Origin: Deltaproteobacteria bacterium
GTDB lineage: Bacteria > Myxococcota_A > Bradymonadia > REDH01
DNA: 57,237 nucleotides
Assembly: GCA_007693585.1 (NCBI GenBank)
Contig: REDH01000060.1
Location: 1 to 57,237, forward strand
Direction: 5' to 3'
Made by a program: the position numbers and the translations under genes. Below are positions 1-57,237 of this stretch, in pieces; positions within the stretch are counted from its first letter, which is position 1; each line of letters starts with the position of its first letter. Below the pieces are notes generated by a model. The model saw nothing but the letters and a program-made list of their open reading frames with translations, was not told where the DNA came from and did no database searches.

Positions 1-79
1 CCCCCCCGCCCCCCCCCCCCCCCCCCCGAACCCCGGGGCTTGCCGCCACGCACCGCCAGCCGCAGCATGGGAAACGACC
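1..79. other. Left edge with C19 homopolymer
   Basis: No gene is seen before the GTG at 80. Bases 9-27 are an uninterrupted run of 19 C, preceded by seven C and one G. Such a run is prone to slippage in cells and to sequencing error. It lies about 50 bases upstream of the first start codon, so it could sit in that gene's promoter or leader. Confidence 0.6.
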
Positions 80-1219
80 GTGGCACAGACCACGACCCCC
101 CGCCCCGACGGGACCATGACCCCCGCGCCAGCCCCGGAGAACGCGAGCCCACGGCCCGCCACCGCCGTCGTCATCGACCGGCCCGGCGGCCATGACCGCC
201 TGAACCTGCAGCCCGTCCACTGCCCGCCCCCCGCCGCCGGCGAAGTCCGCATCGCCGTGCGCGCCATCGGCGTCAACTACGCCGACGTCCTCGTCCGCAT
301 GGGACTCTACGCCTCCGCCAGACACTACGTCGGATGGCCCGTCACCCCCGGCTTCGAGGTCGCCGGCTTCATCGAGGACATCGGCAGCGGCGTCGTCGGC
401 TGGCGTCCCGGAGACCGCGTCCTCGCCGTCACCCGATTCGGCGGATACGCCTCCCGCATCGTCGTCCCCGCACAGCAGGTCTTCCGCGTCCCCAACGGTT
501 GGCTCCTCGAACAGGCCGCCGCCTTCCCCACCGCTCACCTCACCGCCTGGTGGGCACTCCGCCGCCTCGCCCACGTCCAGCCCGGCGAGAACGTCCTCGT
601 CCACTCCGCGGCCGGAGGCGTCGGCCAGGCCCTCTGCCGTCTCGCACGACTCGCCGGCGCACACGTCACCGGCATCGTCGGACACCCCGACAAGATCCCC
701 GCCGCACGGGACGCCGGCGCACAACACGTCATCTCCCGTCACCACCCCCGCCCCTGGGAACAGGCCCTCCGACACCGCCCCGACGGATACCACGTCGTCC
801 TCGACGCCAACGGCGCCGACACCCTCCGCGAAAGCTGGCACCTCCTCGCCGCCCCCGGACGACTCGTCGTCTACGGCTTCCACGCCATGCTCCCCCGCGG
901 CGCCAGCCGACCCTCCCTCCTCAAGCTCGCCTGGGACTGGCTCAGAACACCGCGGTTCAACCCCCTCGACATGACCCGGCACAACCGCTCCGTCCTCGCC
1001 TTCAACCTCAGCTTCCTCTTCGACCAGAACGACGCGCTCCAGCAGGCCATGAGCGAACTCCTCGACCTCGCCGCCGGACACGCTCTCCCACCACCCGCCC
1101 ACCAGACCCTCCCCTTCCACGACGTCCACCGCGCCCACGCACGCCTCGAGTCCGGACGATCCACGGGCAAGATCGTCCTCCACATCAGCGACGATGACGC
1201 CGCCGCCCACGTGCCATGA
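80..1219 (+). CDS. Medium-chain (MDR) zinc-free quinone oxidoreductase-like protein
   Basis: This is a member of the medium-chain dehydrogenase/reductase superfamily, closest in appearance to quinone oxidoreductase/VAT-1-like NAD(P)H enzymes. Residues 40-150 form the GroES-like domain (GVNYADVLVRMGLY, then PGFEVAGFIEDIG). The Rossmann part follows, with HSAAGGVGQALCRLA around residue 178 as the nucleotide-binding loop. No structural-zinc cysteine cluster is visible, as expected for the quinone reductase branch. The track start is GTG; an in-frame ATG at 116 would remove 12 residues of an unconserved N-terminal tail, and I cannot separate the two. Substrate unknown. The gene is followed by two lipoprotein genes on the same strand with no obvious functional link. 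Confidence 0.85.
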   Translation: MAQTTTPRPDGTMTPAPAPENASPRPATAVVIDRPGGHDRLNLQPVHCPPPAAGEVRIAVRAIGVNYADVLVRMGLYASARHYVGWPVTPGFEVAGFIEDIGSGVVGWRPGDRVLAVTRFGGYASRIVVPAQQVFRVPNGWLLEQAAAFPTAHLTAWWALRRLAHVQPGENVLVHSAAGGVGQALCRLARLAGAHVTGIVGHPDKIPAARDAGAQHVISRHHPRPWEQALRHRPDGYHVVLDANGADTLRESWHLLAAPGRLVVYGFHAMLPRGASRPSLLKLAWDWLRTPRFNPLDMTRHNRSVLAFNLSFLFDQNDALQQAMSELLDLAAGHALPPPAHQTLPFHDVHRAHARLESGRSTGKIVLHISDDDAAAHVP

Positions 1220-1331
1220 CCCCCCTGCCGTCCCGCACGGACCCCCTCCCGCATCGCCCGCACGCCATCCGCAGCCCCCCCCGGGGAGCCTCCCTGCACC
1301 CGTCGCCCCGGCCCTCGCCCCACGACAACCC

Positions 1332-2213
1332 ATGATCACCGTCCGCATCCCCACCTCGGCCCGCATCCTCGCCCCGGCCCTCGCCCTCACCCTCCTCGGC
1401 GTCGCCTGCGACCCCGACACCACCGCGCCCGAGATCCCCTACGCCCCCGGCGAACCCACCAGCACACTGCCCCCCCTCGACGGCGCACCGGCTCCCGGCG
1501 AAGCGCTGACCCCCGCCGTCCGCCACGCCCCCCTCCCCGACGTCCGCGTCTGGGGCAGCCTCCGCGGGATCAACGCCGACGGCGACACCTCCCCCAACGT
1601 CACCCTCCGCGACGCCCTCGACGCCCTCGACGGCCCCGGCGAGCTCGTCGCCCTCGGAAACGTCGCCGGACTGCGCGGCGAAATCACCGCCGTCGGCAAC
1701 ACCCTCGCCATCAGCAGACCCTGCGACGACGGACTGTGCCAGGAGACACTCTCCCCGGACGACATCCCCGACGCCCTCGCCGCCACCCTCCTCGTCGCCA
1801 CCCGGGTCGAAGGCTGGATCGACCTCTTCGCCCCCGAAGACCTCGACCTCGACGCCCTCGCCACCTTCCTCGCCAACACCCGCCAGGAACGCGGGCTCGG
1901 CAACGACCCCATGCCCGTCGTGATCCTCGGCGCCATCGACCACTTCCACGGCCACGTCGTCGACGCCGACCGGCTCGGCGCCCGCATCGCCGGCACCTGC
2001 GAGGACCGCGCCGCACGCCTGCCCGCCATCACCGGCGACGACCTCGAGGGACGCCTCGTCCTCTTCCACGATCCCGGACCCCCGGGACGGATCGTCAGCC
2101 ACGTCCGCCCCCTCCATGTCCACGCCCTCCTCGCCGACGGACGCAGCCTCCACGTGGACGCCGCCACCGTCCGCGCCGGCAACCGCATCCGCATCCCCCG
2201 CACCGAATACTGA
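1332..2213 (+). CDS. Secreted lipoprotein, possibly acetolactate-decarboxylase-like fold
   Basis: The 293-residue product starts at ATG 1332, chosen because it begins a clean lipoprotein signal (hydrophobic stretch, then LLGVAC with Cys26 as the lipidated residue). A further upstream in-frame start would add 46 low-complexity residues. The mature part contains WGSLRGINADGD, a segment GELVALGNVAGLRGEITAV and a late LHVHALLADGRSLHVDA segment. The HxH...H pattern and order recall the zinc-binding acetolactate decarboxylase family, but the resemblance is from memory and weak. It would sit at the cell envelope, where a soluble ALDC role is unusual. A catalytic function is not established. Confidence 0.6.
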   Translation: MITVRIPTSARILAPALALTLLGVACDPDTTAPEIPYAPGEPTSTLPPLDGAPAPGEALTPAVRHAPLPDVRVWGSLRGINADGDTSPNVTLRDALDALDGPGELVALGNVAGLRGEITAVGNTLAISRPCDDGLCQETLSPDDIPDALAATLLVATRVEGWIDLFAPEDLDLDALATFLANTRQERGLGNDPMPVVILGAIDHFHGHVVDADRLGARIAGTCEDRAARLPAITGDDLEGRLVLFHDPGPPGRIVSHVRPLHVHALLADGRSLHVDAATVRAGNRIRIPRTEY

Positions 2214-2351
2214 CCCGCGCACCGACGTCGCACCCCCGGGCGCCATCGAGTCCCCCGCCCCACCGCCGGTCGTCCCGTCACGCCCCCCACCCGCGCACCC
2301 TGCCGGCGGCCACGCGCCTCGCCGCCGCCCAGCCCTCACCCCGGATCCACC

Positions 2352-3515
2352 ATGACCGCCCGCCTCTCCCTGCTCCTCGCCCTGCTGCTCCTCGCCGCCT
2401 GCGGCAGCGACGACGACGCGCGCTCCTCCGAAGGCCCCCCCTCGAGCAGCGACCCGGGCCCCTCGAGCGTCCCCGCACAGGAGACCTCGTCCCCCTCCTC
2501 CGAAGACTCCTCCACCACGCCGGTGGACGAGATCCCGCTCCTCACCGACGCGCGCATCACCAGCCGACCCGACGATCCGAACTTCCATCGCGTGCGCGCA
2601 CCCCTCGACCTCGCCGGCGGGCCCTTCGCCGACGCCCGCCTGCGCATCGAGCTCGGCACCACCTGCTACCCCTTCACCGGCTGGAACGAGCTTCACTTCC
2701 CCCCCGGACACAACTGGCCCGAAAGCTGCGACGCCTTCGACCGAAACTTCGAGATCCTCCTGCGCCAGATCGACGCGCCCGAGGACCAGCCCCTCTTCGA
2801 GGTCGAGCGCGCCATCACCCCCTTCGGCGGACCCATGACCCTCGACGTCGACATCACCGATCTCGCCAACGCCCGCCCCGGCGACTGGGAGCTCATCGTC
2901 CACATCAGCACCTGGTCCGACCGGGACGGACAGGTCACCGGCGCCGACGGCGGCTGGAACATCGACGCCTTCGCCACCCTCGTCCCCGGCGAAGCCCCGC
3001 GGCCCGTCCTCGACGCCATCCCCCTCTTCAACGGAAACCTCACCCACGAGGAGCCCCTCCTCGAGGCCGAGTGGACCGTCGATGACGCCGTGGAGAGCGC
3101 ACGCCTCGAGCTCCGCACCACCGGGCACGGCGGAGCTTCCGACCCGAGCCGCGACTGCATCGGCCCGGCCGAGGAATTCTGCCGCCGCTTTCACAGCCTG
3201 CGCATCGACGGCGCCACGCTCACCATCCGCCAGCCCTGGCGCGACGACTGCGACACCCTGTGCACGCTCCGCGACTTTCCCTTCGGCGCCGGCGACCAGC
3301 AGTACTGCGCCGAGAACCCCTGCGGGGCGCTGGGCAGCGTCCGCGCCCCGCGCGCCAACTGGTGCCCCGGCGACGTGAGCCCGCCCCTCGTCCTCGACGA
3401 CGCCCGGCTGCACGCCCCCGGCACACGGACCTTCACCATGGAGGTCGAGGACATCTTCCCCGGCGGCTCCTGGCGGACCTCCGCCGTCCTCTACACCTAC
3501 GGCACCCGCCCCTGA
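2352..3515 (+). CDS. Lipoprotein with PNGase F-like N- and C-domains
   Basis: ATG 2352 begins a short lipoprotein signal (MTARLSLLLALLLLAACGS, Cys17). After an acidic Ser-rich linker to about residue 60, residues 75-220 contain ERAITPFGGPMTLDVDITDL and GDWELIVHISTW. Residues 225-385 contain ELRTTGHGGASDP, EEFCRRFHSLRIDG, then Cys-rich blocks ending in RAPRANWCPGDVSPP. The TGHG ... EFC ... RA.WCPG series matches the pattern of the peptide-N4-(N-acetyl-beta-glucosaminyl)asparagine amidase F C-terminal domain, and the first half fits the paired N-terminal jelly roll. It may therefore be an envelope-anchored glycan amidase or a non-catalytic relative. Catalytic residues were not mapped. The stop codon lies inside the first unit of a 61-bp tandem repeat. 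Confidence 0.7.
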   Translation: MTARLSLLLALLLLAACGSDDDARSSEGPPSSSDPGPSSVPAQETSSPSSEDSSTTPVDEIPLLTDARITSRPDDPNFHRVRAPLDLAGGPFADARLRIELGTTCYPFTGWNELHFPPGHNWPESCDAFDRNFEILLRQIDAPEDQPLFEVERAITPFGGPMTLDVDITDLANARPGDWELIVHISTWSDRDGQVTGADGGWNIDAFATLVPGEAPRPVLDAIPLFNGNLTHEEPLLEAEWTVDDAVESARLELRTTGHGGASDPSRDCIGPAEEFCRRFHSLRIDGATLTIRQPWRDDCDTLCTLRDFPFGAGDQQYCAENPCGALGSVRAPRANWCPGDVSPPLVLDDARLHAPGTRTFTMEVEDIFPGGSWRTSAVLYTYGTRP

Positions 3516-3735
3516 ACGGGCACGGCCCGCGGCTCCCGAAGGAGCGGCAGCCTGCTCCTGCGGCACCCGCCCCTGAACGGGCACGGCCCGCGGCTCCCGA
3601 AGGAGCGGCAGCCTGCTCCTGCGGCACCCGCCCCTGAACGGGCACGGCCCGCGGCTCCCGAAGGAGCGGCAGCCTGCTCCTGCGGCACCCGCCCCCGAAC
3701 GGGCACGGCCCGCGGCTCCCGGAGGAGCGACGGGC
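3501..3735. repeat. 61-bp tandem repeat, about 3.9 copies
   Basis: Units begin at 3501, 3562, 3623 and 3684, with exact 61-base spacing. The first three are nearly identical; the fourth diverges after about 45 bases. Each unit holds two short inverted repeats: CGGGC-ACG-GCCCG, and AGGAGC separated by eight bases from GCTCCT. Unit 1 includes the last codons and stop of the PNGase F-like lipoprotein gene. The array lies between that gene and the convergent MYXO-CTERM gene, so a role as a bidirectional transcription-end structure is plausible. Confidence 0.9.
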
Positions 3736-3778
3736 CGTGAAGCGGCGCACCGCGAGCGGCGGCGCCGGAGGGCGGACG

Positions 3779-6700
3779 TCAGCGCCGCCGGCGAAGCGCC
3801 AGAAGGCCGAGCAGCAGCAGGCCCCAGCCCAGGCCTGCTCCCGGAGCGGGGGCGGCGGAGCACCCGCAACCACCGCCCGACACATCGTCGTCGAAGAGAT
3901 CGTCGAAGTCCGTCTCCGTCCCCGTGCCGGGCTCGTCGGTGCCGGGCTCGTCGGTGCCGGGTTCGTCGGTGCCGGGTTCGTCGGTGCCTGGCTCGTCCGT
4001 CGGCACGACGTTGCAGTCCAGGGCCGGGGGCACGGTCTCCTCGGCCGCGAGGTCACGGTCGTTCACGATGCGGGCGGTGGCGAGAATGCCCGAGCCGCAA
4101 CCGTACGCGCTGTCGAAGCTCACCATGACCTCGTCGGCCTCGCCGGCGGGGAGCGGAATCTCCCGCACCAGGTCGTCCGCGCCGGGGAGCGTGAACGTCA
4201 CGGTGAGCACGGCGGCGCGGCCGACCGTGTCGTATCTCACGAGCGCGGACATGGCGTCGTCCTCGACCAGGGCGTTCACGATCTCCACGGTGGGGGTGGT
4301 CGGGCTCAGCACGATCGGCTCGGCGAGCGCGATGTCCCCGTCGCCGAAGTCGAACCCGGCGCCATCGTTGTCCTCGACCACCGGGAGGTAGCCGGTCGCG
4401 TCCGCCTGGAGCCAGGCCCAGGTCTCGTTCGGGTTGAGCAGGACCTCGAACGGCAGCGCCGCGTCGTCGACGGCCTCGACCACGAACGGCCCGACGAAGT
4501 CGTCCACCCCGCGGAAGGCGCGCAGCTCGGCGGTCTCGCCGGCGAGCAGGCCCTCGAGGGTCCCGGACAGGCGGGCCGGCGCCACCGCGTCCTCGGACAC
4601 GACCCAGGTCCCGAACATGGCGCGGGAGGGCAGGGCGTCGTCGCGGAACGCGCGCACCTGAAGGCTCAGGCTCTCGCCGGCTTCGACGGCGAAGGGCTCG
4701 CCGTCCCACAGCGCGCTGTCCCGGGTCGGCGTCGTGCCGTCCATGGTGAACCGCGCTTCGGCGCCCGGCGCGACCAGGATGTCCACATCCAGGAAGACGT
4801 CGTAGGTGCCGGGGGTCACGGAGAAGGAGGGGTCGGGGACGCGGTCGATGGCCACCGCCTCACCGGCCAGGCCCGCCGTCGGCGCGAAGCCGCCGGGGAA
4901 GACGACCACGTCCAGGATCTCGCCGGTCGCTGCGCTGCGCTCCTCGTAGCGGCCGATGCCGTCCACGAGCCCGCCCGGGAGCATGGCGCCCCACCGGCCG
5001 TCCTGCGCGGCCACATGCTCCGCGTAGAACGGGGCGTAGCGGTCCTCCTCCTCGGCCGTGATGCCGGTGGACTCGATGACGTTGGCGTAGAGCGGACGCT
5101 CCGCGCCGTCGCCGTCGCCGTAGAGCACCACGAACGACTGCGGCGGGGAGACCGCGCTGCCCCACACGCCCGTGTACGCGTCGGCGCCCTCGCCGAAGGC
5201 GACCACGTCGAGGGTGGAGGGGGTGCGCAGCCAGTGATGAAGCTCCTCCCCGCCCTCACCGTCGTTGAGCAGCACGAGCAGGCGGACCGGCTCGCCCGGC
5301 GTGAGCCGGTCGCTGCTCGAGGAGAGGCTCACCATCCAGCCCTCCCAGCGCCCTTCGGCGTCCGTGGTCAGCTCCACGTGCCGGTCGTCGAGGTCGTCGG
5401 CGCGGAACCGGGGCGCGCTCGTGTTGCGGATGAAGTCGCCCCCGGTGGACGGGATCAGCAGCATGTGCCCGCCGCCGTTCTGCTCGAGGGGATCGTCGAG
5501 GGTCACCACCCGGTTGCCGTAGCGGTAGGTGGCGTCGGGGAGCAGCCCTTCGATGCCGACGCGGAAGGCGAGCAGCATGCGGTTCTCATTGTCGGGCTGC
5601 TGGCCCTGGATGACCTGCGGCACGATCTGCTCGACGAGGCGGACGAGGCGCAGCGGCGTGGAGGGTTCGGACGTGACAACCCCGGCGCTGGCCACCAGCC
5701 GCACCTCGCCGAGCCCGGAGGGGGTGAGGTCCTCGAAGGTGGCCACGCCATCCTCGGCGTCGACGGTGACCGTGCCGTCGAGGGTGCCCGCCCCGTCGGC
5801 GACGACGAGGGTCACCGATGTCGCCCCGGCGACCAGGTCGCCGTCGGCGTCCCGCACCTCGACCACCACCGGCCGCAGAAGCCCGCCGTCCTGGCCCGTG
5901 GCCGGGACCTCGGTGATGACCACGCTCGCCACGTCGTCCGGATCCGGGCACTCGGCGGTGGCGACGGTGGCCGCCGCCGCGGTGAAGTCCAGGCCGCGGT
6001 CGTTGGTGACCGTGACCGTGGCCTCGAAGCTGGTGCCGCACGCGAGGCCCTCGGCGCGCACGGAGACGGAGGAGTCCTCGTCCCCGGCGGGGAGCTCGAC
6101 GGTGCCCGCGGGGGACCCGTCGAGGGCGAAGACCACCGTGCTCGCCCGGCCGTCGGGCTGGACCGTCGACGAGAGGGTCAGGGCGGTGGCGGTGACCTCG
6201 GAGGCCACGGGCACCGTCGCCGACGGCGTGGTCGGGGTGAGGGCGATGACGACCCCGACGATGTCCCCGCCCGAGAGGTCGAAGCCCATGCCGGCGTTGT
6301 CGTCGGTCGCGGGCAGGAAGCCGCCCGCGGAGACGGTGATGCGCTCCCAGACCACCGTGTTGTCGAGCTCGAAGCTGAACGGCGTCGCGCCGCTGCCGTC
6401 CCCGGTGACGGTGATCGGCCCGACGGTGGCGCCGTCACGCTCCACGCGAACCTGGGCGGCCTCTCCGGCGTCAAGCCCGGTCAGGGTGCCGGCGAGCACC
6501 GCGCTCGTCGCCGGGGGCTCGCTCACCTCGTACTCGGCAACGACCTCGGGAGAGCCGAAGAACCCGGCGGCGAAGGCGCGGGCCGCCACCACGGTGGTCG
6601 TGTTGGAGGGCAGGGCGATCGGCCCCTCGTAGAGCGGGCTGTCCTCCGTCACCGGGCTGCCGTCCAGGGTATAGCGGATCGCCGCGCCGGCCGGACCGGA

Positions 6701-8524
6701 GAGCGTCACGCTCACGCTCGGGTAGCTGCCCGGACCGGGATCGAAGGTCGGGGCGGCGGTGACGCCGGTCGCCACGAGGGTGCCGTCCGCATTCACCGTG
6801 CCCGCGAGCCCCGCGTCGAGGGTCCACACGCGCACCAGGCTGCCGTCCACGCCGGAGCGCTCCTCCAGCCGCTGGACGCCCGCCGCCAGGTCGTTGGGGA
6901 TCAGCGTGCCGAACCGACCGTCCTGCCCCTGCACCTCCTCGCGGTAGAACGCGGCGTAGCGGGCGTACTCCACCCCCGTGGCCTCGACGATCGCCCCGGC
7001 CACCGGACGGGTGGCCCCCGCCGCGTCGGCGTACAGCAGCATCATGTTGCCCGGCGCAGCGGACACGTCCGCCCACAGGCCCGTGGCGTCCACCGGCTCG
7101 TCGCCGAACGCCCGCACGGACACCTCGTCCGAACGCAGGAAGAAGGACGGATCCTCCCCCCCCGCGCCGTCGTTGAGCACGATCACCATCCGCGTCGGGA
7201 GGCCCGGCGTCAGCCGGGGCGTGCCCGAGGGCACGCCCACCAGCCAGCCGCGCCACACGCCGTCGCCATCCGCCACAAGCTCCGCGTGGCGGTCATCGAG
7301 ATCCCCGGGCCGAAAGCGCATCCCGCCATCGCGCAGGAACCAGCCCGCACCATCCGAGCGCGGCAGCAGGATGTCCCCGCCGCCATTCTGGTCCCACGAA
7401 TCCTCATCCGTCACGAACCGGTTGCCGTAGCGGTAGGTCGCGTCCGCCGCGAGCCCCTCGATCTCCACGAAGAACGGGTACGGAACACGGCTCTCGTTGT
7501 CCGGCTGCTCGCCCTGCACCGTCGCCGGCAGGTGGATCGCCGTGAGGCGCAGCACCCGCAGCGTCGCCTCGTCCGCGCCCAGCTCGCCGGAGATCGCGCG
7601 CAGGGTCACCTCGCCCGCACCCTCGATCGCCACGTCGTCGAAGGTCGCCACCCCGTCCACCAGCGGACGCACCAGCGTCCCCGACAGGGCACCGCCCTCC
7701 ACCGAGAGCGTCACCGCGCCGTCCTCGCCCACCACCACCGCGCCGTCCGCGTCGAGCGCCGACACCGTGAACGCAGGAAGCACCGCCCCCGACTGACCCG
7801 GACCCGTCACCCCCGCAATCCCCAGGGACTCGGCCTCCACCACCGGAGGCTCCCCCGGCACCCCCGTCACCGTGATGTCGTCCAGCCGAAGCAGCGGCCG
7901 CTGACCCCCCACGTCATCGAGCTGATGGTAGATCCAGCGCAGCTCCACCCGCGGCTGATCCATCAGCGCCGCCGGCAGCGCGACGTCCGTGAACGTCTCG
8001 CTCGTCCCCGCATCCCCCACCACGTACTCCACCGGATCGCCCGCACCATCGAGCACATCCGCGAACGGCGCCTCCCCCGCCCGCGCCTGCAGACGCCACG
8101 CCTTCGTGCGCTCGTTGCGCGTCACCGTCCCCGCCGTGAACGTCACCGCCGCCGAGGCCATCCCGCGCGTGTCGAGCGCCACGTCGAACGTGCCGAGCCA
8201 GCCGCCACTGTTGCTCTCGTTGCCCGTGTTGATGAACCCGATGCCGTCCTCCCCCAGACCCACCGCCCGGGCCCGCGCCGTCAGGTTCCAGTCCGCCGTC
8301 CACACGGCGTCGAAGTCCGTGTCCAGCCGAGGGTCGTTGCGCTCCGTCGTGATGCGCACGATCGCGTTCGCCGGATACGTCTCCGCATCGCTCTCCGGAT
8401 CCCACGCCGTGAACGTCCACGGACCCTCGGAGAGCACATGCGCCTCCGGATCCTGCGCCGCCGCCACCGCCGTCACCAGCAGCAGCACCGACACCATCGC
8501 TCCCCTCACCATCCAGCTTCTCAT
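3779..8524 (-). CDS. Large MYXO-CTERM-anchored surface protein with internal duplication
   Basis: Start ATG at 8524 was chosen because it opens a signal peptide (MRSWMVRGAMVSVLLLVTAVAAAQ) with GGAG about nine bases upstream; a longer frame adds 41 unlikely residues. The 1,581-residue protein is built of beta-sandwich modules. A block with QPDNESRVPYPFFVEIEGL and ATYRYGNRFVT recurs later as QPDNENRMLLAFRVGIEGL and ATYRYGNRVVT, so about 500 residues are duplicated. Each copy is followed by a chitobiase/hexosaminidase C-terminal-like domain (for example IRYTLDGSPVTEDSPLYEG). Five TDEPG repeats (DNA 3924-3998) lead to a GGGCGCS motif, a transmembrane helix and four arginines, the MYXO-CTERM sorting tail. 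This signal directs surface attachment in Myxococcota. The ligand is unknown. Confidence 0.85.
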   Translation of the reverse strand: MRSWMVRGAMVSVLLLVTAVAAAQDPEAHVLSEGPWTFTAWDPESDAETYPANAIVRITTERNDPRLDTDFDAVWTADWNLTARARAVGLGEDGIGFINTGNESNSGGWLGTFDVALDTRGMASAAVTFTAGTVTRNERTKAWRLQARAGEAPFADVLDGAGDPVEYVVGDAGTSETFTDVALPAALMDQPRVELRWIYHQLDDVGGQRPLLRLDDITVTGVPGEPPVVEAESLGIAGVTGPGQSGAVLPAFTVSALDADGAVVVGEDGAVTLSVEGGALSGTLVRPLVDGVATFDDVAIEGAGEVTLRAISGELGADEATLRVLRLTAIHLPATVQGEQPDNESRVPYPFFVEIEGLAADATYRYGNRFVTDEDSWDQNGGGDILLPRSDGAGWFLRDGGMRFRPGDLDDRHAELVADGDGVWRGWLVGVPSGTPRLTPGLPTRMVIVLNDGAGGEDPSFFLRSDEVSVRAFGDEPVDATGLWADVSAAPGNMMLLYADAAGATRPVAGAIVEATGVEYARYAAFYREEVQGQDGRFGTLIPNDLAAGVQRLEERSGVDGSLVRVWTLDAGLAGTVNADGTLVATGVTAAPTFDPGPGSYPSVSVTLSGPAGAAIRYTLDGSPVTEDSPLYEGPIALPSNTTTVVAARAFAAGFFGSPEVVAEYEVSEPPATSAVLAGTLTGLDAGEAAQVRVERDGATVGPITVTGDGSGATPFSFELDNTVVWERITVSAGGFLPATDDNAGMGFDLSGGDIVGVVIALTPTTPSATVPVASEVTATALTLSSTVQPDGRASTVVFALDGSPAGTVELPAGDEDSSVSVRAEGLACGTSFEATVTVTNDRGLDFTAAAATVATAECPDPDDVASVVITEVPATGQDGGLLRPVVVEVRDADGDLVAGATSVTLVVADGAGTLDGTVTVDAEDGVATFEDLTPSGLGEVRLVASAGVVTSEPSTPLRLVRLVEQIVPQVIQGQQPDNENRMLLAFRVGIEGLLPDATYRYGNRVVTLDDPLEQNGGGHMLLIPSTGGDFIRNTSAPRFRADDLDDRHVELTTDAEGRWEGWMVSLSSSSDRLTPGEPVRLLVLLNDGEGGEELHHWLRTPSTLDVVAFGEGADAYTGVWGSAVSPPQSFVVLYGDGDGAERPLYANVIESTGITAEEEDRYAPFYAEHVAAQDGRWGAMLPGGLVDGIGRYEERSAATGEILDVVVFPGGFAPTAGLAGEAVAIDRVPDPSFSVTPGTYDVFLDVDILVAPGAEARFTMDGTTPTRDSALWDGEPFAVEAGESLSLQVRAFRDDALPSRAMFGTWVVSEDAVAPARLSGTLEGLLAGETAELRAFRGVDDFVGPFVVEAVDDAALPFEVLLNPNETWAWLQADATGYLPVVEDNDGAGFDFGDGDIALAEPIVLSPTTPTVEIVNALVEDDAMSALVRYDTVGRAAVLTVTFTLPGADDLVREIPLPAGEADEVMVSFDSAYGCGSGILATARIVNDRDLAAEETVPPALDCNVVPTDEPGTDEPGTDEPGTDEPGTDEPGTGTETDFDDLFDDDVSGGGCGCSAAPAPGAGLGWGLLLLGLLALRRRR
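3924..3998 (-). repeat. 15-bp coding repeat, five units
   Basis: Five consecutive 15-base units (3924, 3939, 3954, 3969, 3984), nearly identical, encode the TDEPG pentapeptides of the linker just before the MYXO-CTERM tail. Such arrays often vary in copy number between strains and set the length of the cell-wall-spanning linker. Confidence 0.9.
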
Positions 8525-8738
8525 CACGGGCTCCGTGGGATCGAGGCGGGGAGTCCCCCCGCGGTTCATCGTCCTCGCGGCCGCCCGGACACCCCCCCGG
8601 GGTGCCCGGCTCCCGCACCGGCTGTGCAGGAAGACCGCCGTCGTCAACCGAAGCGCACCTTTGGCAGCCCTTCATGGCGAAGGCGTGACGGCCCCGGAAA
8701 TCTCCGCGCACGTTCCCGCAACACCCCGAAACGAAGCG

Positions 8739-9785
8739 TCAGCGCGCCCGCGCACCCCACGCCCCCGGGCTGCCGAGATGGACCCCCGCCCCGGGCTCCG
8801 CCAGCAACCGCAGGTCCACCAGCAGTTCCAGCACGAACGGCCCCGCTCCCGTCCAGTCCTCCTCGAACGCGATCTCCTCCACGTCCAGCGCCTTCGGCAC
8901 CTCCAGCACGATCACCTCGCGCTCGGCCCCGCTCCCGCCGCCTGCCCCGCTGTCCACGCCGTCCGGTCCGCTCTCCATCCCGGACCTCCGCGATGCGTCC
9001 CCGCCCTCGCGCGGCACTTCCGACGACTCCGCCTCTTCCCCGTCGCCCTCGCGCGGCACTTCCGACGACTCCGCCTCTTCCCCGTTGTCCTCGCCGGATC
9101 CGCCTGTCGTCTCCGCTCCGCGGTCGCTCCCCGCGTCGCTGTCGTCCGCGGTGTCCCACTCCACCACCAGGGTCACCGCCGCCTCCGGCGCCGGACACAG
9201 GGTCAGCGCCACGCTCCGCGCGCGCACCGGCGCGCTCTCGAACGCCAGCGGCTCCACGGCAGCCAGGTTCAGCACACGCCGCCCGTGGAACCCTCCGGCG
9301 ACGGTGGACTCCGCGCCGTGGTCGTGCCCCGGATGGGCGTGCGCGGTCGGCACGAGCCAGCCCGCCAGCCGCTGCGCCGGCGCCGGACCCACCTCCGCGA
9401 TCACGTAGGCGCTTCCCTCCACCTCCAGGCGGTCGAGGCACACCCGCGCCTCCACCACACGCCCCCGCCGCCCATCGGTCCGCAGGATCGGGTGCGGCAG
9501 CGCCGGAGCCGTGGCGAGCGTCACCTCCCGGGGGATCGTGTCCCGCAGCTCCTCGGCGCACCCCGAGAGCAGGGCGGACAGCACGATCGGCACAATCAGG
9601 GCGATGCAGCGGGCGCCGCCCGTGTGGTCGCGGTGCGGAGTCGTTGGCCGTGCGGGGTGGTCGGTGGCCGGCGTGCGGCCGGTGCGGAGGGGAGGATATC
9701 CGGTCGGGTGGCCCCGCTGTGGGGTGGCCCGCGCAGGACCAGTGGGCACTTCGGGTCGAGCGGACGGCGGGAGGGAAGGGGTCAT
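8739..9785 (-). CDS. His-rich lipoprotein coupled to a TonB-dependent receptor
   Basis: The ATG at 9785 overlaps the stop of the upstream receptor gene (ATGA), which suggests translational coupling and decides this start. The first 59 residues look like random Pro/Arg/Thr-rich sequence; only then comes a lipoprotein signal, CIALIVPIVLSALLSGC, with Cys76 at the lipobox. This N-region is abnormally long, and no better standard start codon lies close to it. Residues about 148-157 read HAHPGHDHG, a likely metal-binding loop. A 14-residue unit, GDGEEAESSEVPRE, is repeated in tandem (42-bp DNA repeat near 9003-9090). With the receptor next to it, an outer-membrane metal or metallophore uptake partner is a reasonable guess, not proven. 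Confidence 0.65.
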   Translation of the reverse strand: MTPSLPPSARPEVPTGPARATPQRGHPTGYPPLRTGRTPATDHPARPTTPHRDHTGGARCIALIVPIVLSALLSGCAEELRDTIPREVTLATAPALPHPILRTDGRRGRVVEARVCLDRLEVEGSAYVIAEVGPAPAQRLAGWLVPTAHAHPGHDHGAESTVAGGFHGRRVLNLAAVEPLAFESAPVRARSVALTLCPAPEAAVTLVVEWDTADDSDAGSDRGAETTGGSGEDNGEEAESSEVPREGDGEEAESSEVPREGGDASRRSGMESGPDGVDSGAGGGSGAEREVIVLEVPKALDVEEIAFEEDWTGAGPFVLELLVDLRLLAEPGAGVHLGSPGAWGARAR

Positions 9786-12112
9786 GGCTGCGCCTCCGGG
9801 GTCCAGGTGAGGACGAGCAGGGTGGTGCGCGGGGCGCCGGCGGAGATGTGCAGGCGCGGCACGGGGTCGATGGGGGCCTCCGGGTCGTGGCGGGAGGGGA
9901 AGGCGCCGCCGTCGGAGGCCCAGGCGGAGTCGAGCACGTTGTCCATCTGCAGCTCGATGGCGATGGTCCGGGCCTGCCATCCGGCGCGCACGTCCAGCAG
10001 GGCCACCGGCCCCACCGCCGTGCCGAAGCCCCATGCGCGCTCGCCGGTGAAGCGGCCGCGGGCGCCTGCCCGCAGGCCCTCCGGCGGCGCCCAGCCGAGC
10101 CCGATGCGGGCGACCTGCCGCGGCACGCCGGGCAGCCGCTCTCCATCGCCCTGCGTCCGTGCGCTCACGAGGTGCGCGTCCGCGGTGACCTCGCCATGGC
10201 CGAGGAACGCCGCGTGAAGATGCACCTGCGCGCCGAGCCGGCGGGTGTCCGAGGTCTCGATGCTCCGGCGCGAGACGTGGTCGAAGAGCAGCTCGTGATC
10301 GACGAGGTGCAGGAAGCCGCCGACGCTGGCGTGCACCGCGCGGTGGGGCCGCACGTCGAGCTGCAGCGTGCCCGACCAGCCGCTCGTGTAGCCGGCTCCG
10401 CCGGCGGTGGGATCATCCGGATCCGGCAGCAGCCCGAGCACTTCGGGAGGACGGACCCCGTACCCCCAGGAGGCGGAGAGGGACGCGGCGTCCAGGGGGG
10501 TGAGCGCTGCGCGAACGCGCGGGCTCAGGGCGGCCGTGGCCCCCGAGGAACTCTCCCCGGCACCCTCGACCGCCGCCGCGGCCGGGCGCCGATCGGTCAC
10601 CGTTGTCGCCACCCCGTCCACCCGGGCGCCGGCCTCGAGCGCGAGGGGCACCACCGGCGTCCACGCGAGCCCGGCCCATGTCCCGGCCTGCGCCTGGAGG
10701 GCGCGGGCGCTCCGATCCGGCGGCCGCGCGCCCGCCGGGTCGCGCTCGTCGAGCGACAGCCACTCGCCCTGCAGCTCCCCGCCCAGTGCGAACTCCAGGC
10801 CGTCCGTGAGCGGGACGACGCGGAGGGCGCGGCCGCCGACGGCCACGCTGTCGTGCTCCTGACGCAGGGTGTCCCCGGTGTCCGGGTGCGCGAAGAAGCC
10901 GGTGTAGTTCTGGCGCAGCATCAGGTGCCGGGCGCGCACCCAGACCCCCAGCTCGCGTCGTCCGTCGCGGGAGAGGCGCTCGACCTGGGCGAGGCCGAGG
11001 AGGGAGCGGCCGCCGTCGCCGGGAGAGAAGGTGCCGTCGCGGGCGATGTCGCCCCGCTCGAGCGCGGCGACCGGCACCTGGCCCGGAAGGTCGAAGAAGC
11101 TGGCGTGGCCGGCCGCGGACGCCGTCACGTCCCCCCGCGAACCGCGCGCGAGCCGCAGCCCCCCGACGCCGGCCACCCGGGTGAGCCGGCGGCTCGCGCC
11201 GAAGCCGCTGTCGGCGAGCACCTCCGCCACCACCAGATCTTCGGGCGCGCCGTCGACCGGCGCCCACCGGGACACCCCCCGGCCCCGCCAGGGGAACCCG
11301 CCCTCGGCGCGGAGCAGGAGTCCGCGGTCGTCGCGTGCCACGCCGGGCCGAAACCGCAGCGTGCCCGCCAGGGCGAAGGGCCCCTGCGCCAGATCCGCGG
11401 AGCCCTCGTACACGTCCAGGGTGCGAAGGGACTCCGGGATCAGCACGCCGGGGTCGATGTAGCCGTGCCCGTGCGGGTTGGAGGACTCGTTGAGGGGGAC
11501 GATGCCCCAGCGCACCTCGAGGCTGGAGCCATGCTCCGCGTCGAAGCCGCGCCACAGGAACGACGGCCCCTTCCCTTCGGTGCCGTGCTGGCCCACGACG
11601 AGCCCGGGCGCCCGCTCGAGGACATCGTCGCGGCGGGTCGGGGCGGGCTGGCCGGCCGGGGCGATCGGGACGCGCTGCACCGCTGGCGAGAGCAGTCGGG
11701 GGGCCAGGGAACGTGTGGCGGTGGGGCGGGAGGAGGTGCCCGTCGCCGCTCCGGCTTCGGGTGCCGTCGGGTCGGACGGGGCGAGGCGGCCGTTCTCGGC
11801 GGCCGGGGCATCCTCGCTGTCCGTTGCCCGTGGGATTGGAGCGCTGCCCGCGACCGGGGGATCACCCCCGGAGCGCTGGTCCGCGAGCGGGCTGCCGTCC
11901 GGTGCGGACGCCGCGTTCGCCGGGCCCGGGGCAGGGCGTGCTTCGGCGAGGGTGGCGGGGGCGAGCGCGAGGATGCTCGTGGTGGCGAGCAGGGCGCAGG
12001 CCCATCGGGTGATCGGTCCCCACCGGAGGCGGAGGGGGGCCGCCGATCGGGTCGGGACGCGGGGCAGGCGGACGCGCTGGCCGGTGGTCGATGGTGCGGA
12101 GAAGGACGACAT
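9782..12112 (-). CDS. TonB-dependent outer-membrane receptor
   Basis: The 776-residue length is normal for the family. An N-terminal signal (ITRWACALLATTSILALAPATLAEA) follows a basic region of about 32 residues. A disordered linker then leads to a plug domain near residues 155-260 (DDVLERAPGLVVGQHG, then SLEVRWGIVPLNESSNPHGHG and DPGVLIPESLRTLDVYEG), and the remainder is a beta-barrel. The C-terminus lacks the common terminal aromatic residue. The substrate cannot be read from the sequence; the adjacent His-rich lipoprotein suggests a metal complex. It is first in a minus-strand pair, and a candidate promoter and inverted repeat are placed upstream at 12279-12338. Confidence 0.85.
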   Translation of the reverse strand: MSSFSAPSTTGQRVRLPRVPTRSAAPLRLRWGPITRWACALLATTSILALAPATLAEARPAPGPANAASAPDGSPLADQRSGGDPPVAGSAPIPRATDSEDAPAAENGRLAPSDPTAPEAGAATGTSSRPTATRSLAPRLLSPAVQRVPIAPAGQPAPTRRDDVLERAPGLVVGQHGTEGKGPSFLWRGFDAEHGSSLEVRWGIVPLNESSNPHGHGYIDPGVLIPESLRTLDVYEGSADLAQGPFALAGTLRFRPGVARDDRGLLLRAEGGFPWRGRGVSRWAPVDGAPEDLVVAEVLADSGFGASRRLTRVAGVGGLRLARGSRGDVTASAAGHASFFDLPGQVPVAALERGDIARDGTFSPGDGGRSLLGLAQVERLSRDGRRELGVWVRARHLMLRQNYTGFFAHPDTGDTLRQEHDSVAVGGRALRVVPLTDGLEFALGGELQGEWLSLDERDPAGARPPDRSARALQAQAGTWAGLAWTPVVPLALEAGARVDGVATTVTDRRPAAAAVEGAGESSSGATAALSPRVRAALTPLDAASLSASWGYGVRPPEVLGLLPDPDDPTAGGAGYTSGWSGTLQLDVRPHRAVHASVGGFLHLVDHELLFDHVSRRSIETSDTRRLGAQVHLHAAFLGHGEVTADAHLVSARTQGDGERLPGVPRQVARIGLGWAPPEGLRAGARGRFTGERAWGFGTAVGPVALLDVRAGWQARTIAIELQMDNVLDSAWASDGGAFPSRHDPEAPIDPVPRLHISAGAPRTTLLVLTWTPEAQP

Positions 12113-12278
12113 GGTCGGGGAGGGTTCGCCGCGGGCGGCCGGCCCGGGCGTGGGAAAGGGGAGCCGACGTGGCGCGGAGTCCGGAGGTTCGGGGGAGCGA
12201 CGGAGCCGCGAAGCAGGCCGCAGGGAGGCTCCGTGACGGGGCGGGGTCAGGGGTTGGGGCGGGCGTTCGTGCGGATGG

Positions 12279-12303
12279 TGACTGGCTCCAGCAATGCCAG
12301 TGA
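12279..12303. promoter_or_regulatory. Inverted repeat near the receptor transcription start
   Basis: ACTGGC (12281-12286) and GCCAGT (12296-12301) are perfect inverted repeats separated by nine bases, with one further near-match on each side. They lie just downstream of the candidate minus-strand -10 at 12310, a typical place for a repressor operator or a leader hairpin. Confidence 0.35.
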
Positions 12304-12309
12304 CTGTCG

Positions 12310-12338
12310 CTTATCCTGCAACCGAGTCGGCCGGACAA
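12310..12338 (-). promoter_or_regulatory. Candidate promoter for the TonB receptor operon
   Basis: Read on the minus strand, TTGTCC (12338-12333), a 17-base spacer and GATAAG (12315-12310) resemble sigma-70 -35 and -10 elements. A start near 12303 would give a leader of about 190 bases. Based on motif match only. Confidence 0.35.
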
Positions 12339-12560
12339 GCGGTGTATTGTCACACCGGAGGGGGGCTGGAGGTTCCGTGGCCGGGGCACTGCGCCGTGCG
12401 GTGGGCCTGTCGCGGTCGGAGAGGCACCGTGCGCTCGGCGACCGGCCGGTTTGCGGCGCGTGGCGGTGCCGGACGCATGACCCGCCCGCCCTCGGTGCGT
12501 ACAACCCGCGCCCGCGGCGCAGCAACGCGCGATGGTGTCGGGGACGCGGCCACGGACATG

Positions 12561-12680
12561 CCTGGCCCCTCGTGATCACGGCGTGCGGCCCTGGACTGGA
12601 CACGCCTGGCCCCTTGTGCTTGCGGCGTGCGGCCCTGGACTGGACATCCCTGGCCTCTCGCGCTTGCGGCGTGCGGGGTG
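12561..12680. repeat. 44-bp tandem repeat, about 2.7 copies
   Basis: Units start at 12561, 12605 and 12649 with 44-base spacing and share CCTGGCC, a GGCGTGCGG core and, in the first two, CCCTGGACTGGACA. As 44 is not a multiple of three, the array is not a protein repeat. It ends about 65 bases before the ChaC-like start codon. Confidence 0.85.
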
Positions 12681-12744
12681 CGCGGACGGGTGGTCGAGGA
12701 TACAGTGGGGCGTGCGGAGGGTGTGCAGCGATCGAGGTGTCGGA

Positions 12745-13284
12745 ATGTGGGTCTTCGGGTACGGGTCGCTGGTGTGGCGACCGGGGATTGTGTGGGACGC
12801 GCGGGTCCCCGTGCGGGTGGAGGGGTGGAAGCGGCGGTTCTGGCAGGGGTCGACGGATCACCGGGGGGTGCCGGGGGCGCCGGGCCGGGTGGTGACGATG
12901 CTGGAGGCGCCGGGGGAGGAGGTGGTGGGGGTGGCGTGGCGGGTGCCCCGGGAGGCGGTCCCGGAGGTGCTCGAGCGTCTCGATCACCGGGAGAAGGGGG
13001 GGTACGAGCGGCTGGTTCTCGAGGTGGAGCCGCTGGGGGACGTGGAGGGGGTGCCGTCGGGGTTCGGGCGGGCGTTGAGCTGGGTGGCCACTCCGGAGAA
13101 CCCGGAGTGGCTGGGCCCGGCGCCGATGGGGGAGATGGCGGCGCAGATCGCGCGGTCGCGGGGACCCAGCGGGCCGAACGACGAGTACCTGCTGCGGCTG
13201 GACGATGCGCTGCGGGCGCTGGGGCAGGAGGATGGGCATGTGGCAGCGCTGGTGGAGGCGCTGCGCGCGCATCGGGCGGGCTGA
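12745..13284 (+). CDS. ChaC-family gamma-glutamylcyclotransferase
   Basis: ATG 12745 is chosen because it places the conserved FGYGSLVW loop at residues 4-11, as in the family; upstream in-frame codons run through the tandem repeat. PGRVVTMLE follows at 46-54, and REKGGY at 82-87 supplies the expected catalytic glutamate (Glu83). The 179-residue length is usual for ChaC proteins, which cleave glutathione to 5-oxoproline and Cys-Gly in the cytosol. Third codon positions are strongly G-rich, unlike the C-rich genes at 0-3.5 kb. It stands alone on this strand, with 426 bases before the next gene. Confidence 0.88.
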   Translation: MWVFGYGSLVWRPGIVWDARVPVRVEGWKRRFWQGSTDHRGVPGAPGRVVTMLEAPGEEVVGVAWRVPREAVPEVLERLDHREKGGYERLVLEVEPLGDVEGVPSGFGRALSWVATPENPEWLGPAPMGEMAAQIARSRGPSGPNDEYLLRLDDALRALGQEDGHVAALVEALRAHRAG

Positions 13285-13710
13285 GACGAGGGATGGGGGC
13301 GTCGGGGCGGAACGAACGGTGCGGCCTTGCGGGGGACCGGGGCGGGGGATGCGGCAGGAGTGGGCTGCGGGGAGCGAGGGTGAGTCGACGTTCCGGGGTT
13401 CGGGAGCAGCGGGGCGTTTGCGGAGGTCCGGAAGGCCGGTGGTATCGTCGGCGCCGGGGTCCGGCCTAGGTGACCTGTGGAGAGGAGCGCACCTGTGGCA
13501 TTTGGTCGCACCGGGGTGGAACGTGCTGGACGCAGCGGGGTGGGGGACGCAATCTCGGGCGGCTGCGGAGCCCGGTCCCCCCATGACAACGGCCCGCAGC
13601 GGGTCGAGGAGAGCTTGACGGCCGCGCCCTGCTTTGCGAAAGGCGCGCGCGCCACTTCGGGTCAGCTCCCGGGGGAAGGCCAGACTTCGATTCCCGCACC
13701 CGGCGCCAGG
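13285..13710 (+). other. 426-bp leader region of the heme/oxidase assembly operon
   Basis: I see no gene of its own here. TTGCGG at 13418 with GGTATC at 13441 (17-base spacer) is a possible promoter for the operon starting at 13711, but the match is weak. A longer in-frame extension of the next gene across this region has no conserved content. Confidence 0.4.
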
Positions 13711-14205
13711 ATGAGTGCCCAGAAGGAAACTCCCGAGTTCGCCGAGCGCCCCGGATGGGGCGGCGCGGGGTACATCGTGGCGATGGTGCTGATCCTGTCG
13801 GTGGTGCTCGGCATCTGGTTCGGCCGGCAGTACGTGACGTTTCTCGGGCACGTGCGGGACACGCTGCACGAGCCGGACACGCCGCATTCGTGGCAGCTCG
13901 GCCCGGTGGCTCCCGAGCAGTGCGTGGACGAGGCGCTCGCCTGGGCGGCGCGGTGCACGGGGATCAAGACCCTGTGCGACATGTACGTGAGCCACTTCGT
14001 GGAGCTGTGCCTCGATGCGCACGACCGGCGGTCCTACTGCCGGGAGCTGCAGGGGCGGCATGTGACGACGGACTTCGGGGTGCTCGAGTGCCAGGCGCGG
14101 GGGGTGCGGCGCCATCTGGATGACCAGGCGTGCAACAACGCCTACCGGCAGATCGACACGCACTGCACCCGAATCCTGGAAGGCTCCGGCGCGGAGGCTC
14201 CATGA
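13711..14205 (+). CDS. Membrane-anchored CX10C-repeat protein, oxidase biogenesis operon
   Basis: No named family was recognised. The 164-residue protein starts at ATG 13711 and has one transmembrane helix at residues 17-38 (GAGYIVAMVLILSVVLGIWF), leaving a periplasmic domain with eight cysteines at 71, 82, 89, 100, 110, 127, 141 and 152. Three pairs have CX10C spacing, and the first four residues form C-X10-C-X6-C-X10-C. That layout suits an antiparallel helical hairpin held by two disulfides, like the twin CX9C proteins of mitochondria, several of which assist copper delivery to cytochrome oxidase. The stop overlaps the heme A synthase start (ATGA), so coupled expression is likely. A role as periplasmic copper or thiol-redox assembly factor is inference. 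Confidence 0.75.
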   Translation: MSAQKETPEFAERPGWGGAGYIVAMVLILSVVLGIWFGRQYVTFLGHVRDTLHEPDTPHSWQLGPVAPEQCVDEALAWAARCTGIKTLCDMYVSHFVELCLDAHDRRSYCRELQGRHVTTDFGVLECQARGVRRHLDDQACNNAYRQIDTHCTRILEGSGAEAP

Positions 14206-15167
14206 ACGCACGACGCGTCCGGATCTTCGACGGCTTCGCGCTGTTCACCCTCGCCTACACGATGCTGGTGATCCTGTGGGGTGCGTGGGTGCGCATCACC
14301 GGGAGCGGGGCGGGCTGCGGGCAGCACTGGCCGACGTGTCATGGGGAGATCATCCCCACGGCGCCGTCGATGGAGACCTTCATCGAGTTCTTTCACCGGG
14401 TGACGAGCGGGCTGGCCGTGCTCGTGGTCATCGCCCTCCTCGTGCTGGCGGTGAAGACCTTCCCGAAGGGACATCTGGCGCGTCGCGGGGCGTGGCTGAC
14501 GTTCATCTTCATCCTGATCGAGTGCCTCATCGGCGCGGCGCTGGTGGTGTTCGCCCTGGTGGGCGACAACGACTCGGCCACCCGGGCCATCCTGATGGCC
14601 ATCCATCTGGTGAACACCTCGCTGCTGACGGGGGTGATGCTGCTCGCGGTGTGGTGGGCGCGGCGCAACATCCCGCTCGGCTGGTCGCTGGACACGCGCC
14701 TCGGGCTGCACCTCGCGATCAGCATGGGCGTGCTGATGCTCATCAACGCGTCGGGCGCGGTGACCGCCCTCGGGGACACCCTGTATCCGATCCGCGTGGA
14801 GCCCGGGACCGGGCTGATCGAGCGCCTCGACGTGGCGACGCTGTCCACGCGCAATTTCCTGATCCAGATGCGGATCTGGCATCCGTTCATCGCCGTGGCC
14901 GGCGGGATCTGGCTCATCGTGCACGCGGCGATGGCCGCGCTCGGTGCGCGGCGGGACCGGGCGGTGCGCATCTGGGCCGGCTGGGTCGCCGGGCTGGTGG
15001 CGGTGCAGCTCGTGTGCGGGGTCGTGAACATCCTGCTCGGCGCGCCCGGGTGGATGCAGATCCTGCATCTGTTCCTGGCGAAGGGGGTGTGGCTGGCGTG
15101 GGTGTGGTTCGGGCTCCATGCCCTGCGCCACGCGCAGGGATACGCTCTCGACGAGGAGGGGGCGTGA
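14202..15167 (+). CDS. ctaA: Heme A synthase (COX15/CtaA family)
   Basis: This integral membrane enzyme oxidises the C8 methyl of heme O to give heme A for the aa3-type oxidase. At 321 residues it has about eight transmembrane helices. Conserved features visible are RITGSGAGCGQHWPTCHG near residue 31 (family WVRLTGSG and the extracellular cysteine pair), the histidine in EFFHRVTSGLAVL, NTSLLTGVMLLAVWW, RIWHPFIAVAGG and the final LHLFLAKGVWLAWVW. The start ATG at 14202 overlaps the preceding stop, and its own stop overlaps the next gene's GTG start. It is part of a tightly packed biogenesis operon. Confidence 0.93.
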   Translation: MNARRVRIFDGFALFTLAYTMLVILWGAWVRITGSGAGCGQHWPTCHGEIIPTAPSMETFIEFFHRVTSGLAVLVVIALLVLAVKTFPKGHLARRGAWLTFIFILIECLIGAALVVFALVGDNDSATRAILMAIHLVNTSLLTGVMLLAVWWARRNIPLGWSLDTRLGLHLAISMGVLMLINASGAVTALGDTLYPIRVEPGTGLIERLDVATLSTRNFLIQMRIWHPFIAVAGGIWLIVHAAMAALGARRDRAVRIWAGWVAGLVAVQLVCGVVNILLGAPGWMQILHLFLAKGVWLAWVWFGLHALRHAQGYALDEEGA

Positions 15168-16117
15168 GCGCTCCGGCGCTCGCTCCCCTCGCCGCCGCCG
15201 GCCCGCCCGCGGGCGTGGTGGACGGGGACGTGCGGCCGCAGGCCCCCGAGCCGGGGCTGCTGCGCGACCTGATGACCCTGGGGAAGCCCGGGATCACGAT
15301 CATGTGCCTCATCATGGCCGCCGGGGCCTACGCGCTCGGGGTCGAGGTCTTCGCGCCGGGCGTGTTCCTGGCGATGCTCGCCGGCACCGGGCTGTCGGTG
15401 ATGAGCGCGAATGCGTTCAACATGATCATCGAGCGCGACGGCGACCGCTACATGGCGCGCACGCGCAGCCGGCCGCTCGCCGCAGGGCGCATGGGCCTCC
15501 CGGTGGCGTTCGCGTTCGCCGGAACCACCGGCATCGCCTCGGTGGTGGTGCTGCTGTTGTGGACGAATCCGCTGACCGCGGGGCTCGCGATGGCCGCGCA
15601 CGTGCTCTACGTCGGCGTGTACACCCCGGCGAAGCGGCGGACGACCCAGGCGCTGGCCATCGGCGCCGTGCCCGGGGCCATGCCGCCGCTCGTCGGCTGG
15701 GCCGCCGCCACGGGGAGCATCGGCGCGCCCGGGCTGGTGCTCTTCCTCGTGCTGGCCCTGTGGCAGCTCCCCCACTTTCTCGCGATCTCGATCTATCGGC
15801 GCGCCGACTACGAGCAGGCCGGAATCCTCGTGGTGCCGGCGGTGCGCGGCGAGGCGGCCGCGCGGATGCAGGCCTTCGTGTACTCGTTCCTGATGGTGCC
15901 CGCCTCCCTGCTCCTGGTCCTCATCGGCACCGCCGGCTTCCTCTACTTCGTCGTCGCCTCCGTCCTCGGTGCGTGGTTCCTGTTCCTGAGCCTGCAGGGC
16001 CTCGAACCGGACAGCGACGACAGCTGGGCCCGGAAGTTCTTCCTGGCGAGCCTGGTCTATCTTCCGGCGCTGACCCTCGGGCTCGTGCTCGATCGCCTCT
16101 TCTTCCAGGGATACTGA
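15164..16117 (+). CDS. ctaB: Protoheme IX farnesyltransferase (heme O synthase)
   Basis: The enzyme transfers farnesyl from farnesyl diphosphate to heme B in the membrane, making heme O, the substrate of the preceding gene's product. The UbiA-type prenyl-diphosphate site is seen as NAFNMIIERDGDRYMARTRS from residue 83, and the second conserved loop as YTPAKRRTTQALAIGAVPGA. Several transmembrane helices follow to residue 317. GTG 15164 is the start because it overlaps the heme A synthase stop and gives the normal family length; longer frames run antisense-like through the upstream gene. Confidence 0.94.
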   Translation: MSAPALAPLAAAGPPAGVVDGDVRPQAPEPGLLRDLMTLGKPGITIMCLIMAAGAYALGVEVFAPGVFLAMLAGTGLSVMSANAFNMIIERDGDRYMARTRSRPLAAGRMGLPVAFAFAGTTGIASVVVLLLWTNPLTAGLAMAAHVLYVGVYTPAKRRTTQALAIGAVPGAMPPLVGWAAATGSIGAPGLVLFLVLALWQLPHFLAISIYRRADYEQAGILVVPAVRGEAAARMQAFVYSFLMVPASLLLVLIGTAGFLYFVVASVLGAWFLFLSLQGLEPDSDDSWARKFFLASLVYLPALTLGLVLDRLFFQGY

Positions 16118-17073
16118 TGGCCTCGGTGCTCGACATCCGGGGGCTGTCGCACCGCATCGGGGACCGCCCCGTGCTGCAGGACGTGTCCCTCGACGTCGCG
16201 GCGGGGGAGATTGTGGGGCTCCTCGGCCCCAACGGCAGCGGGAAGTCGACCCTCCTCGGCCTGCTCACCGGACGCTGGCGACCGGCTCCCGGGACGGTGC
16301 GATTCGAGGGGGAAGCCATGGAGGGCGTGCGTCGGCGGTTCGCCGCTCAGCTCGGGGTGGTGTTCCAGCAGCCCGCCCTCGACGGCAAGCTGACCGCTCG
16401 GCAGAACCTCCGGCTCGCGGCGATGATGCACGCGCTTCCCGCCGCCGAGGCCGCGGCGCGGATCGCGGAAGGCCTCGCGGATGCGGAGCTCACGGAGCGC
16501 GCCGACGAGCCGGTGGAGACCTTCTCGGGCGGGATGCGCCGGCGCCTCGACGTCGCCCGCGCGCTGCTTCCCCGGCCGCGGGTGCTGCTGCTCGACGAGC
16601 CCACCACGGGACTCGACGAGGCGAGCTTCCGCGCGCTCTGGGGGCGACTGCTGCCCCGGATCCGGGAGCGGCGGCTCGCGGTGCTCGTGGCGACCCACCG
16701 GCCCGACGAGGCGGCGCGATGCGACCGCCTGCTCCTGCTGCACGGCGGGCGCGTGGTGCGCGAGGCGACGCCGGAGGCGCTGCTTCAGGAGGTCGGGCGG
16801 GATCTCGTGGTGCTGCACGGGGACGAACCGGACGCAATCGCCCGGCGCGTGGCCGAATGGGACGGGGCGCTGGCGGTGGAGCGCGTGGGCGGCGAGGTCC
16901 AGATCGTCTGCGAGGACGGGCCGACGCTGCTGCCCGCGGTGCTCGCGCAGTTCGCGGCGGGCGAGATCGCCATGGCGGCGCTTCGCCGCCCGAGCCTGGC
17001 GGACGCGTTCGCCAGGCTGACCGGCGAGACCCTCGACGGGGACGCGACCCCGGGGGAGGCGCTGGCGTCATGA
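16117..17073 (+). CDS. ABC transporter ATP-binding protein, oxidase biogenesis
   Basis: This 318-residue ABC ATPase carries Walker A GPNGSGKST (about residue 37), the signature FSGGMRRRLDVARALL, Walker B VLLLDEPTTGLDE and the switch histidine in ATHRPDE. A C-terminal extension of about 90 residues follows the nucleotide-binding core, as in NosF- and CcmA-like exporters. It starts by sharing one base with the ctaB stop (TGATG) and overlaps the permease gene by four bases. Position between heme synthesis and a SCO-like protein suggests a role in oxidase assembly, perhaps heme or copper-related export; the substrate is unknown. Confidence 0.9.
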   Translation: MASVLDIRGLSHRIGDRPVLQDVSLDVAAGEIVGLLGPNGSGKSTLLGLLTGRWRPAPGTVRFEGEAMEGVRRRFAAQLGVVFQQPALDGKLTARQNLRLAAMMHALPAAEAAARIAEGLADAELTERADEPVETFSGGMRRRLDVARALLPRPRVLLLDEPTTGLDEASFRALWGRLLPRIRERRLAVLVATHRPDEAARCDRLLLLHGGRVVREATPEALLQEVGRDLVVLHGDEPDAIARRVAEWDGALAVERVGGEVQIVCEDGPTLLPAVLAQFAAGEIAMAALRRPSLADAFARLTGETLDGDATPGEALAS

Positions 17074-17870
17074 GCACGGCGACGACCGGCGGCGGCCTGC
17101 GCTGGGACTGGGCGGTGATCCGGACCCTGTGGCTGCGGGACTTCCTGCGGCTGCGCCGCGAGCGCAGCAGGTGGCTGGGCATCGTGCTGCAGCCGGTGCT
17201 GTTCTGGGTGATCCTCGGCAGTGGCTTCGCGGATTCGTTCCGGCTGGCGGGCGACGCGGAGACGGACTACCTGGCGTTCTTCTACCCGGGCATTCTGGTG
17301 ATGATCATGCTGTTCTCCACGATCTTCGCCATGATGGCGCTGATCGAGGACCGGCAGAGCGGATTCCTGCAGGGCATCCTCGCGGGCCCGGCGTCCCGGC
17401 CGGCGATGGTGCTGGGGCGCCTTGCGGGTCTGGTGTCGATGGTGCTGCTGCAGACGGGGCTCTTCATGCTGCTGGCTCCGCTGGCCGGCTACCCGTTCGG
17501 CGCGGTGGACTGGGCGCTGCTGCTGCTGGCGATCGTGCTCGGGGCGCTCCTGCTCGGCGCGCTGAACTTCGCGGCGGCGTGGCTCCTCGACAGCACACAG
17601 GGGTACCACGCGGTGATGGGGGTCGTGCTGATCCCGCTCTGGGTGCTGTCCGGCGCGATGTTCCCGCCCGGGGATGGGCTGATCGGCCGGCTGATGGTGG
17701 CCAATCCCATGCACTGGATGGTCGAGGCGGTGCGCGCCGGGCTCGAGGGCTCGTCGACGCCGGCGGCGTGGGCGGTGGTCGCGGGGCTCGCGCTGGGGGC
17801 GGTCGTGGCGGTGGCGCTGGCCGGCTGGGTCAGCCGCCCGCCCGCCGGCGGGGGAGGAGGGTCGGCATGA
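17070..17870 (+). CDS. ABC-2 type transporter permease
   Basis: The 266-residue product has six predicted transmembrane segments and the ABC-2 family outline, for example YLAFFYPGILVMIMLFSTIF, then EDRQSGFLQGILAGPASRP at the cytosolic loop, and VLIPLWVLSGAMFPPGDG with NPMHWMVEAVRAGLEG near the end. It is the membrane partner of the ATPase gene it overlaps. ATG 17070 overlaps that gene's stop (ATGA). Homology to NosY/NodJ-type permeases is likely; the cargo is not known. Confidence 0.9.
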   Translation: MSTATTGGGLRWDWAVIRTLWLRDFLRLRRERSRWLGIVLQPVLFWVILGSGFADSFRLAGDAETDYLAFFYPGILVMIMLFSTIFAMMALIEDRQSGFLQGILAGPASRPAMVLGRLAGLVSMVLLQTGLFMLLAPLAGYPFGAVDWALLLLAIVLGALLLGALNFAAAWLLDSTQGYHAVMGVVLIPLWVLSGAMFPPGDGLIGRLMVANPMHWMVEAVRAGLEGSSTPAAWAVVAGLALGAVVAVALAGWVSRPPAGGGGGSA

Positions 17871-18547
17871 CGGACCCCACACCAGCGCAGGCCGGGCCGG
17901 AGCGGTCGGACGCCGCCGCCACACCGGCGGAGTTCCCGGTCATCGGCTGGCGGAGTCCGTGGATGTGGTCGTTCCTGATCGGGGCCTTCACGCTGACCAT
18001 GCTGCGGCCGTGCATGCGCTACATTCCGGACCCACCGCCGGTGGTGGCGGAGCTTCCCGCGTTCACGCTGACGGCGGCGGACGGAACGCCGTTCACCCGG
18101 GCGAACCTGGAGGGCGGCACGACGGTGGTGGCGCTCGTGTGCGCGTCGTGCGGAGCGTCGGACGCTCGCCGGCTGGAACAGCTGCGGGAGCTCACGGAGT
18201 CCTTCGCGGATGCGGACTGGCCCGTGCGGATCTGGGCGATGGGGGTGGATCCGGAGCGCGACACGCCGGCGACGATGACCCAGTTGCGGGAGCGGCTGCT
18301 GCCGGAGTCCTCGTCCTGGTGGCTGACGAGCGGGGAGCCGGCGGAGGTCGAGAGGCTGCTGGAGGTGTTCTCGCAGGCGGAGCATGGGCCTGCGAGGGGG
18401 GAGGAGATCTGGCGGGCCGCGGGGCACGATGCGTTCGGGCTGATCGATCGGCAGGGTGCCCTGCGCGGGTTCTTCGTGGTGACCGATTCGCACGGCGTGG
18501 ACGAGGTTCGGCACCGCGCGGTTCACGTGATCCGGGAGGATGGATGA
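17867..18547 (+). CDS. SCO-like thioredoxin-fold membrane protein with a CxxC site
   Basis: The 226-residue protein has one N-terminal transmembrane helix (about residues 33-52) and a periplasmic thioredoxin-like domain. IWAMGVDPERDTPATM matches the SCO1/SenC signature (ISIDPERDT), and His187 in GHDAFGLIDRQG sits where SCO proteins keep the copper-binding histidine. The cysteines are at 92 and 95 (VCASCGASD), so spacing is CxxC instead of the usual SCO CxxxC. A copper chaperone or a thiol reductase for CuA or SCO maturation are both possible. It overlaps the permease stop (ATGA) and ends the first block. A second, classical SCO is encoded at 27553. Confidence 0.8.
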   Translation: MTDPTPAQAGPERSDAAATPAEFPVIGWRSPWMWSFLIGAFTLTMLRPCMRYIPDPPPVVAELPAFTLTAADGTPFTRANLEGGTTVVALVCASCGASDARRLEQLRELTESFADADWPVRIWAMGVDPERDTPATMTQLRERLLPESSSWWLTSGEPAEVERLLEVFSQAEHGPARGEEIWRAAGHDAFGLIDRQGALRGFFVVTDSHGVDEVRHRAVHVIREDG

Positions 18548-18897
18548 AAACATTGTGGAAACGGGGGATTGCGCGGCAAGAGCGGTCGTGGCGGGCCGGG
18601 TCCGAAACCTGTTGCGGTGCGTCAACCCGGATGGTAGGGTCCGCGCGCCGTTCACCCGGCGGTGGCCTTGTTGCCGCTGCGCGGTCACTGCGGATCCCCC
18701 GACGATGTGCGCTCGACCCGTTGTGCGCAGATCGTTCCGCAGGACGACGGGGGAAGTGCGGCGCAATGTCCTGGAAGAGTCGGGGCGGACGCGTGCGAAC
18801 GAATACGAACCTGGATGGACCCACATGCGATCGGCCGTCGGCGGTCCGGTTGCGAACGATGGGCGTTTCCCGTGAGACGAGGTAAGGAGCTGTGGCA
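18548..18897 (+). other. 350-bp leader of the alternative complex III operon
   Basis: No gene is seen. The region separates the assembly genes from actA and contains the candidate promoter listed at 18612-18640, which would give a leader of about 250 bases. AAGGAG at 18884-18889 is the ribosome binding site of actA. No known riboswitch was recognised in the leader. Confidence 0.5.
18612..18640 (+). promoter_or_regulatory. Candidate promoter for act-cox operon
   Basis: TTGCGG at 18612-18617, a 17-base spacer and TAGGGT at 18635-18640 fit a sigma-70-like promoter directed at the actA operon. Motif evidence only. Confidence 0.4.
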
Positions 18898-19535
18898 GTG
18901 ATCTTCCCTCGGTGGACGAACCATGTCCCGGTGGCGCTGGTGCTCGGAGCACCGTTTGCGCTGGTGGGGGTGGTGGCGTTCATCTGGTATTACTTCTCCC
19001 CGCAGTACACGCAGGTGGGGTATGCGCCCCCGCAGCCTGTTCCCTTCAGTCACAAGCTGCATGCCGGCGACCTGGGGATGGACTGCGTCTACTGTCACAC
19101 CACGGTGGAGGACGCCGCGTTCGCGGCGGTTCCGCCGACGGCGACCTGCATGAACTGTCATGCCCAGGTGGCGACAGACAGCCCGCAGCTCGCGCTCGTG
19201 CGCCGCGCGTACGAGACCGGGGAGCCGATTCCGTGGGTGCGCGTCCACATGCTTCCCGACTACGCCAACTTCGACCACAGCGTGCATGTGGCGGCCGGGG
19301 TGGGGTGCGCGTCGTGTCACGGCCGGATCGATCAGATGGAAGTCGTGTACCAGGCCGAGTCCCTGAGCATGGGATGGTGCCTGGACTGTCACCGGAACCC
19401 GGAGCCGCACCTGCGCCCCCGGAGCGAGGTGACGAACATGGACTGGGACGCGCAGGCCGCGGGCTATGACCCGGCGGCGGATCCGCACCGGATGCGCGAC
19501 CTCAACCCGCCGCAACACTGCTCCGGGTGTCACCA

Positions 19536-19539
<4 letters not shown>
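18898..19539 (+). CDS. actA: Alternative complex III pentaheme cytochrome c subunit ActA
   Basis: ActA is the pentaheme c-type subunit that takes electrons from the iron-sulfur subunit ActB in the quinol-oxidising alternative complex III. One N-terminal transmembrane helix anchors a periplasmic domain with five CxxCH sites at residues 63, 84, 137, 161 and 208 (CVYCH, CMNCH, CASCH, CLDCH, CSGCH). Two GTG codons are possible: 18892 lies only two bases after AAGGAG, whereas 18898 is eight bases from it, so the latter is chosen; the products differ by two residues. The stop overlaps the actB start. Confidence 0.92.
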
Positions 19540-22607
<3,068 letters not shown>

Positions 22608-22631
22608 CGCGTCCCCAGGGGAAGAGAAGCC

Positions 22632-24055
<1,424 letters not shown>

Positions 24056-24056
<1 letters not shown>

Positions 24057-24601
24057 TGGCCAACGAGAACCGAAACAGCGCCCACTGGGGCGCGCTCGCC
24101 CAGTTCGCCACCCCCGCAGACCTCTACCACGCGTGCGAGAAGGTGCGGGACGCGGGCTTCTCGAAGTGGGACGCACATACCCCGTTCCCCGTGCACGGCC
24201 TCGACAAGGCCATGGGCATGCAACAGAGCAAGTTGCCGTGGATCGTCCTCGGCGCAGGACTCACCGGAGCAGCGCTGGCGTTCTGGATGCAGACCTGGAT
24301 GTCCGCGATCGCCTACCCGCTGATCATTTCCGGCAAGCCCTACTGGAGCTGGCAGGCCTTCATCCCGATCACCTTCGAACTCGGCATTCTCTTCGCCGCC
24401 TTCGGGGCCGTGTTCGGCATGATGGCGCTCAACAGGCTCCCCATGCTCTGGCACCCGCTCTTCCGGAGCCGCCGCTTCGAACGCGTCACCGACGACGCCT
24501 TCTTCATCTCCATCGAGTCCACCGATCCGAAGTTCGACGCGCGTGCCACGCTCGAACTGCTCACGGAATTCGGTGCGACCCACGTGGAACTGGTGGAGTA
24601 G
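24056..24601 (+). CDS. actD: Alternative complex III subunit ActD (DUF3341)
   Basis: ActD is a small membrane subunit with two transmembrane helices, found in all characterised alternative complex III assemblies. The 181-residue protein opens with a soluble segment containing FATPADLYHACEKVRDAGF and WDAHTPFPVHGLDKAMG, typical of DUF3341, followed by helices at about 60-80 and 100-125 and a C-terminal domain with IESTDPKFD. It shares a base with the actC stop and lies directly before actE, as in other act operons. Confidence 0.92.
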
Positions 24602-24605
24602 ACCC

Positions 24606-25241
24606 ATGACCCGCTCCCTGAACATGAAGAACCCTATTCGCGGTCTGCTCCTCCTCGGAGCGCTGACGCTGATTCTGAGCGGATGCCGTGGCTTCACCTT
24701 CGAGAAGCCACCGATCGACCTGATTCAGAACATGCACTTCCAGACCCACTTCGGGGCACAGCAGGAAGCCCCGTTCTGGGAGGACCGCCGATCCATGCGA
24801 CCTCGACCCGAAGGCGTCGTCGCCCGCGGACACCTCCGCAACGACAGCCATCTCTACGAGGGACGGATCGACGGCGCGTACGCGTCGACCCTGCCCATGG
24901 AACTCGACGAGGATCTGCTCGACCGCGGACAGGATCGCTACGAGATCTTCTGCGCACCCTGCCATGGGGCCGCCGGACACGGCGACGCAGCCATCCCGTC
25001 CCGCTCCAACTGGGTCGTGCCCACCCTGCACGCGGAACGCTCGCGGTCGATGCCCGTCGGGCAGCTCTACGACATCGTCGCCAACGGCGTGAACACCATG
25101 CCGGGCTACGCAGAGCAGATTCGCGTGAATGATCGATGGGCCATCGCCGCATATGTGCGGGCGCTCCAGGTCAGCCAGGGACTGACGCTCGACGAGATTC
25201 CCGCGGACATCGCCGCCGCACAGGGATGGGGGAGACGATGA
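24606..25241 (+). CDS. actE: Alternative complex III monoheme cytochrome c lipoprotein ActE
   Basis: ActE is a monoheme cytochrome c anchored to the membrane by lipid, thought to pass electrons from ActA to the terminal oxidase. The 211-residue product has a lipoprotein signal (GLLLLGALTLILSGC), a CxxCH site at residue 116 (CAPCHGAAGHGD) and a likely methionine ligand in NGVNTMPGYAEQI. ATG 24606 is four bases after actD; a second ATG at 24624 would also keep the signal. It overlaps actF by four bases. Confidence 0.92.
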   Translation: MTRSLNMKNPIRGLLLLGALTLILSGCRGFTFEKPPIDLIQNMHFQTHFGAQQEAPFWEDRRSMRPRPEGVVARGHLRNDSHLYEGRIDGAYASTLPMELDEDLLDRGQDRYEIFCAPCHGAAGHGDAAIPSRSNWVVPTLHAERSRSMPVGQLYDIVANGVNTMPGYAEQIRVNDRWAIAAYVRALQVSQGLTLDEIPADIAAAQGWGRR

Positions 25242-26467
25242 GCCACGGACACCACAGCATGGAACTGAAGCCTGAAGCCATTCGCCTCGCGGAAAACTCC
25301 ACGTGGCGAAAGCTCCCGATGATCGCCGGCATCATCGGACTGGCCTCGCTGGCCGCAACGATGGGGCTCGCCGGGGATGACCCGAAGGGTGCGCTCCTGT
25401 CCTACCTCACCGCCCTGATGTTCGTCATCAGCATCGGCGTCGGCGCATCCTTCTTCGTGACCATCCAGTTCCTCACCCGGGCCGGATGGAGCGTCGTCGT
25501 GCGCCGCCTGATGGAGAACCTGATGGCGCCGCTCTTCCTGTTCATCGTGCTGTTCATCCCCATCCTGCTGAACCTCGATGTCATCTACAAGTGGACGAAC
25601 CCGGAGCTGCAGAACCCGGACAGCCCGTACTTCGACTACCTGGCCGTGGTGAAGGCCCCGTACCTCAACGAGAGCTTCTTCACCGGACGCTCGATCTTCT
25701 ACCTCGTCGCACTCGCCGCCATCGGCTGGTTCTTCTACAGCCGGAGCACCGGACAGGACGAGAGCGGCGACAAGGAAGTGACGCGCAAGCTCCAGTTCCT
25801 GTCGGCCCCGGCCATCATGATCCTGGCGCTCGTGTCGACCTTCGCCGCCGTCGACTGGGTGATGACCCTCGACTTCCACTGGTTCTCGACCATCTTCGGC
25901 GTCTACTGGTTCGCAGGCTCCTTCCTCGTGGCCCTGTGCACGACCATCCTGCTCGTCCTCGGGCTGAAGAAGAGCGGACTCCTCGATGGGGTCGTCACCG
26001 TGGAGCACTACCACGACCTCGGCAAGCTCACCTTCGGCTTCGTGGTGTTCTGGACCTACATCGCCTTCAGCCAGTACTTCCTCATCTGGTACGCGAACAT
26101 CCCCGAGACCACGATGTGGTTCGGACTCCGGCTCGACGGAACCTGGAGCGGGGCATCCGTGCTGCTCGCCCTCGGCCATTTCGTGATCCCCTTCGCGTTC
26201 CTCATGCCCCGCACCCTCAAGCGGATCCCGCTGACCCTCGGCATCGCCGCGGCGTGGCTGGTGTTCATGCACTACCTCGACATGTACTGGCTGATCATGC
26301 CGACGGCCCACCCCGAAGGACCGCAGCCCGGGCTGATCGACCTGACGGCACTGCTCGGTGTGGGTGGACTCTACTTCGCCGTCTTCGGATGGGCGCTTGG
26401 CCGTCGTGCCCTCATCCCCGAAAAGGATCCGCGTCTCCCCGAGTCGCTGGCGTTCGAGAACTTCTGA
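25238..26467 (+). CDS. actF: Alternative complex III membrane subunit ActF
   Basis: ActF is a second ten-helix membrane protein, related to ActC, and completes the membrane part of alternative complex III. The 409-residue protein has a short His-rich N-terminus (MSHGHHSMEL) and helices throughout. TFAAVDWVMTLDFHWFSTIF and WTYIAFSQYFLIWYANIPE are typical of the family, as is the late HYLDMYWLIMPTAHPEGP. ATG 25238 overlaps the actE stop (ATGA). Confidence 0.92.
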   Translation: MSHGHHSMELKPEAIRLAENSTWRKLPMIAGIIGLASLAATMGLAGDDPKGALLSYLTALMFVISIGVGASFFVTIQFLTRAGWSVVVRRLMENLMAPLFLFIVLFIPILLNLDVIYKWTNPELQNPDSPYFDYLAVVKAPYLNESFFTGRSIFYLVALAAIGWFFYSRSTGQDESGDKEVTRKLQFLSAPAIMILALVSTFAAVDWVMTLDFHWFSTIFGVYWFAGSFLVALCTTILLVLGLKKSGLLDGVVTVEHYHDLGKLTFGFVVFWTYIAFSQYFLIWYANIPETTMWFGLRLDGTWSGASVLLALGHFVIPFAFLMPRTLKRIPLTLGIAAAWLVFMHYLDMYWLIMPTAHPEGPQPGLIDLTALLGVGGLYFAVFGWALGRRALIPEKDPRLPESLAFENF

Positions 26468-26478
26468 GAGGCTGAACC

Positions 26479-27519
26479 GTGAGCGAAAACGACACCACGA
26501 AGAAGACGGACGAGACCGAGACCATGACCGAGGACTCCAGCGACGAATCCCGCGAGGGCGAGGAGACCGCGGCCACAGGCGCGTCCGAAGGCGACTCCGA
26601 GGCGACCTCCGCGGACGATGGTCGCACCGAAGCCGGCGAGGCCGAGGACAGCGAAGCGGTCACGGCCGCATCCGATGACGCGTCCGATGCCGCGCCTGGT
26701 GAGGACGATGGCGAGATGCCGACTCAGGAGGATGGTCCGGACGCGGAAGAGCTCGCCGCCGCAGCTGCCGAAGTGGTGGCCGACGACAACATCGAGGCAG
26801 GACCCGACGACGCGTCCGATCCCTCCGAGTTCCGGAACCTCGTGGCCAATGCCGCCGGGATCACCGGACCGGACCAGCCCAAGGCCATGTTCGCCAGCGA
26901 GGACCCGAACCTCACCGATGACGAGCTTCGGGCCATGGGCATCGAGAAGGACATCGTCCCCAACGCCCCCCTCCTGGTGCTCGTCGTGGTCCTCACCATC
27001 GGACTCGGACTCATCGCCCTCGGGGGCGTGCAGCTCTACCGGTTCGCCATGGACGGCGCCATGCGCGCCGGGAACTGGTCCGTTGTGGATTCCGAACTCG
27101 CCGAACAGCGCGCGTCGAACCAGTCGCGGCTCTCCGAGTTCGGCGAGGCCTGGGGAGAAACGCAGGAAGGCGAGTACCGCATGCCCGTCGACCAGGCGAC
27201 GGCGCTTCTGCTGCAGAACCCGGAGTGGCTTGCGCTGCACCCCCTCGGGGTCGTGGTCGAGGACCCCACCGAGGCCCTGCCCGTCGTACACGAGCCGACG
27301 GAAGGGGAGGAGGGGGACGCCACAGACACCGAGGAAGCAGCCGAGGCCGAGGAGGCCGAGGAGGTCGAGCCACCTGGTTCGGAACAGGACGAAGAATCTC
27401 TTGATCCCGACGGGGACGAGACCCATGATACCGGTGGAGAGGCGGTCGAAGAGCAAGCCGACACGCCTCCCCCCACCGGAGACGATGAAGGGGCCGAGGC
27501 GCCCGGTGAGGAGGACTAG
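26479..27519 (+). CDS. Very acidic single-TM protein of the act-cox operon
   Basis: The family was not identified with certainty. The 346-residue protein has an extremely acidic Asp/Glu/Ser/Thr-rich N-terminal 110 residues, one transmembrane helix at about 165-187 (LLVLVVVLTIGLGLIALGG), then a short globular part with GEYRMPVDQATALLLQNPEW, and an acidic tail. A motif like MPVDQAxxLL is common in small membrane proteins at this position of act-cox operons. It might serve as an accessory subunit or an acidic dock for cytochrome c; both ideas are inference. GTG 26479 lies 11 bases after actF and begins a run of polar residues. Confidence 0.75.
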   Translation: MSENDTTKKTDETETMTEDSSDESREGEETAATGASEGDSEATSADDGRTEAGEAEDSEAVTAASDDASDAAPGEDDGEMPTQEDGPDAEELAAAAAEVVADDNIEAGPDDASDPSEFRNLVANAAGITGPDQPKAMFASEDPNLTDDELRAMGIEKDIVPNAPLLVLVVVLTIGLGLIALGGVQLYRFAMDGAMRAGNWSVVDSELAEQRASNQSRLSEFGEAWGETQEGEYRMPVDQATALLLQNPEWLALHPLGVVVEDPTEALPVVHEPTEGEEGDATDTEEAAEAEEAEEVEPPGSEQDEESLDPDGDETHDTGGEAVEEQADTPPPTGDDEGAEAPGEED

Positions 27520-27552
27520 AGGAGGCCCCGAGCGGACGGGGGAGTCGTCGAC

Positions 27553-28413
27553 ATGACGAGTCCCTCGGCCTGTTCACTGGACATGGCGATGCGCAACCTG
27601 ATCCACATCATCGTGCCCGCTCTGCTCGTCGCGCTGGCGAGCCCTGCGGACGCTCAACGCACCGACTTCATCCCCGAAGCACTGCAGGGGGTGGACGTCG
27701 ACGAACGGCTCGGTGGCATGGTCGACCTCGACCTCACCTTCGTGAACGCCGAGGGCGAAAGCGTACGGCTCCGAGACTTCGTGCGGGACGGGCGGCCGAT
27801 CCTGCTGACGCTGAACTACTACGACTGCCCGATGCTCTGTGACCTGCAGCTCAACGCGGTGGTCGACACGCTCTCGCAGTTGCGCGAGAACTGGGTGCCC
27901 GGGAACCAGTTCGAGCTGGTCACCATCAGCTTCGACCCCGAGGAGGGACCCGAGCTGGCCGCAGGAAAGCAGCGGGCGTACCGCGCCTCCCTCGGCCGGG
28001 GCAGTGATGCCGGATGGCACTTCCTCGTCGGTGACCGCGAGAACATCGACGCGCTCACTGAACAGCTCGGATACATGTACCAGTTCATCGAGGAGGCGGG
28101 TGAGTTCTCGCATCCCTCGGTGCTCATGTTTCTCTCCCCCGAGGGGCGCATCACCCGCTACCTGTACGGGCTGATGTACGACCCGCAGGACGTTCGCCTC
28201 GCCCTGCTCGAGGCGAGCGAGGGGCGAGTCGGATCGCCCATGGAGCGCATCATCCTGTCGTGCTTCATCTACGACCCCGATCGGGGTGCCTACATCCCCT
28301 ACGCCTTCGGCATCATGCGCATCGCAGGTGCCGTCACTGTCTTCCTGATCCTGGTCATGCTGCTGGTGCTCTGGCGCCGGGAGCAGCATGAACCCGTCCC
28401 CACCGCGGCCTAG
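27553..28413 (+). CDS. SCO1/SenC copper chaperone for cytochrome oxidase
   Basis: SCO proteins bind copper in the periplasm and help build the CuA centre of CoxB. Here the ligands are all present: Cys92 and Cys96 in YYDCPMLCD and His187 in EFSHPSVLMF, in a thioredoxin fold. The N-terminus holds a signal (NLIHIIVPALLVALASPADAQ), and an unusual C-terminal transmembrane helix lies near residue 260. Starts at 27553, 27583 or 27589 are all possible. The gene sits just before coxB, as expected. Confidence 0.9.
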   Translation: MTSPSACSLDMAMRNLIHIIVPALLVALASPADAQRTDFIPEALQGVDVDERLGGMVDLDLTFVNAEGESVRLRDFVRDGRPILLTLNYYDCPMLCDLQLNAVVDTLSQLRENWVPGNQFELVTISFDPEEGPELAAGKQRAYRASLGRGSDAGWHFLVGDRENIDALTEQLGYMYQFIEEAGEFSHPSVLMFLSPEGRITRYLYGLMYDPQDVRLALLEASEGRVGSPMERIILSCFIYDPDRGAYIPYAFGIMRIAGAVTVFLILVMLLVLWRREQHEPVPTAA

Positions 28414-28422
28414 AGAACGACC

Positions 28423-29403
28423 ATGATCAACACGCTACTGGCCAATGCCAACGGCGCCACCTTCTGGCTCCCCGTCCAGGCGTCGACCTTCGCCGAAGTC
28501 CACGACCCGCTCTTCTACTTCATCTACTGGGTGTGCGTCGTGTCGTTCGTCGTGGTCGTCGGCGTGATGGCGTACTTCGGTGTCAAGTACAAGCGCAAGC
28601 AGGAAGGAGAGCGAACCAGCGGAAACCGCGGCAACTTTGCCCTGGAAGTCGGCTGGATCGCCGTGCCGTCCGTCTTCCTCCTCATCATCTTCTGGTGGGG
28701 CTTCCAGGGCTTCGTGATGTACCAGACCCCACCGGCGAACACGCTGAACGTCCGCGTGACCGCCGACACGTGGAGCTGGAGCTTCCGATACCCCGACGGC
28801 ACCGTCTCTTCGGAGCTGATCGTTCCCGTGGATCAGCCCGTGCGGCTGACCATGACGAGCGAGTCCGGCAGCGCGCAGGGGGCGGTGATTCACTCGCTCT
28901 TCATCCCGGCCTTCCGCCTCAAGCGCGACGTGCTCCCCGACCGATACACGGTGCTGTGGTTCGAGGCCACGCGCGAGGGCACCTACACCCTCTTCTGCAC
29001 CGAGTACTGCGGCACCGGACACTCCGAGATGAACGTGCCCGTGCATGTGGTGCCCTCGGACGAGTTCGCCGAACGCCTCGCCGCGCTCGACAGCGCGCCC
29101 GACGGCATGACGACCGCCGAATGGGGGCAGCAGCTCTTCGCACAGCAGGGCTGCACCGCCTGTCACAGTGTCGATGGCTCCCGGCTGATCGGACCCACCA
29201 TGCAGGGGCTCTACGGCTCCACCCGCGAGTTCACCGACGGCTCGACGCGCGTCGCGGACGAGAACTACCTGCGAGAGTCCATCCTTGAACCCTCAGCACT
29301 GATCAATGTGGGCTACCAGAACGTGATGCCCAGCTACGCCGGCCGACTCACCGACGGACGGCTCGACGCCATCATCGCCTACATCGAGTCCCTCGCGGAC
29401 TGA
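28423..29403 (+). CDS. coxB: Cytochrome c oxidase subunit II with fused cytochrome c (caa3 type)
   Basis: CoxB receives electrons from a cytochrome and passes them to heme a of CoxA through CuA. Two N-terminal transmembrane helices (about residues 30-55 and 75-95) precede a cupredoxin domain with WSWSFRYPDG. The CuA ligands appear in CTEYCGTGHSEM as Cys192, Cys196, His200 and Met203. A C-terminal cytochrome c domain follows, with CxxCH at 244-248 and a candidate Met ligand in NVMPSYAG, so the oxidase is of the caa3 kind. ATG 28423 follows the SCO gene by nine bases. Length 326 residues. Confidence 0.94.
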   Translation: MINTLLANANGATFWLPVQASTFAEVHDPLFYFIYWVCVVSFVVVVGVMAYFGVKYKRKQEGERTSGNRGNFALEVGWIAVPSVFLLIIFWWGFQGFVMYQTPPANTLNVRVTADTWSWSFRYPDGTVSSELIVPVDQPVRLTMTSESGSAQGAVIHSLFIPAFRLKRDVLPDRYTVLWFEATREGTYTLFCTEYCGTGHSEMNVPVHVVPSDEFAERLAALDSAPDGMTTAEWGQQLFAQQGCTACHSVDGSRLIGPTMQGLYGSTREFTDGSTRVADENYLRESILEPSALINVGYQNVMPSYAGRLTDGRLDAIIAYIESLAD

Positions 29404-29427
29404 ACCCGCGCTTCCGAGGAAACCGCC

Positions 29428-31092
<1,665 letters not shown>

Positions 31093-31102
31093 GGACCCAC
31101 CC

Positions 31103-31759
31103 ATGAGCACCGCCCACGCCCACGGGGGACATCACCACCCCTTCCACGCCCACCACTTCGAGACGCTGCCTCAGCAGGAGGCCAGCGCACGAATGGGAAT
31201 GTGGCTCTTCCTCGGACAGGAACTCCTGTTCTTCTCCGCGGTCTTCGTCGCCTTCTTCGTCTTCCAGTACATGTACCCGGAAGGCTTCCTCGAGGCGCAC
31301 CGTACCCTCTCCATCCCGCTCGGGACCCTCAACACGCTCGTGCTCCTGACGAGCTCCCTCACCATGGCCCTCGCCGTGCGAAACGCACAGCTCGGCGACA
31401 ACAAGGGCGTCGTGAAGCAACTCGGCTTCACCATCGCCCTCGCCACGGTCTTCATGATCGTGAAGTACTTCGAGTACTCCGGAAAGATCGAGAAGGGACA
31501 GCTCCCCGGCCAGTGGTACACCTACGAGGGTCTCCCCGAAGGCGCGAGCATCTTCTTCACCATGTACTTCGTGATGACCGGTCTGCACGGTCTCCACATC
31601 GTCATCGGCATCGGGGTCCTCGCGTGGATCCTCATCCGGGCCACGAAGAACCAGTTCTCCGCCGAGTACTACGCCCCCGTCGAGAACGTCGGGCTCTACT
31701 GGCACCTCGTCGACCTGATCTGGATCTTCCTGTTCCCCTTCCTCTACCTCATCGAGTAG
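31103..31759 (+). CDS. coxC: Cytochrome c oxidase subunit III
   Basis: The 218-residue subunit III has five predicted transmembrane helices, as short CoxC forms do, and a His-rich N-terminus (HAHGGHHHPFHAHHFE). ARMGMWLFLGQELLFFSAVF and TGLHGLHIVIGIG are conserved family stretches, and the end reads GLYWHLVDLIWIFLFPFLYL. It stabilises CoxA and its proton pathway in the membrane. It follows coxA by ten bases. Confidence 0.94.
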   Translation: MSTAHAHGGHHHPFHAHHFETLPQQEASARMGMWLFLGQELLFFSAVFVAFFVFQYMYPEGFLEAHRTLSIPLGTLNTLVLLTSSLTMALAVRNAQLGDNKGVVKQLGFTIALATVFMIVKYFEYSGKIEKGQLPGQWYTYEGLPEGASIFFTMYFVMTGLHGLHIVIGIGVLAWILIRATKNQFSAEYYAPVENVGLYWHLVDLIWIFLFPFLYLIE

Positions 31760-31807
31760 TCCCGTCGCCGACGACCACACGGCCCTCTCGGCCCGGAGGA
31801 ATCCATC

Positions 31808-32248
31808 ATGAGTGCAGATTCGAACCACAACCAAGGTCATGGCGAACACCACGTCATGCCCCTGTCGACCTACTTCGCCGTCTTCGGAGCGCTGCTGGTC
31901 CTGACCGGCATCACCGTGCTGGTCTCGTTCCTCAAGCTCGGCCTCCTGGTCGCGGTCGTGATCGCGAGCATCAAGGCCGCCCTCGTCGTCGGCTACTTCA
32001 TGCACCTCAAGTACGATGACCGATTCTACTCGGTGATCCTGCTCAGCTCGCTCTTCGCCATCTTCTGCTTCTTCCTCTTCGTCTTCCTCGACTTCACCAG
32101 CCGGGGAATGGTGGTGCCCGAAGAGGAAACCAACTTCCTGCGTAACGAACGCGCCATGATCGAGCGCCTCGAGCAGGAAGAGGCCGCCGCCGCAGCAGCA
32201 GCCGAAGAGGAAGAGGAGGAAGAAGCCGAAGAAGACACCGGCGGCTGA
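31808..32248 (+). CDS. coxD: Cytochrome c oxidase subunit IV (prokaryotic)
   Basis: This 146-residue protein has three membrane helices in its first 100 residues (YFAVFGALLVLTGITVLVSF, then AVVIASIKAALVVGYFMHLK, then a third), which fits the bacterial COX4 family. VGYFMHLKYD is the typical helix-two motif. The last 45 residues form a charged, Glu/Ala-rich tail, longer than usual, of unknown function. It is the last gene of the act-cox operon, with GGAGG-like bases ahead of ATG 31808. Confidence 0.9.
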   Translation: MSADSNHNQGHGEHHVMPLSTYFAVFGALLVLTGITVLVSFLKLGLLVAVVIASIKAALVVGYFMHLKYDDRFYSVILLSSLFAIFCFFLFVFLDFTSRGMVVPEEETNFLRNERAMIERLEQEEAAAAAAAEEEEEEEAEEDTGG

Positions 32249-32294
32249 TCCGGCCGGTGAAGCAGCAGGTGCGGCCGCAGACGCACCTCGCAGC

Positions 32295-32327
32295 ATGGGC
32301 GGTGCTCCTCCCGGGGAGGCCGCCCAT
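32295..32327 (+). terminator. Hairpin after coxD
   Basis: ATGGGCGG (32295-32302) pairs with CCGCCCAT (32320-32327), and CTCC/GGAG inside extends the stem. There is no U-run after it, only a mildly T-rich CGTCGTTGTT, so it is a likely but not classical terminator of the act-cox operon. Confidence 0.45.
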
Positions 32328-32429
32328 CGTCGTTGTTCGGTACACCCGGTGCCGCTCCCTCCGCCGAGGGATCCGCTCGTCGTGCAGGACAACGCGTGGT
32401 GCGCCCTCGCGGGCGGACGCCGCGCGGCG

Positions 32430-33071
32430 TCAGGACGACTGGCCGTCCGCCGCGTTGGGCACCCACAGCACTTCCGGGAGCGCCGCGGCCGAAAGCACCC
32501 AGCGGCTCCACACGAAGAATGCGTCACTCAGTCGATTCACGTAGGCCAGGGAGTCCGGGTCGACACTCGTCTCCTCGTCGAGACGGCTCAGCAGTCGCTC
32601 GACGCGGCGGCACACCGTCCGGCAGACGTGAAGATCCGTGTTCGCTCGACTGCCGCCAGGAAGCACGAAGCTCCGCAGGGCCGGCAGGGCCTCGTTGGAA
32701 GCGTCGATTTCCTGCTCGAGGAAGGACACGTCCTCCGGGCGGATTCGGGGCTGTCGGGGATGGAGATCCTCGGGGAGCGTCGCCAGCACCGAGCCAAGAT
32801 TGAACAGCTGGTGCTGCACGCGGATGAGCACGGAGGACAGGTGCGCCGTCGCGTCGACGGACGAAGTCGGTCCCTCGGACAGGGACTGGCGCGCCTGGCC
32901 GACGAACGCATTGAGCTCGTCGACGGCACCGTAGGTCTCGATCCGCAGTGCGTGCTTGGCGACGCGCTGGCCGCCGACGAGGCTCGTGCGGCCCGCATCG
33001 CCCTTGCGGGTGTAGACGCGGTTGATGGCCACGCGTTTCGGGCTGTCAAAGGAACCGTCTTCGGTCGACAT
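32430..33071 (-). CDS. PduO-type cob(I)alamin adenosyltransferase
   Basis: This cytosolic enzyme transfers adenosyl from ATP to cob(I)alamin, forming coenzyme B12. The 213-residue protein has the ATP site TRKGDAGRTSLVGG near residue 21, YGAVDELNAFVG, CRTVCRRVERLL and VNRLSDAFFVWSRW, the usual order for PduO/MMAB. The gene is convergent with coxD. No B12-dependent enzyme lies in the window, so its client is elsewhere, for example methylmalonyl-CoA mutase or ribonucleotide reductase. Confidence 0.92.
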   Translation of the reverse strand: MSTEDGSFDSPKRVAINRVYTRKGDAGRTSLVGGQRVAKHALRIETYGAVDELNAFVGQARQSLSEGPTSSVDATAHLSSVLIRVQHQLFNLGSVLATLPEDLHPRQPRIRPEDVSFLEQEIDASNEALPALRSFVLPGGSRANTDLHVCRTVCRRVERLLSRLDEETSVDPDSLAYVNRLSDAFFVWSRWVLSAAALPEVLWVPNAADGQSS

Positions 33072-33194
33072 GGGTCGTGCCGGGAGAGAGAAGAGAGAGG
33101 AGCGTGAGCCGACGCTGCACGCACTGCAGGGATGCCGCCCGGGCTGCTCGAGGTGCGACCCGGAGGCGCAGTGGGTCGAAAACCAGGAGGCGCT

Positions 33195-33794
33195 TCAGGA
33201 ATCGCGGCGGCAGAGCACGAACCAGGCGGGCATGGGCTTCGTGCCGTTCTTGAACGCGCGCCCGATGGAGACGTGAGCGGACACCCGCCGCATGTAATCT
33301 CGGGTCTTCGCGTACACCCAGCGCTGGAGTCCCTGCTCGTTGGGAACGACAGCGGGCCACGCGTCGGGAACGGGGCCCTGCGGGACCCGGAAGTAGTCGA
33401 TCACGATCGCACAGCCCTCCGCACCCGCCGGAGGGTCGGGGGAGTCGACCGCCAGGAAGAACCCGGGACCGATGAGTCCGCGGGTCGCCCCCTCGTTGTA
33501 GCCGAACAGCCGATCCTCCGCATCCGCCGGACGACAGAAGCGCTTCTGGAACACCTTGAACGCAGGGAGCGTGTTGCGGCCCTCGTGGATCACCTCCTGA
33601 ACGCGACCACGGTCCTGCGGGACGAAGAAGTCGAGGGTCAGCGCCTCGGCGCTCGCGGCCTTCTCCCAGAGGGCCACCTGCGAAGACTTGCCGAGTTCTC
33701 GGGTCGCGGCGACCCGCTCCTCGTCGCCCATCCCGTCGAGGGTGGCGGCAATCTCCTGCAGCGGTGCGGTTGCGATCAGTTCGGAAAGGGACAT
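33195..33794 (-). CDS. Conserved hypothetical protein, 199 aa
   Basis: I do not recognise this protein. ATG 33794 is preceded by GGAGG at a good distance; a longer frame would add 45 unlikely residues. It is soluble, with no signal or membrane helix. The first half is helical (LQEIAATLDGMGDEERVAATRELG), and the second half contains YNEGATRGLIGPGFFLAVD, VIDYFRVP and MRRVSAHVSIGRAFKNGTKP, which look like a compact ligand-binding or barrel fold. It is in the same orientation as the adenosyltransferase, 123 bases upstream of it. Confidence 0.7.
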   Translation of the reverse strand: MSLSELIATAPLQEIAATLDGMGDEERVAATRELGKSSQVALWEKAASAEALTLDFFVPQDRGRVQEVIHEGRNTLPAFKVFQKRFCRPADAEDRLFGYNEGATRGLIGPGFFLAVDSPDPPAGAEGCAIVIDYFRVPQGPVPDAWPAVVPNEQGLQRWVYAKTRDYMRRVSAHVSIGRAFKNGTKPMPAWFVLCRRDS

Positions 33795-34118
33795 CGGAAA
33801 CCTCCCTGAAGGGACGGCGGAACACCCCGAGGCCAGGTCGGCGACACGAGGTCTGCGGACGCTACCGCAAGGGCACCTCCCGTGAGAAGGGGCTTCTGCA
33901 GACCGGGCCGGTGCACAGGCCACGGCCACACGTTCGCTCGACCCGCCGCTCGACCCGCAAGCACGCCTCTCCGGGATTGACGGCGTGGTGCAGGAGTGCT
34001 AACCCTCCGCCCCCCGTGACGGGGACGCACGCCCGGCCGGGTGTCCGCCTCGTCCCCGAGTTCCCGCTTTCCGGCACGCCCGTCCACCGGGTGGGCCACC
34101 AGGTCCAGGAGAGTCCCC
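33795..34118. other. 324-bp divergent region between two unknown genes
   Basis: No gene is supported here. It holds the leader of the minus-strand 199-residue protein and, on the plus strand, the promoter at 33977-34005 for the 64-residue protein. Nothing else was seen. Confidence 0.5.
33977..34005 (+). promoter_or_regulatory. Promoter of the small basic protein
   Basis: TTGACG (33977-33982), a 17-base spacer and TAACCC (34000-34005). The same TTGAC-TAACCC form is seen upstream of metK on the other strand, which supports a common promoter type in this genome. It would give a leader of about 105 bases. Confidence 0.6.
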
Positions 34119-34313
34119 ATGGCCACCAAGCGCCCCGCGAAGCTCGCCATCGGCAAGAAGGCCCAGCAGGTCAAGATCTGCCCTGTCACCAACAAGCCCA
34201 TGACCGCAGTCAAGGTGCTCCGCAAGCAGGGCAGCGGCGGCATGCACTGGATCGTGCTCGAGGACTTCGACGGATCCGACAAGGCCGTCTCCCAGATCAT
34301 CCCGATCCGCTGA
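34119..34313 (+). CDS. Small basic hypothetical protein, 64 aa
   Basis: I do not recognise it. ATG 34119 follows AGGAGAG by a normal spacing. The 64 residues are strongly basic (MATKRPAKLAIGKKAQQVK) with a single cysteine and proline-bounded turn (ICPVTNKPMT) and a probable beta-hairpin end (MHWIVLEDFDGSD). It has its own promoter and a strong terminator, so it is a monocistronic, probably well-expressed gene. Nucleic acid or ribosome binding would suit its charge, but that is a guess. Confidence 0.75.
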   Translation: MATKRPAKLAIGKKAQQVKICPVTNKPMTAVKVLRKQGSGGMHWIVLEDFDGSDKAVSQIIPIR

Positions 34314-34350
34314 AGGCGCCGCCGGACCCGCCCGGCGAACCCAAAGCCCG

Positions 34351-34378
34351 GAAGGCACGCACCACGCGTGCCTTTTTT
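34351..34378 (+). terminator. Rho-independent terminator
   Basis: AGGCACGC (34353-34360), loop ACCAC, GCGTGCCT (34366-34373), then a T-run to 34378. A textbook intrinsic terminator 40 bases after the 64-residue gene. Confidence 0.9.
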
Positions 34379-34558
34379 CGTGCCCGAAGCGTCACGGGGA
34401 ACGGTTCTTGACCGAAAGGGTGGGGAATGTACTTGACCCCGAAGGTCATCAATGTCAGGGAGGGGATGCTCGGCGTCGGCCAACCATCCCCCCCTCCCAT
34501 GGTCCGACGTCGAGCAACCCTCCTGCAGCCGACGGGAGGCGCGCACCCGGAAACCGCG

Positions 34559-35245
34559 ATGGTCCAGCCCACTTCGCTCCCCACCCTTCACCCCGTCTTC
34601 CTCAAGCTCGAGGGTGTGCCGTGCACCGTCGTCGGCGGTGGGGCGATCGCCCTGCAGAAGGCCCGCGAGCTCGCGGAGGCCGGCGCCGACCTGACCGTCA
34701 TCTCCCCGCAGCTCCACGACGGCTTCCACGAGCTCGGCGAGACGTTCCGGTGGGTCGAGCGACGCTGGCAACCCGGAGACCTCGACGGCGCCCGCCTCGT
34801 CATCTCCGCCACCAACGACCCCGAAGCAGACGCTCTCATCCACGCGGAAGCCCACGACGTCCGCGCCCTCGTCAACGTCGTCGACGTCATCGACCGCTGC
34901 GACTTCTACGCCGGAAGCGTCGTGCGCCGCGGCCCCATCCTGATCGCCATCAGCACCTCCGGCGCCAGCCCCTCCATCGCCATCGCCCTGCGACGCCGAA
35001 TCGACGCCCTCCTCACCGACGGGCACGGGCAGCTCGCCCAGGCCCTCGGCGACGCCCGCCCCGCGCTGCTCTCCCGCTTCCCCGACTACGGTGCCCGCGC
35101 CCGACGCCTCGGCGCCTTCGTCCGCGACATGCTCGACCAGACCGCCTCGACCGGCCAGGCCGCAGCCGCCGTCGGCCGCATCCTCCGATGCGATCGCCCG
35201 TGCGGTGACGGTCCCTGCCTCTGCGCCCTCCCGGACTCGCCATGA
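34559..35245 (+). CDS. Precorrin-2 dehydrogenase / sirohydrochlorin ferrochelatase
   Basis: This protein corresponds to the N-terminal half of CysG: it oxidises precorrin-2 with NAD+ and inserts iron to form siroheme, the cofactor of the reductase encoded downstream. The NAD site is VVGGGAIALQKARELAEAGA, followed by LVISATNDPEADALI and FYAGSVVRRGPILIAIST. The 228-residue length is normal for stand-alone Met8/SirC types. ATG 34559 was chosen since the conserved LKLEG strand begins 14 residues later; upstream Met codons add unconserved sequence. The C-terminus has an unusual Cys-rich end (CDRPCGDGPCLC). It overlaps the next gene by four bases. Confidence 0.88.
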   Translation: MVQPTSLPTLHPVFLKLEGVPCTVVGGGAIALQKARELAEAGADLTVISPQLHDGFHELGETFRWVERRWQPGDLDGARLVISATNDPEADALIHAEAHDVRALVNVVDVIDRCDFYAGSVVRRGPILIAISTSGASPSIAIALRRRIDALLTDGHGQLAQALGDARPALLSRFPDYGARARRLGAFVRDMLDQTASTGQAAAAVGRILRCDRPCGDGPCLCALPDSP

Positions 35246-36120
35246 ACGCCACACACGCCCACCGCAAAGGCCGCGTCTCCCTCGTCGGTGCAGGACCCGG
35301 GGACCCCGAACTCCTCACCCTTCGTGCCTGGCGACGGATCCAGGACGCCGAGACCGTCTGCTACGACCAGCTCGTCGGGGATCCCATCCTCGGCCTCATC
35401 CCCAACGACGCCCGACGCATCCCCGTCGGCAAGGTCGGCGGTGGACCCTCCACCTCCCAGGACGAGATCCACCGTATCCTCGCCCGCGAGGCCCTCGCCG
35501 GACGACGGGTCGTGCGGCTCAAGGGCGGAGACCCCTTCGTCTTCGGACGCGGCGGGGAGGAAGCCCTCTTCCTCGCCCGGCTCGGCATCCCCGTCGAGGT
35601 CGTCCCGGGCCTCTCCAGCGCCATCGCCGGACCCGCCGCCGCCGCCATCCCCGTCACCCACCGCGGACTGAGCACCAGCGTCACCATCGTCACCGGCGCC
35701 GCCGCACGCGGCGCCGACCCCGCCCTCCGGGAGAGCTGGGCCCACCTCGCCCGCGCCGGCGGCACCCTCGTCGTCCTCATGAGCCTGCGCAGACTGCAGA
35801 CCATCCTCGACACCCTCACCGCCGCCGGACTACCCGCGAACACACCCGCCGCCATGGTCCAGGCCGCCACCCTCGACGACCAGCGCGTCGTCACCGGCAC
35901 CGCCGCCTGCCTTCCGCAGGCCGTCGCCACCGCAGGACTCGGCTCCCCCGCCCTCCTCGTCGTCGGCGAGGTCGTGCGGGTCCGTGACCAGCTCCATACC
36001 CTCGTCGGCCCCCTCGCCTTCGAGCAGCTCGGACAGAACGTCGCAAGCGCCCGCGGAGGACACGACGCCCCCGGGGACGCCGGCGACACCCCCATCCACG
36101 CCCACGACGCGAGACCCTGA
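35242..36120 (+). CDS. cobA: Uroporphyrinogen-III C-methyltransferase (SUMT)
   Basis: The enzyme methylates uroporphyrinogen III twice with S-adenosylmethionine to yield precorrin-2, the substrate of the previous product. VSLVGAGPGDPELLTLRA near residue 11, GKVGGGPSTSQDEI, VVRLKGGDPFVFGRGGEEA and VPGLSSAIAGPAAAAIPVTH are the family's SAM-binding segments. ATG 35242 overlaps the preceding stop (ATGA). The 292 residues include a disordered C-terminal tail. Thus siroheme synthase is split into two adjacent genes. Confidence 0.93.
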   Translation: MNATHAHRKGRVSLVGAGPGDPELLTLRAWRRIQDAETVCYDQLVGDPILGLIPNDARRIPVGKVGGGPSTSQDEIHRILAREALAGRRVVRLKGGDPFVFGRGGEEALFLARLGIPVEVVPGLSSAIAGPAAAAIPVTHRGLSTSVTIVTGAAARGADPALRESWAHLARAGGTLVVLMSLRRLQTILDTLTAAGLPANTPAAMVQAATLDDQRVVTGTAACLPQAVATAGLGSPALLVVGEVVRVRDQLHTLVGPLAFEQLGQNVASARGGHDAPGDAGDTPIHAHDARP

Positions 36121-36121
36121 C

Positions 36122-37780
36122 ATGTACCAGTACGACGACGACAATCGCCGCATCGTCCGCGAACGCGTCGCCCAGTTCCGCGACCAGGTCCGACGACGCC
36201 TCGACGGCGCCCTCTCCGAGGAAGAGTTCCGACCCCTGCGCCTGCAGAACGGACTCTACCTCCAGCGCCACGCCTACATGCTCCGCGTGGCCATCCCCTA
36301 CGGCATCCTCTCCACCACCCAGCTCCGGCAGCTCGCCCTCATCGCCCGCCGATGGGACCGCGACTACGGACACTTCACCACCCGCCAGAACATCCAGTAC
36401 AACTGGCCGAAACTCGAAGACGTCCCCGACATCCTCGACGCACTCGCCGACGTCGAGATGCACGCCATTCAGACCTCCGGAAACTGCATCCGGAACACCA
36501 CCAGCGACCCCTTCGCCGGCGTCGCCCGTGACGAGGTCGCCGACCCCAGACCCGTCTGCGAGCTCATCCGGCAGTGGTCCACCTTCCACCCCGAGTTCGC
36601 CTACCTCCCCCGCAAGTTCAAGATCGCCGTCACCGGCGCCGAGAACGACCGCGCAGCCATCGCCGCCCACGACATCGGCATCCGCCTCGTCCGAAACGAC
36701 GAAGGTCGGGTCGGTGCCGCCGTCTACGCCGGCGGCGGCCTCGGACGCACCCCCGTCCTCGCCACCCTCGTCAACGGCTTCGTCGAACTCACCGACCTCC
36801 TCAGCTACATCGAGGCCATCCTCCGCGTCTACAACCTCTCCGGTGACCGGAAGAACAAGTACAAGGCCCGCATCAAGATTCTCGTGAAGACCATGGGCGC
36901 CGACGCCTTCCGAGCCGCCGTCGAGGAGGAGTTCACCGCCATCCGCCAGGGCGCGCTCCAGCTCGACACCACCGAGCTCGACCGCATGGCCACCTTCTTC
37001 GCACCCCCCACCTGGACCACAGGACTTCCACCCCTCGACCCCGCCAGCCTCCCGGACGACGAACGCCCCCGCTTCGAACGCTGGCTCCAGCGAAACACCC
37101 ACGACCACCGCGCCGAGGGCTACCGCATCGTCTCCATCTCCCTGAAGTCCCCCGAACGCCCCCCCGGCGACGCCACCAGCGCCCAGATGGACCTCCTCGC
37201 CGACCTCGCCGACGAATTCTCCCTCGGCGAAGTCCGCGTCACCCACGAACAGAACCTCGTCCTCCCCCACGTCGAGGAACACCGCCTCCCCGACCTGTGG
37301 CGCGCCCTCGACCAGCACGCCCTCGCCACCCCCAACATCGGCACCCTCACCGACATGATCTGCTGCCCGGGGCTCGACTTCTGCGCCCTCGCCAACGCCG
37401 GATCCATCTCCGTCGCCCGCAGCATCACCGACCGCTTCGACAACCTCGACTACCTCTACGACCTCGGCGAGCTCCAGCTCAAGATCTCCGGCTGCATCAA
37501 CGCCTGCGGACACCACCACGTCGGACACATCGGCATCCTCGGCATCAACAAGAACGACGAGGAGTGGTACCAGATCATGCTCGGCGGCTCCGCCACCGAC
37601 GACGCCTCCCTCGGACGCATCATCGGACCCGCCGTCCCCCGCGAGAAGGTCCCCGACGTCCTCGAAGCCATCCTCCACACCTACGTCCAGCAACGGGAAG
37701 GCGAAGAACGCTTCCTCGACACCTACCGCCGACTCGGCGCAAAGCCCTTCAAGGAGGCCGCCTATGCGGATCATCCGTGA
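36122..37780 (+). CDS. cysI: Siroheme sulfite/nitrite reductase (NirA/CysI family)
   Basis: This enzyme makes the six-electron reduction of sulfite to sulfide (or nitrite to ammonium) in the cytosol using siroheme coupled to a [4Fe-4S] cluster. The 552-residue sequence has DYGHFTTRQNIQYNW and QTSGNCIRNTTSDPFAG, and the cluster ligands CCPGLDFC (Cys415, Cys421) with SGCINACGHHH (Cys458, Cys462, the last bridging to siroheme). ATG 36122 starts one base after the SUMT stop. With DUF934 after it and siroheme genes before, assimilatory sulfite reduction is the likely role. Confidence 0.92.
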   Translation: MYQYDDDNRRIVRERVAQFRDQVRRRLDGALSEEEFRPLRLQNGLYLQRHAYMLRVAIPYGILSTTQLRQLALIARRWDRDYGHFTTRQNIQYNWPKLEDVPDILDALADVEMHAIQTSGNCIRNTTSDPFAGVARDEVADPRPVCELIRQWSTFHPEFAYLPRKFKIAVTGAENDRAAIAAHDIGIRLVRNDEGRVGAAVYAGGGLGRTPVLATLVNGFVELTDLLSYIEAILRVYNLSGDRKNKYKARIKILVKTMGADAFRAAVEEEFTAIRQGALQLDTTELDRMATFFAPPTWTTGLPPLDPASLPDDERPRFERWLQRNTHDHRAEGYRIVSISLKSPERPPGDATSAQMDLLADLADEFSLGEVRVTHEQNLVLPHVEEHRLPDLWRALDQHALATPNIGTLTDMICCPGLDFCALANAGSISVARSITDRFDNLDYLYDLGELQLKISGCINACGHHHVGHIGILGINKNDEEWYQIMLGGSATDDASLGRIIGPAVPREKVPDVLEAILHTYVQQREGEERFLDTYRRLGAKPFKEAAYADHP

Positions 37781-38237
37781 CCTCGAGATCGTCGAGGACA
37801 ACCGCACCCGCGTCCCCGACGATCAGCCCCTCCCCGACGGACCCGTCCTCGTCTCCCTCGACCGCTGGCGACAGGACCGCGACACCCTCCGCGAACGCGG
37901 CGACGTCGGCGTCTACCTGAGCCCCGAGGAGGACACCCACGACCTCCTCGACGACCTCCAGGACCTCCCCGCCATCGCCTTCGAACTCCCGAAGTTCGCC
38001 GACGGCAGACCCTACTCGCGCGCCCGGCTCCTCCGCGAACGACACGAGTACGACGGGGAACTCCGCGCCTTCGGCGACGTCCTGCGCGACCAGCTCCTCT
38101 ACCTCCACCGCTGCGGATTCAACGCCTTCGAAGTCCGCGCCGACAAGGACCTCGACGACGCCCTGCGCGGACTGCGCGACTTCACCGTCGCCCTCCAGCC
38201 CGCCTCCGCACCGCCCCCCTTCGGCGCCGACGTCTGA
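37764..38237 (+). CDS. DUF934 protein, sulfite-reductase associated
   Basis: DUF934 proteins commonly follow a NirA/CysI-type reductase and are thought to assist it, though the function is not settled. The 157-residue protein contains PVLVSLDRWRQ, FELPKFADGRPYSRARLLRE and LRDQLLYLHRCGFNAFEVR, which define the family. The frame overlaps the reductase gene by 17 bases, indicating coupled translation. It is the last plus-strand gene of the sulfur block. Confidence 0.9.
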   Translation: MRIIRDLEIVEDNRTRVPDDQPLPDGPVLVSLDRWRQDRDTLRERGDVGVYLSPEEDTHDLLDDLQDLPAIAFELPKFADGRPYSRARLLRERHEYDGELRAFGDVLRDQLLYLHRCGFNAFEVRADKDLDDALRGLRDFTVALQPASAPPPFGADV

Positions 38238-38375
38238 CACCCCCCGGGGTCCCTCCGCGGGCCCCTTCGCCGTCCCGCCGCACCGGACGACGACTCCACC
38301 GGCCGTCGCGCTCCAGCCGCGGCAGGGCAGGGCGCAGCACGCACGTGCCCCCGCCATGGACCCCCGAACGAGCCC

Positions 38376-39167
38376 TCAGGCCGCCGTCGACCCCGTCCCG
38401 TCCCCCACGTGCAGCCCGCACTCCTTCGTCTCCGGCGTCTCCCACCACCAGCGACCGGCCCGCACGTCCTCCCCAGGCTGCACCGCCCGCGTGCACGGCG
38501 CACAGCCGATCGACGGAAAACCCCGGTCGTGCAGCGCGTTGTACGGCAGGTCCCGCTCCCGGATCGCACGCCACACGTCCTCCTCCGACCACGCCGCCAG
38601 CGGGTTCAGCTTCACGATGCCCCCGTGCGCATAGTCCACCTGCACCACCGGCAACGCCGAACGCGTCACCGCCTGACCCCGACGCAGGCCCGTCGCCCAC
38701 GCCCCCGCCCCCGCCAGCGCACGCTGCAGCGGCTCCACCTTGCGCACGTGACAGCACGCCTTCCGATCCGCCACCGAACGGTAGAACAGGTTCATCCCCC
38801 GCTCCCGCACAAGCGGCTCCAGCGCCTCCGGACGCGGCGCATGCACCTCCAGGGCCACGCCCCAGCGCTCCCGCGCCGCATCCATCACCGCATACGTCTC
38901 CTCCGGCAACCGACCCGTGTCGATCGTGAACACCCGCGCCAGCGGATCCAGACGCAACGCCAGATCCATCAGCACCATGTCCTCCGCGCCGAAGCTCGAC
39001 GCCACCACCAGATGCCGACCAAAGGTCTCCATCGCCCAGACGAGGATCTCCTCCGCCTCCGCCGCCGCCAGCCGCTCGCTCAGCGAAGCCGCCTCCGACA
39101 GCGTCAACCGGGGGCTCCCCTCCCGGTCCGTGGGCACGTCCGGGGTCGTCATGTTCAGCGTCGCCAT
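38376..39167 (-). CDS. cysH: Assimilatory adenylylsulfate (APS) reductase
   Basis: The enzyme reduces APS to sulfite using thioredoxin. The 263-residue product has the SSFGAEDMVLMDL nucleotide loop, the [4Fe-4S] ligands Cys138-Cys139 (RKACCHVRK) and Cys222/Cys225 (GCAPCTRA), and catalytic Cys250 in KECGLH. The double CC...CxxC set distinguishes APS reductases from PAPS reductases. ATG 39167 was chosen over a much longer open frame whose N-terminal half is low-complexity; a second Met lies at 39152. It is convergent with the siroheme/CysI operon and supplies its sulfite. Confidence 0.93.
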   Translation of the reverse strand: MATLNMTTPDVPTDREGSPRLTLSEAASLSERLAAAEAEEILVWAMETFGRHLVVASSFGAEDMVLMDLALRLDPLARVFTIDTGRLPEETYAVMDAARERWGVALEVHAPRPEALEPLVRERGMNLFYRSVADRKACCHVRKVEPLQRALAGAGAWATGLRRGQAVTRSALPVVQVDYAHGGIVKLNPLAAWSEEDVWRAIRERDLPYNALHDRGFPSIGCAPCTRAVQPGEDVRAGRWWWETPETKECGLHVGDGTGSTAA

Positions 39168-39226
39168 GATACAGCTCGCAGGGGTAATCCTCCTCCCGCC
39201 TGATTCTTTAGCGCATCGGTCAACAA

Positions 39227-39892
39227 ATGCAAGATGACGATGACATCCCCGTGAACTCCGAACGCGAAGCCCTCCGGAAGGTTCTCGAACTGCAGCGGCA
39301 ATTCGCTCCATCCGCACCCGACGGCGCCCGCGTGCCCAACACCGAGGTCCGGCGCCTCGCCTCCCTCGCTCCCCGGTGGATCGACGCCCTGCGCACCCTC
39401 GGCATCCACGTCGCCCGCGGCCAATGCGACGCCTTCGTCGCCTTCGACGGAAAAGGCACCCTCCACGTCGCCGCCGACAACGACCTCGACCCCGACGACA
39501 CACTCCCCCAGATCCTCCTCCACGAGCTCTGCCACGCCCTCGTCGAAGGTCCGCACACCCTCCACCTCCCCGACTGGGGACTCCGCAACGAAGACCTCCA
39601 CGACCACCCCCGCGAAGTCCTCGCCCTCCGCCTTCAGTGGGCCCTCTGCCGCGACGCCGGCCTCGAGCACTCCCTCGTCCCCACCACCGCCTACCGCCTC
39701 CTGTGGACCGCCTGGCTCCGGAACCCCGACCCCGCCGACCGCGCCGCCCACCCCGTCCTCCGCGACGTCGAGCGCGCCGCCACCACCTCCGGCACCACCG
39801 CCGCAATCCTCGCCTGCGCCCACGACGGCCTGCGACGCTCCGCACCCCACCCGCCTGCCGCCGCTCCAACCCCCGCCGAACCACCCGCGTGA
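39227..39892 (+). CDS. Putative zinc-dependent HExxH protein
   Basis: No family was identified. The 221-residue soluble protein has HELCHALVEGPHTLHLPDWG, with His99, Glu100 and His103 as a metallopeptidase-type zinc motif and further histidines at 110 and 113 as possible third ligand. It lacks a signal peptide. The C-terminal 25 residues are Pro/Ala-rich. The start is 59 bases from the divergent APS reductase start, and the two may share regulatory sequence. A peptidase activity remains to be shown. Confidence 0.7.
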   Translation: MQDDDDIPVNSEREALRKVLELQRQFAPSAPDGARVPNTEVRRLASLAPRWIDALRTLGIHVARGQCDAFVAFDGKGTLHVAADNDLDPDDTLPQILLHELCHALVEGPHTLHLPDWGLRNEDLHDHPREVLALRLQWALCRDAGLEHSLVPTTAYRLLWTAWLRNPDPADRAAHPVLRDVERAATTSGTTAAILACAHDGLRRSAPHPPAAAPTPAEPPA

Positions 39893-40044
39893 GGCACCCG
39901 CCCCCCGGGTTCCGGACCTCCGCCAGCCAACCCGCCCTCCCGCCCCCACCGCCACGACTCCACCGGCGCCGAGCACCGCTCTCCCGGCGCACCCGTCACC
40001 CCATCGTCACGGAACGACCTCTGTGCGGCCGCGCGCCCTTCTGC

Positions 40045-40050
40045 TATCCT
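40045..40050 (+). promoter_or_regulatory. Possible -10 element before phoD
   Basis: TATCCT at 40045-40050 matches the -10 used at 41926. The sequence 16-17 bases before it (TGTGCGG) is a poor -35. The phoD start codon is about 65 bases downstream. Confidence 0.3.
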
Positions 40051-40116
40051 CTCCCGCGGTCCCGGAGGGGGGCCGCTCTCTACTCCCGATGTGTGACTCC
40101 TTCGCAGCGGAGCGTC

Positions 40117-41814
40117 ATGGCGAACCAGAACGACAAGAAGACCGGCCAGAACCAGCGTGAACACACCGAGGATAGCCGAGCCCTCCTGGGCCGACGCCGG
40201 TTCCTCCAGGCCTCGGCCGCCGGCATGGCCGCCGCCACACTCCCCGGCATGGCCGGCTGCAGCGACGACGACAACGGCATCGAGCCCTCCGGCTCCAGCC
40301 TCCCCGGCGAGCCCTCCGGCTCCGGCAGCGCGCTGCCCGATCCCGAGCCCGGCGCCACCGCCATGGACTTCGACCCCGATGCCGTCACCCAGGACGACGT
40401 CCTCTTCAATTTCGGCATCCAGTCCGGCGCCGTCACCCGCGAGTCCGTCCTCCTGTGGACCTACGCCGAGAACAGCCCGCCCATCACCGCCGTCATCTGG
40501 CGCGATGACCCCGTCCAGGGACGCCTCGAGGTCGCCCGCGCCTCCGGAACCCCCGTGGACGGCTTCCTCAAGCTGCCCCTCGACGGACTCCTCCCCGGAC
40601 GATGGTACCACTACGCCTTCTTCCACGAAGGCGCCGACGGCACCTTCGACCTCCGCTCCCCCATCGGTCGCTTCCGCTCCGCCCTCCCCGAGGACAGCCT
40701 CGAACCCATCACCATCGCCGGTCTCACCTGCACCGGAAGCCAGAACCAGTACCGCCCCTACCGCGCGCTCCAGCTCCTCGCCGAGCAGGAACTCGACTTC
40801 TTCGTCCACCTCGGCGACATCGCCTACTGCGACGCTGCCACCCGAATCCGCGGGTACGAAGGCCAGACCCCAGAGGCCGACCCCGACGGCTCCCTCACCC
40901 GACAGGCCTACCGCGACATCTGGCGGTTCCACATCGCGGACCCGGGCTACCGCGCACTCTTCCCCCGCACCTCCTGGTACATGACCTGGGACGACCACGA
41001 GGTCGACGACAACTGGGACCCCGAGACCGCCGACGAGATCGTCCTGCGCGAAGCCTTCGCAGCCTTCGACGAGAACCTCGCCACCCCCCGCGACCTCGAC
41101 GGAGGACGACTCTGGAAGAGCTACCGCTGGGGACGCACCCTCGAACTCTTCGTCCTCGACGGACGCTCCGAGCGACTGCCCTCCACACGGCTCACCGATG
41201 ACCCCATCTACCTGAGCCGCGAACAGATGGACTGGTTCAAGCAGGGCATCCGCGACAGCCCCTGCCACTTCAAGGTCGTCCTCAACTCCGTCCCCATGGC
41301 CAAGATGCCCATCCCCCCGTGGGCCCTCGAGGATGACCGCTGGGACGGCTACGACTTCGCCCGCAACGACGAACGCTGCGACCCCAACACCGACCCCGAG
41401 TGCTTCGACGACCCACGCTGGGAAGGCGCCGGAAACCCCCGCCGCGAGATCCTCGACTGGATCGACGAACACGACATCGAGAATGTCTGGTTCCTGAGCG
41501 GGGACTTCCACGTCGGCTTCGTCGCCTACATCGCCCCCAACCGCACCGGACGCGCCGGACGGACCATGGACATCGCCGTCGGACCCTCCGCCAACGTCAA
41601 CCCCCTCGGACTCCTCGTCGAGGAGGGACTCACCCCCGCCGAGCGCGTCTTCCCCGCCAACCAGTTCCTCTACTACCAGGGCAACCCGGCGGCCACGACC
41701 ACCCTGCGCTTCGACCCCGCCTCCAACTCCATCCGCGTCGAATTCCTCGACGCCCGCGAAGGACACGAAGGCGAAGTGCTCCACGACGTCGTCTACTCCC
41801 AGGACGACCTCTAG
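40117..41814 (+). CDS. phoD: PhoD-family alkaline phosphatase/phosphodiesterase, Tat lipoprotein
   Basis: PhoD enzymes hydrolyse phosphate mono- and diesters outside the cytoplasm with Fe/Ca metal ions. ATG 40117, with GGAG just upstream, begins a twin-arginine signal (GRRRFLQASAAGMAAATLPG) that ends in a lipobox-like MAGC, so the enzyme is probably exported folded and lipid-anchored. After a Ser/Gly/Pro linker, an Ig-like N-domain precedes the catalytic part: HLGDIAYCDAA, TWDDHEVDDNWDPE and LSGDFHVGFV hold metal-binding Asp and His residues typical of the family. The length of 565 residues is normal. It is a single gene with a strong terminator downstream. Confidence 0.92.
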   Translation: MANQNDKKTGQNQREHTEDSRALLGRRRFLQASAAGMAAATLPGMAGCSDDDNGIEPSGSSLPGEPSGSGSALPDPEPGATAMDFDPDAVTQDDVLFNFGIQSGAVTRESVLLWTYAENSPPITAVIWRDDPVQGRLEVARASGTPVDGFLKLPLDGLLPGRWYHYAFFHEGADGTFDLRSPIGRFRSALPEDSLEPITIAGLTCTGSQNQYRPYRALQLLAEQELDFFVHLGDIAYCDAATRIRGYEGQTPEADPDGSLTRQAYRDIWRFHIADPGYRALFPRTSWYMTWDDHEVDDNWDPETADEIVLREAFAAFDENLATPRDLDGGRLWKSYRWGRTLELFVLDGRSERLPSTRLTDDPIYLSREQMDWFKQGIRDSPCHFKVVLNSVPMAKMPIPPWALEDDRWDGYDFARNDERCDPNTDPECFDDPRWEGAGNPRREILDWIDEHDIENVWFLSGDFHVGFVAYIAPNRTGRAGRTMDIAVGPSANVNPLGLLVEEGLTPAERVFPANQFLYYQGNPAATTTLRFDPASNSIRVEFLDAREGHEGEVLHDVVYSQDDL

Positions 41815-41859
41815 CATCGGCGCAGAACAAGCCCGCGCCGAATTCCGGCACCGAACCGC

Positions 41860-41905
41860 ACACGCGCCGCCGCCCACCCCGGGCCGCGGCGCGTGTCGCT
41901 TTTTT
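41860..41905 (+). terminator. Strong intrinsic terminator of phoD
   Basis: An 11-base perfect stem (41860-41870 with 41886-41896, ACACGCGCCGC/GCGGCGCGTGT) is followed three bases later by six T (41900-41905). The T-run overlaps the -35 element of the next promoter. Confidence 0.9.
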
Positions 41906-41931
41906 GACGTGCCGCGCCGCACTCCTATCCT
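41904..41931 (+). promoter_or_regulatory. Promoter of the 280-residue protein gene
   Basis: TTGACG (41904-41909), spacer of 16 bases, TATCCT (41926-41931). The first two T of the -35 are the last of the phoD terminator's T-run. Start codon 41980 would leave a leader of about 40 bases. Confidence 0.6.
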
Positions 41932-41979
41932 CGGCTTCGGACCGCACCCCACGGTGACCTGCCGCAGCCAGGAGCCCCC

Positions 41980-42822
41980 ATGCAGCACATCGACATCGAA
42001 CCGCCCCGCCCCTCCGAACGCCGCTACCGACGAAGCGAGGACATCACCCAGGCCCTCGCCTTCCAGTGCGCACACGTCCAGCAGCAACTCGGGCTCCAGG
42101 CCCTCGTCGTCGCCGACGACGTCGGCGACCGCTGGGTCGGCGCGGGCGACCGGACCCTGTGCCGCATCCTCTCCCGAGGCGCCAACGACCTCGCCGTCGG
42201 GTCGACCGCCAACGCCGCCTACCGGTTCAAGGTCCTCCAGTCCATGAAGGAAGACCTCGAACCCGGGCACCTCACGACCTTCACCCTCCGCGTGCCCAAC
42301 CGGCAACGGCTCCTCCACGTCGCCGGCGTCGGCGCACACAACGCCCGCGCCGACGGCGTCGTCACCACCGCCGGCGGCGCCCGCCGCATCCTCGGCTTCG
42401 TGCCCCAGCGGCCCTCCCGCGAGGTCGACGCCACCGACGGCGAAGGACTCCTGCGAAAGGTCTTCCTCGACGCCTGGTACAGCCTCCAGCGCAGCGGCGG
42501 ACTCACCGGCGAAGCCCCCCGACGCGGCCTCGGTCGCACCACCGACCACGTCTACCGCAACGTGCTCGACACCTGCATGCAGCCCGTCACCGACATCCTC
42601 CACCGCTCGGGACTCCTCGCCGACGAACCCTGGGGCGCCTGGCGCAGCGGTCGCGACGAGATCCAGCTCGGCGGCGACCACTTCGTCCGCGCCGTCCGCT
42701 ACGAACTCAAGGAGATCCGAACCGGAACCCGCATCGGGACCCTCATCCTCGAGTTCGAACACCGACACCTGCGCTGGGACATGCCCGCCGCACCGCGCCT
42801 CTTCCTCCGCTGGCGCACCTGA
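41980..42822 (+). CDS. Hypothetical soluble protein, possible GAF-like domain
   Basis: The protein was not recognised. Its 280 residues have no signal or transmembrane helix. Residues 20-130 (ALAFQCAHVQQQLGLQALVV to RVPNRQRLLHVAGVG) have the alternation of helix and strand seen in small sensory GAF-like folds, but no defined motif. A C-terminal domain includes FVRAVRYELKEIRTGTRIG and LILEFEHRHLRW. AGGAG lies before ATG 41980. It is a single gene with its own promoter and seven bases separate it from the convergent next gene. Confidence 0.7.
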   Translation: MQHIDIEPPRPSERRYRRSEDITQALAFQCAHVQQQLGLQALVVADDVGDRWVGAGDRTLCRILSRGANDLAVGSTANAAYRFKVLQSMKEDLEPGHLTTFTLRVPNRQRLLHVAGVGAHNARADGVVTTAGGARRILGFVPQRPSREVDATDGEGLLRKVFLDAWYSLQRSGGLTGEAPRRGLGRTTDHVYRNVLDTCMQPVTDILHRSGLLADEPWGAWRSGRDEIQLGGDHFVRAVRYELKEIRTGTRIGTLILEFEHRHLRWDMPAAPRLFLRWRT

Positions 42823-42829
42823 TCGGGCG

Positions 42830-43924
42830 TCAGCCGCCGAGCAGATCCCGCCGCCCCGGCACCACCGGCTCACGAAGCTCGCTCTCGCTGCGGAGCTGCC
42901 CGTCGGTCGTGACGTGCAGCGGCTCCCCGAACCGCTCGCGCAGCACCTCGTCCGCCGCGGCGAGCACCGCGTCCTCCGCCGCGCGCCGTGCGCCCGCGCC
43001 CGCGGCCACCGCCCGACCCGCCGCCCCGAGCCGCCGACGCTGCATCGGATCGGCGAGCAGCCCGCGCAACGCCCGAATGCGGGACTCGTCGTCCCGCCCC
43101 TCGGGAACCACGCCGCAGCCCGCGGAGGTCAGCAGGCGCGCCGATGGCCCCGCCACGGCGAGCCCGGGCACCCGCAGCGCCGCCGCCAGAAGCAGCACAT
43201 CGAGACCGAGCGCGTCGTGGCGAAGATCAACCACCACATCGCACGCGCCCACCCGCACCGCGAGGGCATGCTCGTCCGCACACGGATCGAGCGGCAAGAG
43301 CCGCACGGCCCGCGCCACCCGCCAGAGCTGATCGCGAAGCCGCCGCACGTCCCCAGGCGAGCCGACCGCACCCACCAGGTGGCGCGCGTCCTCCCCGCAG
43401 GCGGCGCGCTCGGCCAGGATGCGGTCCGCCGTGCGATCGTGCTCCGGGTTGTGGAGATCCGCGTCCACCCCCGCACCATGAGCCAGCGGGCCCGGCCCAC
43501 CGAGCACGAGGGTGCGGTCCACCCGCGACTCGAGCGGGGCGGCATGGGCGAGCAGGCGGCCGAGGGTGCCCCCGTCCCGCCCGCCGCCGTCGACGAGGGC
43601 GATCACCGCCGGCACGCGGAAGACCCGCGCGATCTCGGCGAGGGGACGGGCCAGGCGCGCCCCGTCCACGATGAGCACGTCCGGGCGGCGCTGGCCGAAG
43701 GACGCGCTGAGGGCGAGCGCCGCGGCGACCGCGCCGGGAGTGGTGTCCGCGCGGTGGGGGAGGGCGATCGGGGTGGCGACCCCCGCGCCGGGCACGGCCC
43801 GAAGACCGGGCGCGGCGAGGGTGCAGGCCATGCCCGCGGCGGTCACGCGCTCGGCGAGCGAGCCCCAGCGACGCAGCAGCACGGGGGCGTCGGTGGAGGC
43901 GAGTAGAAGGTGCAGGTCGGACAT
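42830..43924 (-). CDS. Putative GT-B glycosyltransferase-like protein
   Basis: The 364-residue soluble protein has two Rossmann-like halves. The first includes RRPDVLIVDGARLARPLAEIA and FRVPAVIALVDGGGRDGG. The second includes CDVVVDLRHDALGLDVLLLA and GPSARLLTSAGCGVV, ending in LADPMQRRRLGAAGRAVAAG, which resembles the C-terminal part of GT-B transferases (a DPxxRxxxGxxGR pattern). Donor and acceptor are unknown. It is transcribed in the same direction as metK, whose stop lies 34 bases upstream of its start, so the two could be cotranscribed. Confidence 0.55.
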   Translation of the reverse strand: MSDLHLLLASTDAPVLLRRWGSLAERVTAAGMACTLAAPGLRAVPGAGVATPIALPHRADTTPGAVAAALALSASFGQRRPDVLIVDGARLARPLAEIARVFRVPAVIALVDGGGRDGGTLGRLLAHAAPLESRVDRTLVLGGPGPLAHGAGVDADLHNPEHDRTADRILAERAACGEDARHLVGAVGSPGDVRRLRDQLWRVARAVRLLPLDPCADEHALAVRVGACDVVVDLRHDALGLDVLLLAAALRVPGLAVAGPSARLLTSAGCGVVPEGRDDESRIRALRGLLADPMQRRRLGAAGRAVAAGAGARRAAEDAVLAAADEVLRERFGEPLHVTTDGQLRSESELREPVVPGRRDLLGG

Positions 43925-43958
43925 GGTCGGCGCGGTGGGGGGAGCCGGCGCCGCGCGG

Positions 43959-45128
43959 TCAGAGGCCGGCCTCGGCGCGCAGGGTGTCGGCGAGAGGAGT
44001 CGCCTCCCACGTGAAGCCGTCGAGGCGACGTCCGAAGTGACCGTAGGCGGCGGTCGGACGGTAGATCGGACGCTCCAGGTCGAGCGTCTTCGTGATCCCG
44101 TAAGGCGTCAGGTCGAAGTGCGCACGCACAAGCGCCTCGATCCGCTCCTCCGGGATGCGGGCGGTGCCGAACGTGTTGGCGAGGATCGACACCGGATGCG
44201 CCACGCCGATGGCGTAGGCCAGCTGGATCTCGCAACGGGCGGCGAGCCCCGCCGCCACCACCGTCTTCGCCACGTGGCGCGCCACGTAGGCCGCGGAACG
44301 GTCGACCTTCGACGGATCCTTGCCCGAGAACGCCCCGCCCCCGTGCCGGCCCATGCCACCGTACGTGTCCACGATGATCTTCCGGCCGGTCAGGCCCGCG
44401 TCCCCCATCGGGCCGCCGATGACGAAGCGACCGGTCGGGTTCACGAAGACCTTCATGTCCTCCGCACGCATCTCCGCCGGCACCACGTCGTGGATGACAT
44501 GCTCGACCACCGCCTCGCGCACGTCGTCGAGGGTCATCTCCTCGGCATGCTGCGTGGAGACCACCACCGTGTCGACCACCGTCGGGCGGCCGTCCTCGTA
44601 GCGCACCGTCACCTGGCTCTTCGCGTCCGGGCGCAGCCACGGCAGCGTCCCGTCATGGCGAAGCGCGGCGAGCCGCTCCGTCAGGCGATGGGCGTAGGTG
44701 ATCGGAAGGGGCATCAGCTCCTCCGTCTCGTCACACGCATACCCGAACATCAGGCCCTGATCGCCGGCGCCCTGATCCTCGGCGCGCTCCCGATCCACCC
44801 CCTGGTTGATGTCCTGGCTCTGCGCCTCCAGCGCCACCAGCACCCCACAGGTGCGGCCGTCAAAACCCACCTCGGACCCGTTGTAGCCGATGTCGAGCGC
44901 CACCTGCCGAGCGATCTCCGCAAACTTCGGCAGCTCCGTGGCCCGCAGGCTGATCTCGCCGGCGAGCACGATCAGCCCCGTCTTCACCAGGGTCTCGCAG
45001 GCCACCCGCGCCCGGGAGTCCTTCTCGAGGCAGGCGTCGAGCACCGCGTCGCTGATCTGATCGGCCATCTTGTCGGGATGACCCTCCGACACGGACTCGG
45101 ACGTGAAGACGTGGCTGCGGTCGCTCAT
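43959..45128 (-). CDS. metK: S-adenosylmethionine synthetase
   Basis: MetK makes S-adenosylmethionine from methionine and ATP in the cytosol. All three domains are intact in 389 residues: [20 protein letters not shown] near the N-terminus, the loop [20 protein letters not shown], and the ATP/phosphate motif [22 protein letters not shown] 45128 was chosen, since the family begins at this point; the longer frame adds 80 unrelated residues. Divergent from the RodZ-like gene and served by a promoter at 45252-45280. I looked for SAM or SAH riboswitches in the 115-base leader and found none. Confidence 0.95.
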
Positions 45129-45251
45129 CGCTGTACTCGGGGAAAGAATGCATGGGCAGGGGGGGCCACGCGCTCGGCGGCCCGCGACCGATGCCCACGA
45201 CGAGAACGCCGTGTAGGCTGGCGGGCGCGCACGCGCGGCGTGCCGGCGCGG

Positions 45252-45280
45252 GGTTAGCCCCCGCCTCCACACCCTGTCAA
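45252..45280 (-). promoter_or_regulatory. metK promoter
   Basis: On the minus strand, TTGACA (45280-45275), then a 17-base spacer and CTAACC, or 18 bases and TAACCC. Perfect -35 consensus; the -10 is like that at 34000. Confidence 0.65.
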
Positions 45281-45407
45281 GCGGATGCGGGGACCGGATC
45301 CGCCGAGCGCGCCGAACGCTCCCCACCGCCGCCAGCACCCCCGGACCAACCCCGTCATGTGGGTGCATGGATCACCCCCCGGAAACCGGACGATCGGTCA
45401 CCTCGGG

Positions 45408-45436
45408 TTGACATCGCGGGAACGCTGCTGATACGT
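45408..45436 (+). promoter_or_regulatory. Promoter of the RodZ-like gene
   Basis: TTGACA (45408-45413) is a perfect -35; ATACGT follows after 17 bases (or GATACG after 16). The leader would be about 140 bases. Confidence 0.6.
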
Positions 45437-45584
45437 GCTGCCCGTTGCACGGCGATGGGACCCGACCCGCCGGTCGGACCCGTCTGCACGGATGCACCCG
45501 CGGCTGCGGCGCCAGACCACGCCAGTGAGCGCCCGCCACGTGCCCTCCCCGAATGAAGAACACAGACCGATGCAAGGAACCCAC

Positions 45585-46166
45585 ATGGAACCGACTGCAC
45601 ACGCGGATGAGGTCGAGAACGCCCCCGCCGCCGACAGCACCGCCCCCTCCGTCGGGGACGTCCTGCGGTCCCGACGTGCGGAACTCGGCTACACTCTGAA
45701 GGAAATCGCGGCGACCACAAGAATTCAGCAGGCCAACCTCCTCGCCCTCGAAGAGGAGCGCTTCGAGGAACTGCCCGCCGAAGTCTTCACCCGCGGATTC
45801 CTCCGATCCTACGCACGCGAACTCGGCCTCGACGAAGAGGACGTCATCGCCCTCTACCTCGAAGGCACCGGACGCACCCGCGAGCTCGTGCCCGCACCCA
45901 CCGCGCCCATGCCCGCCGCGCCCCGCGCCGCCGAGAACAACGACGACCCTCACCGCCTCGTCGCCCCGGACCAGACCGCGCGCGTCCTCTACGTCGCCGC
46001 GCTCGCCGTCCTGATCATCGGACTGGCCCTCGCCGTCCTCATGGTCACCGGCGACGACAACAGCGCCCCCTCCACGGCCACCTGGCAACCCGCCGACACC
46101 GCCGACGACTTCTGGCGCCCCGTCCCCGCCGGTCACGACGACTGGCAGACCGTGCGCGAGAACTGA
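45585..46166 (+). CDS. RodZ-like HTH membrane protein
   Basis: The 193-residue protein has a RodZ/HTH_25-type helix-turn-helix near residues 22-90 (VLRSRRAELGYTLKEIAATT, ANLLALEEERFEELPAEVF, RGFLRSYARELGLDEEDVIA). A transmembrane helix follows near residue 135 (VLYVAALAVLIIGLALAVL), then a short periplasmic tail without the long RodZ C-domain. RodZ links the MreB cytoskeleton to the cell wall; this truncated form may do so or act as a membrane-bound regulator. ATG 45585 has AAGGA six bases ahead, better than ATG 45570. recO follows after 37 bases. Confidence 0.8.
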   Translation: MEPTAHADEVENAPAADSTAPSVGDVLRSRRAELGYTLKEIAATTRIQQANLLALEEERFEELPAEVFTRGFLRSYARELGLDEEDVIALYLEGTGRTRELVPAPTAPMPAAPRAAENNDDPHRLVAPDQTARVLYVAALAVLIIGLALAVLMVTGDDNSAPSTATWQPADTADDFWRPVPAGHDDWQTVREN

Positions 46167-46203
46167 ACGCCGCAACCCGCGCGCACCGCAACGGGGCTCC
46201 ACC

Positions 46204-46959
46204 GTGACCCCCGACTCCACCGAAGCCATCGTCCTCCGAACCACACCGTTCGCCGAGGCCGATGTCGTCGTGCACCTCGTCACCTCCAGCCACGGCCGGA
46301 TCGGCGCCTTCGCACGCGCTGCACGACGCTCCCGACGTCGCTTCCGCGGCGGTCTCCACCCCTTCGCCCTCCTCCGCGTCACCCTCGCCCCGCGACGCAG
46401 CGGCGACCTCTGGAGCCTCCGCGACAGCGAGACCCTCGACGCCCGACCCGGCATCGGCGCCGACCTCCACCGCATGGCCGCAGGAAGCCGACTCCTCGAC
46501 CTCCTCCTCCACTCCCTCCAGGACGGTGAGGGCGGCGGAATCGCCTTCGAACGCATTCGGCGCTTCCTCGACTGGCTCGACCGCGAAACCCGCGGCCCCG
46601 CCGTCCTCGAAGCCGGCCTCCACCGCATGGAACTCCTCCTGCTCGGACACCTCGGCCTCCTGCCCGACCTCCACGCCTCCGCCCGCAGCGGGCAGGACGC
46701 CGGCGGACTCCCCGAACCCTGCTGGCTCCCCGGCGTGGGCATCATCGACGCCGCGGAACGGCTCCCCGGCGAGAGCGCCTCCCCCCTGGGCGGCGACGGC
46801 CTCGCCTACCTCCACGCCATCGCCGAGGGCAGCTTCCGCCGCGCCGAGGACCACGACGCCCGCCGGCGCACCCGCGACGCCCTCGACCGACAGTGGCGCG
46901 ACCTCCTCGGCCGCGACCTCCAGAGCCGGCCGTTCTACCGCGAGATCTTCGGGGCGTAG
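46204..46959 (+). CDS. recO: DNA repair protein RecO
   Basis: RecO helps load RecA at single-strand gaps with RecF and RecR. The 251-residue protein starts at GTG with the N-terminal OB-fold (EAIVLRTTPFAEADVVVHLV, HGRIGAFARAARRSRRRFRG), which is well conserved, then a helical domain with LLLLGHLGLLPDL. The zinc-finger cysteines present in some RecO are not evident: only one Cys is seen near residue 175. It probably shares a transcript with the upstream RodZ-like gene. Confidence 0.85.
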   Translation: MTPDSTEAIVLRTTPFAEADVVVHLVTSSHGRIGAFARAARRSRRRFRGGLHPFALLRVTLAPRRSGDLWSLRDSETLDARPGIGADLHRMAAGSRLLDLLLHSLQDGEGGGIAFERIRRFLDWLDRETRGPAVLEAGLHRMELLLLGHLGLLPDLHASARSGQDAGGLPEPCWLPGVGIIDAAERLPGESASPLGGDGLAYLHAIAEGSFRRAEDHDARRRTRDALDRQWRDLLGRDLQSRPFYREIFGA

Positions 46960-47043
46960 GCGAGCTGCGTGCGCGCACACGGGCGGATGCCCGCGCATGT
47001 GACCCGTTCCAACGCGCGAACGCCGGGGCGTAGACGACCCCCG

Positions 47044-48792
47044 TCAGCGCCGCCGAAACAGCCGCAGCAGCGGCGTGATCCGCAGCTTCCGCCACCCCAG
47101 CGCCAGCAGGTGCGAGGCGAACGCCAGCCAGAATGTCGCCGCCGCACCGAGCCCCAGCAGCACCGTCAGCCACGGCATCCCCCGCCACACCAGCGGGTCG
47201 GCCGGCAGCACCAGCGCCGCCGCGATGATCAGCGCCGAGCCCAGCAGCGCCCCCGACAGCCGCGTCACCTGCCGGTTGAGCTCCAGCCGGAGCGCCTCGC
47301 TGTCCGGCGTGCGCGCCTTGATCTCCAGCGACCCGCTCTCCACGTCCATCAGCACCTGGCTGAGCTGCTCGGGCACCTCGCGGACGAGGTTGCCCACCTG
47401 CAGCGCCGCCGTCATCGCCGACTGCAGCAGCTCGTCGGGCCGGAACCGGTCCTTCACGAGCTGCTCCGCATACGGCTTCGTGCCCGCCACGAGATCGAAG
47501 TCCGGCGCGAGGGTCCGGATGACCCCCTCGATCGTCATCACGCTCTTGCCGAGGATCGAGTAGTCGCCCCCGATCCGGATGCGGTAGCGTTGCGCGGCCT
47601 GCATGCATTCGTCGAGAAACGCCGAGAGGTCGATCTCCTGCAGGCTGCGCCGCAGGTAGCGCTCGCGGATGTCCTCGATGTCCGCGCGGAAACGGCTCAT
47701 GGGGATGTGCCCCATCGGCTCGCCCATCCGCAGCAGGCTGCGGGCGATGCCGTCGGAGTCCCCGGCGAGCACCGAGAGGATCAGGCCGATGATCAGGTCG
47801 CGCTGGCGCCGGCTCAGGCGACCGCACATCCCGAAGTCGATCAGCCCCAGGCGCCCGTCCTCCAGCGCGAACACGTTCCCCGGATGGGGATCGCCGTGGA
47901 AGAACCCGTGCTCGAAGATGGATCTGTACGTCAGCTCGAGCAGAAGCTCGGCGTGCTCCGTGGCGCGCGCGCTGCCCGGCGCGAGGCCCGTGACCTTCTG
48001 CCCGTGCAGCCGCTCGAGGGTCAGGACCTCCGCGGTCGTGAGCGCGTGGATGCAGGCGGGGACGTGGATCCGGTCGTGGTCGGCCCAGTTCTCGCGGAAG
48101 CGCTCGAGGTTGCGGGCCTCCTGGCGGAAGTCGAGCTCGGCCATCAGGGCGTCGTCGAGGGCCGAGACCAGATCGCGCGGGGCGTAGAGCTCCATCTCGG
48201 CGATGACGCCCTCGAGCAGGCGGGCGAGGAGGCGGAGCAGATCGAGGTCGGCGCGGATGGTGGTGCCGATGCCCGGGCGCTGGACCTTCACGACGACCTC
48301 GGTGCCGTCGTCGAGGGTGGCCAGGTGCGCCTGCGCCATGGATGCGCTCGCGAGGGGCTCGGAGGTGAAGGAGGCGAAGAGCTCGTCGAGGGGCGCGCCG
48401 AGGGAGGTCTCGACCACCGCGCGGATCTCGTCGAAGGGCACGGAGCCGGCGTCGTCCTGCAGGCGCTGGAGGGCGTGGATGAACGGGGGAGGGAGGAGGT
48501 CCGGGCGGGTGCTCAGGATCTGGCCGACCTTCACGAAGGTGGGGCCGAGATCCTGGAGGACGAGGCGGAAGCGCTCGGCGGTCTCCTCGGGCTGGCCCGC
48601 CGCGTCGATCCCGGGGCCTGCAGCCTCCGGGAGAGGGGTGTCGTCGGCGTCCTCGGCGTGCCAGGCGCGGCGCGAGGAATCGCCGAACCCGTGCCGCCAG
48701 AGCACGCTGGTGATGCGGCCGAAGCGGCGCAGATCCTGGCGGGCGGCCTGGAAGAGGCTCCGGCTGTCGTGGGACGGGGTCAGGTGCGCCAT
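47044..48792 (-). CDS. ubiB: UbiB/ABC1-family atypical kinase
   Basis: Proteins of this family are atypical kinase/ATPases needed for ubiquinone synthesis and lipid homeostasis at the membrane. The 582-residue protein has the family KxGQ motif (FVKVGQILSTRPDLLP), an Ala-rich nucleotide loop (ASASMAQAH), VVKVQRPG with the lysine, HGFFHGDPHPGNVF for the catalytic loop and LIDFGMCGRLS. Two C-terminal transmembrane helices end in a basic tail. ATG 48792 lies 13 bases inside the preceding rluD gene. It closes the four-gene minus-strand operon. A specific quinone role is assumed from homology. Confidence 0.88.
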   Translation of the reverse strand: MAHLTPSHDSRSLFQAARQDLRRFGRITSVLWRHGFGDSSRRAWHAEDADDTPLPEAAGPGIDAAGQPEETAERFRLVLQDLGPTFVKVGQILSTRPDLLPPPFIHALQRLQDDAGSVPFDEIRAVVETSLGAPLDELFASFTSEPLASASMAQAHLATLDDGTEVVVKVQRPGIGTTIRADLDLLRLLARLLEGVIAEMELYAPRDLVSALDDALMAELDFRQEARNLERFRENWADHDRIHVPACIHALTTAEVLTLERLHGQKVTGLAPGSARATEHAELLLELTYRSIFEHGFFHGDPHPGNVFALEDGRLGLIDFGMCGRLSRRQRDLIIGLILSVLAGDSDGIARSLLRMGEPMGHIPMSRFRADIEDIRERYLRRSLQEIDLSAFLDECMQAAQRYRIRIGGDYSILGKSVMTIEGVIRTLAPDFDLVAGTKPYAEQLVKDRFRPDELLQSAMTAALQVGNLVREVPEQLSQVLMDVESGSLEIKARTPDSEALRLELNRQVTRLSGALLGSALIIAAALVLPADPLVWRGMPWLTVLLGLGAAATFWLAFASHLLALGWRKLRITPLLRLFRRR

Positions 48793-49730
48793 GTGGCTCC
48801 CTTGCGCAGCAGGTCGAGGGCCCGCGCGAAGTCGTCGGGCAGAGGACTCTCGAAGTGATAGGTCCGCCCGTCCGGATGCACAAAGCCCAGCGTGGCGGCG
48901 TGGAGGGCGAGGCGATCGATCAGCGGGCTGCGCGAGGCGGCGCGCCCGCCGTACAGCGGGTCGGCCAGGAGCGGGCAGCCCCGCTCGGCGAGGTGCATGC
49001 GGATCTGGTGCGTGCGGCCCGTCTCCAGCCGCGCCTCCACGTGCAGGGCGCCATCGGTGAACCGCTCGAGGACCGTGACGTTGGTGACCGCGTGGCGCGT
49101 GCCCCCGTGCAGACCGCTGAAGCGCTTGCGGTCGGTGGGGTGCCGGCGATGGCCGGAGGCGATGCGGCACACGTCCTCGGGCAGGCCCGCGCCATGGGTG
49201 CGGGCACAGAGCGCGCGGTAGGTGCGTCGCACGCTGTGGGCGCGGAACTGCGCCTGGAGCAGGGCATGGGTCGCGTCGTCCTTGGAGACGACGAGGAGCC
49301 CGGAGGTGTCCTTGTCGATGCGGTGGACGATCCCCGGGCGCAGGCTCCCGCCGATGCCGGACAGGTCGCTGCAGTGGTGGAGCAGGGCGTTGACGAGGGT
49401 GCCGTCGTCGTGGCCCGGCGCCGGGTGGACGACCATGCCCGGGGCCTTGTCCACCACGACGAGGTGGGCGTCCTCGTGGACGATGCGCAGCGGGATCGCC
49501 TGCGGTTGCGCGTCGATGGGCTCGGCGGCGGGGATCTCCACCCGGTACAGCTCGCCGCTGCGGACCCGGTGGGAGGCGCGGCGGACGGCCCCGCGGGGGC
49601 CGAGCACGCGGCCCTCCGCGATGAGGGTGCCCAGCCGGTTGCGGCTCAGCGGAGAGGCGGCGGCGAGGAAGGCGTCGACCCGGGCGCCGTCCTCGTCATC
49701 GGGGACGGTCAGCCGGAGCTCCTCGTCCAT
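48780..49730 (-). CDS. rluD: RluA-family 23S rRNA pseudouridine synthase (RluD-like)
   Basis: RluD-type enzymes turn specific uridines of 23S rRNA into pseudouridine. The 316-residue protein has an N-terminal S4 RNA-binding domain (residues 17-64, RVDAFLAAASPLSRNRLGTL) and the catalytic motif GIVHRIDKDTSGLLVV, with Asp139 as nucleophile. LETGRTHQIRMHLAERGCPL is a further conserved segment. ATG 49730 is six bases after the previous stop, and the end overlaps the ubiB start by 13 bases. RluD against RluC or RluA cannot be separated here. Confidence 0.9.
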   Translation of the reverse strand: MDEELRLTVPDDEDGARVDAFLAAASPLSRNRLGTLIAEGRVLGPRGAVRRASHRVRSGELYRVEIPAAEPIDAQPQAIPLRIVHEDAHLVVVDKAPGMVVHPAPGHDDGTLVNALLHHCSDLSGIGGSLRPGIVHRIDKDTSGLLVVSKDDATHALLQAQFRAHSVRRTYRALCARTHGAGLPEDVCRIASGHRRHPTDRKRFSGLHGGTRHAVTNVTVLERFTDGALHVEARLETGRTHQIRMHLAERGCPLLADPLYGGRAASRSPLIDRLALHAATLGFVHPDGRTYHFESPLPDDFARALDLLRKGATWRT

Positions 49731-49736
49731 GGCGCC

Positions 49737-50000
49737 TCAGAAGATCGGGGACTTGGCGCGCGAGCTGCCGAAGATCTGGTCGACCACGGCCCGGAAGAAG
49801 AAGGTCTCGTTGTCCGCGATCTCGGGGGTCACCTTGTCGCGCCACGTCTTCTCCGCCTCGCGGAGCTCGTCGGCCAGCACCTCGAAGAGGGTGTCATCCT
49901 CGATGGCCCGCTGGATCTTGTCCATGTTGTAGGCCTGGATGTCGGAGGCCATGGCCCGGGCGTAGCGGCGGGCCTTCTCGATGGAGTCGATCTTGCTCAT
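49737..50000 (-). CDS. Conserved hypothetical protein, 87 aa
   Basis: I do not recognise this family. The small soluble protein is mostly helical (RRYARAMASDIQAYNMDKIQ, VLADELREAEKTWRDKV), ending in FFFRAVVDQIFG. Its stop is six bases before rluD and its start overlaps the MinD-like gene's stop (ATGA). It could assist the MinD-like protein, but nothing in the sequence shows it. Confidence 0.75.
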   Translation of the reverse strand: MSKIDSIEKARRYARAMASDIQAYNMDKIQRAIEDDTLFEVLADELREAEKTWRDKVTPEIADNETFFFRAVVDQIFGSSRAKSPIF

Positions 50001-51418
50001 GGGGTCTCCTCATGGTCGTCCGGGCCGGGGCGGCGGGACCCCGACGCGGGGGTCTGCCGGGCACGCGCCACGGCATCCAGGTACGCGTGAAGGAGCGCAT
50101 CCTCCTCCATCGCCAGTGTCCGCGCGATCTCCCGGAGGTATCCGCGCAGGTACACGGCCCGCGGAAGCGAGTCTACGTCAAGTGCCTCGATGGCGTCCAG
50201 AACCCTCAGCCCGATCTTCGTGCGCAGCGACAGCTCGCGCCGCGACATGCCCCGCCGCGAACGCGCCTCGCGGATCCGCGCGCCGGGATGATCCACGCCC
50301 GCCGGACGCACCACCGGCACCATGCCCGTCTCCCCCACCGCCGGATCCGGTCGCTCCGCCAGCCACGTCTGCAGGCGGCGGTTCGTCTGCTCCAGCTCCC
50401 CCAGCAGCGCATCCCGCACGGGCGGTGGCAGCAGCCCCCGCGTCAGCGCGCTGTCCCGACGCAACCCCTCCCAGAGCTTGCGATACATCGTCCGGATCTC
50501 CAGCGGCTCCGCACTCGCCGGTATCCCCAGCACCTCGTGCGCCTGACGCTGCTGCGGCCGCGAGACCCGGAGCTGCGATGTCACCAACCGCTCGAGCTGA
50601 CCAAGCCGCTGCGCCAGCTCCCGGATCTGGACCCCGTGCCCCTCGTCCGAACTCAACGGCGCCCCATGCTGCTGCTGACGCATGTGGAACCAACGCCGCT
50701 CGTCGTGATCGATCGCTCCCAGCACCCGCGGCCACGGCCCGACCATCCGCGACAGCGACAGCGCGATCGCCGGCGCCAGATCCCGCTCCGCCGCCTCCCG
50801 AGTGTGGTTGAGCACCAGCCACGGCGACAGCGCATGCGCCGCCTCGGCCCACCGGGATCCAAGGCCCGCACCCTCCGCCGCACCCGGTACCCCCCCCGGA
50901 TCCAGCAACGTCGACGGGTGCAACAGCACCCCCGGGACCTCCACCCCCACGCCCCGCAGGATGTGCGCCGTCGCAAGCTGAAGCCAGCGCGCCGTCGCAT
51001 ACAGCGAGTGCAGCTCCGCCGCCGCCACCAGCACCGGCACGTCCGACGACACCAGAAACGACACCATCTCCCCGTCCGGACGACCGCTCAGGTCCAGCAC
51101 CACCTCGTCCGCCGACAGGCCCCGCAACGCCGCCAGCGTCGACCCCACGTCCCGTGACTCCTCCTCCGTCAGCGTCAACGCGCGAAGATCACCCACACGC
51201 ACCGCCCGATCCGCGAGCGCGACCCCAGACCCCCCCGGGTCGATCCCCAGACGAAGGTGATGCGTCGGCACCAGCGACGCCGCATCCACCAGCACCACCC
51301 CGCCCCGACTCCCGCGGGAGAGCGCACGCGCAACCTCCAGCGCAAGCGTCGAGCGCCCCACACCACCCCCGCCCCCCGCCAGCGCAATCAGCCGCGGTCT
51401 GTCCTCTGCGGTTGCCAA
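49997..51418 (-). CDS. MinD/ParA-like ATPase domain fused to a RodZ-type HTH
   Basis: The first 280 residues resemble MinD/ParA ATPases, but the P-loop reads ALAGGGGGVGRST: the two lysines of KGGVGKST are replaced, including the phosphate-contacting one (Arg22). Later strands are visible (VVLVDAASLVPTHHL, EVVLDLSGRPDGEMV), then helices and, at about 400-460, a RodZ/HTH_25-like domain (IREARSRRGMSRRELSLRTK, RAVYLRGYLREIARTLA). Start is uncertain: no Met is near the P-loop, so TTG 51418 with GAGGA seven bases upstream was chosen; upstream codons run through tandem repeats. It is divergent from the FHA gene and heads the rluD/ubiB operon. ATP hydrolysis is doubtful. Confidence 0.7.
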   Translation of the reverse strand: MATAEDRPRLIALAGGGGGVGRSTLALEVARALSRGSRGGVVLVDAASLVPTHHLRLGIDPGGSGVALADRAVRVGDLRALTLTEEESRDVGSTLAALRGLSADEVVLDLSGRPDGEMVSFLVSSDVPVLVAAAELHSLYATARWLQLATAHILRGVGVEVPGVLLHPSTLLDPGGVPGAAEGAGLGSRWAEAAHALSPWLVLNHTREAAERDLAPAIALSLSRMVGPWPRVLGAIDHDERRWFHMRQQQHGAPLSSDEGHGVQIRELAQRLGQLERLVTSQLRVSRPQQRQAHEVLGIPASAEPLEIRTMYRKLWEGLRRDSALTRGLLPPPVRDALLGELEQTNRRLQTWLAERPDPAVGETGMVPVVRPAGVDHPGARIREARSRRGMSRRELSLRTKIGLRVLDAIEALDVDSLPRAVYLRGYLREIARTLAMEEDALLHAYLDAVARARQTPASGSRRPGPDDHEETP

Positions 51419-51767
51419 CCCACCGTCCTCGCATCGTCTTCGAACCTCACCCCGAAGACACCGGCGCGACGCCCCGGGGGAACGCCCATCCTTGCCACGG
51501 TCCGCACCCGCTGTCCAATCCGGGAAACCGACGCACTCGGCGCACACGGTGCTTGCCCATCGACCGTGCCTGGGCCACGATGAGCCGGCCGCAGCGGCAC
51601 GGCCCGTGCCGCCGCTCCACCGACAGGATGCCTGCCCGACCGAACTCGCGAACAACCCGGGCGAACAACCCGGGCGAACAACCCGGGCGAACAACCCGGG
51701 CGAACAACGCACGAGAGGCATCGACCGAACACGTCCGGACCCCGAACGCACGACCACCCCGACCGAC
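51419..51767. other. 349-bp divergent region between MinD-like and FHA genes
   Basis: No gene is likely here. It contains the 13-bp repeat array and the leaders of both neighbours. No clear promoter was seen. Confidence 0.5.
51649..51710. repeat. 13-bp tandem repeat, about 4.8 copies
   Basis: Four perfect units CGAACAACCCGGG start at 51649, 51662, 51675 and 51688; a fifth partial unit ends at 51710. Each carries the palindrome CCCGGG. They precede the FHA start codon by about 58 bases and look like protein-binding iterons or a variable-number repeat. Confidence 0.9.
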
Positions 51768-52496
51768 ATGTACACGCTCGTCCACTACCACGATGGGGCA
51801 CGCGCCCAGTACACGCTCCGACCCGGCACACCGCTCATCGTCGGACGACACCCGGAGTGCGAGGTCGTGCTCGCCGATGCCAGCGTCTCGCGACAGCACG
51901 CCCGGATCGAGATCGACGCCGATGGACAGCCCTGGGTCGAGGACCTCGGCTCCTTCAACGGAACCTACATCGCCGACGAGCGGATCGACCGCGCTCGCCT
52001 CGAGAGCGGTACCGACCTGCGCTGTGGCGAGATCCAGCTGTTCTTCGTCGAAGAGGGCGACGAGCGCGCCCTCCCCGGACCCGCCAGCCAGGAACGGCTC
52101 GACTCCCGCCGCATGGGAACCATGCCCTCCGGACCCATGCTCGCCGTCGACATCGACGCCGACGCCGGCGCCAGCATCCCCGAACAACTCGAGACCGCGC
52201 TCCTCCTCGCCACCGAGCTCGGCGCCTGCCAGCAGCGACTGCTCCGCCACTTCCAGGAACTCGCCGCGCAGCACGACCGCATCGCCACCGAGCTCGAAGC
52301 ACTCTTCTCCATCGAACAGGCCTACCATCGACGGCTGCTCCGGCTCGTGCATCGCGCCCACGCCGGCCCCGGCCCGAGCGCACAGGTTCGCCCGAATCCC
52401 CACCAGACCACCGGCCCCATTCCCGCCGAATCCGGCGCCGCAGGGCCCCCGACCACCATCGATCCCGGCGCCTTCCCCAGCCCCGCCGAGGACTGA
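51768..52496 (+). CDS. FHA-domain signalling protein
   Basis: FHA domains bind phosphothreonine peptides made by Ser/Thr kinases, abundant in Myxococcota. Residues 1-95 form the domain: VGRHPECEVVLADASVSRQH and VEDLGSFNGTYI hold the conserved Gly-Arg, Ser-His and Asn-Gly. The middle part is acidic. A helical segment at about 145-200 (QLETALLLATELGACQQRLL, AAQHDRIATELEALFSIEQA) may be a coiled coil, and the end is Pro-rich and disordered. ATG 51768 gives a start directly at the first strand (MYTLVHYHDG); longer frames translate the repeat array. No kinase gene is adjacent. Confidence 0.85.
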   Translation: MYTLVHYHDGARAQYTLRPGTPLIVGRHPECEVVLADASVSRQHARIEIDADGQPWVEDLGSFNGTYIADERIDRARLESGTDLRCGEIQLFFVEEGDERALPGPASQERLDSRRMGTMPSGPMLAVDIDADAGASIPEQLETALLLATELGACQQRLLRHFQELAAQHDRIATELEALFSIEQAYHRRLLRLVHRAHAGPGPSAQVRPNPHQTTGPIPAESGAAGPPTTIDPGAFPSPAED

Positions 52497-52522
52497 ACGA
52501 CGCCGTCACCGCCGCACGGCCG

Positions 52523-54109
52523 TCAACCCGCCCCGGCGGCCTCCGCACCCGTCGTCTCCCCCGGCAACCACACCTGCAGCGTCGCTCCGCCCAGCAGCCC
52601 CGAGCGCTCCGCCGTCAGCGTGCCCCCGTGCGCCTGCACCACGTCCCGGCTGATCCCCAGCCCCAGCCCCGTGCCCTGCGCCCGCGTGCTGAAGAACGGC
52701 TCGAAGATCCGCGCGTCGTCCCCCTCCGCCCAGCCAGGACCGCTGTCCTCCACCCACACCCGTGTCCCCGCATCCCCGTGCTCCACCCGCACCCGGATGC
52801 GGCCCTCCGTCTCCGCCGACTCCAGCGCCTCCGCCGCGTTCTGCAGCAGGTTCCACAGCACCTGCCGGAGCTGATTCTCGTCCCCAGGCAGCGGCGCACA
52901 CTCCGGAAGCTCGCTCGACAACCGGATTCCCGAACGCCGCAGCCGCGGCGCCATCTGGCGCAACACGTCCCGCACCACCGGAACCAGATCCATCGACCGG
53001 CGATCCGCCTCCCGCGCCCGCACCGCGCTCAGATAGTCCCCCGTCAGGGCCACCAGCCTCGCCACCTCGCGCTCCACGCTGTCGAACATCTCCCGGACCT
53101 CCGGGTCCACCTCCTCCAGCCGATCCAGCTCCTCCCGAAGCATCTCCACGTTCAGGCTGATGCTCGACAGCGGGTTGCGGATCTCGTGCGTGATCCGACT
53201 GCTCATCTCCCCCAGCGCCGCCAGACGCTCCGCCTCCACCAGCGCCTGCTCCGCACGCACGCGCTCGTCCAGCGCCTCCTGAAGCACCACCGTCTGCCTC
53301 CGAAGCTCCCCGTCCCGCTCCTGCAACGCACGCGCCATCGACTCGAATGTCCGCACCAGCAACCCCACCTCGTCCGAACCCGCCGCGATCGAACCCTCCC
53401 CCGGATACTCCCCCCGGCGCAACGCCTCCGCTGCCCCCGTCAGCGCACGCACCGGACGCAACCCCCGCACCGTGAACGCCAGCGCCAGCACCGCCAGCAG
53501 CAACGCCGCTCCCCCGCTCCACAGAATCCGCATCCGCGCCCGCCGCGCAATCTCCCCCGCATCCCCCGTCAGCGCGTCCACCCGCACCTCCACCACACGA
53601 CCCAGATCGTGCGTCCGGCGCTCCATCCGGCGCAGCCGCGCCCGCGTCGTGCTCCGTGTCGCCGAAAACGCCTCGTCCCCCGACACCTCCAGCGCACGCA
53701 CCAGATCCGCAATGCGACGACTCTCCGCCTCCAGCTGCGGCAGCACGTCATGCAGGTTCCGCAGGAATGACCGCTCCCCCGCAGGGATCGACCCCGCCAG
53801 CACGCCCTCCACATGCAGCCGCAAGGCCTCCACCCGAACCGGCACCTCCGACGCACCACGACGCGCGCGCAACCCCTGACGAACCACCGCCGAATCCGGA
53901 TCCGCCGTCACCCCCTGCAGCGCCCGAAGCTCCCGGCCCAGCTCGTCCAGCCCACGCATCACCGGTAGATACCCCTCGGTCACCAGCGTGAAGTGACCCT
54001 GCAGCCGAGCCTGCGCCTCCAGGTGCGTCCACAGACTCACCCCCAGCGCCGCGATCACCACCGCAAACGCCACCAGCACCCGCGCCACAAGGGAGAGCCG
54101 AATCGTCAT
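52523..54109 (-). CDS. Orphan membrane sensor histidine kinase
   Basis: This two-component sensor kinase has 528 residues from ATG 54109 (ATG 54118 would add three). TM1 is at about 5-26 and TM2 at 195-215; the periplasmic helical region between them suggests a four-helix-bundle sensor. A HAMP linker follows, then a HisKA domain with phosphorylated His308 (ITHEIRNPLSS) and a HATPase with LLQNAAEALES, VEDSGPGW and GTGLGLGISRDVVQAHGG. No response regulator is nearby, so the partner is elsewhere. It diverges from accC with only 80 bases between the starts. The signal sensed is unknown. Confidence 0.92.
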   Translation of the reverse strand: MTIRLSLVARVLVAFAVVIAALGVSLWTHLEAQARLQGHFTLVTEGYLPVMRGLDELGRELRALQGVTADPDSAVVRQGLRARRGASEVPVRVEALRLHVEGVLAGSIPAGERSFLRNLHDVLPQLEAESRRIADLVRALEVSGDEAFSATRSTTRARLRRMERRTHDLGRVVEVRVDALTGDAGEIARRARMRILWSGGAALLLAVLALAFTVRGLRPVRALTGAAEALRRGEYPGEGSIAAGSDEVGLLVRTFESMARALQERDGELRRQTVVLQEALDERVRAEQALVEAERLAALGEMSSRITHEIRNPLSSISLNVEMLREELDRLEEVDPEVREMFDSVEREVARLVALTGDYLSAVRAREADRRSMDLVPVVRDVLRQMAPRLRRSGIRLSSELPECAPLPGDENQLRQVLWNLLQNAAEALESAETEGRIRVRVEHGDAGTRVWVEDSGPGWAEGDDARIFEPFFSTRAQGTGLGLGISRDVVQAHGGTLTAERSGLLGGATLQVWLPGETTGAEAAGAG

Positions 54110-54120
54110 CACACCCATCG

Positions 54121-54150
54121 TTGACGGGAAAAGGGGCGTTCCGCTATGCC
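54121..54150 (+). promoter_or_regulatory. Promoter of the biotin carboxylase operon
   Basis: TTGACG (54121-54126), an 18-base spacer, TATGCC (54145-54150). It abuts the histidine kinase start and would give a leader of about 33 bases. Confidence 0.5.
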
Positions 54151-54189
54151 GAGGCCGCCCCGAACGGTGGGCCCCTGCCAGGACCAATC

Positions 54190-55713
54190 ATGTTCCAGAA
54201 AGTCCTCATCGCCAACCGTGGCGAAATCGCCATCCGCGTCATGCGGACCCTCCGGGAGATGGGCATCGCCACCGTCGCCGTCTACTCCGACGCCGACCGA
54301 CGCGCCGCGCACACCCGCTACGCCGACGAGGCCTGGCACATCGGAGGCTCCGCCAGCAACGAGTCCTACCTCCTCGTCGACCGCATCCTCGATGTCGCCG
54401 AGAAGAGCGGGGCACAGGCCATCCACCCCGGCTACGGATTCCTCTCCGAAAACACCACCCTCGCCAACGCCTGCGCCCAGCGCGGCATCGCCTTCATCGG
54501 GCCCGAACCCCACGCCATCATCGAGATGGGCGAGAAAACCCGCGCCCGAAACCTCATGATCCAGGCCGGCGTGCCCGTCGTCCCCGGCACCGAAGGCGCC
54601 ATCGATACCGCCGAGGAAGCCCTCGAATTCGCCCGCGACATCGGCTTCCCCGTCCTCATCAAGGCCGCCGCCGGCGGCGGCGGAAAGGGCATGCGACGCG
54701 TCGACGACCCCAACGACTTCGTCGACGCCTTCAACGGCGCACGACGCGAAGCCCTCTCCGCCTTCGGAAACGGCGACTGCTACGTCGAAAAGTGGATCCT
54801 CCAGCCCAAGCACGTCGAATTCCAGATCCTCTGCGACACCCACGGCAACGCCATCCACCTCTTCGAACGAGAGTGCTCCGTCCAGCGCCGACACCAGAAG
54901 GTCGTCGAGGAAACCCCCTGCCCCGTCCTCCTCCCCGAAACCCGACAGCGCATGGGCGAAGTCGCCGTCCGCGCCGCCCGCGCCGTCGACTACGTCGGCG
55001 CAGGAACCGTCGAATTCCTCCTCGACGTCCACCAGGACTTCTACTTCCTCGAGATGAACACCCGCCTGCAGGTCGAACACCCCATCACCGAGATGGTCAC
55101 CGGCGTCGACCTCGTCGCCGAACAGATCCGCATCGCCGCAGGTCTCCCCATGTCCGTCCGACAGGACGACCTCCGACAGACCGGACACGCCATCGAGGTC
55201 CGCGTCTACGCCGAGGACCCCGACAACAACTTCATGCCCGCCCCAGGACCCATCACCCGACTGCGCGTCCCCCAGGGCCCCGGCACCCGCGACGACTCCG
55301 GCTTCCACGAGGGCGACACCGTCTCCCTCTTCTATGACCCCATGCTCTCCAAGTTCATCGTCCACGGACACGACCGCGAACACGCCCGCATGCGCATGCT
55401 CCGCGCCCTCGACGAGTACGTCGTCCACGGCACCGAAACCAACATCGACTTCCTCCGCGACTGCCTCCGCGAACCCTCCTTCGTCGACGGCTCCTACGAC
55501 ACCGGCGTCATCGACGCCATCCGAACCCTCCGCGACAACCGACCCCCCATCGACGACGAGGACCACCTCGACGCCCTCCTCGCCGCAGCCATGGCCTTCC
55601 ACTTCCAGCAGGGCAGGACCTCCGCAGCCACCACCGACCCCGCCACCAACCGCGAGGACGACAGCGCCTGGCGCCTCTTCGGACGACGACAGCAGCTCGG
55701 CCGACTCTCCTGA
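54190..55713 (+). CDS. accC: Biotin carboxylase subunit of acyl-CoA carboxylase
   Basis: This ATP-grasp enzyme carboxylates the biotin carrier using bicarbonate and ATP. The 507-residue sequence shows the intact N-domain (FQKVLIANRGEIAIRVMRTL), the lid GFPVLIKAAAGGGGKGMRR, FERECSVQRRHQKVVEE, VGAGTVEFL, and active-site MNTRLQVEHPITEMVTGVD. ATG 54190 is directly before the first strand. The roughly 50 extra C-terminal residues are longer than in E. coli AccC. The next gene is a biotin carrier. With no carboxyltransferase present, acetyl-, propionyl- or other acyl-CoA carboxylase cannot be decided. Confidence 0.93.
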   Translation: MFQKVLIANRGEIAIRVMRTLREMGIATVAVYSDADRRAAHTRYADEAWHIGGSASNESYLLVDRILDVAEKSGAQAIHPGYGFLSENTTLANACAQRGIAFIGPEPHAIIEMGEKTRARNLMIQAGVPVVPGTEGAIDTAEEALEFARDIGFPVLIKAAAGGGGKGMRRVDDPNDFVDAFNGARREALSAFGNGDCYVEKWILQPKHVEFQILCDTHGNAIHLFERECSVQRRHQKVVEETPCPVLLPETRQRMGEVAVRAARAVDYVGAGTVEFLLDVHQDFYFLEMNTRLQVEHPITEMVTGVDLVAEQIRIAAGLPMSVRQDDLRQTGHAIEVRVYAEDPDNNFMPAPGPITRLRVPQGPGTRDDSGFHEGDTVSLFYDPMLSKFIVHGHDREHARMRMLRALDEYVVHGTETNIDFLRDCLREPSFVDGSYDTGVIDAIRTLRDNRPPIDDEDHLDALLAAAMAFHFQQGRTSAATTDPATNREDDSAWRLFGRRQQLGRLS

Positions 55714-55748
55714 CCTGCAACTTCCCCACCCCTCGACCGGCGATCCCC

Positions 55749-56279
55749 ATGGCACAGACCGCACGCTACGTCCTCCTCACCGGCGACGACGACAACCCCA
55801 CCCGACCCATCGCCATCGAGGACCTCGGCGACGACCGCTACGCCGTCACCATCGACGGCAAGACCCACGAGATCACCGCCTACCCCACCGACCGCGGGGT
55901 CGCCCTCCTGCGCGGCGTCCGCTCCCGGGACGTCCAGGTCGAGTCCCGCGCCCCCGGGGAGTGGATCGCCCACCTGCCCGCCGGACGCGTCGACCTCAAG
56001 CTCATGGAAGAGCGCCTCTGGCGCCTGCGCAGCGTCCTCGGCGGCGCCGGCGGCGCGGGCGACGACAAGCTCGTCTCCCCCATGGCCGGAAAGGTCGTGC
56101 TCACCAGCGTCCAGCCCGGTGACTCCGTCGAGGAGGGACAGACCCTCGTCATCGTCGAGGCCATGAAGATGGAAAACGAGCTGCGCGCCACCGCCGCTGG
56201 CACCGTCGCCGCCGTCCACGTCGCCGCCGGCGACACCGTCGAGCCCGGAATGGTGCTCGTGGAGTTCGAGGTCGAGTAG
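55749..56279 (+). CDS. Biotin carboxyl carrier protein
   Basis: The C-terminal 80 residues are a biotinyl domain (KLVSPMAGKVVLTSVQPGDS and EAMKMENELRA, with Lys140 the biotin site). The first 100 residues (IAIEDLGDDRYAVTIDGKTH, HLPAGRVDLKLMEERLWRLR) resemble the BT-type linker domains of propionyl-CoA-type carboxylases, but are shorter. At 176 residues it is a stand-alone carrier for the biotin carboxylase encoded 35 bases upstream. An acyl-CoA carboxylase beta gene is not in the window. Confidence 0.9.
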   Translation: MAQTARYVLLTGDDDNPTRPIAIEDLGDDRYAVTIDGKTHEITAYPTDRGVALLRGVRSRDVQVESRAPGEWIAHLPAGRVDLKLMEERLWRLRSVLGGAGGAGDDKLVSPMAGKVVLTSVQPGDSVEEGQTLVIVEAMKMENELRATAAGTVAAVHVAAGDTVEPGMVLVEFEVE

Positions 56280-56289
56280 GGCGAGCCCC

Positions 56290-57168
56290 TCACTCGTACC
56301 GATGCGCGATCGGCCGCACCTCGTGGCACGGCCTGCACAGCGCCGTCGCCAGACCCGAATTGCGGCGCGTGCGCCCCGCCACCGCCTTGAACACGTCCCC
56401 CGACCGATCCTCGTCGCACTGGATGCACGGGTTGAGCGACCCGTCCGGCAGATGGAACGGATCGTTGAGCGCACGCAGACACAGATCCTGGCACTCCTCC
56501 CGCGTGTTCACCGTGTTCCAGTACCAGATGCTCGCACACGCCTCGTTGAACCCGATGTCCGCCAGGCACTCGAGGTTCCGGCGCTCCCCGCCCACCAGCC
56601 CCTGGATGCCGCACTGGCGCACCGGGGTCGTGAGATCCCGCACCCCCGCGTAGATCGCCAGGCTGCCCAGATCCGAACACAGCCCGCACCCCCCGGCATG
56701 CGTCATGATCGCCCCCGACGCCGCCGCATCCGCCGCCGAGGCCCACGTCTCCAGCCGGTAGGTGCGCGCCTCCGCGTCCTCCACCCGCACGGCGCATACC
56801 GCATCCGGATCCTCCTCGGGGGCAGGCGACAGGTACGGATTCTCCGTCAGGGGAGCAGGCGGATCCAGCAGCGTCCACCCGTTCAGCGCCTCCACGAAGG
56901 CCTCGTCGTAGTCCGGCGGAACGAACGGCCCCCCATCGCAGTCCGCGCAGGCGTCCGTGCACTGCGACTCGTCCAGCCCGGTGTTCGCCGCGGGCCGGCC
57001 GAACAGCTCGTCCCCGGTGCACATCCCCACCGGTTCGACCGACGGGACGGCATCCGACGTCGAGGGCGCCGGAACATCGGCGTCATCGTCCCCGCAGGCC
57101 GTGAGCCCGAACGGGAGCAGAAGGAAGACCAGAGGCAGCGAGAGGGCCAGGGAAGGGCGCACGACCAT
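56290..57168 (-). CDS. Cys-rich lipoprotein with multiple CxxC motifs
   Basis: ATG 57168 opens a lipoprotein signal (LALSLPLVFLLLPFGLTACG, Cys25). The 292-residue product then carries CxxC-like pairs CTDACADC, GGCGLCSD, CIQCDEDRSGD and CRPCHE, with other single cysteines; GRTRRNSGLATALCRPC is the most family-like end. It likely forms several disulfides or a metal site. CRPCH matches a heme-binding pattern, but no methionine ligand or cytochrome fold is apparent, so I do not call it a cytochrome. I have a weak memory of similar CxQCDED/GRTRRNSGL sequences in eukaryotic microbes. Convergent with the biotin carrier gene, ten bases apart. Confidence 0.7.
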   Translation of the reverse strand: MVVRPSLALSLPLVFLLLPFGLTACGDDDADVPAPSTSDAVPSVEPVGMCTGDELFGRPAANTGLDESQCTDACADCDGGPFVPPDYDEAFVEALNGWTLLDPPAPLTENPYLSPAPEEDPDAVCAVRVEDAEARTYRLETWASAADAAASGAIMTHAGGCGLCSDLGSLAIYAGVRDLTTPVRQCGIQGLVGGERRNLECLADIGFNEACASIWYWNTVNTREECQDLCLRALNDPFHLPDGSLNPCIQCDEDRSGDVFKAVAGRTRRNSGLATALCRPCHEVRPIAHRYE

Positions 57169-57237
57169 GGGCGGACTCGACGGAAGGAACGGCATCACGG
57201 CGCGCGACCAACCCGACCGCGCACCCACCCCGTCTAG

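Follow-up and report, generated by a model that had tools for sequence, protein, structure and literature searches.

An eight-cysteine, membrane-anchored protein encoded ahead of ctaA and ctaB: a candidate accessory factor in bacterial oxidase assembly

How copper and heme are loaded into the oxidases of bacteria without Cox11 and PCuAC is poorly known. In this regard, a small cysteine-rich gene translated together with ctaA and ctaB raises the question of what its product does, since an invariant eight-cysteine family in such a place is a concrete candidate for a missing factor. The gene lies at positions 13711-14205 of the window, the whole stretch of 57,237 nucleotides analysed here (contig REDH01000060.1 of a Deltaproteobacteria bacterium), and was put forward in a preliminary description as a possible membrane-tethered analogue of mitochondrial copper factors, coupled to heme A synthesis. 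The group that carries the family consists of soil and water bacteria, and if the protein were like the mitochondrial disulfide-hairpin factors, cysteine-hairpin helpers of cytochrome oxidase would have arisen in bacteria too.

The gene and the operon that it opens

The gene runs on the forward strand from an ATG start to a TGA stop, encodes 164 residues and is marked as coding by a codon-usage score calibrated on its neighbours; the open frame extends upstream of the ATG to 13477, and homology starts near the ATG at 13711. Its cysteines fall at residues 71, 82, 89, 100, 110, 127, 141 and 152, with spacings of 10, 6, 10, 9, 16, 13 and 10, so that the C-X10-C-X6-C-X10-C arrangement and the final CX10C of the preliminary description are borne out, as are the single membrane segment (one strong hydrophobic stretch, residues 19-37, N-terminal to the cysteine domain) and the four-base ATGA overlap, in which the stop codon overlaps the ATG of ctaA at 14202. 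The protein has no CC, CXC or CXXC motif, the charge balance around the anchor gives no signal for topology by the positive-inside rule, and the surroundings of the gene gave no Rfam or promoter match. The features of the locus, with the basis of each assignment, are as follows.

13711..14205, + strand: eight-cysteine protein with a single membrane anchor, 164 aa (open reading frame, family census, alignment)
13765..13821, + strand: hydrophobic anchor segment, residues 19-37 (hydropathy; model helix 18-51)
13912..14016, + strand: predicted helix pair with twin CX10C, residues 68-102, with C71, C82, C89 and C100 (models, helices 68-81 and 86-102; spacing 10-6-10)
14023..14178, + strand: second half of the cysteine domain, residues 105-156, with C110, C127 and a predicted third CX10C helix, C141 and C152 (models and alignment)
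14202..14205, + strand: ATGA stop/start overlap with ctaA (reading frame coordinates; four bases are likewise shared in at least 18 of 29 linked loci)
14202..15167, + strand: ctaA, heme A synthase (COX15-CtaA, Pfam E 8.9e-35)
15164..16117, + strand: ctaB/cyoE, heme O synthase (UbiA, E 5.6e-55; downstream in 29 of 29 linked loci)
16117..17073, + strand: ABC transporter ATPase (domain match)
17070..17870, + strand: ABC-2 type permease (domain match)
17867..18547, + strand: SCO1/SenC-like protein (E 3.8e-12)
18898..26467, + strand: alternative complex III genes actA to actF (actD by PF11821; the others by c-type heme content, order and homology)
27583..32248, + strand: second SCO1-like gene, coxB with a C-terminal cytochrome c, coxA, coxC and coxD (coxA, coxC and coxD by sequence inspection and order)

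From the eight-cysteine gene through ctaA, ctaB, the ABC pair and SCO1, successive genes overlap by 1-4 bases, and the ChaC-like gene found 426 bases upstream lies outside the conserved context. Several details of the neighbours can be recorded here. The SCO1-like protein at 17867-18547 carries CASC, a CXXC motif, in place of the CXXXC of canonical SCO proteins, and the canonical CPMLC is present in the second SCO1-like protein (27583-28413). Moreover, the ABC-2 type transporter pair that separates ctaB from SCO1 (16117-17870) recurs in L061, L066, L067, L077, L102 and other loci. The window genome encodes a VKOR and DsbA-like proteins with which disulfides could be made.

A family held together by its cysteines

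Successive profile searches found family members in 35, then 40, of 379 genomes of the phylum, and the 46 members collected were aligned. All eight cysteines are present in 46 of 46, every other column is variable, and identity to the window protein drops to about 20%; the doubt whether the cysteines would be conserved in homologues is thus settled in their favour. The CX10C spacing is kept between C1 and C2 in 44 members, between C3 and C4 in all 46 and between C7 and C8 in 45, and C4 and C5 are always 9 or 10 residues apart, with the remaining loops ranging over 4-9, 15-37 and 9-32 residues. Such a pattern, with all cysteines kept and the CX10C spacings near-fixed, is not due to chance. Eleven residues make about three helical turns, which would place the two cysteines of a CX10C pair on one face of a helix. 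In one clade of ten sequences (f34), two further cysteines were gained together. This paired gain, seen beside fixed CX10C spacings and free loops, points to structural disulfides in place of a metal site, and the 46 members share no invariant histidine or methionine. As separate observations, one of the extra cysteines of the oxidase-linked f34 members forms a CPC/CAC motif with C7 (e.g., L057 8546-9007), and the gene at G003:C89:10340-10818 (L006, L011, L015) is split across two frames, the cause being an error of sequencing or a genuine frameshift.

Searches with the whole alignment gave scattered chance matches only in Pfam and NCBIfam, and a profile search of PDB sequences returned a single chance match, in the membrane helix, and no relative. 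A tblastn search of plasmids yielded nothing beyond one partial match at E 0.3, and a genome-wide scan with narrow motifs returned close kin only, the profile census being confined to the phylum. Judged by these sequence searches, the window protein belongs to an unnamed family unmatched in Pfam, NCBIfam and PDB sequences, in line with the earlier statement that no named bacterial family with such a layout at this locus was known.

AlphaFold2 modelled the full-length protein, from a six-row alignment, with an anchor helix at 18-51 and helices at 68-81, 86-102, 106-116, 122-129 and 138-156 (pLDDT 70), and the soluble part alone with nearly identical helices (pTM 0.65, pLDDT 73). In these models C71 and C82 share a helix, the following helix contains C89 and C100, and the final one C141 and C152. 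The protein is thus predicted, with moderate confidence, to have a helical domain behind its anchor helix. The placing of the first four cysteines in two successive predicted helices agrees with the helical hairpin that had been proposed. In Foldseek, neither the full-length nor the soluble model had any match in the PDB below E 0.001, and the matches listed for them included no CHCH protein, a weak negative given the moderate confidence of the models. The suggested kinship to COX17- or CHCH-like profiles found no homology in Pfam or in PDB sequences; compared with Pfam-A up to E = 1, 38 members gave no match to CHCH, COX6B, COX17 or CMC1 profiles, and PF04442 (Cox11/CtaG) was also absent among the Pfam families that they matched.

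The resemblance to the mitochondrial twin-CX9C (CHCH) factors COA6, COX6B/Cox12, COA5/Pet191, COX17 and COX19 is accordingly one of layout, i.e., two regularly spaced cysteine pairs in helices, predicted ones in our case, and a link to cytochrome oxidase. In COA6 and COX6B the helical hairpin has a CX9C-CX10C pattern and is closed by the disulfides C1-C4 and C2-C3 (PMC6743065), and COA5 is CX10C-CX9C (PMC7909247). In contrast, the window family has CX10C in both twin segments, over which the two helices are predicted, with 6 (4-9) residues between them; it adds a membrane anchor and four more invariant cysteines, including a third CX10C, so that the window protein has twice the invariant cysteines of COA6 and COX6B; and it lacks any sequence match to CHCH factors in Pfam or the PDB, or a fold match by Foldseek with models of moderate confidence.

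Gene context across the phylum

For 29 of the 46 members, drawn from eight families of the phylum, the next gene is either ctaB itself or ctaA with ctaB behind it, and in at least 18 of these 29 linked loci the stop codon overlaps the start of the next gene by exactly four bases. That this overlap is kept despite large sequence divergence suggests coupled translation. Downstream, ctaB is found in all 29 loci. On the other hand, ctaA is the next gene in only 12, comprising six genomes of the window's family and six others; it was present in each of the 24 linked genomes tested, mostly at another genomic place. The proposed connection therefore holds for oxidase-assembly genes and not for heme A synthesis in particular: the gene does not always precede ctaA in relatives, and heme A synthesis was rejected as the common theme. 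Of the 23 loci whose sequence extends far enough downstream, 22 also have SCO1 and alternative complex III behind ctaB. In the exception (L060), the eight-cysteine gene stands beside ctaB and alternative complex III is on a separate contig, an arrangement in which the tie is with biogenesis genes and not with that complex. Its constant partner is ctaB together with the biogenesis segment.

We also considered the family as a marker of alternative complex III and rejected it, PF11821 being found in 321 of the 379 genomes and the family in only 40. Some genomes speak against the assembly role proposed below: ctaB precedes alternative complex III without a family gene in L117, as ctaA-ctaB-SCO1-act, and in L118 and L119, as ctaB-act; most genomes of the phylum hold ctaB and no detected family member. 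Other variants of this neighbourhood were seen. Four loci of one genus (L008-L011) have a type IV prepilin-like gene (GFTLIELMIVIAILG) between ctaA and ctaB, and the heme A synthases upstream of ctaB are of different types, that of L117 (6738-7853) having two cysteine-bearing repeats (ACPDWPTC and ACPDIPFC) and that of L120 (2606-3835, opposite strand) being a COX15-type enzyme without them.

The remaining 17 members are found away from oxidase genes. Ten of these unlinked paralogues (L047-L056) group as sister to the clade of the window protein, the two together having 98/95 support, and most of them occur in genomes that also carry an oxidase-linked copy. The other seven (L064, L065, L080, L103-L106) make up a distant group without oxidase linkage. 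Homologues unlinked to oxidase genes, which had been named as a sign against the proposal, thus do exist as a paralogue clade, next to the 29 members that are still linked. The occurrence of paralogues in other contexts indicates that the eight-cysteine domain is reusable, and it lowers our confidence in a strict oxidase role; an oxidase-only function is weakened by these paralogues, one group of which is the sister clade, and the window gene may descend from either the oxidase-linked or the unlinked side.

Candidate roles in oxidase assembly

Gene context leads us to favour, at roughly an even chance, a periplasm-facing, disulfide-locked, membrane-tethered accessory factor that would act as a docking or scaffold module in heme/copper oxidase assembly. 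The gene heads the ctaA-ctaB-ABC-SCO1 biogenesis segment, ahead of alternative complex III and the caa3-type oxidase. Its product would present an all-helical domain on the periplasmic side of the membrane, held rigid by probably four disulfides, for which we infer the pairs C71-C100 and C82-C89, with C110 and C127 joined to C141 and C152; the helices and the anchor are themselves predicted by the models. The domain may then bind, from the periplasmic side, to the oxidase under construction or to its SCO1/CtaB machinery as heme and copper are inserted. SCO1/SenC, encoded in the same operon, is a comparable protein, membrane-anchored, periplasmic and cysteine-dependent. SCO1 has a thioredoxin fold with a cysteine pair and a histidine, whereas the window protein is predicted to be all-helical and has no such motif. 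Likewise, Cox11/CtaG and PCuAC are small periplasmic proteins of oxidase assembly, as we propose for the window protein, and Cox11 is anchored by one helix; neither shows sequence similarity to the window family.

Cox11 was found in none of 17 family-bearing genomes tested and PCuAC in one, so that other factors may share the work of oxidase assembly and do part of the copper work in these genomes. The eight-cysteine protein might be thought a substitute for Cox11, but Cox11 is missing across most of the phylum anyway: most genomes without the eight-cysteine protein also lack Cox11, and its absence says little. Among 284 genomes Cox11 was confined to one family (f5), where it lies beside ctaB in a different gene order without the eight-cysteine protein. 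A broader and more tentative idea, which we consider possible if somewhat doubtful, is that the family arose independently of CHCH proteins and that its membrane-tethered, disulfide-locked CX10C helical domain works beside SCO1 and CtaB in building the oxidase, which would make it a counterpart of COA6/COX6B, convergent or else very remotely related, in bacteria where Cox11 is missing.

A different fate for the protein would be to stay in the finished enzyme, as a small COX6B-like accessory subunit attached, on the periplasmic side, either to the oxidase or to a supercomplex of oxidase and alternative complex III. COX6B is itself a subunit and a CX9C-CX10C disulfide hairpin (PMC6743065), rapid divergence around fixed cysteines suits a peripheral subunit, and the gene is linked to those of alternative complex III and the oxidase. 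Nevertheless, it sits among the biogenesis genes, outside the act and cox operons, the L060 copy accompanies ctaB apart from alternative complex III, and there are unlinked paralogues, all of which make a permanent subunit unlikely.

The SCO1-like gene in the same operon brings to mind a copper or thiol-disulfide carrier working with SCO1 on the CuA site, like COA6 or COX17, and the lack of Cox11 and of nearly all PCuAC in the 17 genomes would leave room for one. COA6 binds Cu(I), and its Cys58-Cys90 is one of the two disulfides of the hairpin (PMC6743065). We regard a carrier as improbable, however, given a window protein devoid of CC, CXC and CXXC, a family without invariant histidine or methionine, and an even number of co-conserved cysteines, with an extra pair gained jointly in one clade, which looks structural.

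Returning to the favoured assembly factor, the paralogues bear on one last alternative, a general disulfide-rich periplasmic binding domain used in several envelope systems and only incidentally placed in an operon with ctaA. Three paralogues (L047, L048, L051) have neighbours that look like gspC/gspD of type II secretion and the gene of an NtrC-like response regulator, others stand by unrelated genes, and the divergent group has no oxidase linkage; yet this explanation has little chance of being right for the window gene, as the position ahead of ctaA/ctaB, mostly with translational overlap, is kept by 29 of the 46 members across eight families.
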